From contig QCKH01000013.1 of assembly GCA_003215475.1 (NCBI GenBank), positions 1 through 37,658 on the forward strand: a stretch of 37,658 bases of DNA, in the 5' to 3' direction. Below, piece after piece: positions 1 through 37,658 of this stretch. This DNA comes from Prochlorococcus sp. AG-409-L21 (GTDB taxonomy: Bacteria; Cyanobacteriota; Cyanobacteriia; PCC-6307; Cyanobiaceae). Within the stretch, counting starts at the first letter, position 1; the number at the start of each line of letters is the position of its first letter. A model generated the notes under the pieces. The model searched no databases and had not been told where the DNA came from. It saw only the letters and a list, made by a program, of their open reading frames with translations. Made by a program: the position numbers and the translations under genes.

Positions 1-111
1 AAATTGTGTTACTTGAAAGATTGCAATTAATCCAATTGTGGCTGCTAGTGGATTAAAACCACCAACAGTGATAGTTGCTAATAAATCTGACGAGTGAAAC
101 AGAGAAATCAT
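1..111 (-). CDS. Small one-helix membrane protein next to pcb, 3' part outside window
   Basis: The first 37 codons of a minus-strand gene starting with ATG at 111 are visible; the rest lies left of the window. From the SDL motif (residues 8-10) to QVTQF (33-37) it aligns without gaps to the 70-aa protein at 1486-1698 (SDL 18-20, QVSQF 43-47), with 14 of 30 residues identical including a GGF motif. Residues about 21-35 form a hydrophobic segment. Like its paralogue it lies upstream of, and divergent from, a pcb gene. I do not recognise the family. A membrane-located antenna or photosystem accessory role is inferred from position only. The open frame and the paralogy support a real gene; the reading is limited by the truncation. 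Confidence 0.6.
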   Translation of the reverse strand, partial: MISLFHSSDLLATITVGGFNPLAATIGLIAIFQVTQF

Positions 112-210
112 TGAATCGAGATTTTTGTGGAAAATTTCCTAATAGATAAACATAAAGAGCCCATAAAATCTCATCTCGTTGCATGTTGAAAAATGTTGTT
201 TTATTTCTCT

Positions 211-258
211 TAGATAAAAACCTTTAACTATTCGCACATATTAAGTGAGCTCCATGTA
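211..258 (+). promoter_or_regulatory. Conserved pcb upstream element, copy A
   Basis: A 14-nt identical core (220-233, acctttaactattc) followed by a gc(a/g)catat block and a tgagc block recurs at 2196-2235 in front of the second pcb gene. Copy A ends about 42 nt before the pcb ATG. The spacer to the ATG is also similar between the copies. The element may hold the promoter (the catatta stretch resembles a -10 box) and/or a conserved 5' leader. Function is inferred; the duplication is seen directly. Confidence 0.5.
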
Positions 259-300
259 GTGTTCATGGGGAATAGCGCCTTTTTCGCTCAAAAAGAAAGT

Positions 301-1353
301 ATGCAGACCTACGGAAACCCAAACGTCACCTACGGGTGGTGGGCTGGAAATGCTGGAGTCACCAACCGCTCAGGCAAATTTATTGCAGCTCATGCTGCTC
401 ATACAGGACTAATTGCCTTTGCATGTGGTGCAGCCACACTTGTAGAACTAGCTGGCTTTGACCCTTCATTACCAATGGGTCATCAGAGTTCTCTTTTCCT
501 AGCACATTTAGCATCAGTCGGAATTGGTTTTGATGCTGCTGGAGTATGGACAGGTGTTGGTGTAGCCAATATCGCGATACTTCATTTAATTCTCTCCATG
601 GTTTATGGAGGCGGAGGCCTTTTGCATTCCGTATATTTCACTGGAGATATGCAGGATTCAGAAGTACCTCAAGCTAGAAAGTTCAAATTGGAATGGGATA
701 ACCCAGACAATCAAACTTTTATACTTGGTCATCATCTACTCTTTTTTGGTGTTGCCAATATCTGGTTCGTAGAATGGGCCAGGATTCATGGGATTTACGA
801 TCCTGCTGTTGAAGCAATACGTCAAGTTAATTACAATCTTGACCTTACCCAGATTTGGAATCATCAATTTGATTTCTTAGCTATTGACAGCCTTGAAGAT
901 GTTATGGGAGGCCATGCCTTTTTAGCTTTCTTCCAGCTTGGAGGAGGTGCTTTCCATATTGCAACTAAGCAGATTGGCACTTACACAAAATTCAAAGGTA
1001 AAGATTTACTTTCAGCTGAGGCAATTCTTTCTTGGTCATTAGCAGGAATTGGTTGGATGGCTTGTGTTGCTGCTTTTTGGGCTGCAACAAACACAACTGT
1101 TTATCCAGAAGCTTGGTATGGAGAAGTTTTGCAATTTAAATTTGGAGTTTCTCCTTATTGGATAGATACGGTTCCTGGGGGAACTGCTTTCTTAGGACAT
1201 ACAACTAGAGCCGCTTTGGTTAATGTCCATTACTATCTTGGATTCTTCTTTATTCAAGGGCACTTATGGCATGCATTACGTGCTATGGGCTTTGACTTTA
1301 AGAGATTGCTTGATAGAACCGGACCATTTGGTATACCTAGAACCCTTTCCTAA
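301..1353 (+). CDS. pcb: Divinyl chlorophyll a/b-binding antenna protein Pcb (copy 1)
   Basis: This is a 350-aa light-harvesting protein of the Pcb/IsiA/CP43-like family. It binds divinyl chlorophylls a and b in the thylakoid membrane and passes excitation to a photosystem. Six hydrophobic helices are visible, with family signatures: the N-terminal MQTYGNPNVTYGWW, conserved histidines in helices (HAAHTG, LGHHLLFFG, GGAFHI, NVHYYLGFF) and the YPEAWYG segment of the large lumenal loop. The frame is open from a GTG at 259, but the family N-terminus MQTYG and the purine-rich aaaagaaag just upstream place the start at ATG 301. Compared with copy 2 it lacks about ten residues in the helix IV-V loop. 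A strong hairpin terminator follows. Whether it serves PSI or PSII cannot be decided from sequence. Confidence 0.97.
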   Translation: MQTYGNPNVTYGWWAGNAGVTNRSGKFIAAHAAHTGLIAFACGAATLVELAGFDPSLPMGHQSSLFLAHLASVGIGFDAAGVWTGVGVANIAILHLILSMVYGGGGLLHSVYFTGDMQDSEVPQARKFKLEWDNPDNQTFILGHHLLFFGVANIWFVEWARIHGIYDPAVEAIRQVNYNLDLTQIWNHQFDFLAIDSLEDVMGGHAFLAFFQLGGGAFHIATKQIGTYTKFKGKDLLSAEAILSWSLAGIGWMACVAAFWAATNTTVYPEAWYGEVLQFKFGVSPYWIDTVPGGTAFLGHTTRAALVNVHYYLGFFFIQGHLWHALRAMGFDFKRLLDRTGPFGIPRTLS

Positions 1354-1360
1354 GTTCATT

Positions 1361-1391
1361 AAAAAAGCCCCTTTTAAATAGGGGCTTTTTT
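1361..1391. terminator. Bidirectional intrinsic terminator of pcb copy 1
   Basis: An 11-bp perfect inverted repeat (aaaaaagcccc / ggggctttttt, 9-nt loop) begins 7 nt after the pcb stop. A on one side and T on the other make it usable from both strands. Confidence 0.9.
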
Positions 1392-1412
1392 AATGGCAGT
1401 AAAAACCACATA

Positions 1413-1447
1413 AAAAAGCAGAGCTATGAATATTAGCTCTGCTTTTT
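1413..1447. terminator. Second bidirectional terminator, serves the minus-strand small gene
   Basis: A 14-bp perfect stem (aaaaagcagagcta / tagctctgcttttt, 7-nt loop) lies 38 nt beyond the stop of the minus-strand 70-aa gene and has a T tract in that direction. Its placement supports that gene being real. It sits in tandem with the terminator at 1361-1391. Confidence 0.88.
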
Positions 1448-1485
1448 GAAGGAAATCTAATTTGAAAATGTTCTCTGAACAGAAT

Positions 1486-1698
1486 TCAACGTGACAATTT
1501 TTGTCTTTCTGTTCCTTCAAACTTTTCTGGATCGTTACAGTCTCTTGCATACCAATGGAATTGAGATACTTGAATGATGGCAAGTATGCCAAATACCACT
1601 GGAAGTAGTTGAAATCCACCTGATGGCTTTACTAAACCTAAATCTGATGGGTGAGGTAGTTGCGTTGCGAAATCCAGCAAATGCGAGAAATCAATCAT
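1486..1698 (-). CDS. Small one-helix membrane protein next to pcb
   Basis: This 70-aa protein has one hydrophobic segment (about residues 29-46, LLPVVFGILAIIQVSQF) and a charged C-terminal tail with YARDCNDPEKFEG. The family is not recognised. ATG at 1698 is chosen; a TTG lies directly before it. It is paralogous to the partial gene at the left edge and shares its position upstream of, and divergent from, a pcb gene. It has its own strong terminator 38 nt downstream. By size, topology and neighbourhood it resembles small photosystem or antenna subunits, but no known Psa/Psb signature is seen and the HLIP motif (ExxNGRxAMxGF) is absent. The role is an inference from context. Confidence 0.75.
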   Translation of the reverse strand: MIDFSHLLDFATQLPHPSDLGLVKPSGGFQLLPVVFGILAIIQVSQFHWYARDCNDPEKFEGTERQKLSR

Positions 1699-2272
1699 CA
1701 AGTCAGTTAAAAGTATGAGTTTTATAGCTTAGACTTTAAGCTGTTTTGAAAAAAATTGTTTTTTTGACATTTTAGTAAACCTAAAAAGTCAATTGTTGCT
1801 TCAGGCAATATCAGTTTGATATAAGCTACTTTCCCTTTTGTTGGCTCTAAGAACCAATCATGACCTTCTGACGCGAATCTTAAAAATAGTTTTTAGCGAT
1901 TTATGGAAATCATGAGCCAATGAACTAAATATCCACTTTTTGGCTTTTAGAGAGTTTTTTTTACTTCTTAATAATTTTATTATTATTCTGGCCTTCTTGT
2001 TTTGAATTCATAATTCGAAGTCCATTTAGTAGCTCTGTAATGAAAAAAAAATTCATCAATCTAGCTTATGCATTGCCCTGCAATGCTTTTAGCAAGTGTG
2101 TTAAATGTTTGCGAGTTAAAATTTTTTATTAAAATAGCTTTCGCAGACCAGTTTTTCTTTCGGATAAAAAAATATTTCTTACTAACTAAATAAAGACCTT
2201 TAACTATTCTGCGCATATCTATTGAGCACAGTGTAATCTGCATTGGATATTTGCCTGTATTGCTTAAAAATT
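1699..2272. other. 574-bp spacer upstream of pcb copy 2
   Basis: No convincing gene is seen. The left end must hold the promoter of the minus-strand small gene, and the right end holds the repeated pcb upstream element (2196-2235). It is about three times longer than the matching spacer of copy 1 (112-300). The extra AT-rich sequence is unexplained; a 60-codon minus-strand frame at 2061-2243 overlaps the element and looks spurious. Confidence 0.5.
2196..2235 (+). promoter_or_regulatory. Conserved pcb upstream element, copy B
   Basis: This matches copy A at 220-258: identical acctttaactattc core, then gcgcatat (gcacatat in A), then tgagc and gtgta-like ends. It stops 37 nt before the pcb ATG. 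Conservation in the otherwise divergent upstream regions suggests a shared promoter or 5' leader that co-regulates both antenna genes. Confidence 0.5.
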
Positions 2273-3358
2273 ATGCAGACCTATGGAAATCCAGAAGTTA
2301 CCTATGGATGGTGGGCTGGTAATTCTGTAGTTACCAACCGCTCTGGCCGATTTATTGCCTCTCATGTAGGACATACAGGTTTGATTTGCTTTGCGGCTGG
2401 TGGCAGCACTCTTTGGGAGCTAGCTCGCTACAACCCAGAAATACCTATGGGCCATCAAAGCTCTTTGTTCTTGGCTCATCTTGCTTCTATTGGCATTGGC
2501 TTTGATGAGGCCGGCGCCTGGACTGGAGTTGGTGTTGCAACTATTGCAATTGTTCACCTTATCCTCTCAATGGTTTATGGGGGAGGAGGTCTTCTGCATG
2601 GAGTCCTTTTTGAGGAGAATGTCGAAGATAGTGAGGTTTTACAAGCTAAGAAATTTAAGCTTGAGTGGAATAACCCAGACAATCAGACTTTCATACTTGG
2701 TCATCATTTGATCTTTATGGGTGTTGCTTGTGCTTGGTTTGTAGAATGGGCCAGGATTCATGGTATTTATGATCCTGCTTTAGGTGCAATTCGTCAGGTT
2801 AATTACAACCTTGACCTTTCCATGATTTGGCAAAGGCAATTTGATTTCATTACTATTGACAGTCTTGAGGATGTCATGGGCGGCCATGCCTTCTTAGCTT
2901 TCGCTGAAATTACTGGTGGAGCTTTCCATATCGTTGCTGGATCAACTCCTTGGGAAGATAAAAGACTAGGTGAATGGAGCAAATTTAAAGGGGCTGAATT
3001 GCTTTCTGCTGAGGCTGTTCTTTCTTGGTCCCTTGCAGGAATTGGTTGGATGGCAATAGTTGCTGCTTTTTGGGCTGCAACAAACACAACTGTTTATCCT
3101 GAAGCCTGGTATGGAGAAACCTTGCAACTTAAGTTTGCTGTATCCCCATATTGGGTTGATACAGGTGATCTTTCAGATGCAACAGCTTTTTGGGGACATT
3201 CCACAAGAGCTGCTTTAGTTAATGTTCACTACTATCTTGGATTCTTCTTCTTACAAGGTCATTTCTGGCATGCATTACGTGCATTAGGTTTTAATTTCAA
3301 GAACGTAACTGCTTCAATTGGTAATGAACAGCAGTCCACTTTTAGGATAAATTCTTAA
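2273..3358 (+). CDS. pcb: Divinyl chlorophyll a/b-binding antenna protein Pcb (copy 2)
   Basis: This 361-aa thylakoid antenna protein is a close paralogue of the gene at 301-1353. The N-terminus MQTYGNPEVTYGWW, the six helices, the LGHHLIFMG and GGAFHIV histidine motifs and the YPEAWYGE lumenal-loop segment are all present. The open frame extends upstream to 2243, but ATG 2273 gives the family N-terminus. An insertion with GSTPWEDKRLGEW between helices IV and V, and a longer TGDLSDATAFWG segment, distinguish it from copy 1, so the two probably differ in partner photosystem or expression. It ends at a bidirectional terminator. I cannot assign a specific pcb letter. Confidence 0.97.
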   Translation: MQTYGNPEVTYGWWAGNSVVTNRSGRFIASHVGHTGLICFAAGGSTLWELARYNPEIPMGHQSSLFLAHLASIGIGFDEAGAWTGVGVATIAIVHLILSMVYGGGGLLHGVLFEENVEDSEVLQAKKFKLEWNNPDNQTFILGHHLIFMGVACAWFVEWARIHGIYDPALGAIRQVNYNLDLSMIWQRQFDFITIDSLEDVMGGHAFLAFAEITGGAFHIVAGSTPWEDKRLGEWSKFKGAELLSAEAVLSWSLAGIGWMAIVAAFWAATNTTVYPEAWYGETLQLKFAVSPYWVDTGDLSDATAFWGHSTRAALVNVHYYLGFFFLQGHFWHALRALGFNFKNVTASIGNEQQSTFRINS

Positions 3359-3399
3359 TTGACATTTATTCGATCCCTTTTTTAGAGATCTTTTACTTT

Positions 3400-3434
3400 A
3401 AAAAAGCCTCGTTGGTAAACAACGAGGCTTTTTT
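3400..3434. terminator. Bidirectional terminator between pcb copy 2 and the 67-aa gene
   Basis: A stem of 14 bp (left arm from 3400, aaaaagcctcgtt; right arm aacgaggcttttt to 3434) with a 7-nt loop lies between two convergent genes, 41 nt after the pcb stop and 35 nt after the minus-strand stop at 3470. Confidence 0.92.
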
Positions 3435-3469
3435 TATTGATTCTCCTTTTCGTTTAAATAGAAAGAAAA

Positions 3470-3673
3470 TCAATCGTCAAATTCAGGCTTTGGCTTCTTC
3501 TTAACTTTTCCCGTCAAAAGTTCATAAAGAGCATCTAAAGAGTTGTAAACCTCTTTTAGTTCAGTTAATTCAGGTAATAGGCCGTCTTGGGTAAGCATTT
3601 GATCCAGGTCTCTCAGCTCTTGGCGTATATAACGCAAATGAGAGCTAATCTCTTCTCTTTTACTGGTAGACAT
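3470..3673 (-). CDS. Small soluble coiled-coil-like protein
   Basis: This 67-aa protein is charged and helical throughout: residues 5-56 are rich in E, R, L and K with heptad-like leucine spacing, and the tail is basic then acidic (KVKKKPKPEFDD). There is no signal peptide or membrane segment. It starts at ATG 3673 and shares the terminator at 3400-3434 with the convergent pcb. It looks like a small conserved cyanobacterial hypothetical, but I do not know a function. Confidence 0.7.
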   Translation of the reverse strand: MSTSKREEISSHLRYIRQELRDLDQMLTQDGLLPELTELKEVYNSLDALYELLTGKVKKKPKPEFDD

Positions 3674-3871
3674 TAGTTGTTATCTGATTTAAAAATGTTA
3701 ATCCTCTATGGGGAGCTTGCAAGAGGTTCATTTCTCTATATATGAGTTTCTTTATTAAATCAAAAGTAAAGGAAATCTATTAAAACGTTCATTTCTTAAG
3801 GGAAAAAGACTTTTTTTAGCGCATTTTTAAATTTAATTAGTTATATTCCGATTTACATAAAGATCCTCTTA

Positions 3872-4054
3872 ATGAAAAACGAGTATCAAGCAATATTTTT
3901 AAAGGAATCTGATGATTTAAAAGAGATTAACTTTCAGCGACCTGTCTTTGTTGGTTTAGTGCTTGTTCTTCTGAACTTAATCCTTATGTCTTGCGTTAGC
4001 ATTTATTGGATAAGCCCTAGTGTCCATCAATATATTTCTGGAAGACCCTTATAA
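3872..4054 (+). CDS. Small single-helix membrane protein
   Basis: This 60-aa protein has an acidic/polar N-terminal part (about residues 1-24), one strong hydrophobic helix (about 25-48, VFVGLVLVLLNLILMSC) and a short C-terminal tail with SPSVHQYISGR. The start is ATG 3872; the upstream aagatcctctta is only a weak ribosome site. The family is not recognised. It lies in a row of + strand small genes without overlap. The short polar tail after the helix is typical of small thylakoid or plasma-membrane proteins of picocyanobacteria; function unknown. Confidence 0.65.
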   Translation: MKNEYQAIFLKESDDLKEINFQRPVFVGLVLVLLNLILMSCVSIYWISPSVHQYISGRPL

Positions 4055-4179
4055 GCTTTAATTGACCCTGTTTCTAAGAACCCGGACTTTTAGAATGATT
4101 AATGGATATATCTTTTGACTATTGATTCTTCCATTAAGCGAGATAATTAAAAACAATATGGTTATAAGGTTCAAATTCA

Positions 4180-4731
4180 ATGTCGCAATATCAGCCCTTA
4201 AAGAGTTTTATAGGACTTTTAATAGTATCCCTTTTTCTTCTAACTCCTTGCTTGTCAGTTGAAGCTGTTCTCAATGTAGGTGATGAAGTCCCTAATTATG
4301 TACGCTCTCAGATAACTGGGATTGACCTTCATGGTCAAGACTTATCTAAGTCTTCTATCGCTGGAGCTACTGCAAGGGATGCAAATCTTAGTGATGTTGA
4401 CCTTCATGGAACAGTTGTTACTTTGGCTGATTTAAAGGGTTCTAATCTTAATGGAATTAATTTGACTGACACGCTTTCTGATCGAGTTAATTTTCAGAAA
4501 ACAGATTTAAGGAATGCTGTCCTTGTAAATATGATTGCATCTGGCAGTAGTTTTGCTGGTGCATCAATAGAAGGTGCCGATTTTAGCTATGCAGTACTTG
4601 ATAGTGATGATCAACGTAATTTATGTGAAATAGCAGAAGGCACTAACCCAGTTACTGGAATAGACACAAGAGATAGTCTTGAATGTTCAGATAGAGGAAT
4701 AGGTTATAAGCCTCCAATGCCTGGAAGTTAG
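4180..4731 (+). CDS. Exported pentapeptide-repeat protein
   Basis: A 183-aa protein with a cleavable-looking signal peptide (residues about 1-29, hydrophobic FIGLLIVSLFLLTPCLSVEA). The central part (about 50-145) is built of A(D/N)LxX-type pentapeptides such as ANLSD, ADLKG, SNLNG, TDLRN, ADFSY, which fold as a right-handed quadrilateral helix. The C-terminal 35 residues hold two cysteines (NLCEIAEG and LECSDRG) that could form a disulfide outside the cytoplasm. The likely location is the thylakoid lumen or periplasm. Pentapeptide proteins of this type are common in cyanobacteria and mostly lack a known role. The stop is followed by a T-rich stretch with only a weak hairpin. Confidence 0.85.
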   Translation: MSQYQPLKSFIGLLIVSLFLLTPCLSVEAVLNVGDEVPNYVRSQITGIDLHGQDLSKSSIAGATARDANLSDVDLHGTVVTLADLKGSNLNGINLTDTLSDRVNFQKTDLRNAVLVNMIASGSSFAGASIEGADFSYAVLDSDDQRNLCEIAEGTNPVTGIDTRDSLECSDRGIGYKPPMPGS

Positions 4732-4852
4732 TTTTTTTTAGGCTTTTTGCAAAGCATTCGATTTAACAATGAATATATTCATTGGAAGACATTAGTGGTA
4801 ATTTGCCTTATGGAAGAGTGATAGTTAAGTTGACATCCAATTTAAGGATTCA

Positions 4853-5047
4853 ATGAATAACTTGAAACCTTATACGGTTCGTTATCGATCTTTCGATAAT
4901 GTTAGACAAGAGAATTGCTTCTATGCAAGCGATTCTTTTGAAGCAAGGATGCTTGCTATGGAGTTTAATAAATACATCCATGATCATCCAAATTGTATCG
5001 ATTTAATTCGCTGCGAAGAAAAGCTTTTGGTTGATTCAAAACTATAG
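4853..5047 (+). CDS. Small conserved-looking hypothetical protein
   Basis: A 64-aa soluble protein without signal or membrane segment. It starts with MNNLKPYTVRYRSFD, then SFEARMLAMEFNKYIHDHPNCIDLIRCEE; cysteines near residues 22, 48 and 54. An aaggattca stretch upstream of ATG 4853 is a plausible ribosome site. The pattern (beta strand, then a helix with an EARMLAMEFNKY core) looks like a compact alpha/beta fold. I do not recognise the family. It stands alone between the pentapeptide gene and an AT-rich gap. Confidence 0.65.
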   Translation: MNNLKPYTVRYRSFDNVRQENCFYASDSFEARMLAMEFNKYIHDHPNCIDLIRCEEKLLVDSKL

Positions 5048-5264
5048 AAGAATTTACTTTAATAATTTTTTGTTAAAAGTTGAAAAATATTTATAAAGAT
5101 TTTTATCTTTTTAGGTATTTTTAAGATCCTTAGTTAAATATTTATTAGATAAATTGTAATAGGAGTAATTGATTTCCCTTAGCCTTAATGTAGAAATACT
5201 TTTTATATATCAACCCATTGATTAATTATTTTTATGCTTTCCTTGGTTTAATAAAAATAGATCA

Positions 5265-5507
5265 ATGACTAATTATTGGCCTAAGCGTCCTTCTGCAAAA
5301 GGGTTCTCCATAGCAAACCTTTCAAAACAATATAGAGAGAAGCTTAAAAATATATCGAGAGGAAGTAATAATACTCAGTTTAAGGCTGCAGATTCTAGCC
5401 TTAAAGTTAGTCAATTAGGATTATCCACTTTAAGCTTTGATGAATCATCATTATGCTTTGCTCATTGGGCTAATAGGGATTTTAGAGAATATATTCATAC
5501 TGCATAA
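5265..5507 (+). CDS. Small hypothetical protein
   Basis: An 80-aa soluble, basic N-terminal protein (NYWPKRPSAKGFSIANLSKQYREK), followed by a serine-rich middle and an ending with CFAHWANRDFREYI. No membrane segment, repeat or known motif is visible. It starts at ATG 5265 after a 217-bp AT-rich gap in which I see no gene. Codon use is AT-rich like its neighbours. Lineage-specific hypothetical; function unknown. Confidence 0.55.
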   Translation: MTNYWPKRPSAKGFSIANLSKQYREKLKNISRGSNNTQFKAADSSLKVSQLGLSTLSFDESSLCFAHWANRDFREYIHTA

Positions 5508-5524
5508 AAGCATTAGCTTTCTTT
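5507..5524 (+). terminator. Weak hairpin terminator candidate
   Basis: A 5-bp stem (aaagc / gcttt, 4-nt loop) overlaps the stop of the + strand 80-aa gene and is followed by cttta. Too short to be sure; placed between convergent genes. Confidence 0.25.
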
Positions 5525-5576
5525 ATTTAGCCTATGGTTGAGAAAGTATTTTAATCAGCCTATGTAATAGTTTGCT

Positions 5577-5945
5577 CTATACATATTTTTTATTACCACT
5601 TTCAGATAGAGTATATACTCCACCTTTTGGACCCTTGAAATAAACTTGACCATTCATTTTTGATTTACCAAATTTGCTAAGCCTTATCTTATGAATATCT
5701 GCCTTTTCTAGTAGAGACTCTTCCTTATCCCATGGGTTTATACTGATATTGTTGTTTGGATCACTTAGAAGAAAATCTGAGTGACCAAATGATATTTTTG
5801 TGCTTATATGAAATTTGCTTTTAAATCTCTTTCTAAACTTTTCGATATAGCTGATATCTGATAACTGTCTTTTATATCTACTTCTTTTGCTTTTAAATAT
5901 ATATATAAGTAATAAAATAAGAAAGATAGGTATTAATATCCTCAT
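5577..5945 (-). CDS. Membrane-anchored basic protein with C-terminal GPKGGxY motif
   Basis: A 122-aa protein with an N-terminal membrane anchor (about residues 2-17, RILIPIFLILLLIYIF), then a strongly basic linker (KSKRSRYKRQ, RKRFKSKF), and an ending of FKGPKGGVYTLSESGNKKYV. This short glycine/aromatic motif (G-P-basic-G-G-x-Y ... G-x-K-x-Y) resembles one that I recall at the ends of otherwise unrelated proteins, including viral ones; that link is from memory and unverified. The start is ATG 5945. Its neighbours are other small hypotheticals, so context gives no function. The window shows no phage genes near it. Confidence 0.6.
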   Translation of the reverse strand: MRILIPIFLILLLIYIFKSKRSRYKRQLSDISYIEKFRKRFKSKFHISTKISFGHSDFLLSDPNNNISINPWDKEESLLEKADIHKIRLSKFGKSKMNGQVYFKGPKGGVYTLSESGNKKYV

Positions 5946-6034
5946 TGTTAGAAATAAATATATTAATATTAAATCAGTGTTTTTTTATGTCTAGTAATTA
6001 TTTCAAATACTTAAGGGTCTTTTGTTTTTAATGC

Positions 6035-6244
6035 TTAGGATTTCATTCTTATCTCTATATCAAAGCCAAGATTACTCTTTTTAGAAAGCACCTCTTTCTT
6101 TGTAATTCCTTTATCTATAATTCTTATTAAGATGTAAATTGACTCAAAGAAGGCAATTAAAATTGTTATAGCAATTATTATGAATGAAGACCCGGGCTCT
6201 CGATTAGGAGGGTTGTTTCCTTTTTTAGAATCGGTTAACGCCAC
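6035..6244 (-). CDS. Small single-helix membrane protein
   Basis: A 69-aa protein with a polar N-terminus (ALTDSKKGNNPPNREPGSS), one hydrophobic helix (about residues 20-43, FIIIAITILIAFFESIYILI) and a basic C-terminal tail (KKEVLSKKSNLGFDIEIRMKS). No ATG is available in frame; GTG at 6244 is used with a weak aagatgaa upstream, so the start is uncertain. It lies 54 bp downstream of the PfkB-like kinase gene on the same strand and could share its transcript. Family not recognised. Confidence 0.5.
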   Translation of the reverse strand: MALTDSKKGNNPPNREPGSSFIIIAITILIAFFESIYILIRIIDKGITKKEVLSKKSNLGFDIEIRMKS

Positions 6245-6298
6245 TTCATCTTATATGCTAAAGATATAAGCTCTATTGTAAGGGGTTTTTCTATTAGC

Positions 6299-7135
6299 TC
6301 AATACGGTCCAAAAAAAGTTGCACATTTAGCTCCACATTTAGCCCCTAAATTTATAGCTTCCTTTACTTCCCATTTGGCGGCTAGAGCTGCTGTAACTCC
6401 AGCAGCAAAGCTATCCCCACACCCATAACTATCCTTTTCTTGTCCATGAAGATTAATGGATTCATACCGACCGCCAGGTCGATATTGTCCACCTAAAGCA
6501 CCCTCTGTTGAAATTTCTACTTTAGGCTCAATTGAAATTTTATTGGCTTCAATTTTCTCATCAGGATCTAATTGACTACTAATTAGAGCATCTAAACGAA
6601 TATTTGCTTCATTTAAGTATTTAGCTTTTGTCCTAGGAGTTGCACAAACAACTTTGGCTTTTCTGCTCAATTTAATTGTTTGGCTATCAGCAGCAGTAAT
6701 AAAAACTCCATCTAAGTTCTTTAATATCTCCCAAGGAAGTGGGTCGGAGTATTGAGGTTGAATCCTTTCGCCAAATACTATTATAGCTCTTTCTGAATTT
6801 GGACCAACAAAGCTGAAGCCTTTTCTAGTAGGAACATCTCTCCATGCGGCATGTACTTTTAACCCCAAATCGTTAAGCCTGTCAAAACTTTTTTTTCCGA
6901 TTGAGTCATTGCCAAGTGCAGTGAAAAAATGAACTTTTTTATTTGTTAGTCTTGCCATTTGAACAGCGGCAACTGCTCCACCTCCAGCAGGCTCCTCTTT
7001 GTAATTATTTCCATGACTTATAATCCCTTGTTGTGGAAGTTTGTCTACAGACAAGAAGGAAACCCATTCAACATGACCAATGACAGCTAGCGTTAAATTT
7101 TTTATAGAGGACATTTCTTGCAATTTCTTATTCAT
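6299..7135 (-). CDS. PfkB-family carbohydrate/nucleoside kinase
   Basis: A 278-aa ribokinase-fold kinase that transfers phosphate from ATP to a sugar or nucleoside in the cytoplasm. The N-terminal GGGAVAAVQMARL (about residues 51-63) is the substrate-side glycine motif, followed by FFTALGNDSIGK. The C-terminal YGCGDSFAAGVTAAL (about 237-251) is the PfkB signature 2 with the GxGD catalytic aspartate. It is slightly shorter than the usual ~300 aa. It starts at ATG 7135; an ATG at 7114 (MSSIKN) is an alternative closer to the first strand. Substrate cannot be read from sequence. It may be co-transcribed with the small membrane protein downstream. Confidence 0.85.
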   Translation of the reverse strand: MNKKLQEMSSIKNLTLAVIGHVEWVSFLSVDKLPQQGIISHGNNYKEEPAGGGAVAAVQMARLTNKKVHFFTALGNDSIGKKSFDRLNDLGLKVHAAWRDVPTRKGFSFVGPNSERAIIVFGERIQPQYSDPLPWEILKNLDGVFITAADSQTIKLSRKAKVVCATPRTKAKYLNEANIRLDALISSQLDPDEKIEANKISIEPKVEISTEGALGGQYRPGGRYESINLHGQEKDSYGCGDSFAAGVTAALAAKWEVKEAINLGAKCGAKCATFFGPY

Positions 7136-7219
7136 GGACTCTCTTTTTAATTTACCTTAGATATATAATTATAAACCCAGCTTTTTTTACTGTCTTTAGC
7201 TTTTATACCTTGCTTTAAT

Positions 7220-7570
7220 ATGAAGTTCTTTCCTAATCTGATTTCTTTCTTTTACTTTTGCCTTTCGATCTTAGGAGCGATATTACCCACACTGGCAAAT
7301 ATCGAATTTGTTAAAGAAAATGGGCCAGGTTTTAATATAATTAAATTTATAGAACTAGCTAATAATAATCCTGCAGCACAATCACTTTCTTTCGACTTGT
7401 TGATTCTAGCAACAGCAATCTTTATTTGGATGTTTATTGAGTCTAGACGGTTAAGTATTAAGTATTTTTGGTTAATTGCACTAGGTACTTTCACTATTGC
7501 GATAGCATTTTCAGCCCCTCTTTTCTTGTTTTTAAGAGAAAGAAGGCTTTACGAGCTAAATAATAATTAA
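7220..7570 (+). CDS. DUF2834-family membrane protein
   Basis: A 116-aa protein with three hydrophobic segments: about residues 8-28, 57-72 and 82-104. The order of motifs fits DUF2834: LGAILPTL near the first helix, NNNPAAQSLSFDLLILATAIFIW in the middle, ESRRL after the second helix, and APLFLFLRERRL at the end. The role of the family is unknown. It starts at ATG 7220, 84 bp from the divergent kinase gene, and converges on the MFS gene with a 44-bp gap that lacks a clear terminator. Confidence 0.8.
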   Translation: MKFFPNLISFFYFCLSILGAILPTLANIEFVKENGPGFNIIKFIELANNNPAAQSLSFDLLILATAIFIWMFIESRRLSIKYFWLIALGTFTIAIAFSAPLFLFLRERRLYELNNN

Positions 7571-7614
7571 GGCCTTCTCAATCAATTTTGATCTATTGGT
7601 TAAACTATTGTAAA

Positions 7615-8853
7615 TTATATTAGATCTGGCCTTCTCTTGATACTATTAGTTAGTGGGTAAACTAATAAACAGCATATAGCAGTGATCAACCATACTAATA
7701 ATGCATTACCATTGATATCTATTAATCTTCCTGCTATTATAGGTACTAATAAGAAACTAATACCAAAACATTGAGAATAGATCGCCATGGATAGGCCAAG
7801 TCTTTTTTTAGGGGATATTTGAACAATAGTTTCAGTAGCAGTAGGAAGAAACATTGCTATACCAATAGAAATAGGTATAAGTCCGATTAGGAAAATAATT
7901 AAGCCATATCTGGAGAAGCTTGATACAAAAAGTAGAGTGCATCCTAATAGGAAATTTAGTAAACTTAGCTTTAGCCCCTGCGTGAAATTTTTGTTGATCA
8001 GCCATTTACCAATTGGCCATTGAAATAATAATAATAATATTAATTTATAGGCAACTATCCAGCCAGTTGAGCTGCTCGATATGCTTGGCCTAATAATTCC
8101 ACCTTTTACCAAGTCAAGTTGTAATCCAATTTGCATTAAGGATAGTATTCCAGTACCTAGTAAGCTGATAACTAGAAAAGGTGAAAGTATTTTTATTAAT
8201 TTAGCTAACTCCTTAAATTTATTGTTTTTATTGATACTTTCGATTTTTTTCATTCTTAACCTATCATTTTCTATTACCTTTACTCTTAACAAGAGGAGTA
8301 AGATTGCCATGCAAATAATCTCATTAATATATATCAAACGGATGTGCCCAAATGTTGCTGAAAAAGAACCAATTAATGCACCAATACTAATTCCTAGAGC
8401 ATCAGCAGTTCTTGCGAGAGCAAATCCTTCGTTTGATTTTCCTTCTTCAACGCATTTAGGGATTGCAATTTCTACAGAAGGCCAATAAAAGCCTGCTGCA
8501 GCCCCTAAAAAAATCTCACCTAAAAGGTATATTTTATTTGTAAAAGCATTTAGTAAAAGTAAATCCGCTAATATAGCTAAGAAAGCAGCTATTTTTAAGA
8601 GGATCTCAAAGCCTATAGCTTTATCTAAGCAAATCCCAGTTAATAGTCTTGTTAATGTTCCTGCTAGTGCAGCCGCACAAAAACCAATACCTATTTGTGT
8701 AGCAGTGAATGAGAGATTATTAAATATTAAAGGGGTTAGGTATAAGACTCCACCTGCACCTACTGATGCTAAGAATCGACAAATTGTGATTCTGCGCAAT
8801 TGTGAGGGAAACTCATCCCACCACTTTTTTAAATTGTTCGTTGTCTTTAACAC
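7615..8853 (-). CDS. MFS transporter
   Basis: A 412-aa (from GTG 8853) major-facilitator protein with about 12 hydrophobic helices in two halves separated by a basic cytoplasmic loop (RLRMKKIESINKNNKFKE). The N-terminal half holds RFLASVGAGGVLYLTPLIF and LTRLLTGICLDKAIG, the latter a variant of the loop 2-3 MFS motif. The substrate is unknown; MFS carriers act in the plasma membrane by uniport, symport or antiport. No ATG exists upstream in frame: candidates are TTG 8904, GTG 8853 and TTG 8799. GTG 8853 keeps a KWWDEFP segment that I think is family-typical. The 5' end overlaps the divergent hydrolase gene under most start choices. Confidence 0.85.
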   Translation of the reverse strand: MLKTTNNLKKWWDEFPSQLRRITICRFLASVGAGGVLYLTPLIFNNLSFTATQIGIGFCAAALAGTLTRLLTGICLDKAIGFEILLKIAAFLAILADLLLLNAFTNKIYLLGEIFLGAAAGFYWPSVEIAIPKCVEEGKSNEGFALARTADALGISIGALIGSFSATFGHIRLIYINEIICMAILLLLLRVKVIENDRLRMKKIESINKNNKFKELAKLIKILSPFLVISLLGTGILSLMQIGLQLDLVKGGIIRPSISSSSTGWIVAYKLILLLLFQWPIGKWLINKNFTQGLKLSLLNFLLGCTLLFVSSFSRYGLIIFLIGLIPISIGIAMFLPTATETIVQISPKKRLGLSMAIYSQCFGISFLLVPIIAGRLIDINGNALLVWLITAICCLLVYPLTNSIKRRPDLI

Positions 8854-10454
8854 TTTTAAAACAAAGAATAATTTTTGGCTGTTTGGTTGCTCTTTTGGCT
8901 TCAACTAATTTGGTTGGTCGAAGACTTGATGCAGCAGAAAGAATAGATTTTCATATTGAGGGTATGACTATCCCTATTCATATAGATGAACTAGAGTTTT
9001 GGAACAAAACATTTAATAAAAATACTTTAGACACTTTAAAAGAATTTAAGGGATATTCAGAGCTATATTTCTGGTTAAATATGTTGGGATTTGAGAGCAG
9101 AGCTGCTTTATCCGATTTCCTTGAGACACCTTTGGTGAAAAACAAAGGTTTTACTAGACAGTTATTAAGAAGTTGGGTAGGGCAAAGGTTATTAGATGAA
9201 GTTAGTGATCTTGTAGTTGTTGATGAAGATAAAACGGGCTCTAAGATTTTTAGCACTTTGGAAAACCTTCTTGAAGTTCAAGATGAAGTTTCTTTGTTAG
9301 ATCTTCTTCGTGCATTGCCTGGAGAAGTTATTTACTTTGATGCTGAGGGATGGCTAAGGATTTTTACTAATTGGCGAGATGAATTAGAAAGACAGCAAAG
9401 GTTATTAAGAGACTTAAATCAATTGAGTAATAAATCAAATTTATCGGATACCCAAAATGATCGTTTTAATACTTTAAAATCATATAGAGAACAAAAGAAA
9501 ATCAAATTATCTCATAGAAATGAGGGTTTGAATGTTGAGATATGGCGACCTATTGTGGACAATTCTTTAAGAAAGAATTGGATTGTTTTTATGCCTGGAC
9601 TAGGAGGAGACCCATATCATTTCCGCTGGCTAGCAGAAACCCTTAGTCAAAAAGGTTGGGAAGTAGTCGTTATTGATCACCCTGGAAGCAATAATAAAGC
9701 CATGCAATCTTTAGTAGAAGGAAGGAATCTTTTCCCTGAAGCAAATGAACTTTTTAAATTTAGATTAGATGAATTGCATGCTGTTTTAAACGCTAAAAAG
9801 CAGGGTTATTTAAAAGTTAAGGCAAATAAAGTTGTTCTTGTCGGTCATTCTTTAGGATCCTTAACTGCATTCCTTGCTTCTGGAGCTATTCCCCAAAAGG
9901 GCCTTGAAGAACGTTGTAATAGGGTTTCAAATAATCTCTCAATAACTAATCTATCTAGAATTCTACAATGTCAAATAAAAGATATTAACCTACAGGAAAG
10001 ACGAAAAGTTTCTAATATATCGGCAATAATAGGAATTAATAGTTTTGGAAAATTGCTTTGGCCAGACTCGTTAAATGAAGAAATAAATATACCTTTCTTC
10101 TTGACGGGTGGGACTTTTGATTTGGTTACACCTGCACTTACAGAGCAATTAAGCCTTTTGCTTTCGACAAATCCAAATAAATATAGCAGGGCTTTAATTA
10201 TTGAGGGTGCAAGTCATTTCTCACCAATACGTGTAAGTGATCAATATGAGGAGGTGGATTTGTATAAAATTAGTGATTACTATATTGGTATTGATCCTTT
10301 AACTGTTCAAAATCTATTATCTATTGAGATTACAAGGTTTCTTGAAAATTTAGAGAATAGAAAGACCGTTCCAGTTTTTATAAGCCAAATGAAAGATAAT
10401 ATGAAATTTCATATTCTAGACCGTTCAATTATTACTAAAATTACAAGAAATTAG
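8841..10454 (+). CDS. Exported alpha/beta hydrolase with DUF1400-type N-terminus
   Basis: About 537 aa. A signal peptide-like N-terminus (LLKQRIIFGCLVALLAST) is followed by AERIDF and a roughly 170-residue helical region typical of the cyanobacterial DUF1400 domain. Then comes an alpha/beta-hydrolase domain: FMPGLGGDPYHFRWLAETL (oxyanion region), the nucleophile elbow GHSLGS, and a late ASHFSP histidine. It probably acts as an esterase or lipase outside the cytoplasm; the substrate is unknown. No ATG is available: GTG 8802 and TTG 8841 are both in frame, and TTG 8841 places a short basic n-region before the hydrophobic core. The 3' end overlaps the convergent permease gene by 4 nt. Confidence 0.85.
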   Translation: MSLTLLKQRIIFGCLVALLASTNLVGRRLDAAERIDFHIEGMTIPIHIDELEFWNKTFNKNTLDTLKEFKGYSELYFWLNMLGFESRAALSDFLETPLVKNKGFTRQLLRSWVGQRLLDEVSDLVVVDEDKTGSKIFSTLENLLEVQDEVSLLDLLRALPGEVIYFDAEGWLRIFTNWRDELERQQRLLRDLNQLSNKSNLSDTQNDRFNTLKSYREQKKIKLSHRNEGLNVEIWRPIVDNSLRKNWIVFMPGLGGDPYHFRWLAETLSQKGWEVVVIDHPGSNNKAMQSLVEGRNLFPEANELFKFRLDELHAVLNAKKQGYLKVKANKVVLVGHSLGSLTAFLASGAIPQKGLEERCNRVSNNLSITNLSRILQCQIKDINLQERRKVSNISAIIGINSFGKLLWPDSLNEEINIPFFLTGGTFDLVTPALTEQLSLLLSTNPNKYSRALIIEGASHFSPIRVSDQYEEVDLYKISDYYIGIDPLTVQNLLSIEITRFLENLENRKTVPVFISQMKDNMKFHILDRSIITKITRN

Positions 10455-11470
10455 TATTTGATTCTGGGGTCTATAAATGCAATTAATAAATCTACAATTA
10501 AACTTATCATTACAACTAAACTAGAAATTACAACAACAATCCCTTGAACCATTGGATAATCTCTCTGGCTAATTGCTTCTTGAAGTCCTAGCGCTATCCC
10601 AGGCCAGGAGAAAGTAACTTCTATAAGCAATGCTCCACCTATTAAAGATGCAATTGTTAGTCCAGCAATGGTTAAGACTGGCAATAATGCATTAGGTAGA
10701 GCATGTGAAAAGATAATTTGATATTCATTTATCCCTCTACTTTTAGCAGCCTCTACATAATTCGTTCCAAGCGTCTTTTCTAAATTAATTCTTATAGAAC
10801 GACTAAATACTCCACTTAAGAGTATCCCTAAAGTACTAGCTGGTAAAAGAAGATGCTTTATTGATCCTTGAAGTGCAATTAAGTCTCCTGTTCTAATGCT
10901 ATCTATAATTAGGAATCCACTTCCTTGAGGTTGCATTAATGTTGGTGGGAATCGTCCTCCGACAGGAAGCCATCCAAGAATAACGCAGAAAAACAATTGA
11001 AAAATCATTGCTGCCCAGAATGGAGGCAATGCGTATGTTCCTATCCCAAATAGGCGCCCAGCAAGATCTGTTTTTCCTTCAGGTTTAGCAATTCCTGTTA
11101 AACCTACTGCAATTCCAATTATTGATGCAATTATTAGTGCCACAAATGCTAATTCAAGGCTTGCAGGCAATGTTTTTGCAATTAATTGGATCACTGGCTC
11201 TTGATTATTAAGTGAATCCCCAAGATCTCCATGAATAAGACCATTCAAATAATTCAGATATTGATTTACTAACGGAACATTTAAACCAAGCTTTTCTCTA
11301 AGAGCAGCTCTTGCTGAAGAATCTGCACGATTACCTAAAATTGCATCTACTGGATCACCTGGAGCTACTCTTAATAATAAAAATACTAAACTTGAAATTA
11401 GCCACAACATTATCGGAGCTAATGCAAGTCTGGTAAGAGTGTAATTAAGAAGCGCTCTAGCCCTATTCAT
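10451..11470 (-). CDS. ABC transporter permease, DppB/OppB type
   Basis: A 339-aa inner-membrane permease of the peptide/nickel ABC uptake family. It has an N-terminal helix with the family LLRVAPGDPVD motif (about residues 32-42), then about five more helices. The EAA-like loop reads NYVEAAKSRGINEYQIIFSHALPNALLP (EAA...G), the site that docks the ATPase. The start is ATG 11470, overlapping the solute-binding-protein stop by 8 nt, so the two are co-translated. A DppC-type second permease and the ATPases are not in this window; they must be encoded elsewhere, or this permease works as a homodimer. Confidence 0.92.
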   Translation of the reverse strand: MNRARALLNYTLTRLALAPIMLWLISSLVFLLLRVAPGDPVDAILGNRADSSARAALREKLGLNVPLVNQYLNYLNGLIHGDLGDSLNNQEPVIQLIAKTLPASLELAFVALIIASIIGIAVGLTGIAKPEGKTDLAGRLFGIGTYALPPFWAAMIFQLFFCVILGWLPVGGRFPPTLMQPQGSGFLIIDSIRTGDLIALQGSIKHLLLPASTLGILLSGVFSRSIRINLEKTLGTNYVEAAKSRGINEYQIIFSHALPNALLPVLTIAGLTIASLIGGALLIEVTFSWPGIALGLQEAISQRDYPMVQGIVVVISSLVVMISLIVDLLIAFIDPRIKY

Positions 11471-13064
11471 CTTTTTTGTAGATTTTATTTAGAAGTAATC
11501 TTCCGCTTCCATCAAATTGAGGAGTGGATAAGTTTGGTTGTGCCCAAGCTCTTGGTTTTTCAAGCCATATTGGCAAAATTGCTGCCCCATTTGCAGCAAG
11601 AACCTCCACTTTATGTAATTCCTTAAGCCTTTCTTGACCAAGTAATTCTTCACTATTTTGTAAAGCCTTTTGAAGTTTATTGTTTGCCCAAAATGTACCT
11701 CCAATTACAGCTTCACCTTCTTCACAAAAGTCTTCTTTGATTTTTTTACAATCTAAAAGGGGAGATAAGAAAGCATATGGATCTGGATAGTCGCCTGTCC
11801 ATCCCAGGATCACAGCTTCATAAGCACCTTCCCCAAGCTGTTTATATACAGTTGTTGATTCAACTCCATTTAGTGAGATGTTTAAACAGTTTGAAAGATC
11901 CCTATTGATCTGTTCTTTCCATGTAAGTGCTAATAGCTTATCTGCAGGAACATTTGAGCGGAAAGTTAAAGGAATAGTTAATTTTTTGTTATTACAAAAA
12001 CCAGCTTCCTTTAGTAAGCTAGATGATAATTTTGGGTTATAGGCAGGCCAGGGAGGATTGACTTTTAAGCCTAGCAATGGGGGAGTTAAAGATCTTAATG
12101 GTTCTCTCAACCCATAACTTACTTGCTTAGAAATAAGTTCCCTATCTATTGAGAACTTAAGGGCTTCTCTTGTTAATTTATTTTGCAGAAGATTAGAATT
12201 TGTACGGAATGCTATGTATCCAATTTGAGTGGCAGGTCCTTGGCTTTCTATAAGCAAACCTTGTTTAGATAATCTGTGAAGTGCAAGCCTTTGTCCATCT
12301 TCGATTGAATTAGATAAAAGAACATCAACTTGGCCTGTTTTAATAGCACTAAAAAGAGAGGTAGATGTATTAAAACTAATATAGGTTATTCCATAATTAT
12401 TAGCTTTACCATCCCAATAATCTTCAAATGGAACAAGAACTTGCTTTTCTGGAGAATAACTGGAAAGTTTATATGGACCAGTTCCAATGAAGTTATCATT
12501 AAGAAACTTAGTTTCATGTTGTGAATAGTAAGAAGGTGATACTGGAGTTATATTTATAGATGTAAGTAGTCCTTTTATTGAGCTTGAAGGCCTGTTAAGT
12601 TTTAACCTAATAAGAAATTTACTTGGGGTCTCTATAGTTCTTATTCGACCATCAATTATATAATTAAGTGTTCCTATTTTAATAAATCGTTTGAGGCTAA
12701 AGGCCATTGCATAAGAGTCGAAAATAGTGCCATCATGAAAACGTACATTCTCTTTAAGTGGGATAGAAATTGTTAGTCCATCTTTACTTATTATAGGCTC
12801 CCCTTTGGCCAGTCTAGGCTCAAGATTACCTTGGGAATCTATACTATAAAGAGGATCTCCTAAGCTACTTATTAGTTGAATAGCTAGTAATTTATTTGCT
12901 TGAGCTGGATCCAAAGAGTCTATTTTTCCTTTACTTGCTAAAATTATACTTTTATTTTTTTGAGGCTGCTTGCAAGAAGTTTGGGTAAAAATAATTAAAA
13001 ATAATATAAATAAAAGACGTAAATTTATCCTTTTTTGGTAAAAGATTTTGGGATTAATATTCAT
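11463..13064 (-). CDS. ABC transporter solute-binding protein, family 5
   Basis: A 533-aa extracytoplasmic binding protein of the DppA/OppA/NikA family. The N-terminus (about residues 15-31, LRLLFILFLIIFTQTSC) is a signal with a possible lipobox ending at Cys31, though Q at -3 is unusual. Family motifs follow: KIDSLDPAQAN (residues about 47-57), LKENVRFHDGT in the middle of domain I, and WTGDYPDPYAFL late. The ligand could be a peptide, nickel or another solute and is not decidable. Start ATG 13064. It forms a two-gene unit with the permease at 10451-11470. Confidence 0.92.
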   Translation of the reverse strand: MNINPKIFYQKRINLRLLFILFLIIFTQTSCKQPQKNKSIILASKGKIDSLDPAQANKLLAIQLISSLGDPLYSIDSQGNLEPRLAKGEPIISKDGLTISIPLKENVRFHDGTIFDSYAMAFSLKRFIKIGTLNYIIDGRIRTIETPSKFLIRLKLNRPSSSIKGLLTSINITPVSPSYYSQHETKFLNDNFIGTGPYKLSSYSPEKQVLVPFEDYWDGKANNYGITYISFNTSTSLFSAIKTGQVDVLLSNSIEDGQRLALHRLSKQGLLIESQGPATQIGYIAFRTNSNLLQNKLTREALKFSIDRELISKQVSYGLREPLRSLTPPLLGLKVNPPWPAYNPKLSSSLLKEAGFCNNKKLTIPLTFRSNVPADKLLALTWKEQINRDLSNCLNISLNGVESTTVYKQLGEGAYEAVILGWTGDYPDPYAFLSPLLDCKKIKEDFCEEGEAVIGGTFWANNKLQKALQNSEELLGQERLKELHKVEVLAANGAAILPIWLEKPRAWAQPNLSTPQFDGSGRLLLNKIYKKDE

Positions 13065-13105
13065 GATGATATTTTTACTTAATAAATTAATCTTCTAATA
13101 TCAAT

Positions 13106-13279
13106 TTATATATTAGCTATTTGTTGGATTGAAATTTCAAATACTGGAGAACCTGCAGGTGGTATTGGCCATCGCCTAACCCAACATTTCTCATGCTTGC
13201 TATCCACTCCAATCACCTGGAATAAGTTTTCATCCTCTAAAAGTTGTACACAATCGCCTTGATTAAGTGTTTCCGCCAT
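13106..13279 (-). CDS. 57-aa conserved-looking small protein
   Basis: Reading the minus strand from ATG 13279 (a second ATG sits directly before it at 13282) gives MAETLNQGDCVQLLEDENLF ... VGVD-like core, then KCWVRRWPIPPAGSPVFEIS ending QQIANI and TAA. The composition (beta-strand rich, no membrane segment, regular G-D-x-V-x-L and W-V-R-x-W spacing) looks like a small SH3-like or barrel domain, which is inference. The frame is clean for 57 codons and sits between hom and the ABC operon. It resembles short conserved picocyanobacterial hypotheticals. No clear Shine-Dalgarno sequence. Confidence 0.65.
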   Translation of the reverse strand: MAETLNQGDCVQLLEDENLFQVIGVDSKHEKCWVRRWPIPPAGSPVFEISIQQIANI

Positions 13280-13363
13280 CATTATTTGAGCATTAGTAAT
13301 GCTGCTTCCTGATCTTTTTGATGACTCATTTAGTCAGAATATAAAAGGAAGCTATAGAGAGTG

Positions 13364-13386
13364 TGTAGTTGGCATTCCCAACTACA
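13364..13386. other. Perfect 9-bp hairpin downstream of hom
   Basis: tgtagttgg / ccaactaca with a 5-nt loop, 46 nt past the hom stop. No T tract follows on the minus strand, so it is not a standard intrinsic terminator; it may stabilise the 3' end of the hom transcript or affect read-through to the 57-aa gene. Confidence 0.5.
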
Positions 13387-13432
13387 TCTATACCTAACAA
13401 TTTTTGCCTTGATTTGCCATGATTAACTTTAT

Positions 13433-14752
13433 TTAAAGACAACTTAAATGTGTTGCTATCTTGGTGACTTCCTTAAGGCTATCTATTTTAGCTAGTGAGT
13501 CCGATATTTGCCCTTTGCTAACTTCATGAGTTATTACTATGATTTCTGCCTTTGAATCACTTGAATCAAATTGGACTATTGATTGAATTGAGACATTATT
13601 GATTCCAAAGATTTTGCCTATATTTCCAATTACTCCAGGGGTATCCTTCGTTATCAGACGGACGTAATTTTTTTGTGGGATATCTCTAGTATTTGCTAAA
13701 AAACAATCCCTCCAGCTAATACCTGACAATAGGGGGTCTAGAGAATTATCTTGTTTTTTGATTAACTCTATTCCAACAATATTTAAGATGTCTGCAACGA
13801 CAGCTGAAGCTGTTGCTCCTGCTCCAGCACCCGGTCCGTAAAACATTACTTGGCCAATTGGATCTCCTTCAATCAAAATCGCATTGTTTACTCCATTTAC
13901 AACAGATAGAGGATGTTCACGAGGTACTAAAGTAGGTTCTACCCTTAAAGCTAAAGAAACTGATGTATTATTGCTGACGTCTTTAGATGATAAGTTCTCG
14001 GCAATAGCTAGTAGTTTGATTTCAAACCCAAGTTTATCTGCATAGTGGATATCAGTTAATTCAAGTTTACTAATACCTTTTGTTGGAATCTTTTCCCTGT
14101 TTATTGCGCCGCCAAAAGCTAGTCCACTAAGTATTGCAATTTTATCTGCGGCATCGTGTCCTTCAACATCAGCGCTTGGATCGGCTTCGGCATATCCTAG
14201 ATTCTGTGCTTCTTTTAAAACATCATTATAGTTTCCACCTTCTTTAGTCATTTGGCTAAGGATGAAATTGGTTGTTCCATTAATGATGCCAGTAACCTTT
14301 TGAATTCGATTTCCTCCAAGCGACTGCTTTAAAGGTTCAATAATTGGAATTCCGCCACCCACAGCAGCTTCAATAAGTACATAAACTCCATTCTTAATAG
14401 CTGCTTCAGAGATTTCTTTCCCATATCTGGCAATAACTGCTTTATTTGCTGTAACTACTGATTTGCCAGACTGTATTGCAAGTAAGATTAAGCTTTTTGC
14501 TGGTTCTATTCCTCCCATTACTTCAACAACAACTTGAACATTAGGGTCTTTTACTACTTCAAAAGGATCAGTTGTAACTAGAGAAGAATCTATTTCTATA
14601 GACCTTTGTTTTTGCTTATCCCTAACAGCTATACGAGCTATGTAAATACTAGAAACTAAAGGATTTCTTCCTTTAGGAGATTTAATGATATTTGCTATAC
14701 CAGTTCCTACAGTTCCTAGTCCAAGAAGACCTATCCCAATTTTCTTCTGCAT
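13433..14752 (-). CDS. hom: Homoserine dehydrogenase
   Basis: A 439-aa enzyme that reduces aspartate 4-semialdehyde to homoserine with NAD(P)H, the branch point to threonine and methionine. Visible features: Rossmann motif GLGTVGTG (residues 11-18), VTANKAVIA, the NGTTNFILSQM signature, and GHDAADKIAIL with the catalytic lysine. The C-terminal part (about 360-435) is an ACT domain (RLITKDTPGVIGNIGKIF), the usual site of threonine feedback. Length is typical for monofunctional cyanobacterial Hom. Start ATG 14752, 38 bp after the sufE stop, so it may be the last core gene of a minus-strand run. Confidence 0.97.
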   Translation of the reverse strand: MQKKIGIGLLGLGTVGTGIANIIKSPKGRNPLVSSIYIARIAVRDKQKQRSIEIDSSLVTTDPFEVVKDPNVQVVVEVMGGIEPAKSLILLAIQSGKSVVTANKAVIARYGKEISEAAIKNGVYVLIEAAVGGGIPIIEPLKQSLGGNRIQKVTGIINGTTNFILSQMTKEGGNYNDVLKEAQNLGYAEADPSADVEGHDAADKIAILSGLAFGGAINREKIPTKGISKLELTDIHYADKLGFEIKLLAIAENLSSKDVSNNTSVSLALRVEPTLVPREHPLSVVNGVNNAILIEGDPIGQVMFYGPGAGAGATASAVVADILNIVGIELIKKQDNSLDPLLSGISWRDCFLANTRDIPQKNYVRLITKDTPGVIGNIGKIFGINNVSIQSIVQFDSSDSKAEIIVITHEVSKGQISDSLAKIDSLKEVTKIATHLSCL

Positions 14753-14790
14753 AGTTTTATTCTCTGAGCTTTATTTTTTAAGCATTCTAT

Positions 14791-15234
14791 CTATAGGAAT
14801 GAATTAGCTTGTACTTTCATTTTAAGGAAAATATTCATAAATCCATTTACTCTTGAGGCTGTCAAACTAGTTTTAAGACCAGTTGCGGATATAAAAGATG
14901 GATTTATTTGTAAGATCTCATTAGGGGTTAGGTTATCTAGTCCTTTTATAAGAAGTGAAAGCATCCCTTTTGTTATAAGAGCATCTGAATACCCTTTCCA
15001 AGATACTCTTCCATTTTTAAGTTCGCCTAGAACATATACCTGTGAAATGCAACCTTTTACTTTGATTGAATTGCTAAGTGCATCTTCAGGAAGTAATGGA
15101 AGCTTTTTAGCTAGAAAAAGCAAATACTCATATCGTTTTCTAGCTTCCTTACAGGAACTTAACTTAGAAACTATTTTGTTTAGTTCATCACTACCAAAGT
15201 TATTTTGAATAAATTGATTGCTTGGCTCAGCCAT
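14791..15234 (-). CDS. sufE: SufE-family cysteine desulfurase activator
   Basis: A 147-aa SufE-like protein that accepts persulfide sulfur from a cysteine desulfurase (SufS) and passes it to the Suf scaffold in Fe-S cluster assembly. The conserved sulfur-accepting cysteine is Cys62 in VKGCISQVYV. The LPxLPE motif (residues about 45-50), the KGYSDALITKGMLSLL helix and FISATGLKTSLTASRVNGF near the C-terminus all fit the family. Start ATG 15234. It lies between hom and the folate gene with gaps of about 40 bp. Confidence 0.93.
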   Translation of the reverse strand: MAEPSNQFIQNNFGSDELNKIVSKLSSCKEARKRYEYLLFLAKKLPLLPEDALSNSIKVKGCISQVYVLGELKNGRVSWKGYSDALITKGMLSLLIKGLDNLTPNEILQINPSFISATGLKTSLTASRVNGFMNIFLKMKVQANSFL

Positions 15235-15276
15235 GGAATTTTAGGCTATGCATTTTTTATTATCCTATTCTATCTT

Positions 15277-15852
15277 TTAACCTTTATGTATCTCGAATGT
15301 ACCTTTTTCATCTATCCATCCATCAAAAGGAATATCCCATTGATCCATAGGTAATAACTTCTTTGAAAAACAAATATTAGGAATGATTGCTAAAGCTTTA
15401 ATAGTTTTCCAGCTTGGATCTTTTCTTAAACGATCGAAACATCCTCCTCCATAACCAAGCCTAGTCCCATTCTGATCTATGGCTAATGCAGGAACTATTA
15501 GAAGTTTGATTTCACTAGGTAATAAAGGTGGTTCTGATAATGGAGCAGGGATACCAAATGCATCTTTAATTAAGGGAGCAGAAGTCCATTTGTGATAATT
15601 TAACTCACCTTTGGAATTCCCAGCAGGCAATGCAAAAGATAGGCTTAATTCATTTCTTAAACCTCTTAGATCAACCTCCCCTTTTAAAGGCCAATAAATA
15701 CCAATTAGAGAATTTAAAGGCTCATTAATTGAAAACTGATGTAAAAATTTTTTTACTTGTAAGAGAATTAATTGCTCTTTAGAAAAAATAATTTTATTCC
15801 TTAAGGTTTTAAACTTAACTCTCGCTTTTTTCTTTTCTTCTAGGTTATTCAC
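15277..15852 (-). CDS. 5-formyltetrahydrofolate cyclo-ligase
   Basis: A 191-aa MTHFS-family enzyme that uses ATP to convert 5-formyl-THF into 5,10-methenyl-THF in the cytoplasm. The N-terminus is rich in lysine and arginine (KARVKFKTLRNKI), where the family binds phosphate. The C-terminal signature RLGYGGGCFDRLRKD (about residues 131-145) holds the glycine-rich ATP site, preceded by LLIVPALAIDQNGT. The start is GTG 15852. It links to folD (33930-34838) through the shared folate one-carbon pathway. It lies 31 bp downstream of ruvC in the same orientation. Confidence 0.93.
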   Translation of the reverse strand: MNNLEEKKKARVKFKTLRNKIIFSKEQLILLQVKKFLHQFSINEPLNSLIGIYWPLKGEVDLRGLRNELSLSFALPAGNSKGELNYHKWTSAPLIKDAFGIPAPLSEPPLLPSEIKLLIVPALAIDQNGTRLGYGGGCFDRLRKDPSWKTIKALAIIPNICFSKKLLPMDQWDIPFDGWIDEKGTFEIHKG

Positions 15853-15883
15853 TTTTTGTTAGTATTTTAGGCTTTAATAAAAA

Positions 15884-16351
15884 TTATTCTTGAAATAGGC
15901 CTGTAAGGGCTATTGCTAGTGCATCAGCAGCATCATCTGGACGAGGAGGTTTTTCTAGATTTAGCTCTCTCATAACAGCTTCTAAAACTTCATTTTTATT
16001 TGCATGGCCAGATCCGGCAACTGCAAGTTTTATTTGCATAGGAGGAAACTCAGTAATGGGTATTTGAAAACTTGCGAGTGTCATGATTAAGACTCCTCTT
16101 GCTTGGACAACACTTATTGTTGTGCTTGATTTATAAAAGAAAAACTTTTCTACAGCAGCCATATCTGGCTTCCATTTCAATATCAACTCACTAAGATCTT
16201 TTGCGATTTCTACCATCCTTTCCCCATCACTTTCTTCTTTATTTGTTTTTATAATTCCACAATCAAGCATTTGAGGCTTATTCCTGTTTTTGGTATCTAT
16301 AAGACCAAAACCCACTCTTGCTAATCCAGGATCAATTCCAAGAATTATCAA
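15884..16351 (-). CDS. ruvC: Holliday junction resolvase RuvC
   Basis: A 155-aa endonuclease that dimerises on four-way DNA junctions and nicks two strands symmetrically at the end of recombination. The four acidic metal ligands are visible: Asp7 ([12 protein letters not shown]), Glu68 (AAVEKFFF), and Asp140 and Asp143 in [12 protein letters not shown]. Length is typical. Start ATG 16351 lies 4 nt after the chlI stop, so it is translated from the chlI transcript. ruvA and ruvB are not in this window. Confidence 0.97.
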
Positions 16352-16355
16352 TGAA

Positions 16356-17444
16356 TTACTCCATAGCTGCTAACTCAAAATCAGAAAGATTATTCTCATC
16401 ATTCCTTTCAAAGATTTTGCAGAAGGCCTTAATTACTCTATCTCCTGAATCGATTTGTTCTAAAGGATCCTTCCTTAAACGATGCCTTAATGAGCAGGAT
16501 ATAACTCTTGCAATATCTTCTTCTGTGACCTCTGCACGGGCCTCAAAAGCTGCAAGAGCTCTTGCTGATCTGTTGGTAACGATATCTCCTCTAAGTCCAT
16601 CAACATCAAGCTCGCCACATATAGCTGAAATTTTCAGTCTAAGATCATCATCAATTTTAACGCTTTGAAGAATTTCTTGAGCTGCGACTACTTTTTCTTG
16701 AAGGGCATCTTGGGCTGATTGTATAGATGCAACAAAAGTATCTGGATTATTATCAAATTCAGTCCTTTGGTCAACAACTTGAACCCTTAATTCAGGTTCC
16801 CTTACAGTTCGTACTTCTACGCTCATGCCAAAACGATCAAGTAGCTGGGGTCTTAACTCTCCCTCTTCTGGATTCCCTGAACCGATAAGAACAAATCTTG
16901 CTGGGTGTCTTACTGATACCCCTTCTCTTTCTACAGTATTCCATCCTGAGGCAGCTGAATCTAATAGGACATCGACTAGATGATCATCAAGAAGATTGAC
17001 TTCATCTACATATAGAAGACCTCTATTTGCTTTGGCTAGAAGCCCTGGTTCAAAAGCTCTTACTCCTTCACTCAAAGCTTTCTCTATATCAATCGTTCCG
17101 CAAAGACGATCTTCTGTAGCCCCTAGTGGAAGATCTACCATTGGAACTTTCCTTTTTTCTGTAGAAAGATCTTTCCCTTCCTCTATTTGTTGTTGAACAT
17201 CAGAGCTTTGTAAGTCAGGATCATCAATAGAACTGTTATAAGGATCTCCTTGAACAACGTTTATCTCAGGCAAGAGATCCGCTAGGGCTCTAATTGTTGT
17301 GGACTTACCAGTGCCTCTGTCACCCATAATCATTACCCCGCCAATTCGCGGATCTATCACGTTGAGAAGAAGAGCAAGCTTCATCTCTGATTGACCAATT
17401 ACTGCTGCAAAGGGGAAAACCCTGCGCTTCCTAGATGAACTCAC
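16356..17444 (-). CDS. chlI: Magnesium chelatase ATPase subunit I
   Basis: A 362-aa AAA+ subunit that, with ChlD and ChlH, inserts Mg2+ into protoporphyrin IX as the first committed step of chlorophyll synthesis. Walker A is GDRGTGKS (residues 41-48), Walker B LLYVDE (143-148), sensor region [19 protein letters not shown] (188-206), and a C-terminal helical lid with TNRSARAL. The insertion [15 protein letters not shown] (103-117) is typical of ChlI/BchI. The start is GTG 17444 ([11 protein letters not shown]). ruvC follows 4 nt after its stop. High chlorophyll demand from the Pcb antennas fits this gene. Confidence 0.98.
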
Positions 17445-17556
17445 TTTTTAATTGTTGGCTTTGATGTGGATTGTTTCATAAGGGGGATACCTTCAACTGC
17501 TTTTTTTACTAAAAAGCTTGATATAGCAATCTTTGATAAAAACATTTTAAGAAAAT

Positions 17557-18594
17557 TTAATCTTTTATTAGAGGAACGATGATTGAGCTCATTTCCCTTA
17601 TTAACTCAGCTGACCGTGGATCATTGAAAGGCCCTTTGACAATAAAACTTACATATGTATCTGATGCATTTGGCATTTGTATTATTGCTGCATCAGCATA
17701 AATAGTACCTATATCACCTGTTTTGTTAAATACCCTAAAACCTTTAATAAGAAGTTGATAATCTATATTCTCACTCTCTATCTTTAGTCCTTTCATAAGC
17801 CCGTAGGGTATTAGTCTGTTGGAAGTTGAAGTGCTAAGAACTTCTCTAAAAAGATCTCTTGTTTTGGTGGTTAAGAATTGACCTTGATTAGCTAGTTGAA
17901 GAATCAGTACTAATTCTTTAGCTGTTGTAATATTTGTTCCTTCAAGGTCTGGCAATAAGCTATTTAATTTAGTTTCTTTTAGGCCAATCTTATTTAGTTT
18001 CTTATTAATAACTTCTATACCACCTATCCTTTTTATCAGAAGATTTGTTGCTGTATTATCGCTAACTCTTATCATCTCAGTAGCTATTTCATGAACTGGG
18101 AACTCTTGCCCTAATTGCTGATATCTCATCCAGCCTGCTCCTCCAGCTATAGAATCTTCAGTTAATTTAATTCTCTCATTCCATTGTAAATCTCCCTCAT
18201 CAATCATCTTGAGTGTAATAAGAAGTATATATAGTTTTATAGTACTTGCTGCTGGAAGTATCTTGCTTGAGTTTAACTCAGCATATTTACTATCTTCAAT
18301 TAATGCGTAGCCACTAACTTCTAAACCCTTATAATTTGAAGAAATCTTTTGCCAATAAGAGATTAAACTGGGTATTATCTTATAATTAGACTCCAAGTTA
18401 ATCTTATCTTTACCATTATTACTCCTTCTATAATTAGTAACCTTAAACTTGTTTTCTGTTGTGGTCTTTGGGATTATAGTCAAGAGGGTTCCTGTTAAGA
18501 TTCCTAGGCCAATTCCAACGATAATAAGATTAATTATTAAGCCAACTAGTTGATTAGCTTTAAACTTATTTCTTGATTTGTTATTGCTTTCCAA
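17557..18594 (-). CDS. Membrane-anchored class A beta-lactamase-like serine hydrolase
   Basis: A 345-aa protein with an N-terminal membrane anchor (about residues 16-41, LVGLIINLIIVGIGLGILTG) and an extracytoplasmic penicillin-recognising domain. All class A landmarks are visible: S117-T-I-K120, S178-D-N180, an omega-loop E207-x-x-L-N211 pattern matching Glu166/Asn170, and K291-T-G293. Spacing is close to class A enzymes. It may hydrolyse a beta-lactam or act on peptidoglycan-like peptides; activity is not proven by sequence. The start TTG 18594 is backed by an AGGAG at 18603-18607, 8 nt upstream. It lies 31 bp downstream of the TrmJ-like gene. Confidence 0.9.
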   Translation of the reverse strand: MESNNKSRNKFKANQLVGLIINLIIVGIGLGILTGTLLTIIPKTTTENKFKVTNYRRSNNGKDKINLESNYKIIPSLISYWQKISSNYKGLEVSGYALIEDSKYAELNSSKILPAASTIKLYILLITLKMIDEGDLQWNERIKLTEDSIAGGAGWMRYQQLGQEFPVHEIATEMIRVSDNTATNLLIKRIGGIEVINKKLNKIGLKETKLNSLLPDLEGTNITTAKELVLILQLANQGQFLTTKTRDLFREVLSTSTSNRLIPYGLMKGLKIESENIDYQLLIKGFRVFNKTGDIGTIYADAAIIQMPNASDTYVSFIVKGPFNDPRSAELIREMSSIIVPLIKD

Positions 18595-18602
18595 TTAGAT
18601 AT

Positions 18603-18609
18603 CTCCTTT
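18603..18609 (-). promoter_or_regulatory. Shine-Dalgarno site fixing a TTG start
   Basis: The minus strand reads AAAGGAG, with AGGAG ending 8 nt before TTG 18594. It is one of the few clear SD sequences in this window and decides the TTG start of the beta-lactamase-like gene. Confidence 0.75.
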
Positions 18610-18625
18610 TATTTTTATTTAGTCT

Positions 18626-19360
18626 TTACTTTCTTTTAGAAAACCATCTCATCTGTCTAACTATACCTCTTATTAATGCAATCTCCTCTGACCTGGTTTC
18701 AGCTCTCTGAAGTAAGCCTTTAATTTTGGCCATTCTAGATTTAGCAGTATGATTTTGTAAAAAGCCTATTTCTAGTAATAAGTTCTTAGCATCTACAATA
18801 CAATCATTTAATTCTTTTGGAAATGCAGGGTCAAAGGCTCCTTTTGTTATTTTTGAAGGCACATCTTTTTTGTAATTGTGTAACTCATTTAGAACAATTG
18901 CCACAGCATGAGAAAGGTTTAATGATGGATATTTAATTGATGTATTCAAAGACATTGCTTTATGAGCCATTTGTAATTCTGAATTTGTAAGACCTCTGTC
19001 TTCTCTTCCAAAAATGATGGCGATAGGGCTTTTTGACTTTGCTCCTAAAAGCCATTTCAAAGCATCCTCTGATGAAGCAAGAGGAATATTCCCATGATCT
19101 ATTCGACCACAAGTTGCCACAACCCGAACACAGTCATTAATTGAATCAATTAAGTTTGAATATATACTTGCATTTTTAAGAAAGGCTTTCCCATGAACTG
19201 CCATTCTTTGAGCTTCTGGATTCATTGGATCGCAATGAGGGGATACAAGTCTTAATTCATTAACATCGAAATTTTTACAAAGCCTTGCCACACTACCCAG
19301 ATTGATTTCTCCTATAGGCTCCACAAGTACTATTTTTAAAAGGTTTGAAAATGATTTCAT
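18626..19360 (-). CDS. SpoU/TrmJ-type RNA 2'-O-methyltransferase
   Basis: A 244-aa SPOUT enzyme that methylates ribose 2'-OH in tRNA or rRNA with S-adenosylmethionine. The three family motifs are seen: NLGSVARLCKNF (about residues 20-31), IAIIFGREDRGLTNSEL (about 116-132) and LNLSHAVAIVLNELHNY (about 148-164). The C-terminal tail is helical, as in TrmJ, which suggests nucleotide 32 of tRNA, but the target is inferred. ATG 19360 is chosen; GTG 19366 overlaps the cytM stop as GTGA and is also possible. It follows cytM directly. Confidence 0.9.
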   Translation of the reverse strand: MKSFSNLLKIVLVEPIGEINLGSVARLCKNFDVNELRLVSPHCDPMNPEAQRMAVHGKAFLKNASIYSNLIDSINDCVRVVATCGRIDHGNIPLASSEDALKWLLGAKSKSPIAIIFGREDRGLTNSELQMAHKAMSLNTSIKYPSLNLSHAVAIVLNELHNYKKDVPSKITKGAFDPAFPKELNDCIVDAKNLLLEIGFLQNHTAKSRMAKIKGLLQRAETRSEEIALIRGIVRQMRWFSKRK

Positions 19361-19362
19361 AA

Positions 19363-19755
19363 TCACATATTTAATGAATGGAGATAAGAAAGAATATCTG
19401 CCATTGATTGAGGTTCCATTTCGAAGCTAGGCATAGGAGGAGTAAGACCATTGATTACTTGTTTAATTATTGTTTGATCACTTAACTCTTCTGTTACTTT
19501 GCTTAGCTCTGGTCCTACAAGACCTTGTGCTGTGATGCCATGGCAACCAACACAATTCATTCGATAAAGACGAGATCCATTTTCAACAGATCCAGATAGT
19601 TCTAGGGTTTTTTGTATATATGGATCTTGATTGGTTTGATGCACTAACAAAAAAAGGATTATGAAGCAGGCTAAACTGCTTGCTATAAGAAAGAGTTTTA
19701 ACTCGTTAGAAGCGTTTTCTTTCTTAACTGCACCAATTGATGAAGTGCTTTTCAC
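19363..19755 (-). CDS. cytM: Membrane-anchored c-type cytochrome, cytochrome cM-like
   Basis: About 130 aa. An N-terminal uncleaved-looking helix (LFLIASSLACFIILFLLV) anchors a single haem domain on the lumenal or periplasmic side. The haem site is CVGCH, followed by GPELSKV, and the axial methionine lies in TPPMPSFEM; this order and the length fit cyanobacterial cytochrome cM rather than soluble c6. Its physiological role is debated. No ATG is in frame: GTG 19755 and TTG 19779 are candidates. It is divergent from petG, whose ATG is only 56 bp away, so the two promoters must overlap or be very close. Confidence 0.9.
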   Translation of the reverse strand: MKSTSSIGAVKKENASNELKLFLIASSLACFIILFLLVHQTNQDPYIQKTLELSGSVENGSRLYRMNCVGCHGITAQGLVGPELSKVTEELSDQTIIKQVINGLTPPMPSFEMEPQSMADILSYLHSLNM

Positions 19756-19811
19756 GAAAAGAGCGATAACATGAAACAATTGTGATTGATACTCTCACTT
19801 TTTGCTATCAA

Positions 19812-19931
19812 ATGATTGAACCACTTCTCTGTGGAATTGTTCTAGGTTTAGTCCCTATAACAATATTAGGCTTATTTGTGAGTGCTTGGAATCAATATAG
19901 GCGTGGCAGTGCTATGCCAGAGTGGGATTAA
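19812..19931 (+). CDS. petG: Cytochrome b6f complex subunit 5, PetG
   Basis: A 39-aa protein that starts [20 protein letters not shown] and continues [12 protein letters not shown]. This matches the one-helix PetG subunit, needed for assembly or stability of the cytochrome b6f complex in the thylakoid membrane. ATG at 19812, TAA at 19929-19931. The C-terminal extension after YRRG (SAMPEWD) is short and acidic. It is the only + strand gene between 13106 and 22851, and its last 20 nt overlap the 3' end of rsmD on the other strand. Confidence 0.95.
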
Positions 19932-20514
19932 GAAAAAGCAATCCTGTTTTTCCATAAGTTTTCTTATCCTTAATAACCCAATTAGATGGGATAGTAATAC
20001 CCTCTTCAATTGAAAATTCGCATATCACAAGAGATTCTTTTGTAACCCAATCTCCAAGTAGAAGGTTTTCGAGTACAGAGTAATAATATTTTTTTGTGTA
20101 AGGTGGATCTATATATATATAATCAAAACGTTTTTTCTCTAATGCCTCAAAATTAGAATCACCAATGTAGAGCTGTTTATATCCAGTTATAAGAAATTTA
20201 TTTACATCAGAATTGATTGCCTTAAATAATATCTTCCTCTCAGTTGCATTCGCAATTAAGGAAATATTTGAGAAGCATATGTTATAGATTTTCTTGTTAT
20301 TTTCTACAGCAACAACATTGCTTGCACCATTTTGAATAGCTTCGCAAGACATGATGCCACTGCCACTAAAGAGGTCAAGCCAATTAGAATTGTTAATACT
20401 TTCTCTAACAATATTCATTACTGCTTCTCTAATGCGAGCTGTAGTTGGCCTAGTTATTTCCCCTTTGGGACTTGCAAGTCTTCTTCCACTTAATAAACGC
20501 AATTGACCTTTCAA
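19912..20514 (-). CDS. rsmD: 16S rRNA (guanine966-N2)-methyltransferase RsmD
   Basis: A 200-aa Rossmann-fold methyltransferase. Motifs: [11 protein letters not shown] and [15 protein letters not shown] near the N-terminus, SAM site [15 protein letters not shown], and catalytic DPPY in [11 protein letters not shown]. These define the RsmD family, which methylates G966 of 16S rRNA. The frame is open to TTG 20553, but TTG 20514 overlaps the hisH stop as TTGA and begins [11 protein letters not shown], the usual family start, so it is preferred. The last 20 nt overlap petG on the opposite strand. Confidence 0.92.
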
Positions 20515-21152
20515 TGTGAAGTTAAAGCTATACTTTTGACCCAGTATAACCAACGAGAAAGAAGTATTTCGCCAGATTTTCCTGACTTCTCAGGATGGAA
20601 TTGACATGCTGCGATGGTGTCTTTCCAGATGATTGCTGTAATTTTCGAGCCCCCATAATCTACTGTTGCAGCAATATCTTCATTTCTTAAAGGAATTGCA
20701 GAAAATGAATGAACAAAATACATCCACTGGGTTCTATCGATCTTGTCAAAAAAGGGACATTCTTTTTCTTGATTTAGAACAGCCCATCCCATGTGAGGAA
20801 TTAACTGATCTTTAACTTGAGGAAGGTGCTTTATTTTTCCTTTTAATATTCCTAATCCCTTTGAATTTCCTTCTTCACTGGATTCAAAAAGTAATTGAAG
20901 GCCTAGACATATTCCCAAAAGGGGTTTTTTTTCTATTGCCCACTGGTTTAATTTTGGAATTAATTCAGTACTTTTAAGATTTTTCATCGCAGGATCAAAT
21001 GCACCTACTCCTGGAAGGATTAAAGCATGACAATTATCTATGTCTTTAGGGCCTTTTACTATATTTAGCGGTTGTTTTAGCCTATTAAAAGACCTTTCTA
21101 CAGAATGTAGATTACCCATTCCATAATCTATGAGTCCAATATTAATTTTCAC
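20511..21152 (-). CDS. hisH: Imidazole glycerol phosphate synthase subunit HisH
   Basis: A 213-aa class I glutamine amidotransferase that makes ammonia for HisF in histidine biosynthesis. The catalytic triad is visible: Cys82 in GICLGLQLLF, His186 and Glu188 in QFHPEKSG. IDYGMGNLHSV at the N-terminus and ILPGVGAFDPAM are family signatures. The start is GTG 21152. The stop TGA overlaps the TTG start of rsmD. hisF is not in this window. trxA lies 33 bp upstream in the same orientation. Confidence 0.97.
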   Translation of the reverse strand: MKINIGLIDYGMGNLHSVERSFNRLKQPLNIVKGPKDIDNCHALILPGVGAFDPAMKNLKSTELIPKLNQWAIEKKPLLGICLGLQLLFESSEEGNSKGLGILKGKIKHLPQVKDQLIPHMGWAVLNQEKECPFFDKIDRTQWMYFVHSFSAIPLRNEDIAATVDYGGSKITAIIWKDTIAACQFHPEKSGKSGEILLSRWLYWVKSIALTSH

Positions 21153-21185
21153 TTAAAAAAAAGTAAATATTGTCAGAGCGTAAGT

Positions 21186-21509
21186 TTATAAGTGTTTTGA
21201 AATTGTTCCTGAAAGGGTGGCTTTTGGAACTGCCCCTACAACTGTATCGACTTTTTGACCACCTTTGAAAATCATAAGAGTCGGAATACTTCTTATTCCA
21301 TACTGACTTGCAATATTTGGATTCTCGTCAGTATTAAGTTTGCATACTTTGATTTTGCCTTCAAAATCTTTTGAGATTTCATCCACAATTGGGGAAACCA
21401 TTCTGCAAGGTCCGCACCAAGGGGCCCAAAAGTCAACGAGTACGGGTATACCACTCTGGAGCACTTCCTGCTCAAAAGAAGAATCAGTAACAGCAGCAGC
21501 GCTAGACAT
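21186..21509 (-). CDS. trxA: Thioredoxin
   Basis: A 107-aa thioredoxin with the redox-active WCGPC at residues 31-35 ([11 protein letters not shown]), the conserved cis-proline region [10 protein letters not shown] and a [13 protein letters not shown] loop. It is the main cytoplasmic disulfide reductant; in cyanobacteria it links photosynthetic electron flow to enzyme control. Length is typical of m-type thioredoxin. ATG 21509. hisH follows 33 bp downstream. The 178-bp spacer to guaB3 upstream has no gene. Confidence 0.97.
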
Positions 21510-21687
21510 ACAAAAAAAATTGAATAATTAGGAAATTTTTATAAGTTTATTTTGCCGAAGAAAAAAAATCTTGCCATTATTAAGTTTTAGATGCTTGAAG
21601 TTAGATTTAAAAATCTTATGGAGAGGGAGTTAGCAATGTTTCTTAGATAAGTTGAGTTGGGATTTCTCTGATTACATTAAAATGCAT

Positions 21688-22851
21688 TTATTTACCCATC
21701 CCTAGCTGTTGAGCTTTTTGATATACCTTCCCTTCTGACAGGAGAGAGGGAGCTATGACTATTTCAACCCCCTGCATCTCTTTTATTGTCTGTGCACCAA
21801 GTGTTCCCATTGAAGTTTTTAAAGCCCCAAGAAGATTATGAGTACCATCATCAAGTGATGCTGGCCCTCGAAGGATTTGTTTAATGGTGCCGGTTGAACC
21901 AACTTTGATTCTTGTTCCTCTTGGCAAGACAGGGCTTGGGGTTGCCATTCCCCAGTGATAACCATTGCCAGGAGCTTCGTTTGCTCTAGCAATAGGAGAA
22001 CCAATCATTACGCCGTCAGCACCACAAGCTATACATTTGCAGATATCGCCACCCGTAACTATTCCACCATCTGCAATTACAGGTATGTATTTGCCGCTTT
22101 CGTTTTTGTAATCGTTTCTTGCTGAGGAGCAATCTGAAACTGCTGTAGCTTGAGGCACCCCTACTCCTAAAACACCTCTAGATGTACAAGCGGCTCCTGG
22201 CCCAATTCCAACAAGAATCCCTGAAACGCCAGATCTCATAAGCTTTAAAGCTACATCATAAGTAACACAGTTCCCTACTATTACTGGGATTCCAATGGTT
22301 TTACAAAGATTAGATATGTCTAATTTTTCTTGATTTTTCGTACCTATATGCTCAGTTGAAACAACTGTTGCTTGAAGAAAAAACATATCAGCACCAGATT
22401 GCCTAATGGCTTCATGGTATTTAATTGCAGCATTGGGTGTTCCGCTAACGGCTGCTATACCTCCTTGAGTTTTTATATCTCTAATACGCTCTTTTATTAA
22501 GCTTTCTTTGATTGGTTGGCTGTAGAGCTCTTGCATTAGTGGAACAAAATCTTCTTTGCCTACTGAAGAAATACGTTTGAGGATTTCTTCTGGATTCTCA
22601 TATCGTGTTTGTACTCCTTCAATATTTAAAACACCTAGGGCTCCAAGCTTAGAAAGCTCAACTGCCATCCTTACATCAACTACTCCATCCATAGCACTTG
22701 CAATGATTGGAATTTCTAGTTTTTTCCCTCCTAATATCAGCTGTGTATCAGTATTATCAGGATCAACTGTCTTGCCACCTGGTACAAGTGCTATTTCGTC
22801 AATACCATAGGCTCGACGGACAAGTCTTGAGTGGCCAAGTTGGATATTCAC
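21688..22851 (-). CDS. GuaB3-type IMP dehydrogenase-family protein
   Basis: A 387-aa TIM-barrel protein of the IMP dehydrogenase/GMP reductase family without a CBS (Bateman) pair, which gives it the short length. The catalytic loop reads [20 protein letters not shown] with the cysteine nucleophile; [22 protein letters not shown] forms the phosphate site, and [17 protein letters not shown] is near the N-terminus. It lies in the GuaB3 group known in cyanobacteria, so IMP oxidation to XMP for guanine nucleotide supply is the likely role. The start is GTG 22851. trxA follows downstream on the same strand. Confidence 0.92.
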
Positions 22852-23680
22852 ATCAGTAATAAAAAAAGGTTTTCTAAAAAAACCAATATCAAAGCTTAAT
22901 GCCTTAATTGTTGGTAGTTTAAGATTCTTCTATGGACATTATCGTTATAGGGTTGCTTCGTGAATCAAAAGTTTCTTAATCAGCATCTTTTTAGCATTAA
23001 GTAAGTATAAAAAGCGTCATGAAACCATCAAAAATAATTTTCTTCCACTATGTTTAGTTGATAGCAGACCAGATTCAAATGCTGTAGCCTAAATTTAGGT
23101 CTCATCCTTTTTGGCAATAAAAAAATATCTATAAATAGAAATAATTTTATTAAGCTTCAATTAAAAAAAACTGGTATTTAAGGACTAACTATTATGTCTT
23201 AATTATTTTGGGCTGCCTTTCATGAAGAGTACGAGCTAGTATTCTTTTCTTAATTAATTAATTAATTTGAATTAAATATATAAAAATAAGCTTAAGCTTT
23301 GGTATTGAACCTTTTTGAGGCCCCTTAGATTGTTGCAAGGAGCTAATATATATCTCCTTAGATAAAGGAAACTATCTTAAAATAACTTCCAGATTTTCAT
23401 TTTTTACGAGAAATTATTTGTTAAATAGTACTTGTTTCGAGTTTTTTGTTATATAGTAGAAATTAAAGATTATTATGGTTTTAAGCTTCATTTGCTTGTC
23501 GTTTCAACAGTTAAAATTAATTTATAGGGTTCAAGAATCTTAATTTTAATTTCTTTACTTTTAACCCAACTCTGGTTGCTGTTTGTGATGAGATCAAATC
23601 AAGCAAATGAATTTAGTATTTTGTTCTAACAATTACGCAAATTTCGAGATAAAATAGGTTGATTAGAAAGAGAACTTTGT
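22852..23680. other. 829-bp non-coding region between guaB3 and gyrA
   Basis: Both flanking genes are transcribed away from it, so it holds their promoters. I find no open frame worth calling. Visible structures: a palindrome cctaaatttagg (23088-23099), a 6-bp stem AAGGAG/CTCCTT (23337-23342 with 23354-23359, 11-nt loop) and an AT repeat of ttaa units (about 23250-23275). No tRNA-like fold is seen. It is by far the longest gap in a compact window, so an unrecognised small RNA or gene remnant is possible. Confidence 0.5.
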
Positions 23681-26299
23681 ATGGCTGATCCTACGGAACC
23701 CAATGGCGGTGTTCCAGGCGAGTTTGAAGATCGGATAATCCAGACTGACCTCCGCAATGAGATGTCGCGTTCCTATCTGGAATATGCGATGAGTGTAATT
23801 GTTGGAAGGGCTTTACCAGATGCCAGGGATGGCCTAAAGCCAGTCCACCGAAGGATTTTATATGCCATGTATGAATTAGGTTTAACAAGTGACAGGCCTT
23901 ATAGAAAATGTGCTCGAGTTGTAGGTGAAGTCTTAGGTAAATATCATCCCCATGGAGATACAGCTGTTTATGACGCTTTAGTAAGAATGGCTCAGAATTT
24001 TTCGATGCAAATGCCATTAGTAGATGGACACGGGAATTTTGGATCTATTGATAATGATCCCCCTGCCGCAATGAGATATACAGAATCTCGTCTTCAATCG
24101 TTAACTCAAGATAGTTTGTTAGATGATATTGAATCAGAAACAGTTGATTTTATTGATAATTTTGATGGTTCTCAGCAAGAGCCTACTGTTTTACCAGCTC
24201 GGATTCCTCAGCTATTACTTAATGGATCTTCTGGAATAGCAGTTGGGATGGCAACCAATATTCCGCCTCATAACCTTTCTGAGTTAATAGATGGTCTGAT
24301 GGCTTTAATAGCCAACCCTGAATTGGATGATCAAGAACTTATGAAAATAATCCCAGGTCCAGATTTTCCTACTGGGGGGCAAATACTTGGTCGAACTGGC
24401 ATTAAAGAAACATTTTTATCGGGTAGAGGCTCTATAACGATGAGAGGCGTTGCTGAAATAGAAAATATTGAAATACCTGGTAGGCCTGATAGAGACGCAG
24501 TCATTATCACCGAATTACCTTATCAGACAAATAAAGCAGCCTTAATTGAAAGGATAGCTTATATGGTCAATGAGAAAAAGCTTGAAGGAATTTCTGATAT
24601 TCGAGATGAAAGTGATCGTGATGGAATGAGAATAGTTGTTGAATTAAGGAGGGATTCTTACCCACAAGTTGTTCTCAATAATCTTTTCAAGTTAACTCCA
24701 TTACAGTCGAACTTTAGTGCAAATATGTTGGCCTTGGTTGATGGTGAACCTGTAACACTCTCACTTCTAAAAATGTTACAGGTTTTTCTTGATTTTAGAG
24801 TTCAGACAATTGAGAGAAGGACAAAATATTTATTAAGAAAAGCAGAAGAACGCAATCATATCCTTCTAGGTCTTCTGCTTGCTCTGAAACAACTTGATGA
24901 GATTATTGCTTTGATTCGGGCTGCTTCTGACACCTCTGTGGCAAAAGAACAACTTCAAAAACTTCACGGCTTAAGTGAGGTTCAATCAGATGCCATATTG
25001 CAGATGCAATTAAGAAGATTAACTGCTTTAGAATCAGATAAAATAAGACTTGAACATGAAAACTTACTGCTTAAGATTTCTGATTATAATGATATTCTCT
25101 CTAACAAAAATAGAGTCTACGAGATTATAGAAAATGAATTATCTGGTTTACGTGAAAAGTATTTCCAGAAGAGAAGAACTGAAATTCTTGATCTTGGAAG
25201 TGGTTTAGAAGATATAGACCTAATAGCGAATGAGAGATCAGTTGTTTTATTAACAGAGACTGGATATTTAAAAAGGATGCCAGTTAATGAATTTGAATCT
25301 ACTAGTAGGGGTACGCGAGGAAAATCAGGAACTAGAACTCAAGGAGAAGAAGAGGTTAAGCTTTTTATAAGTTGTAATGATCATGACAACCTCCTTCTTT
25401 TTAGTGTTAGGGGTGTTGCTTACACAATTCCTGCTTATCGAGTTCCGCAATGTAGTAGAGCTGCTAAGGGAACCCCCGTTGTTCAGCTATTGCCTATTCC
25501 TAGAGAGGAAGCCATAACTTCTTTGATTTCAGTCTCTTCATTTGAGGAAGAAAATCATTTGCTAATGCTTACTTCTGGCGGATTCATAAAAAGAACTCCA
25601 GTTTCAGCTTTTAGTAAAATTAGGGCAAATGGAATTATTTCTATAAATCTTGAAGAGGGAGATGCATTGCGATGGGTAAGATTAGCTGCGTCTGGAGATA
25701 GTGTCTTAATTGGTTCAAAGAAAGGAATGACAATTCATTTTCGATTAGATGATAATGAACTTAGACCATTAGGTAGAACAGCAAGAGGAGTCAGATCAAT
25801 GAATTTGCGTGCAGGTGATTCTTTAGTAAGTATGGATGTCTTGTCTAAGGAACTCGCTGATCGCATAGCTAATACAAAAGAAGAAGAAGATATTAATTCA
25901 AATGTTGAATATGAAGGTCCTTGGATATTGGTGGCATCAGCTAATGGCTTAGGTAAAAGAGTACCTGTAACTCAATTTAGATTACAGAAAAGAGCTGGTA
26001 TGGGATTGAGAGCGATTAAATTCAGAAGCGATTTTGATGAATTAGTTGGATTAAAAGTATTAGATCAAGGTGAGGAACTTTTATTGGTAAGTGAAAAGGG
26101 CGTAATTGTTAGAACAAGTGCTGATATGGTTTCGCAGCAGTCAAGAGCAGCTACAGGAGTTAGATTGCAGCGCTTAGACTCTGGGGATCATCTTGCAGAA
26201 GTTGTTTTGGTCCCACCTCTTTTAGAAAATCAAGAGGTGAATAGTGATTCAGCAGTCTCAATAAAAGAAGCTGGAGGAGATAAGTCATCTCACGATTGA
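23681..26299 (+). CDS. gyrA: DNA gyrase/topoisomerase IV subunit A
   Basis: An 872-aa type IIA topoisomerase A subunit. The breakage-reunion domain has [27 protein letters not shown], the quinolone region [10 protein letters not shown] (residues 89-98) and the active-site Tyr133 in AAMRYTE. The C-terminal domain (about 515-850) has repeated beta-pinwheel blades. The GyrA-box position (542-550) reads SRGTRGKSG rather than QRRGGKG, so the DNA-wrapping box is atypical. It may be the A partner for negative supercoiling or a ParC-like enzyme; only its length and the single-copy style argue for GyrA. ATG 23681; its stop overlaps crtL. Confidence 0.93.
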
Positions 26300-27525
26300 A
26301 ATTGAAAAATTGTTCAGATGTACTTGTAATGGGTGCAGGACCAGCTGCTCTTTGTATTGCCTCTGAGTTAATCCAGCAAGGGTTGGATGTAAGTGCATTG
26401 GCTTCGCATTCTCCTGAAAGACCTTGGCCAAATACTTATGGTATATGGGCAGAAGAGCTCGAATCACTTGGTATGGCTTCCTTGCTAGGTCATCGATGGA
26501 AGAATACTATTAGTTATTTTGGCCGAGGAGCAAAAGCAGAAGAATCAAATTGCGTTGCACATGATTTTGATTATGGTCTTTTTGATCAAGCGGCATTTCA
26601 GAATGCACTTTTGGAAAGATGCTTAGGGCTTAACTGGGAGATAGAAACAGCCAAGGATATTCGATTTGTTGAGAAAATAACAGAAGTTATCTGCTCTTCT
26701 GGCAATACTTATCGAGCAAGAATTGTTATAGATGCAAGTGGTCATAGAAGCCCTTTCATTAATAGACCAGATAAAGGATCAGTTGCTCAACAGTCAGCCT
26801 ATGGAGTCGTAGGTAAATTTAGTTCCCCACCTGTTGAAAAAGATCAGTTTGTACTGATGGACTTTCGTCCAGATCATTTAACAAAGAATGAATTGAAAGA
26901 ACCTCCTTCTTTTTTGTATGCAATGGATTTTGGTGATGATTTGTTTTTTGTAGAGGAGACTTCACTTGCTTATTACCCTCCTGTGTCATGGAATACTTTG
27001 AAAAAAAGATTATTAGCAAGAATGTCTCATCGAGGGATAGAAATCACAGAAGTAGAACATGAAGAACATTGCCTGTTCCCAATGAATTTACCTTTGCCTG
27101 ATCGTAATCAACCCCTTTTGGGTTTTGGAGGTTCTGCAAGTATGGTTCATCCTGCCTCTGGTTATATGGTTGGAGCTCTTTTAAGAAGAGCTCCAGAACT
27201 TTCAAGACAATTAGCGAAATATTTGTCAATAGAACCTCCCTTGGATTCTCATGCTTTAGCTCAAAATGGTTGGAAAACTCTTTGGAGCTCTGACCTTATA
27301 CAAAGACATCGCTTGTATCAATTTGGATTAAAACGCTTAATGAGTTTTGATGAATCTCTTCTTAGAAGTTTTTTTGCAAGTTTCTTCAAGCTACCCAAAG
27401 AAGATTGGTCAAGATTCCTGGCTAATACACTTCCATTGCCTCAGTTGATATTGGTAATGTTAAAGCTTTTTATTATTGCTCCATTAAAAGTTAAGTTGGG
27501 AATGATTGGCTTAACTGTTTTGTAA
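26296..27525 (+). CDS. crtL: Lycopene cyclase, CrtL family
   Basis: A 409-aa flavoprotein that forms beta (or epsilon) rings on lycopene for carotenoids in the photosynthetic membranes. The N-terminal dinucleotide site is [15 protein letters not shown] (about residues 11-25); [17 protein letters not shown] is the CrtL signature; IDASGHRSP and [20 protein letters not shown] are further family motifs. Beta versus epsilon specificity cannot be told. The start TTG 26296 overlaps the gyrA stop as TTGA; no ATG is available near the N-terminus. The gene converges on the GH57 gene 9 bp away. Confidence 0.95.
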
Positions 27526-27534
27526 TTATTATAC

Positions 27535-29103
27535 TTAAATTTCTCTCCAGTCAGCCAAATTTATTAAAGGGAAAATCGAATCTTCTTTTTCTAACTCTAA
27601 TAACTTGTCTGTTGAAAAATCTGACTTTGTTTCAAGAGAATTTATTAAATTCCAAAACCTATTTAGATGAGTAGTTACTCTATCTTTTGCTAATTCTGTT
27701 GTCGTTCCAGCTCGAAGTATAAAACTCCAGTCCGATGATTGTGATAATAGAAGTTCTCTGGCTGCCTGTTTTAACAGCCTGATTTCTGATTTCTTTAATT
27801 TAAAATTATTGGATTTTTCGATCATTTTTTTACCAGCTTTACTCCATTCAGCTATTAACCAAGAATTAGAATCATTAAGCCAGTATTTATGAAACCCACC
27901 TTGTCCCCAGCTTGAAGGACAAGGTTCACATAATTGGAGATGTGTATTAGTCATTAATGTATCATTTAGCCTTGTAAACTCTATTTCATGATTTTCAGCT
28001 TCTTTGAAAAGTTCCGATAAAAATATAGGACCCTCAAACCACCAGTGGCCAAATAGTTCAGCATCAAAAGGTGCAACTAATAAAGGTAGTTGATTAATAG
28101 TTTCAGATAATTTCTGAAGTTGTAAATTTCTGCCAATCAGGTAATGTTTTGCATGCTCTTTAGCTTTAGCCTTTGCAATATCAAAATCATATATCTTCTT
28201 TCTAGACAGTGGAGTAGTGTGGTTTGTTATTTTATTAAGCTTTAATCCTAGTGGGCGATGATCACTTATTCCATTTTTCTTTAAAAGATCTATAGGAAGA
28301 TCCCAACCTAAATCCCTATGAAATTCTCTGTAATCAGGATCTCCTGGATAGCCTTGCCTTGAGGACCAAACAGGAAGAGTTGAAGCGCTATCTCTACCAA
28401 AGAATGCAATTCCATTAGATGTACAGATAGGAGCATAAATACCATATCTTGGTCTTGGCTTGGCATGTAATATTCCATGTCCATCTAATATTGAATATCG
28501 AAGGCCATTGTCTCGCATTAATTTATCAAGTCCTTCGTAATAGGCGCATTCAGGTAACCAAATTCCTTGAGGCCTAACCTCGAGCAAACGAAGATGTTCT
28601 TGAATTGCAGTAGATAGTTGAGCTTTCACACATTCTTTGTTTTCTCTAAGTAACGGAAGATATCCATGCGTTGCTGCACAAGTGAGAATATCTATTACCT
28701 CGTAACGCTGTAGATTTGCAAATCTAGATATAAGATCTCCTTTGCATTGATTCCAATTAGAAAGTTGCTCGCTGATATTTTTTTCTAGGAAATTAGCTGC
28801 TTGCTTTTGCTCCTTATTCGCTATTTTTAATAGCTTTAATCTTGTCTTTAACCAATCGGGAAATCTGCTCTTTAAATCATCGTCATTCAATAAAGAAAGA
28901 AGTGTTGGGGATAATGAAATTGTTATTTTTGGCGACTGGCCTTTTGCTTTTAATGAATCTTCGAGAACCTTTAGCAGTGGTAAATAACACTCCAAAACGG
29001 CTTGGAAAAACCAGTCCTCTTCTAGAGAACCAGGTGCAGAAGACCTCACATACGGAAGGTGAGCATGAAGAACTAGAGCTAGCTTGCCTCTTACCAAGTT
29101 CAA
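27535..29103 (-). CDS. GH57 glucan enzyme, branching enzyme-like
   Basis: A 522-aa glycoside hydrolase family 57 protein with a C-terminal DUF1957-like part. The N-terminus reads LVLHAHLPYVR, the catalytic nucleophile is Glu185 in GIWLPECAYYEG, and the acid/base is Asp347 in APFDAELFGHWWFEGP. These fit 1,4-alpha-glucan branching enzymes or amylases of this family that act on glycogen in the cytoplasm. The start is a TTG (29103; a second TTG at 29097 is equally possible), no ATG being in frame. It is divergent from leuA with a 78-bp spacer and convergent with crtL. Confidence 0.92.
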   Translation of the reverse strand: MNLVRGKLALVLHAHLPYVRSSAPGSLEEDWFFQAVLECYLPLLKVLEDSLKAKGQSPKITISLSPTLLSLLNDDDLKSRFPDWLKTRLKLLKIANKEQKQAANFLEKNISEQLSNWNQCKGDLISRFANLQRYEVIDILTCAATHGYLPLLRENKECVKAQLSTAIQEHLRLLEVRPQGIWLPECAYYEGLDKLMRDNGLRYSILDGHGILHAKPRPRYGIYAPICTSNGIAFFGRDSASTLPVWSSRQGYPGDPDYREFHRDLGWDLPIDLLKKNGISDHRPLGLKLNKITNHTTPLSRKKIYDFDIAKAKAKEHAKHYLIGRNLQLQKLSETINQLPLLVAPFDAELFGHWWFEGPIFLSELFKEAENHEIEFTRLNDTLMTNTHLQLCEPCPSSWGQGGFHKYWLNDSNSWLIAEWSKAGKKMIEKSNNFKLKKSEIRLLKQAARELLLSQSSDWSFILRAGTTTELAKDRVTTHLNRFWNLINSLETKSDFSTDKLLELEKEDSIFPLINLADWREI

Positions 29104-29181
29104 AAAACAATTTTATTGAATTTAGGATGTTATAGAAAACTGGTTAGAATAAGTACATTATTGAATTAAATAGGACATTTC

Positions 29182-30792
29182 ATGGCCAAAGATCCAGGCC
29201 GAGTTCTTATTTTTGATACAACCCTTCGAGATGGCGAGCAATCACCTGGGGCAAGTCTTAATTTGGAAGAGAAACTTGCCATAGCTCATCAGCTTGCAAG
29301 ATTAGGTGTTGACATCATAGAAGCTGGTTTTCCTTTTGCTAGTCAAGGAGACTTTAATGCAGTTCAAAAAATTGCTGATCAAGTAGGAGGCAATGATGGA
29401 CCAGTTATTTGTGGCTTAGCAAGAGCTTCAAAAGCCGACATTAAGTCATGTGCAGAAGCTATTTCTCCTGCGCCCCGTAAGAGAATTCATACTTTTATTG
29501 CAACAAGCGATATCCATTTGGAACATAAACTTCGAAAGTCTCGAAATGATGTTCTGAAAATTGTTCCAGAGATGGTTCATTATGCTAAATCCCTCTCAGA
29601 TGATGTTGAGTTTTCATGTGAAGATGCAGCAAGAAGTGACCCGGAATTTTTATATCAAGTAATTCAAAGTGCTATTTCTTCAGGAGCTGGAACAATAAAT
29701 ATCCCTGATACGGTTGGCTATACAACTCCATCAGAATTTGGTGAATTGATTTTAGGAATTAATAAACATGTGTCCAATATTGATGAAGCAGTTTTATCTG
29801 TTCATGGTCATAATGATTTGGGACTTGCCGTAGCGAATTTTCTTGAAGCAGTTAAGAATGGTGCCAGGCAACTTGAATGCACTATTAATGGCATAGGAGA
29901 AAGAGCTGGAAATGCAGCTCTTGAAGAATTAGTAATGGCATTACATGTAAGAAGAAGATATTTCAACCCTTTCTTTGGCAAGGATATAGAAAGCCCTACT
30001 CCCTTAACAGCTATTAGAACTGAAGAAATCACAAAGACTTCTAGATTGGTTTCAAACCTTACCGGTATGGTAGTTCAGCCGAATAAGGCAATAGTTGGAG
30101 CAAATGCTTTTGCGCATGAGTCAGGAATTCATCAGGACGGAGTTCTTAAAAATCGTCTTACCTATGAAATTATTGACTCCAAAACAATAGGACTTAGTGA
30201 TAACAGGATTTCATTGGGAAAATTAAGTGGTAGAAGTGCTGTAAGGGCAAGGCTTGAAGATCTTGGCTATGATTTGACTAGAGAAGATTTAAATGATGCC
30301 TTTGCAAGATTTAAGGATTTAGCGGATCGAAAAAGAGAAATAACAGATAGAGATCTTGAGGCAATAGTTAGTGAACAGGTAATGCAACCAGAAGCTAAAT
30401 TTCAAATACGCTTAGTACAAGTAAGTTGTGGAACTGCTTTAAGGCCAACTGCAACTGTAACTATTGCTGATCAAGACGGAAGAGAACATACAACAGTTGC
30501 ATTAGGGACTGGCCCTGTTGATGCGGTATGCAAAGCTCTTCGATCTTTGACTAGAGAACAAAATGAATTGATCGAGTTTTCAGTGAAATCAGTTACAGAG
30601 GGTATTGATGCACTTGGCGAAGTGACAATTCGTCTTAGGCGAGATGGGCAGATCTCTTCAGGTCATTCGGCAGATACTGATGTGGTGGTGGCTGCAGCTC
30701 AGGCTTATATAAACGCACTTAACCGATTGGTCTCTTTAGATAAAAAATCTTCTATTCATCCTCAGCATGACATCGTTCAGGCAAATCTTTGA
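29182..30792 (+). CDS. leuA: 2-isopropylmalate synthase
   Basis: A 536-aa enzyme that condenses acetyl-CoA with 2-oxoisovalerate, the first step of leucine biosynthesis. The TIM barrel has [16 protein letters not shown] (residues about 10-25, metal and substrate site), [21 protein letters not shown] with metal-binding histidines, and [17 protein letters not shown]. The C-terminal LeuA dimer domain (about 385-525) is present, so leucine feedback is possible. ATG 29182. Length is normal. Confidence 0.98.
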
Positions 30793-30880
30793 AATTATTC
30801 AATATTAAGAAGCTTCTAATAGCTCCTTGTAATTCTAGTACCGTTATAGAATAAAAAGTGACAGCTAGATAATCGAACAT

Positions 30881-31093
30881 ATGCCCCTACAAAGAGCTGT
30901 ATACCGTTTAGTAGGAATGGATGGATACCCTCACCCTGTTTTAGATACTCCTTATGAATCCATTGATGCAGCTATTGGAGCAGCCAAGAGATGGACTTCT
31001 ACTCATTTAAATAATTGTGCTGATTGCGACAGTTCCGTAGGAATAGAAGTTATGACTTCAAATGGAACTTGGAGAACAATATCCTATTCATAA
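30881..31093 (+). CDS. Small conserved-looking protein with a CxxC pair
   Basis: A 70-aa soluble protein: LQRAVYRLVGMDGYPHPVLD, a helix SIDAAIGAAKRWTS, then NCADCDSSVGIEVMTSNGTWRTI. The two cysteines (near residues 46 and 49) form a CxxC that could bind metal or form a disulfide. It reads as a compact alpha/beta domain. ATG 30881 lies 88 bp after leuA on the same strand. Family and role not known; similar small proteins are common in picocyanobacteria. Confidence 0.7.
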   Translation: MPLQRAVYRLVGMDGYPHPVLDTPYESIDAAIGAAKRWTSTHLNNCADCDSSVGIEVMTSNGTWRTISYS

Positions 31094-31307
31094 ATAACCT
31101 AATATAAAAAGATAAGATTAAATAATAGTACTAGCTTTTTATAATTTAAAAATATTCAGAATTATAGAATAATCATTTGTTTTTCCCTTAGACATTGTAA
31201 TCTCTAAATTGTCCTTGTATTTATTTGATAGATAGTTTCAATCATTAACCTATATAAAAACATAAACTTGATTTACAGTTATTTTTAACTTAGATAAATT
31301 TGGTTTT

Positions 31308-31700
31308 ATGAGAAGACCTTTGCGTGGATATTGGATGCTTTCTTGGATAGGGCTTTTTGCAAATGTTATAGCACTTCCTTTAATAGCTTATGTTGTAAGT
31401 GCAGATAACCCATTGAGAATAGCAAATATAAGCATTGCCATTAGTCTTGCATGGCCTTCAGCAATTGTTGGAATAGTAGCTTCTGCAGGTCTTCTAGCTA
31501 GACGAAAATGGGGTGTCATTATGTCAATAATTGCTACTTCAATGGTTATTTCAGGAACATTGCCTTATGGAATTGTTCGACTAATTCTTCAAGATGATTT
31601 ATTTGGCTTGAGCGGTTTATCTTTAATGATATCAATCTTAAATATAATTGCTTTGATTTACTGGGTTCTTCCAGTACATAGAAAAAATGAAAGACTATAA
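31308..31700 (+). CDS. Four-helix membrane protein, unknown
   Basis: A 130-aa hydrophobic protein with about four helices: roughly residues 8-28, 38-60, 66-88 and 100-124. Charged residues are confined to the termini and short loops (RRPLRG, ARRKWG, HRKNERL), so it is a small integral membrane protein. No catalytic motif is visible. ATG 31308 follows a 214-bp AT-rich gap in which I see nothing. It converges on the 7TM-HD gene with a 62-bp gap and no clear terminator. Confidence 0.75.
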   Translation: MRRPLRGYWMLSWIGLFANVIALPLIAYVVSADNPLRIANISIAISLAWPSAIVGIVASAGLLARRKWGVIMSIIATSMVISGTLPYGIVRLILQDDLFGLSGLSLMISILNIIALIYWVLPVHRKNERL

Positions 31701-31762
31701 TGCTTGCGCATCTATAGCATTAAATTTTATTCATTAAGCTAATCTTTCTAACATTTAATTTA

Positions 31763-33877
31763 TCAGGATAGTGGGTTCTTTGCGTTAATAGGATATTTAA
31801 TTCTCCTGTGCCTCATTCTCTTCCATACATTAACAAAGGCTCGACTTATTAACTCGATTTCAGCTCTAGATAGATTACTTGTTAAAAGTTGACCATCATC
31901 CTGGCGGGACTGAATGATTTGTCTAATTGTGTAATTAGCATCCTTTTCGGTTGCACTTGAACCCAATGCTCTTAAGGAAGCTTCGCATCCATCCGCAAGC
32001 ATCAAAATGGCAGTTTCTTGTGACTTAGGAATTGGGCCTTTATAGCGAAAACGTTTTTCAGGAACTGAGGGGAATAGTTCTTTTGCTTTATGGAGGAAAA
32101 ATCCCATTTTTAAGGTCCCTTGATGTTCAGGAATGAAATCCGAAATAGGGCCTGGAAGTCTATGCTTTTTAGCAAGCTTAAGACCTTCGTCGACATGAGC
32201 TTGCAGAATATCTGCACTTAAATAAGGATCATTAAGAGCATCATGAGGATTTCCACCCTCGTCTTGATTTTCAATGAACCACTCAGGAGCATGTAATTTT
32301 CCAATATCGTGATAAAGACCACCAGTTCTAACTAGATCTACATCGGCTCCTATGCTTCTAGCTCCTTCTTCCGCCAAGCTGCATAGCATTAAAGTATGTT
32401 CAAAAGTCCCTGGGGCTTCTAATGATAATCTTCTAAGCAAAGGTCTTTCCTGATCCGCAAGCTCCATTAATCTTGCTCTGGTTAATAAGCCAAAAGTATT
32501 TTCAATAATTGGTAAAAGCAAAATAGTAATCATTAGCATTGCACCTAGTACGAAAGCTTCTGTAATTAGAGTCTCGGAATTTGGGGCAAGCCTTCCCCAT
32601 GCGCTATTAGAGGGGGCTATTTCTGTCTTAAGTAAAAACCATTCAAATAAAAGAGCACTAAATGGAAGCAAAACTGCTATTTGAAGAAGTTGAGCTCTAT
32701 TCCTCATTTGCCCGCCTTGAAAAGCAACTAAGGAAGCTGTTAAAGCTGCGATTATTAATCTGCCTTCACCAATACCACTTACTGGTACGGGCCATAACAA
32801 ACTGCTAATTGACATCCAACCCAAGGCAGATATAGTTCCAATTCCTTGAGAAATTAGGAGAGTAGGAGGTACAAGTATTTGCAAAGGACTAATAGCAGAA
32901 CCAAACCAATTCTTACTGATTTGAGCAATTAGTAATAGAAGAAGTGCCAAAAATGCATGCCTAGAATTAAGGAAAGGCTTATCTTTTCTCATAATCATTA
33001 TTAAAACCATGCAACTTGCTAGCGCTTCAGAAAAACTTAAAACCCAAGAGAATGTTTTAGGACTTCTTTTTATAAGTCCAAAATGATCAAGAACTTCATA
33101 TTCTTTTTGGGTAATAGTTTCTCCTTTTCTGGAAATCAGATCACCTTTTTTAACTTTTATTTTTGGTATGCCTTGTTTTGTAATGAGTTCTTCAAGTAGC
33201 TGCTGACTTCGAGCGATATCATGCCTGAGATTGCTTTTTCCTTGGAAATTAGCTGCAATTAAATTGCTTCCTATTGATCTAGAAGGACTTGAAGCTTTTA
33301 AATTAGACAACTGTATGAAGGCAGATTCTTTTAATTGATCATGAGCAATAGTTTTAATAAGCCCTTGGCTAAGCATCCTTTTTGAAGTCTCAATTATTTC
33401 TTGAATCCACTTACTTCTTGTTTCTTCTGATTGACTTGTAAGCCATGCTCTTTCTTTTGTCGAGAGATTGATTGGGCCTATTCGATCTGAGCTGTTGCTT
33501 TTGGCAACTAGTTCAAGTTCTTGAAGTTGATTTTTTAATTCGAATAATATTTTCTCTGTAATTTGCGAGTCAACCACTTGAACAGAAGTGCTTGGTATAA
33601 GATCAGATCTTTTTTGTTGAAGGGCTGCACTGTCAATAACTAGTGCATTGTTAGGAGCAATTGCATCAAAGGGAGCTAAATCTCCTGGACTTAGGTCAGG
33701 GTCAGCTAATAATTGGTAACTGGAAATAATTGCTATTAAAAGACAAATGATGAATAAGCCTGTTCTCTCGGTTTTAGACCATGGGCTGATAGATCTCCTG
33801 GGAGACTGGGAAATTAACCAGTTTCGCCATATCTTTTTAAAGCTTGGAATTTTTGGCACAGGATTTATAGGCCCCAT
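31763..33877 (-). CDS. 7TM-HD phosphodiesterase, PgpH-like
   Basis: A 704-aa membrane protein with an N-terminal helix (about residues 41-60), an extracytoplasmic 7TMR-HDED domain (about 70-270), a seven-helix bundle (about 280-460) and a cytoplasmic HD domain (about 480-680). The metal site shows FEHTLMLCSLAEE and GGLYHDIGKLHAP, then HVDEGLKLAKKH and FIPEHQGT. In other bacteria such proteins hydrolyse cyclic di-AMP, so nucleotide second messenger turnover is the likely job; the substrate here is inferred. Start ATG 33877, divergent from folD with 52 bp between. Confidence 0.93.
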   Translation of the reverse strand: MGPINPVPKIPSFKKIWRNWLISQSPRRSISPWSKTERTGLFIICLLIAIISSYQLLADPDLSPGDLAPFDAIAPNNALVIDSAALQQKRSDLIPSTSVQVVDSQITEKILFELKNQLQELELVAKSNSSDRIGPINLSTKERAWLTSQSEETRSKWIQEIIETSKRMLSQGLIKTIAHDQLKESAFIQLSNLKASSPSRSIGSNLIAANFQGKSNLRHDIARSQQLLEELITKQGIPKIKVKKGDLISRKGETITQKEYEVLDHFGLIKRSPKTFSWVLSFSEALASCMVLIMIMRKDKPFLNSRHAFLALLLLLIAQISKNWFGSAISPLQILVPPTLLISQGIGTISALGWMSISSLLWPVPVSGIGEGRLIIAALTASLVAFQGGQMRNRAQLLQIAVLLPFSALLFEWFLLKTEIAPSNSAWGRLAPNSETLITEAFVLGAMLMITILLLPIIENTFGLLTRARLMELADQERPLLRRLSLEAPGTFEHTLMLCSLAEEGARSIGADVDLVRTGGLYHDIGKLHAPEWFIENQDEGGNPHDALNDPYLSADILQAHVDEGLKLAKKHRLPGPISDFIPEHQGTLKMGFFLHKAKELFPSVPEKRFRYKGPIPKSQETAILMLADGCEASLRALGSSATEKDANYTIRQIIQSRQDDGQLLTSNLSRAEIELISRAFVNVWKRMRHRRIKYPINAKNPLS

Positions 33878-33929
33878 ATAACGCTAGCTACCCCTTGGCA
33901 GCATGCTGTATTCAAATTAATTTGGTGTT

Positions 33930-34838
33930 ATGGCAATTATTCTAGATGGTAAAAAACTTGCTAGGGAGTTGGAATCTAGGCTCAAGCAGGATATTGATAC
34001 TTTTAGTTCACAAGTTGGTAGGGCTCCTGGACTTGCCCTTATTCGAGTTGGAGATGATCCAGCAAGTGGTGTATATGTTTCAAATAAAGAAAAAGCCTGT
34101 AAGCGAGTTGGGGTAGAAAGTTTTGTATTCCATTTGGATGCATCAACTTCTCAGGATGAAATTCTTGGGAAAATTCATTCTTTGAATAATGATTTAAATG
34201 TAGATGGAATTTTGTTGCAATTGCCATTACCTCAGGGAATTGATGAATCTATCCTTCTTCAAGAAATTAATCCTGAAAAGGATGTTGATGGTCTCCATGC
34301 TTTGAATTTGGGTAGGTTAATCAAAGGTGAGGCAGGACCAAGATCATGTACTCCAGCTGGTATCATGGCTCTTCTTCGATATAACAATATTGTTTTAGAG
34401 GGGAAAAGGGTTGTAGTAGTTGGGCGAAGCATTCTTGTAGGTAAGCCAATGGCTTTAATGCTTCAAGCAGCCAATTCAACAGTTACAGTTGCCCATTCAA
34501 GAACAATTAATTTGTCAGAAGTAACTAATAAAGCGGATGTTTTAGTAGTCGCAGCAGGTAAACCAAAATTGGTAGGGTTAGATCATGTAAAAGCTAATTC
34601 TGTAGTTATAGATGTTGGGATTCATAGAGTTCCAAAGGATTTGGAAGATCCTTTAAAACCAAAGCTTACTATTTGTGGGGATGTAAGAGCTAAAGAAATA
34701 GAGTCGAGAGTAAAAGCCATTACACCTGTTCCAGGCGGAGTAGGACCTATGACAGTTGCAATGCTGCTTGTTAATACCGTTAACAGATGGCAATTCCATT
34801 GCGGTTTGTCATCTACTCTTAGTGATTTGCTTCCATAA
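33930..34838 (+). CDS. folD: Methylenetetrahydrofolate dehydrogenase/cyclohydrolase FolD
   Basis: A 302-aa bifunctional enzyme that oxidises 5,10-methylene-THF to methenyl-THF with NADP and hydrolyses it to 10-formyl-THF. The catalytic motif [13 protein letters not shown] holds Tyr49 and Lys53; [24 protein letters not shown], the Rossmann motif [17 protein letters not shown] and [16 protein letters not shown] near the end are all family signatures. ATG 33930. It starts a + strand run (folD, GGPP synthase, DUF212, helicase). Confidence 0.98.
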
Positions 34839-34879
34839 AGCATTAATCCTGAGAGAATTTAATTAATTATTTTTTTTTC

Positions 34880-35782
34880 ATGGCGGAAGCAGTCATTTCT
34901 TCTTTTGACTTCACCGCTTATCTAGCTAACGCTAGAGGGAGAGTTGAAGCAGCTTTAGATGCTTCTTTAGGACCAGAAAGGCCTAATCAGCTTAGGGAGG
35001 CAATGCGATACTCACTCCTTGCAGGAGGGAAACGACTTAGACCCATTCTTTGTTTAGCAGCTTGTGAGTTAACTGGGGAAGATTCTGAAAAGGCGATGTC
35101 TACAGCAGTTGCTATAGAGATGATCCATACGATGTCATTAATCCATGATGATTTGCCTGCAATGGATAATGACGATCTAAGAAGAGGGCGCCCTACTAAC
35201 CATATGGTTTATGGAGATGCATTAGCCATTCTTTCAGGAGATGCCCTTTTGACAAGGGCTTTTGAAATGGTTGCAATACGAAGCCCTAATGTCCCTGCTG
35301 AAAGACTTTTGAAAGTTGTTGGAGAGCTTTCATTGGTAGCAGGAGCACCAGGCTTAGTTGGAGGTCAAGTGGAAGACCTTGAATGTGAAGGTAAAGAAGT
35401 TGATCTAGAGACTCTAGAATTTATTCATATTCATAAGACAGGTGCTCTCCTTAAGGCTTCAGTTGTTTGCGGTGCTCTTATTGGAGGAGCAGATGATCAG
35501 TTGCTTAAAGCTTTAAGCACTTATGCAAATGGAATAGGGTTGGCTTTTCAAATAATTGATGACATTCTTGACGTTACGGCAAGTAGTGAAGTGTTAGGAA
35601 AAACAGCTGGGAAAGACTTATTGGCTGATAAAACTACTTATCCTAAGTTGCTTGGTTTAGATGAATCTAGGAAAAGAGCTAAAGAACTTATAGGCAAGTC
35701 TAAAGATATACTTGGTCCTTGGAGTAAGAAAGCTTCTCCTTTAATAGCTTTGGCTGACTTTATTATTAGTCGAGACAGATGA
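34880..35782 (+). CDS. crtE: Geranylgeranyl diphosphate synthase
   Basis: A 300-aa trans-prenyltransferase that extends prenyl diphosphates from IPP. The two aspartate-rich metal sites are DDLPAMDND (residues 90-98) and DDILD (227-231); GGKRLRP (49-55) is the phosphate loop. It supplies GGPP for chlorophyll phytyl tails, carotenoids and quinones. The chain length cannot be read securely (IspA-like FPP synthase is possible). ATG 34880, 41 bp after folD. Its stop overlaps the next gene as ATGA. Confidence 0.94.
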
Positions 35783-36291
35783 ATATTTTCGATCATATTC
35801 CAAACTCTTTTTTTGAATTGCTTGATAACTCAGTATTAACCTGGGCACTTATTGCATGCTTACTTGCTCAAGTTTCGAAGTTATTTGTCGAGCTTGTTAT
35901 TTTTCAGCGTTGGCGACCTTTAGTATTGTTTGAAACCGGGGGAATGCCCTCTAGTCACTCGGCTCTTGTTACAGCAACAGCTTCTGGGGTGGGTATTGAG
36001 CTTGGCTTTAACCACCCAGGATTTGCTATTGCATCAACCATTGCTTTTATCGTGATGTATGACGCTAGTGGCATAAGAAAATCTGCTGGGCTCATTGCTA
36101 CTCGAATTAATGACTTACCAGCAGAATATTGGCCATCACCACCCCTATCGCCTCTTAAAGAAACTCTTGGTCATTCTAGGATTGAGGTTTTTATAGGAGC
36201 CTTGATTGGACCTGCCATTGCTTTGCCAGGAATTACCTTTATTGGTTCCCCTCTACACTTTCTTCAAAACGCAGGTTTTCTTCAAATTTGA
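35779..36291 (+). CDS. DUF212 divergent PAP2-related membrane protein
   Basis: A 170-aa membrane protein with about four helices. The signature [18 protein letters not shown] (residues 51-68) resembles the PAP2 acid phosphatase SxxxH motif, followed by [11 protein letters not shown] (94-104); this is the DUF212 group. A phosphatase or diphosphatase activity is possible but unproven. ATG 35779 overlaps the crtE stop (ATGA), so translation is coupled. The overlap suggests a lipid or prenyl diphosphate substrate, which is inference only. Its own stop overlaps the start of the helicase gene (TTGA). Confidence 0.9.
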
Positions 36292-37658
36292 CTAAGAAAA
36301 GTTTTTTGAGCTCAGATCAGAGTGAAGCGCTCAATAATTTTATTTCTTGGCTTGATCTAAAAGTAGTTGATACCCCCTTTCTTCTTAGTGGATATGCTGG
36401 GAGTGGTAAAACCTTTTTGGCTAGGAAATTTTTAAAAATTGTTGAGGAAAGGAATATATGTTGGACAGTGGCGGCTCCTACGCATAAGGCTGTTGGGGTT
36501 TTGTGCAAAACCTTAGAAGAAGAGGGATTAGAACCTACTTGGTATCCATCTACTATTCATAGACTGCTTAGATTGAGACTAAGAAGGAGAGGGGACCAGG
36601 AAATATGTGAGGAAACTGATCAAACTCCAAAGTCATTAGATCAGCTTGGTCTGGTCCTGATTGATGAAGCTTCAATGCTTGGAAGTAATCTTTTGGAAAT
36701 AGTTTTTAGATGTGCACATACATTTAATACGCGCTTGGTTTTTGTTGGAGATTCTGCTCAACTTCCTCCAGTAGGAGAACAAAAGAGTCCTGTTTTTTTA
36801 ATTCAAAGAGCAGTGAAATCTCATTTGGCAGATGTAATTAGGCATCAAGGGCCAGTGTTGAAGCTGGCAAATCTTGTTAGAGAAGACACTTTTCCATGCA
36901 ATCAGCCTCCTTGCTTTTCAATTATTAGAACAAAAGAAGGATTGGTAGGCTCATTAGATCCAAAAAATTGGTTAGATAAAGCCAAATCATCACTAAGACT
37001 TGCGGCAGAGCGTAAGAATCCTGATGCTGCAAGGATTTTATGTTATACGAATAGATATTTGGATAGGTTGGTACCCCATGCAAGGAGGGCCGTTCATGGC
37101 GATCTGGCTGATCAAATGTCAGTTTTGCCAGGAGAAGTTTTGATAAGTCGTAGAGCAATTATGACTTCGGCTTCCGTTGGCGCCAATGATTTTGAAGAGG
37201 AGCCAGGCATTCTTTTTGGATCTAATACTGAGTTTGTCGTAGATGATGTTAATAGTCAGATCTTTGATTGGCCAGAGATTGATCTCGCATTACAAGATGG
37301 GGTGAATGTTTCTCAAATTCAATGTCTCATTGCAAAAGTTCTTGTGGGTAAAATAGAAGCTTCAATAAGACTTATGCCAGCTATAGGGTCTGAATCAAGA
37401 TTTCACTTGGATGGGCTAATGGAGTGGTTATGCAATAAAGCAAAGAATTTACCTAAAAAAGAAGCTCGTGCTTTTTGGAGAAAATATTTCTTTCTTAGAG
37501 ACTCATTTGCTTTTGCTGGGCCAGCATCTGTTCTAACAGTTCATCGAAGCCAGGGAAGTACATTCCAAGAAGTTTTTATTGCTTCTGATATTTTCTTTCC
37601 TGATGAGCTTACTTTGAGAAAACAATTAGCTTATGTAGCTGTTTCAAGAGCAAGTAAA
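36288..37658 (+). CDS. RecD/AAA-type superfamily I DNA helicase, 3' end outside window
   Basis: 457 codons are visible and the frame is still open at the right edge. Walker A is GYAGSGKT (residues 35-42); TAAPTHKAVG-like motif Ia follows as VAAPTHKAVG; Walker B is LVLIDEASML; motif III is GDSAQLPPVGE; then IRHQGPVLKLANLVR, and near the edge TVHRSQGSTFQEVFI and YVAVSRASK, the late helicase motifs. These fit RecD-like/Dda-like 5'-3' helicases that unwind DNA in repair or replication. The start TTG 36288 overlaps the DUF212 stop as TTGA; no ATG is in frame upstream. The visible frame includes nearly all motifs. Confidence 0.92.
   Translation, partial: MTKKSFLSSDQSEALNNFISWLDLKVVDTPFLLSGYAGSGKTFLARKFLKIVEERNICWTVAAPTHKAVGVLCKTLEEEGLEPTWYPSTIHRLLRLRLRRRGDQEICEETDQTPKSLDQLGLVLIDEASMLGSNLLEIVFRCAHTFNTRLVFVGDSAQLPPVGEQKSPVFLIQRAVKSHLADVIRHQGPVLKLANLVREDTFPCNQPPCFSIIRTKEGLVGSLDPKNWLDKAKSSLRLAAERKNPDAARILCYTNRYLDRLVPHARRAVHGDLADQMSVLPGEVLISRRAIMTSASVGANDFEEEPGILFGSNTEFVVDDVNSQIFDWPEIDLALQDGVNVSQIQCLIAKVLVGKIEASIRLMPAIGSESRFHLDGLMEWLCNKAKNLPKKEARAFWRKYFFLRDSFAFAGPASVLTVHRSQGSTFQEVFIASDIFFPDELTLRKQLAYVAVSRASK

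What the first reader, a model, noticed from the sequence alone, without database searches (positions are those of the whole stretch)
1..3358. Repeated divergent module: one-helix membrane protein gene plus pcb gene
Each of the two pcb genes has, upstream and on the opposite strand, a gene for a small one-helix protein. The two small proteins align without gaps over 30 residues (14 identical; SDL, GGF and QVxQF at equal spacing). The whole module seems duplicated, and the left edge cuts one copy, so more may follow. The small family is not one I recognise. A small membrane partner genetically tied to the Pcb antenna would be a new antenna assembly or linker subunit.
Basis: partly seen in the sequence, partly recalled or inferred. 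Interest (0 to 1): 0.8.

Follow-up and report, generated by a model that had tools for sequence, protein, structure and literature searches.

The report
Small membrane partner of Pcb antennas
Deep-living Prochlorococcus carry an undescribed family of tiny membrane proteins whose genes mostly sit beside their extra light-harvesting antenna genes, so they may be a missing part of how this ocean microbe builds its large antenna.

Summary
Window 301-1353 and 2273-3358 are pcb antenna genes (TIGR03041, E about 1e-163). Each has an oppositely oriented small gene upstream: C-type 1-111, cut by the contig end, and A-type 1486-1698. Orthologues show coding selection (pN/pS 0.08 for A, 0.20 for C). Both belong to one family with no match beyond chance in Pfam, NCBIfam, PHROGs, PDB sequences or viral contigs. 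Strong hits are almost confined to Prochlorococcus genomes with several pcb genes: 31 of 31 near-complete genomes with 3 or more pcb hits, 1 of 109 with 1-2, 0 of 111 with none. In 65 named loci, 78 of 96 copies lie within 1 kb of a pcb, against about 1.4% by chance. Linked pcbs all fall in one expansion clade (25 of 47; 0 of 24 others). In eight named genomes an A-type gene follows a PcbE-like gene by 21-23 bases on the same strand. Against strict linkage: 16 of 36 A-type copies lack a pcb within 1 kb, and a two-helix long form is unlinked in 5 of 5 genomes. Best reading: an accessory or linker subunit of the expanded Pcb antenna. The genetic tie is shown; binding and function are inferred.

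The parts
1..111 (-). C-type small membrane-protein gene, 37 aa visible, 3' part cut by the contig end
   Evidence: C-type orthologues pN/pS 0.195 (4 sequences)
222..231 (+). pcb upstream element CTTTAACTAT, shared with other cluster pcbs
301..1353 (+). pcb gene, groups with the SS120-length genome's PcbB (name inferred from gene order)
   Evidence: TIGR03041 E 7.8e-164; tree; naming by accession order in PMC2644788
1369..1447 (.). two terminator-like hairpins between the convergent pcb1 and A-type genes (1369-1384 on +, 1413-1447 on -)
   Evidence: 8 terminator-like sites found in 1-3700, 3.2 expected; several of the 8 lie inside pcb
1486..1698 (-). A-type one-helix membrane-protein gene, 70 aa
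   Evidence: pN/pS 0.084 over 12 orthologues; AlphaFold2 helix 31-51, pLDDT about 92-93
2198..2207 (+). pcb upstream element CTTTAACTAT
2273..3358 (+). pcb gene, groups with the SS120-length genome's PcbD (name inferred from gene order)
   Evidence: TIGR03041 E 1.2e-163; tree

Best explanation
The small genes encode a Prochlorococcus-specific family of membrane proteins. The short forms have one predicted membrane helix, a conserved N-terminal LPHPSDxGLxKPSGGF segment (A and B types) and, in most, a charged C-terminal tail. They most likely act as accessory or linker subunits of the antenna built from the expansion Pcbs (PcbB, D, E, F, H). Proposed mechanism: the small-residue-rich helix packs at Pcb-Pcb or Pcb-photosystem interfaces, and the N-terminal segment lies at the membrane surface and docks to Pcb loops. 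Several paralogues per genome would let several Pcb types be ordered in one array. Shown: coding, conservation, family, gene linkage, phylogenetic profile, pcb-small gene order on one strand. Inferred: thylakoid location, binding, interface role, any pairing of paralogue and Pcb, and the photosystem served (the PSII side is favoured, because the linked Pcbs do not fall in the PcbC/PcbG/IsiA clade).
For: Phylogenetic profile: my tally by handle over the 251 genomes at least 90% complete gives 31 of 31 with 3 or more pcb hits, 1 of 109 with 1-2, 0 of 111 with none (strong hits; 13 weak hits are told apart). Position: 78 of 96 copies in 65 named loci within 1 kb of a pcb, B1 40 of 40; in nine genomes (eight single-contig, and G003 in 7 contigs) 22 of 30 copies (my count); chance level about 1.4%. 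Linkage confined to one Pcb clade: 25 of 47 against 0 of 24. Eight named loci (L091, L094-L097, L100, L103, L105) with the A-type gene 21-23 bases behind a pcb on the same strand. Purifying selection: pN/pS 0.04-0.20 in frame, other frames 0.19-25. One confident helix. Published SS120 proteomics: PcbD and PcbE, the two Pcbs with an A-type gene beside or behind them, rise 2.8- and 3.0-fold under azaserine (PMC5451487, passages).
Against: 18 of 96 copies have no pcb within 1 kb; 16 of these are A-type, in several other genera. The long two-helix form is not within 1 kb of a pcb in 5 of 5 single-contig genomes. 22 of the 47 clade Pcbs have no small gene within 600 bases. Neighbours change: B1 lies by PcbH in the window's genus but 105-125 bases from a PcbE-like gene in 18 named loci. 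The search profile was built from pcb-linked copies only, so unlinked relatives may be under-found. No pigment-binding motif, no structural or expression evidence. Co-occurrence is not independent of descent, since pcb expansion and family share one part of the tree.
Confidence: 0.5

Rival explanations
1. An assembly, pigment-insertion or photoprotection factor for Pcb proteins, working like a one-helix Hlip or a photosystem assembly peptide: present during biogenesis but not a stable subunit.
For: Same linkage evidence; opposite strand to most neighbouring pcbs, so separate transcription, suits a factor needed in other amounts; an Hlip-like gene lies near the cluster (L012 4762-4965, L044 11488-11790, named by me from its NGRWAMIGF motif as recalled).
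Against: No Pfam or NCBIfam match, so not an Hlip by sequence; several paralogues per genome suit subunits better than one factor.
Confidence: 0.22
2. A general membrane protein whose short copies merely hitchhike in the pcb cluster; the ancestral function is that of the unlinked long form and has nothing to do with Pcb.
For: Long form not within 1 kb of pcb in 5 of 5 genomes; standalone A-type genes; B1 changes its Pcb neighbour between lineages.
Against: The family, long form included, is almost confined to genomes with many pcbs; linkage recurs at different loci and Pcb types, e.g. PcbE-like and, in G051, a PcbF-like gene.
Confidence: 0.18
3. A small regulatory or turnover protein, e.g. an adaptor that targets Pcb for degradation.
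For: Small size and short charged tails.
Against: Conservation lies in the helix and the N-terminal segment, more like structural packing; nothing positive.
Confidence: 0.08
4. Not real genes: chance open frames or antisense RNA to pcb flanks.
For: Short, and unknown to the family libraries.
Against: In each class the proposed frame has the lowest pN/pS of six, 0.04-0.20; family found in many genera.
Confidence: 0.01

Closest known systems
Pcb / IsiA / CP43-like antenna family (TIGR03041, PF00421)
   Same: The neighbouring genes 301-1353 and 2273-3358 are ordinary members.
   Different: The small proteins are not members and have one or two predicted helices; Pcb has six (PMC8635728, passage).
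IsiA2 with C-terminal PsaL-like domain (Anabaena PSI-IsiA structure, PMC9938196, abstract and passages seen)
   Same: An extra membrane piece couples a CP43-like antenna to a photosystem.
   Different: There the piece is fused to IsiA and is PsaL-like; here it would be a separate small protein with no library match.
Acaryochloris PSII-Pcb supercomplex (7YMI; described in PMC12661325, passages seen)
   Same: A solved case of Pcb rows, eight per PSII dimer.
   Different: Chlorophyll d organism; PDB sequence searches with the small family found nothing beyond chance.
PsbH (PF00737)
   Same: One helix and similar length (recalled); by eye a shared S-[DE]-x-G-x-V-x-P pattern.
   Different: Profile comparison not significant: probability 1.3%, P 0.039, 10 of 60 shuffles as good.
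High-light-inducible proteins (one-helix LHC-like)
   Same: One membrane helix; a gene of this look lies near the cluster.
   Different: No Pfam match and no NGRxAM motif (recalled) in the alignment.

Membership tests
Pcb antenna (TIGR03041), for the two large genes | Score over the curated cut-off 335 bits | tested here: met
   544.7 and 544.1 bits
Expansion Pcb clade (PcbB/D/E/F/H) | Branching inside that clade rather than with PcbA-like or PcbC/PcbG/IsiA-like rows | tested here: met
   Both window Pcbs lie in the 47-row clade, support 99/98
PsbH | PF00737 match or significant profile similarity | tested here: not met
   No Pfam match; hhalign not significant
Hlip / LHC-like one-helix protein | Chlorophyll-binding LHC motif or Pfam match | tested here: not met
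   No Pfam match at E 1 for 37 of 37 members; motif (recalled) absent from alignment
Known photosystem subunit with solved structure | Sequence match to a PDB chain | tested here: not met
   best E 0.99, unrelated chains
Pcb accessory/linker subunit (proposed) | Physical association with Pcb | not testable with these tools
   Needs purification or cryo-EM
Pcb accessory/linker subunit (proposed) | Gene linkage and co-occurrence with pcb | tested here: met
   met for most copies, with the exceptions told in the report
One-helix membrane protein (short forms) | One predicted membrane helix | tested here: met
   AlphaFold2 helix 31-51 with pLDDT over 90 for the A-type; no separate topology program was run

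The most novel reading that the evidence does not exclude
A dedicated family of Pcb linker subunits arose together with the Pcb expansion and diversified into paralogues that work with particular Pcbs (for example A with PcbD and PcbE), which lets deep Prochlorococcus build ordered mixed-Pcb antenna arrays that neither high-light Prochlorococcus nor IsiA-bearing cyanobacteria have. (Lowered from 0.3 on checking: B1 stands by a PcbH-like gene in one lineage and by a PcbE-like gene in 18 loci of another, so a fixed pairing is doubtful.)
Probability: 0.25. Interest if true: 0.85.

Novelty: new variant of a known kind. Interest (0 to 1): 0.62.

Why it matters
Prochlorococcus genomes of this kind carry 6-8 pcb genes, and what the extra ones do and how they are arranged around the photosystems is, to my knowledge, open. 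A conserved partner family gives a direct handle: look for these peptides in purified Pcb supercomplexes and for unassigned single helices in maps. It also gives the Pcb expansion a second gene family with nearly the same distribution, and suggests that the expansion involved more than copies of one gene.

Tried and rejected
PsbH relationship, suggested by eye (SDLGLVKPSGG against SEYGKVAPGWG): hhalign finds the same register, but probability 1.3%, P 0.039, and 10 of 60 block-shuffled PsbH profiles score as well. Rejected as evidence.

Known family by library: Pfam, NCBIfam, PHROGs and PDB sequences. The best NCBIfam hits have E about 0.03 and lie far under their cut-offs. Viral contigs: 37 stretches matched a pattern, none encoded a relative.

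Weak hits in genus g17 (taken as high-light Prochlorococcus, because G105 has the genome length of MIT9301 as I recall it): 13 genomes, E 2.6e-4 to 1e-2. I looked at five of the 13: the hits are GGFNPxAA proteins of about 45 aa, with no pcb seen among the frames of the loci of at most 3 kb. Homology is possible but not shown; they are left out of the main counts and given apart.

Structured-RNA reading: no Rfam family at the gathering score in the window. In relatives IsrR scored below its cut-off inside pcb frames; I take this as the antisense match expected for isiA-like coding sequence.

Fold comparison: the short model is a single helix and the long model has mean pLDDT 62, so I ran no fold search; matches would mean little.

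Literature: searches listed no paper that I could recognise as being about these small genes; listings and passages only, and only openly licensed PMC papers are held. MacGregor-Chatwin 2019 is not held. Bibby 2003 and Garczarek 2001 were not looked up; they are known to me from citations or recall.
Full report
WHAT IS THERE. The window is contig 13, from its first base, of a 1.34-Mb, 27-contig, 70%-complete assembly. Genes: C-type small gene 1-111 (-), cut by the contig end; pcb 301-1353 (+); A-type small gene 1486-1698 (-); pcb 2273-3358 (+). Both pcb genes pass the Pcb model at 544.7 and 544.1 bits, cut-off 335. The A gene is divergent from the second pcb and convergent with the first, with two terminator-like hairpins between.

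THE FAMILY. In the same assembly a protein search finds four copies: A and C here, and B2 and B1 on contig 20, B2 about 100 bases after a pcb. 14 of 14 genomes of the genus have the family, 1-5 hits each. The genome whose length equals that of SS120 as I recall it (G001) has five copies: A, C, B1 and B2 among three pcbs, and a second A copy 21 bases behind the aligned end of another pcb on the same strand. By the order of SS120 accession numbers in PMC2644788 (passages), these pcbs would be PcbD, PcbB, PcbH and PcbE; this mapping is inferred. In those numbers one is free between PcbD and PcbB and four between PcbB and PcbH, which fits the small genes being numbered genes of SS120.

CODING. In-frame pN/pS is 0.084 (A, 12 sequences), 0.072 (second A copy, 6), 0.043 (B1, 10), 0.071 (B2, 9) and 0.195 (C, 4). 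The other five frames give 0.19 to 24.8. In each class the lowest of these is one antisense frame (0.19-0.40), still above the coding frame of that class. A copies and second A copies are 85-93% identical in DNA over the six genomes compared; within one genome 85-93%, against 88-98% between A orthologues. Gene conversion is possible but not tested.

SHAPE. Invariant or nearly invariant residues in 52 sequences: P15 H16 P17 S18 D19 G21 K24 P25 S26 G27 G28 G37 A40 Q46 F47 Y50 P57. AlphaFold2 gives one helix at 31-51 with pLDDT about 92-93; a short N-terminal helix (5-12) and a C-terminal one (57-69) have low confidence. A long form of about 90-110 aa continues after the first helix with GWGL..S..FSYRWKQF.GVQ and a further hydrophobic stretch; its model has two helices there but mean pLDDT only 62. 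Whether short forms came from long ones or the reverse was not tested.

NO KNOWN RELATIVE. Pfam, NCBIfam, PHROGs, PDB sequences and viral contigs gave nothing beyond chance. In a draw of 291 genomes of the class, 8 matched the long-form profile at E 0.01 or better, all from the window's own taxonomic family, two of them (g17) weakly.

DISTRIBUTION. Profile A1 matched 103 of 400 genomes of the taxonomic family at E 0.01: 90 strongly (E below 1e-10) and 13 of genus g17 weakly. The Pcb model passed its cut-off in 221 of the same 400 handles (at most five candidates scored per genome). My tally of the two lists for the 251 genomes at least 90% complete: 31 of 31 with 3 or more pcb hits have the family; 1 of 109 with one or two do (G200, one hit at E 6e-11), not counting the 13 weak ones; 0 of 111 without a pcb hit do. 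Below 90% completeness, two genomes with 3 or more pcb hits lack an A1 match (G053, G307; G053 has a partial long-form hit), and several genomes with one or two pcb hits have the family. This follows the published Pcb expansion: PMC11559063 (abstract and passages) places a major rise in pcb number at the LLVII grade, kept in later low-light clades and lost before the high-light clades. The genera with the genome lengths of MIT9313 (g29) and MIT9301 (g17) have at most two pcb hits per genome and no strong family hit.

POSITION. In 65 named loci (all titled Prochlorococcus but one, L113, Synechococcaceae), fetched through the small gene and not through pcb, 96 copies were found: 78 within 1 kb of a pcb, 1 at 1-2 kb, 4 at 2-5 kb, and 13 with no pcb in the DNA held, of which 7 have a flank under 3 kb. 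B1: 40 of 40 within 1 kb. A: 20 of 36. B2 and others: 11 of 12. C: 7 of 8. Many loci are close relatives, so these are not independent, and the profile behind the search was built from pcb-linked copies only, which may favour linked ones. In nine genomes (G001, G002, G003, G016, G043, G051, G064, G068, G070), 22 of 30 copies at E 1e-5 or better lie within 1 kb of a pcb (my count). A random place has about 1.4%, worked out for eight pcbs in a genome of 1.75 Mb. Most neighbouring pcbs are on the other strand; eight named loci have the A-type gene 21-23 bases behind a PcbE-like gene on the same strand, and L111 has one 886 bases behind. Exceptions matter: in several other genera the A-type is a lone gene with other neighbours, and the long form is not within 1 kb of a pcb in G016, G043, G064, G068 or G070. 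In G064 and L111 a long and a short copy stand in tandem 0.9-2 kb from pcbs, a possible ancestral arrangement.

WHICH PCBS. A tree of 71 Pcb proteins from 13 genomes (of G003 I used only the three cluster pcbs of eight) has one clade of 47 (support 99/98) that holds PcbB, D, E, F and H. All 25 Pcbs with a small gene within 600 bases are in it; none of the 16 rows on the PcbC/PcbG/IsiA side (drawn with a midpoint root; it includes both MIT9313 Pcbs) and none of 8 PcbA-like rows is linked. Fisher P is 2e-6, overstated because rows are related; the label needs 12 changes on the tree against 20.8 in shuffles. As cited in PMC8635728 (passages), PcbG rings PSI in SS120 and PcbA flanks PSII in MIT9313 and MED4. 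The linked Pcbs lie outside the PcbG side, so I lean to a PSII-side or separate array; this is inference. Pairing of a paralogue with one Pcb is not fixed: B1 stands beside a PcbH-like gene in the window's genus, but 105-125 bases from a PcbE-like gene in 18 named loci.

REGULATION. Upstream of pcbB, D, H and F there is a shared element (AATAAAGACCTTTAACTATT and variants) that I do not see in the stretches before pcbA, C or E. The A and B1 genes have their own upstream sequences, alike between the genomes shown (by eye). The general promoter scan of window 1-3700 found no more promoter-like sites than shuffles (7 against 9.7). In published SS120 proteomics, PcbD and PcbE rise together under azaserine (PMC5451487, passages); whether the small proteins were seen there is unknown.

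MECHANISM AND RIVALS. A one-helix protein whose genes travel with one class of six-helix antenna protein is most simply an accessory subunit that sits at interfaces. IsiA2 of Anabaena shows that CP43-like antennas can use an extra membrane piece to dock (PMC9938196, abstract and passages), and Acaryochloris shows rows of Pcb along PSII (PMC12661325, passages). I put 0.5 on a stable subunit, 0.22 on an assembly or protection factor, 0.18 on a hitchhiker with another function, 0.08 on a regulator. No test here separates the first two.

VERDICT. Observation confirmed; interpretation partly supported. An undescribed (in the searches named above), taxonomically restricted membrane-protein family tied to the Pcb expansion of low-light Prochlorococcus. 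Interest 0.62; it would rise sharply with one co-purification result.

Noticed in passing
window 3359-3470: Of 14 relative loci searched, the 9 that hold the 67-aa gene (window 3470-3673) all have a flavodoxin gene between it and pcbD, and 8 of the 9 also a gene like a 117-aa one (in L052 in two pieces); the window has the 67-aa gene but neither of these. The other 5 loci showed none of the three. The rest of the source genome was not searched.
   Followed up: partly
window 222-231 and 2198-2207; L012 5495; L013 6359: Element CTTTAACTAT 72-79 bases before pcbB, pcbD, pcbH and pcbF starts of the source genome, with variants before the same genes of G001; not found in the loci of G001's pcbA, C and E: a possible shared promoter or leader of expansion pcbs.
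   Followed up: partly
g17 genomes, e.g. L162 1438-1572, L156 375-509: Proteins of about 45 aa, MxLLxxxxxGGFNPxAAxxG, resemble the C-type at E about 1e-3; two such places in each of five genomes looked at, no pcb seen beside them.
   Followed up: partly
L045 5942-6148 and L044 6966-7175: The two A-type copies of G001 are alike in 68 of 69 residues (read) and 91% in DNA, although they lie about 250 kb apart.
   Followed up: partly
window 3872-4054: A 60-aa protein with one hydrophobic stretch; proteins with a similar end (VHxxISGxPL) stand just before a lone A-type gene in L108 and L110 (seen by eye).
   Followed up: no
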